A stretch of DNA of 12,005 bases from the NCBI GenBank assembly GCA_903893935.1, contig CAITOD010000233.1:1-12005 (forward strand), read 5' to 3'. Position 1 is the stretch's first letter. Every line of letters begins with the position of its first letter. Shown here piece by piece: positions 1 to 12,005 of the stretch. A model generated the notes under the pieces. That model made no database searches. It had not been told where the DNA came from and was given only the letters and a program-made list of their open reading frames with translations. The DNA is from an uncultured Sphingomonadales bacterium. GTDB taxonomy: Bacteria > Pseudomonadota > Alphaproteobacteria > Sphingomonadales > Sphingomonadaceae. A program made the translations under genes and the position numbers.

Positions 1-228
1 CAGCCCGACAACCCCGGCGCCGATCACGTCAATCCGGCCGACGATCTCATGGCCGGGGATGATCGGTGATTTTGGGTCCGGCAGTTCGCCATCGAAAACA
101 TGCAGGTCGGTGCGGCAGACGCCGCAGGCCAGAACCTTGACCCGAACCTGGCCAGGGTCAGGCTGGCGATCGGGTAGGTCTGTCCATACCAGCGGCGTCT
201 TCGCGTGATTGAGCACCATCGCCTTCAT
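1..228 (-). CDS. Zinc-dependent alcohol dehydrogenase, N-terminal part (cut by window edge)
   Basis: The first 76 residues of a medium-chain zinc alcohol dehydrogenase are visible; the rest lies beyond position 1. The start MKAMVLNH and the segment [10 protein letters not shown] (Cys38, Asp41, His43), followed by IPGHEIVG (His60, Glu61), are the catalytic-zinc and proton-relay residues of the GroES-like N-terminal domain. The family oxidises alcohols or reduces aldehydes with NAD(P)H in the cytoplasm. The ATG overlaps the TGA of the upstream nnr gene (ATGA), so translation is probably coupled. The neighbours suggest a fermentative or aldehyde-disposal role, which is inference. Substrate and cofactor cannot be judged because the Rossmann domain is missing from the window. 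The family call is firm; the subfamily is not. Confidence 0.9.
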
Positions 229-1756
229 GATTGTTTTCCCGGTTTCATGCGCAAATCTGCCTGCGCCCTGAGCTTTTGAAGCACGCTCGGCAGCACATCG
301 GGCAGATCCTGTGCCACCAGCCCCAGCCCGAATTCCGCTGCTGCCGCACCGTGCAGCCAGACCGCCGCCGCCGCGGCCTCGAACGGGGGCATGCCCTGCG
401 CAAGCAAACCCGCGATAAAGCCGGTCAGAATGTCGCCGCTGCCGCCTGTCGCCAGTTGGGCTGGCGCGTTCGCATTGATGATCGCGCGGCCATCGGGACT
501 GGCAATAACGGTATCGGGGCCCTTGAGCACAACCACCGAGCCGCTGCGTTTGGCGGCAGCGCGGGTGCGTTCCAGTTTGTCGCCCTCGACAGAAAATAGA
601 CGCATGAACTCGCCTGCATGCGGGGTCATCACGCAGGGGCCCTTGATGGCATCGAACAAATCCTCAGGCGCCTCGGCGAATGACGTGAGGGCATCGGCGT
701 CAAGGACCGTCGCACGCCCTGTAGCTAGCGCGGCCAGGACAAAGCTGCGCGTTTCAGCGCCAACCCCTGCCCCGGGCCAATGGCAATGACGTTACGGCGT
801 GTGTCGGCCAGCAAGGCCTGCCAGCCATCGGCGTCTTCAAGGCTGCGCACGATCGCGTTGATGAGGGACGTCGCGTAAACCGCCCACACCGCCTCTGGCG
901 CAGCGAGCGTTACCATGCCAGCGCCTGCGCGCGACGCGGCGAGAGCGGTCATCCGACTGGCACCGGTGATCGCCGCCCCGCCAAGGATCAGGACCTCGCC
1001 GCGCGCGTATTTGTAGCTTTCGGGCTCCGGCCACGGATAGATATCCTGCCACAGGCCAGGACCGTTCTCCCAGCACTTCGCGTCGATAGCATCCAGAACC
1101 GTTGCGGGCGTGCCGATTTCGGCAACGGCGATCTCGCCGCACAGCGTTCTGCCTGGATAAAGCAGGTGCCCCGGCTTCTTGCGGAAGAACGTTACCGTCA
1201 GGTTGGCCTTCGCCGCAGCGCCAAGGACGTTGCCCGAGGCGCCATCAAGGCCACTTGGCACATCGACAGCGCAAATCGGAATGTGGCGCGATGTCATGGC
1301 TTCGACCATCACCAGCGCCTCGCCGCCCAAGGGTCTGGCAAGACCGGCACCGAAAATCGCGTCGACCACCAGCCCGGCGCCGTCGAGACATGCAACATCG
1401 AAGGGCGCCAGTATGCCATCCCACAGGGCGGCGACGTGCGCCGCCTCGCCCGCAAGCTTGTCGCGCGTGCCGAGCAGGGCCACTTTCACCGGCCACCCGG
1501 CCGCTTCGAGGTGGCGCGCGGCGACAAAACCGTCACCGCCGTTGTTGCCTGGCCCGCATAGTACCGTGACCGGCCGCATCGGCCAGCGCTCGCCAATGGC
1601 GACAGCGACGGCAGCGCCGGCCGCCTCCATCATTACGAGACCGCTGACGCCAGCCGCTTCCGCAGCGCGATCAGCCTCTCCCATCTGCGCAGGCGTCAGG
1701 AGTACAAGCGCAGCGTATTTCGGGGCATTTTGCGCAGTCGCTTCGTCAATGTTCAT
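225..1756 (-). pseudogene. nnr: Bifunctional NAD(P)HX epimerase / ADP-dependent dehydratase, broken by a 1-bp frameshift
   Basis: This is the NAD(P)H-hydrate repair enzyme (YjeF/Nnr family), which epimerises and dehydrates damaged NAD(P)H. The N-terminal epimerase domain shows CGPGNNGGDGF (about residues 67-77), VDAIFGAGL (131-139) and DVPSGLDG (165-172). The C-terminal kinase-like dehydratase domain shows TGASRMTALAASRAGAG, then VLDADAL, LTPHAGEF and the catalytic GGSGD. After IGPG (about residue 329) the frame is lost at 770-773 and the first frame stops at 725. The correct continuation, G-A-G-V-G-A-E-T-R, is in another frame and runs to the TGA at 225. Adding one C to the plus-strand run of four restores a 510-residue protein of normal family length. 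I prefer the start at 1756: it lies close to where the conserved domain begins, has AGGA upstream, and leaves the 1824 motif in a promoter. An in-frame ATG at 1819 is possible. The gene is coupled to the alcohol dehydrogenase by ATGA. It may be a real mutation or a sequencing error. Confidence 0.88.
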
Positions 1757-1823
1757 CTTCAGTGGGTTCCTGGTTTCCGCGCAGCCATCTACAAGATACC
1801 CATCGGTCGGCTTCTGCATCAGG

Positions 1824-1839
1824 ATCGGAAATCACTCAC
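1824..1839 (-). promoter_or_regulatory. Shared regulatory motif, copy A (upstream of nnr)
   Basis: On the minus strand this reads GTGAGTGATTTCCGAT. It ends 67 bp before the preferred nnr start at 1756 and points toward it. It is one of five related 16-bp sites in the window that share T2, G5, T6 and TTCCG at positions 10-14. The spacing suits an activator site upstream of a promoter. The regulator is not known from the sequence. Confidence 0.6.
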
Positions 1840-1899
1840 ACCAACGTGGTGACGGCGAAAAATGGTATACGCCGCTCAGCAAAGTGCTGATGCGAATGG

Positions 1900-2043
1900 A
1901 TGTGGTGCAATTACGGCACGAATCTGAAACGCCATCACCCCGCGATCGCAGGTCGCATTGTTGCAACCGAACGCGTTGATATCGCGCATTTGTCCGATGG
2001 TGAGATCGCCGCAGCGGGTGACGCATTGCTGGCGGCCGGGTAA
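1900..2043 (+). CDS. Possible small protein of 47 residues, unknown function
   Basis: An ATG at 1900 opens a 47-codon frame ending in TAA at 2041-2043. Its C-terminal half (about residues 17-47) has the look of a real soluble helix: R-I-V-A-T-E-R-V-D-I-A-H-L-S-D-G-E-I, then alanine-rich to the end. I see no convincing ribosome binding site, and the frame is closed by a TGA just upstream at 1888, so it is either a small gene or the tail of a decayed one. It lies between the divergent nnr promoter region and a pair of hairpins that overlap its stop codon. I do not recognise a family. Confidence 0.3.
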   Translation: MWCNYGTNLKRHHPAIAGRIVATERVDIAHLSDGEIAAAGDALLAAG

Positions 2044-2065
2044 CCGGCCGGACGGCCCTAGGCCG
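2033..2065. terminator. Tandem hairpins, possible bidirectional terminator
   Basis: There are two adjacent perfect inverted repeats. The first is CGGCCGG (2033-2039) with CCGGCCG (2044-2050) around the loop GTAA. The second is CGGCC (2053-2057) with GGCCG (2061-2065) around CTA. They sit just before the 3' end of the minus-strand nitroreductase and at the end of the small plus-strand ORF. There is no T-run, so this is at best an atypical intrinsic terminator. Confidence 0.4.
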
Positions 2066-2075
2066 CTGCTGGTGT

Positions 2076-2636
2076 TCAGTCGCGCCAGCGCAGAACGGGC
2101 TTGTTCCGGGGCGGGGCCAATGTGGCCTCGCCGGGATGACCGACAATAATTGGCGCCACCGGGTGCCAGTTCGCCGGCAAGTCCAGTGCTGCCCGCGCCT
2201 CATCTGTTTCCAGCCAAGCGTGGGCAAAGCCGATCCAGCATGTGCCCAGGCCTCGGTCATGGGCGGCGAGCATCAGGTTCTGCGCGGCAAGCGTGCAGTC
2301 GATGTGCGACCACGAGTCCTCGCCTACGGCACAGATCAGGATCAACGCCGGGGCGTGGTAGAAAATCTGGAAATCCGGATTACCCAACATTTCCGCGAAG
2401 TGGTATGAGGGCGGGATTGCCGATGAACTTTGCATCATCAGCGCTTTTGCTTCGCGCGATATCCGTTCCAGCAGGGTGGCATCCCGCACGATGCAGAATG
2501 CCCAAGGCTGAAGGTTGATCGCGTTGGGAGCCTGGATCGCGGCATCGATCAGCGCTTCCAGCGTGGACTGATCTACGGGCTCCTGCGTGTAGGCACGCGT
2601 CGCACGGCGACCGTAGATGGCTTGCTTGAGTTCCAT
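2076..2636 (-). CDS. Nitroreductase family protein
   Basis: This 186-residue FMN-dependent nitroreductase-type oxidoreductase probably reduces nitro groups, quinones or similar acceptors with NAD(P)H in the cytoplasm. The family N-terminus is clear: AIYGRRATRAY (residues 6-16, FMN phosphate contact through the Arg-Arg) and AIQAPNAINLQPWAF (about 33-47). Later come IDCTLAAQNLMLAAHDRGLGTCWIG and PVAPIIVGHPGE, the usual FMN-binding C-terminal half. Length is normal for the small single-domain members. The start at 2636 is chosen over an in-frame ATG at 2681 because AGGAG lies at 2645-2649, eight bases upstream, and because MELKQAIYGRR is the usual family start. It appears monocistronic. Its leader is long if motif copy B at 2814 drives it. 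The physiological substrate is unknown. Confidence 0.9.
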   Translation of the reverse strand: MELKQAIYGRRATRAYTQEPVDQSTLEALIDAAIQAPNAINLQPWAFCIVRDATLLERISREAKALMMQSSSAIPPSYHFAEMLGNPDFQIFYHAPALILICAVGEDSWSHIDCTLAAQNLMLAAHDRGLGTCWIGFAHAWLETDEARAALDLPANWHPVAPIIVGHPGEATLAPPRNKPVLRWRD

Positions 2637-2695
2637 AGCGCGCGCTCCTGCCGTTTGGCGATTGCGCCGGCAAAGGAGCATTCACCGCCAATATT

Positions 2696-2711
2696 TGCGG
2701 AATAAAAATGT
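2696..2711 (-). promoter_or_regulatory. Degenerate candidate motif upstream of the nitroreductase
   Basis: The minus strand reads ACATTTTTATTCCGCA. It keeps the TTCCG core and T6 of the shared motif but lacks T2 and G5. It ends 59 bp before the nitroreductase ATG, close to the spacing seen for the other copies, and lies in the most AT-rich patch of the leader. It could equally be part of a core promoter. Confidence 0.2.
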
Positions 2712-2813
2712 GCCACATCAGTCGAGGGGGAGATGCGCGGCGATTGGCCGGCATCAGGCCCTGCGTCGAGGCGACGTCACGGCGAATACGCGGAGCCACA
2801 TCGGCGGGCCATC

Positions 2814-2829
2814 ATCGGAAATCACCTAC
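2814..2829 (-). promoter_or_regulatory. Shared regulatory motif, copy B (facing the nitroreductase)
   Basis: On the minus strand this reads GTAGGTGATTTCCGAT, sharing its last ten bases with copy A. It points toward the nitroreductase but lies 177 bp from its start, further than the other copies. Copy C is back to back with it 42 bp away. The 317-bp intergenic region 2637-2953 otherwise holds only inverted repeats and no convincing ORF. Confidence 0.55.
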
Positions 2830-2837
2830 ATCGGCCG

Positions 2838-2866
2838 TCCGGCAATTTCCTCGGGGTAATGCCGGA
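2838..2866. repeat. Inverted repeat between motif copies B and C
   Basis: TCCGGCA (2838-2844) pairs perfectly with TGCCGGA (2860-2866) across a 15-base spacer. It is nearly centred between the two divergent motif copies, as is another inverted repeat in the pta/gltD-like intergenic region. It could be an operator or simply GC-rich chance pairing. Confidence 0.35.
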
Positions 2867-2871
2867 ACACC

Positions 2872-2887
2872 GTGAGTAGATTCCGCG
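2872..2887 (+). promoter_or_regulatory. Shared regulatory motif, copy C (upstream of the phasin-like operon)
   Basis: The plus strand reads GTGAGTAGATTCCGCG. It matches the consensus at T2, GAGT and TTCCG and differs mainly at positions 7-9 and 15-16. It ends 66 bp before the ATG at 2954 and points toward it, nearly the same distance as copy A from nnr. Confidence 0.5.
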
Positions 2888-2902
2888 CCTTCCTTCCCAC
2901 CT

Positions 2903-2928
2903 GTTGAAACCATATCCACGGGTTCAAC
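2903..2928 (+). repeat. Inverted repeat in the leader of the phasin-like gene
   Basis: GTTGAAACC (2903-2911) and GGTTCAAC (2921-2928) can pair with one bulged A across the nine-base spacer ATATCCACG. It lies between motif copy C and the ribosome binding site. Depending on the transcription start it could be an RNA stem in the leader or a DNA site overlapping the promoter. Confidence 0.35.
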
Positions 2929-2953
2929 GGGGTCGGGATCAGGAGAACGCGTT

Positions 2954-3349
2954 ATGTCTGCCACTGCCGAAGCTCACGTGAACGTTAAAGATGCGCTCGA
3001 CCATGCCCGAGCAGCTGCGCAAGAATTGCATGGCGCGCTTAGCGACGCCGTGGCTGAGCATGGCGAGGCCATAACAAGCGATCTTGAGGCTCTGCCGCTA
3101 AAGGCCGAAGCCATCGCGGATTCGATCAGGACTTCGCTGGACGCACAGGCCGCCGCAACAAAGCTGAACCTTGGCGAGGCCGTGGCTTATCTCGGAGCTA
3201 CAGCGACTCATACCACGCAGGCTCTCAAGTGCTCTGGCCACGCAGCCGAGCAATCAATCCGGCAGGCCATCGGTAACGCTCGCGCTGCAGTTCAATCGAT
3301 CAGCGAAGCCGTTGCCGCGAAGCGCTCTGCGGCGTCCACACACAAATAG
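2954..3349 (+). CDS. Phasin-like alanine-rich helical protein
   Basis: This 131-residue protein is almost entirely amphipathic helix, rich in Ala, Glu, Lys and Ser, without signal peptide or membrane segment. Segments such as ALDHARAAAQELHGALSDAV and AEQSIRQAIGNARAAVQSI have the heptad-like alternation of phasins and related coiled-coil stress proteins. Phasins coat polyhydroxyalkanoate granules, but no PHA genes are nearby, so granule binding is not established. The start is secure: AGGAGA at 2941-2946 lies seven bases before the ATG. It is the first gene of a plus-strand unit; the next gene starts nine bases after its stop. It has one cysteine, near residue 93. Alternative readings are a generic helical stress protein or a DNA- or membrane-associated filament former. 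Confidence 0.6.
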   Translation: MSATAEAHVNVKDALDHARAAAQELHGALSDAVAEHGEAITSDLEALPLKAEAIADSIRTSLDAQAAATKLNLGEAVAYLGATATHTTQALKCSGHAAEQSIRQAIGNARAAVQSISEAVAAKRSAASTHK

Positions 3350-3358
3350 GAGCGAACC

Positions 3359-3934
3359 ATGCGCAATTTCGTCACGATCGCATTTGACGACAAAGGCAGG
3401 GCTTACAAAGGTCTCCACGCGCTCTGGCAACTCGACCATGCTGGTGAGGTTACCGTGCATGGGACCGCAGTGGTCCATCGGGATGACTGGGGCCAGGTTG
3501 AGGTCGATAGCAAGGAGACCCATCCCGTCCTCGCAACAGCGGTTGGCGTGGGCATCGGCGCAATACTCGGTGCGCTTGCAGGTCCGGTTGGCGTTGCAAT
3601 CGGCATTGCCGAGGGTGCTGCGATCGGTGCCGCGACCGGGGCCGTAATCGGCGGTGCCGTAGATCTGGATCGGTCGGACACGCGCCATCAGGCGGTCGTC
3701 GAGAGCCGGTTCGTGCTCGGTCGAGGGCAATCCGCTGTCATCGCCGACGTCAGCGAAGACTGGACGTCGGAAATCGACAAGCGAATGCAAAGCCTTGGGG
3801 GGACCGTTCATCGGCGCTCCGCGTCCAGCGTCCACAATGATGGCAAGCTCGATGATGGGTTCTACCCATACGAAGCCTATCTTTACCCCTACGAATATGT
3901 CCCGAGCAGATATTCTTCTTATGCCGCTCGGTAG
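3359..3934 (+). CDS. DUF1269 family membrane protein with tyrosine-rich tail
   Basis: This 191-residue protein has three parts. Residues 1-58 form an alpha/beta-like domain starting RNFVTIAFDD. A glycine/alanine-rich hydrophobic hairpin (about 59-103) runs AVGVGIGAILGALAGPVGVA and onward. A second soluble domain follows (about 110-155: ESRFVLGRGQSAVIADVSED, then IDKRMQSLGGTV). This order is that of DUF1269 proteins, whose function is not established. The last 25 residues are unusual: eight tyrosines, with YPYE occurring twice. AGGAG at 3348-3352, overlapping the previous stop codon, gives good support for the start. The context suggests an envelope stress role together with its operon partners. 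Confidence 0.75.
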   Translation: MRNFVTIAFDDKGRAYKGLHALWQLDHAGEVTVHGTAVVHRDDWGQVEVDSKETHPVLATAVGVGIGAILGALAGPVGVAIGIAEGAAIGAATGAVIGGAVDLDRSDTRHQAVVESRFVLGRGQSAVIADVSEDWTSEIDKRMQSLGGTVHRRSASSVHNDGKLDDGFYPYEAYLYPYEYVPSRYSSYAAR

Positions 3935-3983
3935 TGTTGTCAGAGTTCAGGCGCACGATGGATGCAGAAAAGGATATTGAGCT

Positions 3984-4223
3984 ATGCAGGATTCCGTTTC
4001 CAAGCGCTCGCCTACCCATCGATGGTACTGGCTGACGGCCCTTCTTGCGGTGGTGGTCGCAGGGGCTCTCTGGCTTGACGCCCTTTGGGGCACCGGCAAC
4101 AAGGCCGCGCCTGTCCCGCCTGTCGCCAAATCGACGGAGTGGGCACCTGAGCCAGCAGGTCCGGCCGTGCCGGTCAACCTGCCCAAAACCCCGATGACGA
4201 ACACGCCGGACAAGGCGCCATGA
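3984..4223 (+). CDS. Small single-pass membrane protein, proline-rich
   Basis: This 79-residue protein has a positively charged N-terminus (residues 1-13), one membrane helix (about 14-32, WYWLTALLAVVVAGALWLDAL) and a proline-rich tail (about 42-79) that would lie in the periplasm. The helix is followed by no clear cleavage site, so a membrane anchor is more likely than a secreted form. A weak AAAGGA at 3968-3973 precedes the ATG. The stop codon overlaps the start of the erythromycin-esterase gene (ATGA at 4220-4223), so the two are probably made together. I do not recognise a family. Confidence 0.65.
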   Translation: MQDSVSKRSPTHRWYWLTALLAVVVAGALWLDALWGTGNKAAPVPPVAKSTEWAPEPAGPAVPVNLPKTPMTNTPDKAP

Positions 4224-5578
4224 CCGCTTCGGGAAAAGGTATCGCCATCGATGACCAGATCTTGCCTGAGCGGGCCGCTCTAGTCGCGCGATTGCATGAG
4301 GCGGGAGAACCTTTACCAGTTGCCGAGGCACCGGACTTTGCCGATGCTTTCGATCGGTTTGGCGACGCCAGGATCGTGCTGCTGGGCGAGGCGACCCATG
4401 GCACGCATGAGTTCTACGCGGCACGCGCGGCGATCACGCAGCGGCTGATCGAAAAGCATGGTTTCAATATCGTCGCCGTTGAAGGCGATTGGCCCGATAT
4501 CGCCCGCATCGACGACTATGTGCGCCACAATGCTCCGCGCCCGCAGCGAGGCGACCCGTTCTTGCGTTTCCCCACGTGGATGTGGCGTAACGAGGAGGTG
4601 CTGGGCTTTGCCGACTGGCTGCGCCAGCACAACGCCGGCCTGCCCGAGACAGCGCGCGCGAGCATGCGCGGGCTTGATGTCTACAGTCTGGGGGTATCCA
4701 TCCATGCGGTGGTTGCCTATCTTGACGCTCATGATTCCGCTGCCGCCGAAGAAGCGCGCCGCCGTTATGGCCGTCTGACCCGCTGGCAGGACGAGCCACA
4801 GGAATATGGACAGGCAGTGCAGCATGGTCATCTGGCGGGGTGCGAAGAGGCGGTCGTTGCCCAATTGCGCACGTTGCTGGCGCAGCGGATGCAATTGATC
4901 GCCCGGGACGGCGCTACGGACGGTGAGGCCTATCTTGATGTCGAACAGAACGCGCGCATCGTGCGGGCTGCGGAAAGCTACTACCGCGCGATGTATCGGG
5001 GCGGAGGCGCAAGCTGGAACCTGCGCGACCGGCACATGTTCGACACCGTGCAGCGGCTGATGGCCCACCGGCAGGATGCCCGCGCGGTGATCTGGGCGCA
5101 CAATTCGCACGTCGGCAATGCATCGGCCACCGCGATGGGCTGGCGCGGCGAGTTCAATATCGGCCAGTTGCTCCGCACCGCCTATGGCGAGGATGCCGTG
5201 CTGATCGGCTTTGGCACCGATCGCGGGACGGTTGCTGCCGCTTCGGACTGGGGAGCGGAGATGCAGGTGATGGAGCTTCGCCCAGCGCGCCAACACAGTT
5301 GGGAAGAAGCCTTTCGCCGCACCGGTCTTGCCCGCAGCCTGACCGACTGGCGCGGGGCCAAACGGGGCGGGCTGGCTGATGTTCTGTCGCAGAGCTTACT
5401 CGAGCGGGCAGTGGGCGTGGTTTATCGGCCGCAGTCCGAGCTTTCGAGCCATTATTTTGAAGCAGTATTGGCCGACCAGTTCGATGCCTATGTCTGGTTC
5501 GAGGAAACCCATGCGGTCAGTCCGCTCGGGGCTGAGCGGCCGCATGGTGCACCCGAAACTTGGCCGTTCGGACTGTGA
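4220..5578 (+). CDS. Erythromycin esterase family protein
   Basis: This 452-residue protein of the EreA/succinoglycan-biosynthesis-like hydrolase superfamily has the family motifs in order: VLLGEATHGTHEFY (residues 53-66, with His60 and Glu64), VAVEGDWPD (85-93, Glu88), WNLRDRHM (266-273) and IWAHNSHVGN (291-300, His294 and His297). These are the expected active-site Glu and His residues, so the enzyme looks intact. True Ere enzymes hydrolyse the macrolide lactone ring, but most chromosomal members of this superfamily have no shown activity on erythromycin. The setting here, beside stress and redox genes, argues against an antibiotic resistance role. There is no signal peptide. The start overlaps the preceding stop by ATGA. 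It is the last gene of the plus-strand unit, convergent with the Amt gene. Confidence 0.88.
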   Translation: MTASGKGIAIDDQILPERAALVARLHEAGEPLPVAEAPDFADAFDRFGDARIVLLGEATHGTHEFYAARAAITQRLIEKHGFNIVAVEGDWPDIARIDDYVRHNAPRPQRGDPFLRFPTWMWRNEEVLGFADWLRQHNAGLPETARASMRGLDVYSLGVSIHAVVAYLDAHDSAAAEEARRRYGRLTRWQDEPQEYGQAVQHGHLAGCEEAVVAQLRTLLAQRMQLIARDGATDGEAYLDVEQNARIVRAAESYYRAMYRGGGASWNLRDRHMFDTVQRLMAHRQDARAVIWAHNSHVGNASATAMGWRGEFNIGQLLRTAYGEDAVLIGFGTDRGTVAAASDWGAEMQVMELRPARQHSWEEAFRRTGLARSLTDWRGAKRGGLADVLSQSLLERAVGVVYRPQSELSSHYFEAVLADQFDAYVWFEETHAVSPLGAERPHGAPETWPFGL

Positions 5579-5820
5579 CTGCGAGCAAAGCCGCTCGGGC
5601 CAGCGCGCGAGGGGGGTGATGGGCTGGGATCTTCCTCGGTCATCCGCCGCTTTCCGCCTTACGCATCGCGATGAAGGCGTCAACGGACATATCAGGGCTG
5701 TTGCACCGCTCGGACTGAGGCGCACGCCGCCCGCCGTGTACCGGGGGGAATTCGACGCACGCGTGCTGGCCCGCGCCTTTCTCGCGCTCCATGGCGCGGG
5801 GCATGACCAGCCGGCTCCCA
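5579..5820. other. Convergent intergenic region with one doubtful small ORF
   Basis: These 242 bases separate the 3' ends of the esterase and Amt genes. A minus-strand frame at 5640-5804 would encode 54 residues ending D-M-S-V-D-A-F-I-A-M-R-K, whose last third has protein-like codons, but it has no good ribosome binding site and no family I recognise. It could be the residue of a lost third gene of the pta-amt unit. Otherwise I see only GC-rich sequence. Confidence 0.2.
5582..5597 (+). terminator. Weak hairpin after the erythromycin-esterase gene
   Basis: CGAGC (5582-5586) and GCTCG (5593-5597) form a five-base stem around a six-base loop, four bases after the stop codon. There is no T-run, so function as a terminator is only possible. 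Confidence 0.2.
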
Positions 5821-7080
5821 TCATGTCCGACTGAGGGTTTCGCCCAAGAATGCCGCATCCAGCCCTTCGACCTCCTGCGCTCGCGTCACTCGAAGCCCGA
5901 CCGTCAGGTCGACCAGCTTGAGCAGCAGCAGTGTCATCCCGCCACAAAAGACGACAGTGGCGACCATGCCGATCGCCTGGATGCCCAACTGGTGACGACC
6001 GGCCAAGACGACCCCGTTCGACAACGGACCATAGGCACAAACCCCGGTGGCCAGCACGCCGATCATCCCGCCCACGCCATGGACGCCGAATGCATCGAGA
6101 CTGTCGTCATAGCCCATGCGGACCTTGACCACCTTGATAGCGAAATAACTGGCGGCGCCGGCAGCGACGCCGATGCCCAGGGCGGCTGCGGGCAGGACGA
6201 AGCCGGCGGCCGGGGTGATCGCGACCATCCCGGCCACCCCACCGGTCAGGGGGCCGAGCACCGACAGCTTGCGGGTGTGCGCCCACTCGATCGGCAGCCA
6301 GGACAGCGCGCCTGCCGCTGCGGCCAGTTGGGTAACCAGCACGGCCAAGCCGGCATTGCCGTTGGCGCCGCCCGCCGCGCCGGAATTGAAGCCCAGCCAG
6401 CCGACCCACAGCAGGCAGGCGCCGATAACGGCACAGGAGACGTTCCAGTTCGGCATGGCATCGCGGCCATAACCGACCCGCTTGCCGAGATAGAGCGCGC
6501 AGGTCAGCCCGGCGACGCCGGCATTGATTTCCACCACGGTGCCACCGGCATAGTCGGCCAGCCCCAATTGGTGCAGCCACCCTTGCGGGCTCCATACCCA
6601 ATGCGCGACGGGCGCATAGACGGCGATGGTCCAGGCGACCACCAGCAACAGCAGCGCGCGGAATTTCAGGCGGTCGGCAAAGGCGCCAGTGACGACGGCC
6701 GGGGTGATGATCGCAAAGGTCATCTGGAAGAACACGAAGACGCTTTGCGGGATCGCCATCGGCTGGGCGCCGGGGCTGCCCGCGCCCAGCACGAATGGCT
6801 GGTTCCAGCCGCTCGCCAGATTGCCGAGCCACGCGGCGGACAGGCCGCCGATCCACGGCGATCCAGGCGCAAACGCCAGGCTGTAGCCGATTACCATCCA
6901 GGTGACGGACACAGCCGCGCAGATGATGAAGCTTTGCATCATGATCGCCAGCACGTCCTTGCGGCGCACCATCCCGCCATAGAACAGCACCAGCCCGGGG
7001 ATGGTCATCATCAGCACCAGCACGCCGCAGACCAGCACCCAGGCGGTATCGCCCGAATTGATCGCCAGGCCGGCCATCAC
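5821..7080 (-). CDS. amt: Amt/Mep-type ammonium transporter with Glu at the first twin-His position
   Basis: This 419-residue inner-membrane protein has about eleven hydrophobic helices. It begins like mature Amt proteins (AINSGDTAWVLVCGVLVLMM, then PGLVLFYGGMVRRKDVL) without a separate signal peptide. Conserved features are the pore phenylalanines (Phe122 in FFQMTFAIIT, Phe231 in GWLGFNSG), Asp176 in LADYAGGTVV and the second pore histidine, His334, in FGVHGVGG. The first twin-His residue (E. coli AmtB His168, in GGTVVHINAA) is replaced by Glu184 (GGTVVEINAG). The same substitution is known in yeast Mep1 and Mep3. The C-terminal tail VEGLDAAFLGET departs from the usual EREGLDLSEHGE. No glnK lies beside it. 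The ATG overlaps the pta stop (ATGA), so it is the second gene of that operon. It is an ammonium transporter or sensor; specificity is uncertain. Confidence 0.92.
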   Translation of the reverse strand: MMAGLAINSGDTAWVLVCGVLVLMMTIPGLVLFYGGMVRRKDVLAIMMQSFIICAAVSVTWMVIGYSLAFAPGSPWIGGLSAAWLGNLASGWNQPFVLGAGSPGAQPMAIPQSVFVFFQMTFAIITPAVVTGAFADRLKFRALLLLVVAWTIAVYAPVAHWVWSPQGWLHQLGLADYAGGTVVEINAGVAGLTCALYLGKRVGYGRDAMPNWNVSCAVIGACLLWVGWLGFNSGAAGGANGNAGLAVLVTQLAAAAGALSWLPIEWAHTRKLSVLGPLTGGVAGMVAITPAAGFVLPAAALGIGVAAGAASYFAIKVVKVRMGYDDSLDAFGVHGVGGMIGVLATGVCAYGPLSNGVVLAGRHQLGIQAIGMVATVVFCGGMTLLLLKLVDLTVGLRVTRAQEVEGLDAAFLGETLSRT

Positions 7081-8444
7081 TGCGCCACCTCAGGGGTGAG
7101 CAGGCTGGGGTCCTGCGCCAGCGCCTGGGCGTAGAGCACGGCGGCCGCTGCTGAAAAGCGGCGCGCGGCGCCATTGTCGGCGCGGCTGCCCAGGATGATC
7201 GGCACGCGGGCGCCGACCACCAGCCCGGCGGTCTGGGCGTCGGCCATGAAGGCCAGGTTCTTGTAGAGCATGTTGCCGGCTTCGATATTGGGCACGATCA
7301 GGACATCCGCGGCCCCGGCGACGGGCGAGCGTATCCCCTTGATCCGCGCCGCATCCGCATCGATCGCGGCGTCGAGGTCGAGCGGGCCATCGACGATGCC
7401 GCCGACGATCTGGCCCCGGTCGGCCATCTTGGCGAGGATCGCGCCGTCCAGCGTCGCCGGCATCGCGGTCCTGACGGTTTCCACCGCTGCCAGCACCGCG
7501 ACTTTCGGTGCCGCGATCCCCATGGCGCGGGCAAAGCCGATCGCATTCTGGCAGATGTCGCGCTTCTGGTCGGTGTCGGGGGCGACATTGAGCGCCACGT
7601 CGCTGATCACGAAACGCCGGGCATAGGTCGGCGCCGAGACCATCAGGCAATGGCTGATCAGCCGTCCGGTGCGCAGCCCGGCCTCCTTTTGCAGGACCGC
7701 GTGCAACAGCACGTCGCTGTGCAGGCTGCCTTTCATCAAGGCTTGCAGCGCGCCGCTGCCGGCCTGGGTCGCGGCCTGCATGGCGGAGTCTTCCGGTCCC
7801 GAGGTGCCGACGATCCGCAGGCCGGTCAGGTCGATCCCGGCGCTCTTGGCGATGGCGCGCAGTTCGGCTTCCGGCCCGAACAGCACGGGCACGATCAACC
7901 CGGCCTGCGCCGCCTCCAAGGCGCCCGCCAGCGCCTCGACGCTGCAGGGGTGGACGATGCCGGTCAGCATCGGCTGGAGCGTCCGGCAACGATCGAGCAG
8001 CCCGTCGAGCCGATGTTCGGTGACTTCGCGCTGCTGCGGATGCAGCGACGCGGCGACTTGGATCACGGCCTGGATGATCGACCGACCGCAAGCCGCCGTC
8101 ACCGTTCCGGCAAGGGTGATCTGCCTCGACGCGGGCGAAGTGGCCTCTACCACCAGCGCAACGGTCAGGGTGGTGTCGAACAGATCGCCCGCGTCCTCTG
8201 CCAGCGTCGCGCTGAATGATCGGATCGTCGCGCCAGGCCCGGGCAGCGCGGTCCCGACCAAGGCCGTCAGCGCGGCGGTCAGGATGGCAACGGCGCCCTT
8301 GCGATCGGACTCGGGGTCATGCGCGCTGCTGTTGCCAAAGGCTGCCCCCCATGCCCTGACATCGCGCAGTTGCAGCACGCGGGTTGCTGAAACCGTGTCG
8401 CCGACCTTGATCTGGTTGAACGGTCGATTGTGAATGATGGTCAT
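7077..8444 (-). CDS. Phosphate acetyl/butyryltransferase with N-terminal MaoC-like domain
   Basis: This 455-residue protein matches the family annotated as bifunctional enoyl-CoA hydratase/phosphate acetyltransferase. The C-terminal two thirds is a Pta/Ptb domain: LMKGSLHSDVLLHAVL, FVISDVALNVAPD, VGGIVDGPLDLDAAID, LIVPNIEAGNMLYKNL and PIILGSRADN are all present. It would interconvert acetyl-CoA and acetyl-phosphate. The N-terminal part (about residues 5-130) resembles a MaoC hot-dog domain, but the catalytic GDxNPxHxD motif is reduced to F-G-N-S-S-A-H-D, so hydratase activity is doubtful. The start at 8444 is chosen over 8540 because MTIIHNRPFNQIKVGD is the family start, AAGG lies upstream, and the 8519 motif then falls in the promoter. 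It is first in an operon with amt and divergent from the GltD-like/nifJ operon. No acetate kinase follows. Confidence 0.88.
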   Translation of the reverse strand: MTIIHNRPFNQIKVGDTVSATRVLQLRDVRAWGAAFGNSSAHDPESDRKGAVAILTAALTALVGTALPGPGATIRSFSATLAEDAGDLFDTTLTVALVVEATSPASRQITLAGTVTAACGRSIIQAVIQVAASLHPQQREVTEHRLDGLLDRCRTLQPMLTGIVHPCSVEALAGALEAAQAGLIVPVLFGPEAELRAIAKSAGIDLTGLRIVGTSGPEDSAMQAATQAGSGALQALMKGSLHSDVLLHAVLQKEAGLRTGRLISHCLMVSAPTYARRFVISDVALNVAPDTDQKRDICQNAIGFARAMGIAAPKVAVLAAVETVRTAMPATLDGAILAKMADRGQIVGGIVDGPLDLDAAIDADAARIKGIRSPVAGAADVLIVPNIEAGNMLYKNLAFMADAQTAGLVVGARVPIILGSRADNGAARRFSAAAAVLYAQALAQDPSLLTPEVAQ

Positions 8445-8518
8445 GCTTGCTCGCCTTGATCCAGCGCATTTCGGCGCGTGAATGCGCGACCTACGCTGCC
8501 CCGAACAGGCGGCGTAGC

Positions 8519-8534
8519 ATCGGAAATAACCTAT
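8519..8534 (-). promoter_or_regulatory. Shared regulatory motif, copy D (upstream of pta)
   Basis: The minus strand reads ATAGGTTATTTCCGAT, sharing ATTTCCGAT with copies A and B. It points toward pta and ends 74 bp before its ATG. It faces away from copy E across 40 bp. Confidence 0.6.
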
Positions 8535-8558
8535 GGTCACCGCCGCATGGCGGTGGCC
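8535..8558. repeat. Near-perfect inverted repeat between motif copies D and E
   Basis: GGTCACCGCC (8535-8544) pairs with GGCGGTGGCC (8549-8558) around the loop GCAT, with a single T-G pair. It directly abuts copy D and lies in the middle of the 227-bp divergent promoter region. It could be an operator or a barrier between the two transcription units. Confidence 0.5.
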
Positions 8559-8574
8559 GCATCCCGGTCGGTCC

Positions 8575-8590
8575 CTGAGTATTTTCCGAG
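8575..8590 (+). promoter_or_regulatory. Shared regulatory motif, copy E (upstream of the GltD-like/nifJ operon)
   Basis: The plus strand reads CTGAGTATTTTCCGAG, matching copy A at 12 of 16 positions including TGAGT and TTTCCGA. It points toward the ATG at 8672 and ends 81 bp before it. Confidence 0.5.
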
Positions 8591-8660
8591 TCTATGGCCT
8601 CCGGGCGCTGTCGCCTAGCGCGATGGGCATGCGGTCCGGGTCGTTCCCCGCTGCTCAGTC

Positions 8661-8665
8661 GGAGA
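8661..8665 (+). promoter_or_regulatory. Ribosome binding site fixing the GltD-like start
   Basis: GGAGA lies six bases before the ATG at 8672. This favours that start over the in-frame ATG at 8594, whose extra 26 residues are arginine-rich and unlike the family and which would sit almost inside motif copy E. Confidence 0.7.
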
Positions 8666-8671
8666 TCGCAT

Positions 8672-10321
8672 ATGCCTGCGCGGCAAACGGATTTAACGCC
8701 AGCCATCGACATGCTGCGCGCCAAGGGCACCGGCCCGGCGCGCGAGCAACGGCCGGTCTATGTGGACCTGATCCCGCCGTGCAACAATGCCTGTCCCGCA
8801 GGCGAAGATATCCAGGGCTGGCTCAATCTGGCCCAGGCTGGTCGCTACCGCGAGGCCTGGGAGACCATCTTGGCGGACAACCCGTTTCCTGCCGTTCATG
8901 GCCGGGTCTGCTATCACCCCTGCGAGACACAATGCAGCCGCGGTGAACTCGATTCCGCCGTCAGCATCCACGCCGTCGAACGCTTCCTGGGCGATCTGGC
9001 GATGGCCGAGGGCTGGGCGCCGCCAGCGGTTGCACCGTCCAGCGGCAAGCGCGTGCTGGTGGTCGGCGGCGGCCCCGGCGGGCTGTCGGCGGCGTATCAC
9101 CTCGCCAGGCTGGGGCATGCGGTGGAAATTCGCGACGCCGGCCCATTGCCCGGCGGGATGCTGCATTACGGCATTCCCGCCTACCGCCTGCCGCGCGTTG
9201 AACTGATGGCCGAGATTGGCCGCCTCGAAGCGATGGGGATCACGATCACCCGCAACCACAAGGTCACCGATGTGCTGGCCGAGCAGGCTGCGGGTCAGTT
9301 CGATGCGGTGTTCATCGCCATCGGTGCGCAGATCGGCAAGCGCGTCGATATCCCCGCGCGCGATGCCGGGCGGGTGTTCGAAGCGATCAACGTGCTCCAC
9401 GATGTCGAGACCGGCACGGCGCCAATGCTGGGGCGGCGCGTGATCATTTACGGTGGCGGCGATACCGCGATCGATGCGGCGCGCACCGCGCGGCGGCTGG
9501 GCGCAAGCGATGCGCTGATCGTCTATCGCCGCGACCGTGCCCATTTGCGCGCGCAGCCGGCGGACGCCGATGCGGCGCTGGACGAAGGCATTAAATTCAA
9601 ATGGCTGAGCACGATCAAGGACATTGGCGAAGGCGCGATCACCGTCGAGGAGATGCAACTGGATGCCGATGGCAAGCCACAGCCGACCGGAAGGACCGAA
9701 ACCCTGTCGGCGGATTCGGTGGTGCTGGCGCTGGGGCAGGACAGCGACAGCGGTTTCTTGAAGGACATTCCGGGGCTGGCGTTTGGCGCCAGCGGGGTGG
9801 TGGATATCGATGCCGACATGATGACCGGCCGGCCCGGACTGTTTGCCGGCGGCGATGTGACGCCGGGCTCGCGCACGGTCACGACTGCGGTCGGGCACGG
9901 CAAGAAGGCGGCCCGCAAGATCGATGCATGGTTGCGCAAGGTTTCGCCGCGCGCCGTAGCCCGCCACGATGTGGTGAGCTTCGATCAGCTCAACCTGCCG
10001 ATCTATGCCGCCGCGCCCTTGGCGGTCCAGACCCAGTTGACCGTCGCGGCACGACTGGTCGATGGTTTTGCCGAAATCACCGCCGGACTCAGTGCCGGCG
10101 AAGCGCAACATGAGGCGAAGCGCTGCCTGTCCTGCGGTAACTGCTTCGAATGCGACCAATGCTACGCCGCCTGCCCCGAAACGGCGATCATCAAGCTGGG
10201 GCCGGGCAAGTTCTACGAATTCGACCTCGATGCCTGCACCGGCTGCGGGGTGTGCTTCGAGCAATGCCCCTGCGCCGCGATCGCGATGATTCCCGAACCA
10301 GCCGCGGAGTCGCGCGCATGA
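8672..10321 (+). CDS. GltD-like NAD(P)H/FAD oxidoreductase with C-terminal 2x[4Fe-4S] ferredoxin domain
   Basis: This 549-residue flavoprotein resembles the glutamate synthase small subunit and the NfnB/dihydropyrimidine dehydrogenase N-terminal family. An N-terminal Fe-S domain carries PPCNNACPAGEDIQGW (Cys37, Cys41) and GRVCYHPCETQCSRG (Cys80, Cys84, Cys88). FAD binds at VLVVGGGPGGLSAAYHLARLG (from about 128) and NAD(P)H at VIIYGGGDTAIDAARTARRLG. LFAGGDVTPGSRTVTTAVGHGKKAA closes the FAD site. The added C-terminus has CLSCGNCFECDQCYAACP (Cys485-501) and CTGCGVCFEQCP (Cys522-532), two ferredoxin-type clusters. No glutamate synthase large subunit is present. Its stop overlaps the nifJ start (ATGA), so I infer that it passes electrons between pyruvate-derived ferredoxin or PFOR itself and NAD(P)H. 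The alternative of a ferredoxin-linked reductase for another partner is open. Confidence 0.9.
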   Translation: MPARQTDLTPAIDMLRAKGTGPAREQRPVYVDLIPPCNNACPAGEDIQGWLNLAQAGRYREAWETILADNPFPAVHGRVCYHPCETQCSRGELDSAVSIHAVERFLGDLAMAEGWAPPAVAPSSGKRVLVVGGGPGGLSAAYHLARLGHAVEIRDAGPLPGGMLHYGIPAYRLPRVELMAEIGRLEAMGITITRNHKVTDVLAEQAAGQFDAVFIAIGAQIGKRVDIPARDAGRVFEAINVLHDVETGTAPMLGRRVIIYGGGDTAIDAARTARRLGASDALIVYRRDRAHLRAQPADADAALDEGIKFKWLSTIKDIGEGAITVEEMQLDADGKPQPTGRTETLSADSVVLALGQDSDSGFLKDIPGLAFGASGVVDIDADMMTGRPGLFAGGDVTPGSRTVTTAVGHGKKAARKIDAWLRKVSPRAVARHDVVSFDQLNLPIYAAAPLAVQTQLTVAARLVDGFAEITAGLSAGEAQHEAKRCLSCGNCFECDQCYAACPETAIIKLGPGKFYEFDLDACTGCGVCFEQCPCAAIAMIPEPAAESRA

Positions 10322-12005
10322 CCGATGCCACATTGCCGATAACCGACACGATGGATGGCAACACTGCTGCCGCCCATGTCGCCTATCGCGTGAACGAAGT
10401 CTGCGCGATCTATCCGATCACGCCGTCCTCGACGATGGCCGACCTCGCCGACGAATGGTCGGCCGGGGGCCTTGCCAATATCTGGGGCAATGTCCCGGTG
10501 GTGCAGGAAATGCAGAGCGAGGGCGGTGCCGCTGGCGCGGTCCACGGCGCGCTGCAATCGGGCGCGCTGACCACGACCTTCACCGCATCGCAGGGCTTGT
10601 TGCTGATGCTGCCCAACATGTTCAAGATCGCCGGTGAACTGACGCCCACGGTGTTTCATGTCGCCGCACGTTCGATCGCCACGCAGGCGCTGTCGATCTT
10701 TGGCGACCATTCCGACGTGATGGCGATCCGGTCGACCGGCTTTGCCTTGCTGGCCTCGGGTTCGGTGCAGGACGCGCATGACATGGCGCTGATCGCGCAG
10801 ATGGCGACGCTGGAAAGCCGGGTGCCGTTCCTGCATTTCTTCGACGGCTTTCGCACCTCGCATGAGGTGAACAAGCTGACGATGTTGTCCGACGGCCAGA
10901 TCCGGCAAATGATCCGCGACGATCTGGTCCGCGCTCACCGCAGCCGGGCCTTGACTCCAGAGCGGCCGGTGGTGCGGGGGACGGCACAGAACCCGGACAC
11001 CTTCTTCCAAGCCCGTGAGTCCGCAAACCCATTCTATGCAAAAACGCCCGACATCGTCGCTGCGGCCATGGCCCAGTTCGCGCAAATAGCCGGGCGCACC
11101 TATTGCCTGTTCGAATATCACGGAGCAGCCGACGCCGAACTGGTGATCATCCTGATGGGCTCGTCTGCCGAAACCGCCCGCGCCACCGTGCAAGTGCTGG
11201 CCAAGGATCGCAAGGTCGGGGTGCTGCAGGTTCGCCTTTATCGCCCGTGGTCCGCTGAGCATTTCCTCGCCGCGCTGCCCGCCACGGTCAAGGCGGTCGC
11301 CGTGCTCGACCGCACCAAGGAGCCGGGCTCAACCGGCGAGCCGCTGTACCTCGATGTCGTCACCACCCTGGCGCAGGCCGTCGCCAGCGGCCAGCGCGCG
11401 ACGATGCCGCGCGTGATCGGCGGGCGCTACGGGCTGTCGTCGAAGGAATTCACCCCGGCGATGGTCAAGGCGGTGTTCGACGAATTATTGCAACCCGACC
11501 CGAAGAACGGCTTCACCGTCGGGATCAACGACGATGTCAGCGGCACCAGCCTGGCGTTCGATCCGGCGTTCTCGATCGAAGCCGACGATGTCGTGCGCGC
11601 GGTGTTCTACGGGCTGGGGTCGGACGGCACGGTCGGCGCCAACAAGGGCAGCGTGAAGATCCTGGCCAAGGACGCCGGACGCTATGCACAGGGCTATTTC
11701 GCCTATGATTCGCATAAATCCGGCGCCCAGACCGTCTCGCATTTGCGCTTCGGCCCGCGACCGATCGAAGCCCCCTACCTGATCGCGCAGGCCAGCTTCC
11801 TCGGCTGCCACCAGTTCAGCTTTGTCGAGCGCGTCGATATCCTGAAGCTCGCCGCGCCTGGCGCCACCCTGCTGCTCAATTGCCCCTATTCCGCCGACCA
11901 GACCTGGGCACATTTGCCGCGCTCGCTGCAGCAGGGAATACTCGACAAGCACATCCGGCTGTTCGTGATCGACGCCTCGAAGGTGACCGAAGCCGCCGGG
12001 CTGGG
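10318..12005 (+). CDS. nifJ: Pyruvate:ferredoxin (flavodoxin) oxidoreductase, N-terminal part (runs off window)
   Basis: 562 codons are visible of a protein that is usually near 1,170-1,190 residues. It oxidises pyruvate with CoA to acetyl-CoA and CO2, giving reduced ferredoxin or flavodoxin, and is oxygen-sensitive. Domain I shows YPITPSSTMADLADEW (32-47) and VVQEMQSEGGAAGAVHGAL, with Glu64 at the thiamine-contact position known from Desulfovibrio PFOR, then FTASQGLLLMLPNMFKIAGE and VAARSI (Arg118). Domain II follows around residues 250-370, and the gamma-like domain III includes GLGSDGTVGANKGSVKILA from about residue 431. The thiamine and cluster-binding C-terminal domains lie outside. The start overlaps the upstream stop (ATGA). 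The gene is second in the operon controlled from the divergent promoter with pta. Confidence 0.93.
   Translation, partial: MTDATLPITDTMDGNTAAAHVAYRVNEVCAIYPITPSSTMADLADEWSAGGLANIWGNVPVVQEMQSEGGAAGAVHGALQSGALTTTFTASQGLLLMLPNMFKIAGELTPTVFHVAARSIATQALSIFGDHSDVMAIRSTGFALLASGSVQDAHDMALIAQMATLESRVPFLHFFDGFRTSHEVNKLTMLSDGQIRQMIRDDLVRAHRSRALTPERPVVRGTAQNPDTFFQARESANPFYAKTPDIVAAAMAQFAQIAGRTYCLFEYHGAADAELVIILMGSSAETARATVQVLAKDRKVGVLQVRLYRPWSAEHFLAALPATVKAVAVLDRTKEPGSTGEPLYLDVVTTLAQAVASGQRATMPRVIGGRYGLSSKEFTPAMVKAVFDELLQPDPKNGFTVGINDDVSGTSLAFDPAFSIEADDVVRAVFYGLGSDGTVGANKGSVKILAKDAGRYAQGYFAYDSHKSGAQTVSHLRFGPRPIEAPYLIAQASFLGCHQFSFVERVDILKLAAPGATLLLNCPYSADQTWAHLPRSLQQGILDKHIRLFVIDASKVTEAAGL

Follow-up and report, generated by a model that had tools for sequence, protein, structure and literature searches.

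A recurrent FixJ-like promoter element in a Sphingomonadales locus and its likely regulator, a hybrid histidine kinase ending in a FixJ-type DNA-binding output

In the FixJ/FixL system, where the PAS domain of the kinase binds haem and fixK is a target, the two partners are separate proteins and FixJ has about 200 amino acids, whereas the likely regulator described here is fused to its kinase in open frames of up to 1549 amino acids. According to PMC4999443, Sinorhizobium meliloti (S. meliloti) FixJ has a published site TAAGTAATTTCCCTTA and a SELEX site GTAGTTTCCC, and the reconstructed FixJ regulon in the Rhizobiales comprises four genes. AcfR is a separate REC-HTH protein, as described in PMC7945327.

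The window analysed here is a stretch of 12,005 nucleotides from an uncultured Sphingomonadales bacterium, in which five copies of a short motif (sites A to E) lie before neighbouring transcription units. We consider it very probable that these are the activator sites of one regulator, which carries a FixJ-type REC-HTH output and a hybrid histidine kinase in one covalent chain. What was computed in this work is the motif and where it lies, how often and how closely it accompanies the fused gene, and which domains the encoded protein has.

Element and promoter geometry

All five 16-mers of the original prediction are present in the window, on the strands and at the coordinates that it gave (Table 1), and both the letters said to be common to them (T2, G5, T6 and TTCCG at 10-14) and the start-codon distances of A, C, D and E proved exact. 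Its further rule, that positions 3-4 read GA or AG, is true of A to E and breaks down elsewhere, where GG and AA occur. A position weight matrix (PWM) made from other genomes only ranked A to E ahead of every other place in the window (scores 14.8-29.7), while the sixth-best place scored 2.4 and the best of 40 shuffles 7.7. With up to two mismatches, RTRRGTNNTTTCCG had eight matches in the window versus 2.58 expected, a count above chance, reached in 0 of 200 shuffles; chance was rejected as an explanation of the sites.

The element, TRRGTANWTTCCGARNCT, is longer than the 16 bp first described, continuing through C17 and T18 to a -10-like TAnnnT hexamer at a fixed distance. This was seen in a matrix of 114 sites, whose core columns are fixed by the search pattern, columns 15-21 and 41-47 being the independent ones. 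Among these sites, which come from relatives, TAnnnT falls at offset 41 in 25 and at offset 42 in 40, with a mean of 1.7 at the remaining offsets scanned. We rejected a reading of T18 as the opening letter of a -35 box, positions 18-23 being unlike TTGACA in the 114 sites; T18 instead belongs to the second half-site. The halves, GTAG-n9-CTAC, would have their centre about 42 bp upstream of the inferred start position. The usual geometry of class II activation is a centre near -42, with a -10 present and no -35 consensus. It is unlikely that the fused protein represses its targets or that the sites work both ways: sequence by itself does not tell the direction of control, but the arrangement found here fits class II activation.

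Table 1. Promoter elements and genes in the window
Feature	Position	Strand	Evidence and remarks
Site A, 21-bp element	1818..1838	-	16-mer 1824-1839; PWM 22.4; 67 bp before nnr ATG 1756
Site B, weakest of five	2808..2828	-	16-mer 2814-2829; PWM 14.8
Site C	2873..2893	+	16-mer 2872-2887; PWM 23.1; 66 bp before ATG 2954
Site D	8513..8533	-	16-mer 8519-8534; PWM 18.9; 74 bp before ATG 8444
Site E, best of five by matrix	8576..8596	+	16-mer 8575-8590; PWM 29.7; 81 bp before ATG 8672
-10-like hexamer TATCTT, promoter A	1793..1798	-	alignment, offset 41-46
-10-like hexamer TATTCG, promoter B	2783..2788	-	alignment
-10-like hexamer TATCCA, promoter C	2913..2918	+	alignment
-10-like hexamer TAGGTC, promoter D	8488..8493	-	alignment
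-10-like hexamer TAGCGC, promoter E	8616..8621	+	alignment
nnr (NAD(P)HX epimerase/dehydratase), first part	725..1756	-	Pfam YjeF_N, Carb_kinase; predicted target of A
Nitroreductase family gene	2076..2681	-	Pfam PF00881
First gene after C (originally labelled phasin-like)	2954..3349	+	weak Apolipoprotein match, 23.7 bits, cut-off 90
amt, after pta	5821-7080	-	PF00909
pta, phosphate acetyl/butyryl transferase	7077..8444	-	PF01515; gene after D
GltD-like oxidoreductase with ferredoxin domain	8672..10321	+	Pfam; gene after E
Pyruvate:ferredoxin oxidoreductase, after GltD-like gene	10318-12003, runs off window	+	Pfam

Distribution of the motif and of the fused gene

The source genome is an 82% complete bin of 755 contigs, and since the contig of the regulator differs from that of the window, a binning error is possible. 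Across the whole bin TRRGTNNWTTCCG had 15 matches, versus three for the backward control; by our own reading 12 of the 15 lie upstream of genes and three inside genes (contigs C29, C74 and C426). Two of the 12 call for caution. On contig C268 the alcohol dehydrogenase gene, if read as its longest possible ORF, would include the site, for which reason its start was taken further down, and the site on contig C626 overlaps the last 7 bases of the preceding gene. Genomes of Methylocella, Rhodoblastus, Bradyrhizobium and Azospirillaceae have the motif too. The refuting conditions set by the original prediction were checked in part. For placement relative to genes, 114 of 125 sites from nine other genomes lay outside called ORFs of at least 100 amino acids (simple in-house caller), even though such ORFs cover 70% of the bases in the 80 stretches used, which hold part of the motif sites of the gltD-like genomes (127 matches, two of them dropped at stretch ends). 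The other condition concerned conservation in relatives that keep the same genes: two Sphingobium genomes have the gltD-like gene, yet no fused regulator was found in them and the motif had no match, so the sites follow the regulator and not the gene.

Genome samples were compared for motif and fused gene. The gltD-like set used 38 of 49 loci, from 37 genomes (left out were L076, L079-L083, L085-L087, L090 and L092), and a motif count of at least three was found in 10 of 10 genomes with a fused-type protein versus 2 of 27 without (p 1.9e-7), the ten having 3-43 exact sites each. In a class-wide sample of 385 genomes, for which eight candidates were scored per genome so that some fusions may be missed, at least one motif occurred in 18/18 genomes with the fused protein versus 49/367 without (p 2.6e-15), and at least two in 16/18 versus 9/367. 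In 14 of the 18, the REC-HTH match had its nearest listed site no more than 10 kb away, the distance being 12 and 107 bp in two cases on large contigs, and in four of the 18 no listed site was near the fused gene (for G477, among the first places listed). Among 118 other genomes of the family, the fused gene was found at E<=1e-60 in G003, G031 and G095 only. The narrow pattern TRGGTANWTTCCGA showed no excess over these 118 genomes (14 matches versus 19 backward), but the only two with two matches to it are G003 and G095, where a site lies 30 bp and 3.9 kb, respectively, from the regulator match; G031 has the gene and no match to the pattern.

This association is one of co-occurrence, which is no proof of contact, and it has exceptions. 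Exact motifs number only 1-3 in 12 of the 18 fused-gene genomes of the class sample, and the backward control equals or exceeds the motif in G195 (3 versus 2) and G417 (2 versus 2). Two or three motifs occur in nine class genomes without the fused gene (one pair, in G414, is close together), four in G133, where the regulator was not found, and five in G128, which has a truncated copy only. When 12 exceptions were rechecked with all first-look candidates scored, no match at E<=1e-40 was found in the nine class genomes or in G133, and the truncated piece was still the only fused-type match in G128.

Domains of the likely regulator and its likeness to FixJ

The likely regulator joins a FixJ-type output domain to a hybrid histidine kinase, with the domain order CheB-CheR-PAS-HK-REC-REC-HTH or shorter. 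The source-genome copy, on contig C626, has the full order in 1444 residues and a site upstream. Pfam assigns it two Response_reg domains and GerE, that is, a receiver with a phospho-acceptor Asp and a LuxR-type HTH, and D9, D10, D53, T81 and K103 are invariant across a three-row alignment. Kinase, receiver and DNA-binding domain share one chain in C626, L049 and L051 (HATPase_c, two REC, GerE); HisKA was called in L049 and L051 and not in C626, and H874 is invariant. The kinase-REC part scores 290 bits with NF041832 (below the cut-off of 400) and the REC-HTH end 234 bits with NF006900 (just below the cut-off of 255); in comparison with PDB entries the latter places FixJ 5xso (181 bits) second to StyR 1yio (187). 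Open frames span 828-1500 amino acids in 11 of the 12 fused-type matches of the gltD-like set, which come from 11 genomes including G000 (the match in G150 is cut by a contig end), and 800-1549 in 20 of 21 matches of the class sample (377 in G205). The string RTVENHRA occurs in 27 of 30 fused-type matches and in none of 18 weaker FixJ-like matches, and also in L154, the truncated copy of G128; FixJ 5xso has RTIEVYR where the fused regulator has RTVENHR.

The FixJ core GTAnTTTCC, found in S. meliloti fixK and in SELEX, is present in the motif TRRGTANWTTCC. The FixJ sites from fixK and SELEX given in PMC4999443 match our motif over the first 12 positions, and the S. meliloti site matches TRRGTANWTTCC position by position. 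Differences from the FixJ site are G13 in place of C, and the extra A14 and CT at 17-18. The earlier likening to FixJ-type sites was therefore right in kind, as the site alignment and the FixJ-type REC-HTH end agree, but the kinase fusion and the G after TTCC set the system apart from classical FixJ.

That a classical FixJ, a separate REC-HTH protein working with FixL, reads the sites is very unlikely. Many of the genomes examined do encode FixJ-like proteins of the separate kind, and the FixJ site TAAGTAATTTCCC and TRRGTANWTTCCG differ at the last letter only, but it is this letter that counts against it: position 13 is G in 175 and C in two occurrences in 11 genomes, the TTTCCC of FixJ being nearly absent. 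Moreover, the 27 fusion-less genomes have at most one motif, except G128 and G133, though many hold FixJ-like proteins, and in the 82% complete bin all four LuxR-HTH genes that were found score below the FixJ cut-off. The 3-43 exact sites per fused-gene genome also contrast with the reconstructed four-gene Rhizobiales regulon, as given in PMC4999443.

Less probable again is another LuxR-type regulator, the candidates being a FixJ-like 204-residue protein (C78), a LOV-HTH protein (C124) and an ErdR-like protein (C411), all present in the bin. The C78 protein has a FixJ-like HTH with 137 bits to the FixJ model, but only 84.7 bits to the fused-type model, and among these three contigs and C626 a match to TRRGTNNWTTCCG lies on C626 only. 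Relatives of the C626 protein co-occur with the motif class-wide, in a comparison made for this one of the four.

Predicted targets and comparison with known systems

Control of these units by one regulator, as originally proposed, is strongly supported: the motif is spread over the whole genome, for the most part ahead of genes, and in other orders it precedes related genes. An nnr gene in G123 is likewise preceded by a site, 56 bp upstream, and the GltD-like/pyruvate:ferredoxin oxidoreductase unit has an upstream site in 7 of 49 related loci; the nitroreductase gene is the likely target of site B. Domains were scanned in 83 proteins, namely 80 hand-chosen from 105 first ORFs plus window 2954-3349, L028 30-620 and L020 4602-4796. 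The predicted targets combine general-stress genes (CsbD, BON, PRC, Dps) with fermentative ones (PFOR, Pta, Adh), and as judged from gene content look as much like general stress as like low oxygen. Among the 25 of 68 target families listed, fixK is not prominent.

The EcfG promoter is GGAAC-N17-GTT. Least probable of all is that the element belongs to an alternative sigma factor promoter of this kind rather than to an activator. Its complement does read CGGAA and its targets resemble the EcfG general stress set, but the orientation is wrong and GGAA is followed by A or T. The second block of conserved letters is TAnnnT, which is sigma-70-like, and one half of the element is nearly palindromic. 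The columns of the 114 sites show no GGAAC-N17-GTT pair, and the element tracks a two-component protein.

The mechanism that we infer, as regards binding, activation over repression, the signal and any low-oxygen role, would run as follows. A signal received by the PAS or CheB/CheR region would set off phosphotransfer, from the His of the kinase to the receiver at the C terminus. Two HTH heads would then bind TRRGTANWTTCCGARNCT as a pair and recruit RNA polymerase to a promoter with a -10 and without a clear -35. The divergent pairs B/C and D/E would switch on both flanking units. One protein would probably sense stress and turn on a set of survival genes.

For scattered alphaproteobacteria at large, there is perhaps an even chance that a single-chain global stress regulator of this type, with a kinase of up to about 1500 residues, often with CheB and CheR, and a FixJ-type head of changed specificity (ENHR, TTCCG), governs up to about 40 promoters for fermentation and a dormancy-like survival; the divergent single-receiver gene next to it in some genomes could then be a phosphate sink. 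The present finding ties a motif to a regulator family and to a target set, which our search of the literature, confined to open-licence papers, did not find joined in print, no paper in it linking the fused protein to this motif. It gives large CheB-CheR-kinase fusions a likely function, predicts for protein-DNA specificity that the N in ENHR goes with G13, and would bring fermentative metabolism and general stress genes under a common switch that is neither FixLJ/FixK nor EcfG.

The DosR dormancy regulon of mycobacteria is governed by a NarL/FixJ-family regulator whose palindromic box lies over nitroreductase, stress and anaerobic-survival genes; DosR differs from the fused system in that its kinases are separate proteins, its box is another one and it belongs to another phylum. 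Hybrid kinases of the NahK/ErcS type are alike in the kinase-REC part, with the below-cut-off NF041832 score given above, and are not known to carry a second receiver with an HTH. The output of the hybrid two-component systems (HTCS) of Bacteroides is of the AraC type. The fused regulator is unlike the HTCS in its two receivers, its LuxR/FixJ-type GerE output, its CheB/CheR/PAS inputs and its stress targets. The two are alike in joining a kinase and a DNA-binding response regulator in a single chain, which in the HTCS, according to PMC11253607, has a membrane sensor and serves polysaccharide use.

The motif in the window and its genome

All five 16-bp copies (A–E) of the original prediction were found where it had placed them, and the distances to start codons claimed for them proved exact. 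The loose motif pattern occurs eight times in the window against 2.58 expected, and TRRGTNNWTTCCG matches 15 times across the whole bin (3.25 Mb in 755 contigs, 82% complete), versus three times for the reversed-pattern (backward) control. A genome-wide scan, which had been proposed as a check, agrees with the prediction: by our own reading 12 of these 15 matches, A–E among them, lie upstream of genes, and three are intragenic (contigs C29, C74 and C426). Among 125 sites from nine other genomes, 114 lie outside called ORFs of at least 100 aa, which cover 70% of the bases there (p 1e-46), and a matrix built from these foreign sites places A–E at the top ranks in the window, well clear of the next match. 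The motif is a real regulatory element.

Alignment of the 12 upstream sites revealed the additional columns A14 (10/12), T18 (11/12) and A42 (10/12); in the foreign sites, C17 and T18 are conserved at 91% and 98%. The element is a near palindrome centred at position 12, with GTA(G) at 4–7 and (C)TRY at 17–20. Of the 114 foreign sites, 40 have TAnnnT at offset 42 and 25 have it at offset 41, versus a mean of 1.7 at other scanned offsets. The palindrome centre would lie about 42 bp upstream of a transcription start that we infer.

Features of the window, its genome and related loci
Feature	Location	Strand	Remark
Site A	window 1824-1839	-	
Site B	window 2814-2829	-	
Site C	window 2872-2887	+	
Site D	window 8519-8534	-	
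Site E	window 8575-8590	+	before gltD-like gene
nnr	window 225-1819	-	split between two frames near 725
nnr, one frame	window 725-1819		YjeF_N and first third of dehydratase domain
nnr, other frame	window 225-659		remainder (own reading)
Erythromycin-esterase family gene	window 4220-5578	+	PF05139, 430.7 bits
Divergent pair of sites	contig C141		between zinc alcohol dehydrogenase and LTXXQ protein genes
Further site	contig C141		before aldehyde dehydrogenase gene, then AlaDh/PNT-type gene
Site	contig C268		before alcohol dehydrogenase gene (own reading); longest ORF would span site
Divergent pair of sites	contig C433		between YflT and Ysc84 protein genes
Site	contig C626		before 65-aa protein and giant regulator; overlaps last 7 bases of preceding gene
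Single-receiver gene	L049 1525-1881		divergent from fused kinase regulator, motif between
Single-receiver gene	L177 13939-14304		divergent from fused kinase regulator, motif between
Single-receiver gene	L180 9720-10286		divergent from fused kinase regulator, motif between
Fused-type REC-HTH end	G205:C1:1149547-1150137		377-aa frame
PAS-LuxR HTH gene	C124 (L029 11557-12198)	-	213-aa protein

The fused-type regulator and the distribution of the motif

The gltD-like gene behind site E occurs at 49 scattered loci (L048–L096), hosted by Alphaproteobacteria, Methylococcaceae, Eremiobacterota and other groups, a pattern suggestive of horizontal transfer. These loci hold 22 matches to TRRGTNNWTTCCG versus one backward. 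A site precedes the gltD-like unit in 7 of the 11 loci from genomes with a fused-type regulator, that is, a FixJ-type REC-HTH output joined to a hybrid histidine kinase, and in none of the remaining 38 loci, for 27 of which the genome itself was examined. Such a fusion gene is flanked by motif sites in Methylocella silvestris (L049) and in Bradyrhizobium sp. dw_411 (L051); contig C626 of the window's genome encodes the same kind of fusion, and all three share ISQRTVENHRA in the HTH.

When a three-row profile (A2) built on the REC-HTH end was run on 38 genomes, it separated fused-type matches (12 in 11 genomes, at least 293.9 bits) from all others (at most 207.9 bits). The ten fused-type genomes besides the window's carry 43, 32, 28, 15, 15, 11, 10, 5, 4 and 3 motifs. 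Five motifs occur in G128, where the fused-type copy is truncated, and four in G133, where neither the profile search nor a second look found a fused-type match; the remaining 25 of the 37 other genomes have at most one each. A class-wide sample, drawn evenly and comprising 385 genomes with the window's among them, gave a regulator match (E <= 1e-70) in 18 genomes, and all 18 contain the motif (84 sites, backward 7); of the 367 genomes with no such match, 49 contain at least one motif and nine at least two. Among the matches listed, a site lies within 10 kb of the regulator match in 14 of the 18, the closest at 12, 49 and 107 bp. Together with the gltD-like loci, these counts strongly support the fused-type protein as the predicted regulator of the sites.

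Within a family sample of 119 genomes, the fused gene is present in three others. Of the 118 other genomes, just two have two matches to the narrow pattern TRGGTANWTTCCGA: G003 and G095, both among these three, and in each one match lies near the fused gene. The third, G031, has no match to it, and over all 118 the pattern shows no excess (14 matches versus 19 backward). In G414, a genome with no fused-type match, two exact motifs stand on opposite strands 640 bp apart (C83:15734 and 16375).

Of 12 loci examined, two of which are cut by contig ends, 6 have a divergent site 96–202 bp upstream of the point where the fused ORF is called to start. In G119, G120 and G121 this site faces a single-receiver gene, and in G124 such a gene stands at another motif-bearing locus; as a guess, its product could act as a phosphate sink or in feedback. 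The inputs of the fused-type proteins differ (CheB-CheR-PAS or PAS alone), and the output and the box are constant. In G205, a genome rated as complete, the REC-HTH end lies in a frame of just 377 aa, and the kinase may be a separate protein.

Predicted target genes

A Pfam scan of the 83 first genes behind sites gave, among the matches listed, CsbD (6), PRC (6), LTXXQ (5), YflT (5), BON (4), OmpA (3), receivers (3), MFS (2) and Band_7 (2), with single occurrences that include MCRA (oleate hydratase), GT20 (trehalose-type), PhaC, Pta and Nnr. Ten further proteins add a second MCRA, GlgE, KaiC, another Nnr and, by our own reading of a PLP decarboxylase and a ferritin-like protein, glutamate decarboxylase and Dps. 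Together with pyruvate:ferredoxin oxidoreductase, Pta and nitroreductase from the window and the dehydrogenases of C141, the predicted targets look like a set in which general stress and fermentation are combined. Gene content is the sole basis of their putative link to low oxygen.

The frame split in nnr reflects an assembly error or a broken gene. None of the top matrix matches is a site belonging to the erythromycin-esterase family gene within the cluster.

Specificity and relation to known systems

Counted over 11 genomes with the fused gene, TRRGTANWTTCCGNNNCT has 175 matches (3 for the backward control), and the FixJ-like version, with C instead of G at position 13, has two (control 0). 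Of 30 fused-type matches, 27 have RTVENHRA as their recognition helix and three carry H, T or A in place of N; RTVENHRA does not occur among 18 weaker FixJ-like matches. The truncated copy of G128 (L154) retains it, and the four matches from the three family genomes comprise three RTVENHRA and one RTVETHRA. Because the equivalent position in NarL contacts DNA, this N and G13 may form a specificity pair that can be tested.

The window's genome also encodes, on C124, a protein that we take to resemble the light-regulated EL222; it has a LuxR HTH and a PAS domain, which its resemblance to blue-light families marks as LOV. No description of the fused family together with this box was found in the literature searched. 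The site, like the output domain, is a variant of its FixJ counterpart, and the one-chain design is alike in principle to that of the Bacteroides HTCS.
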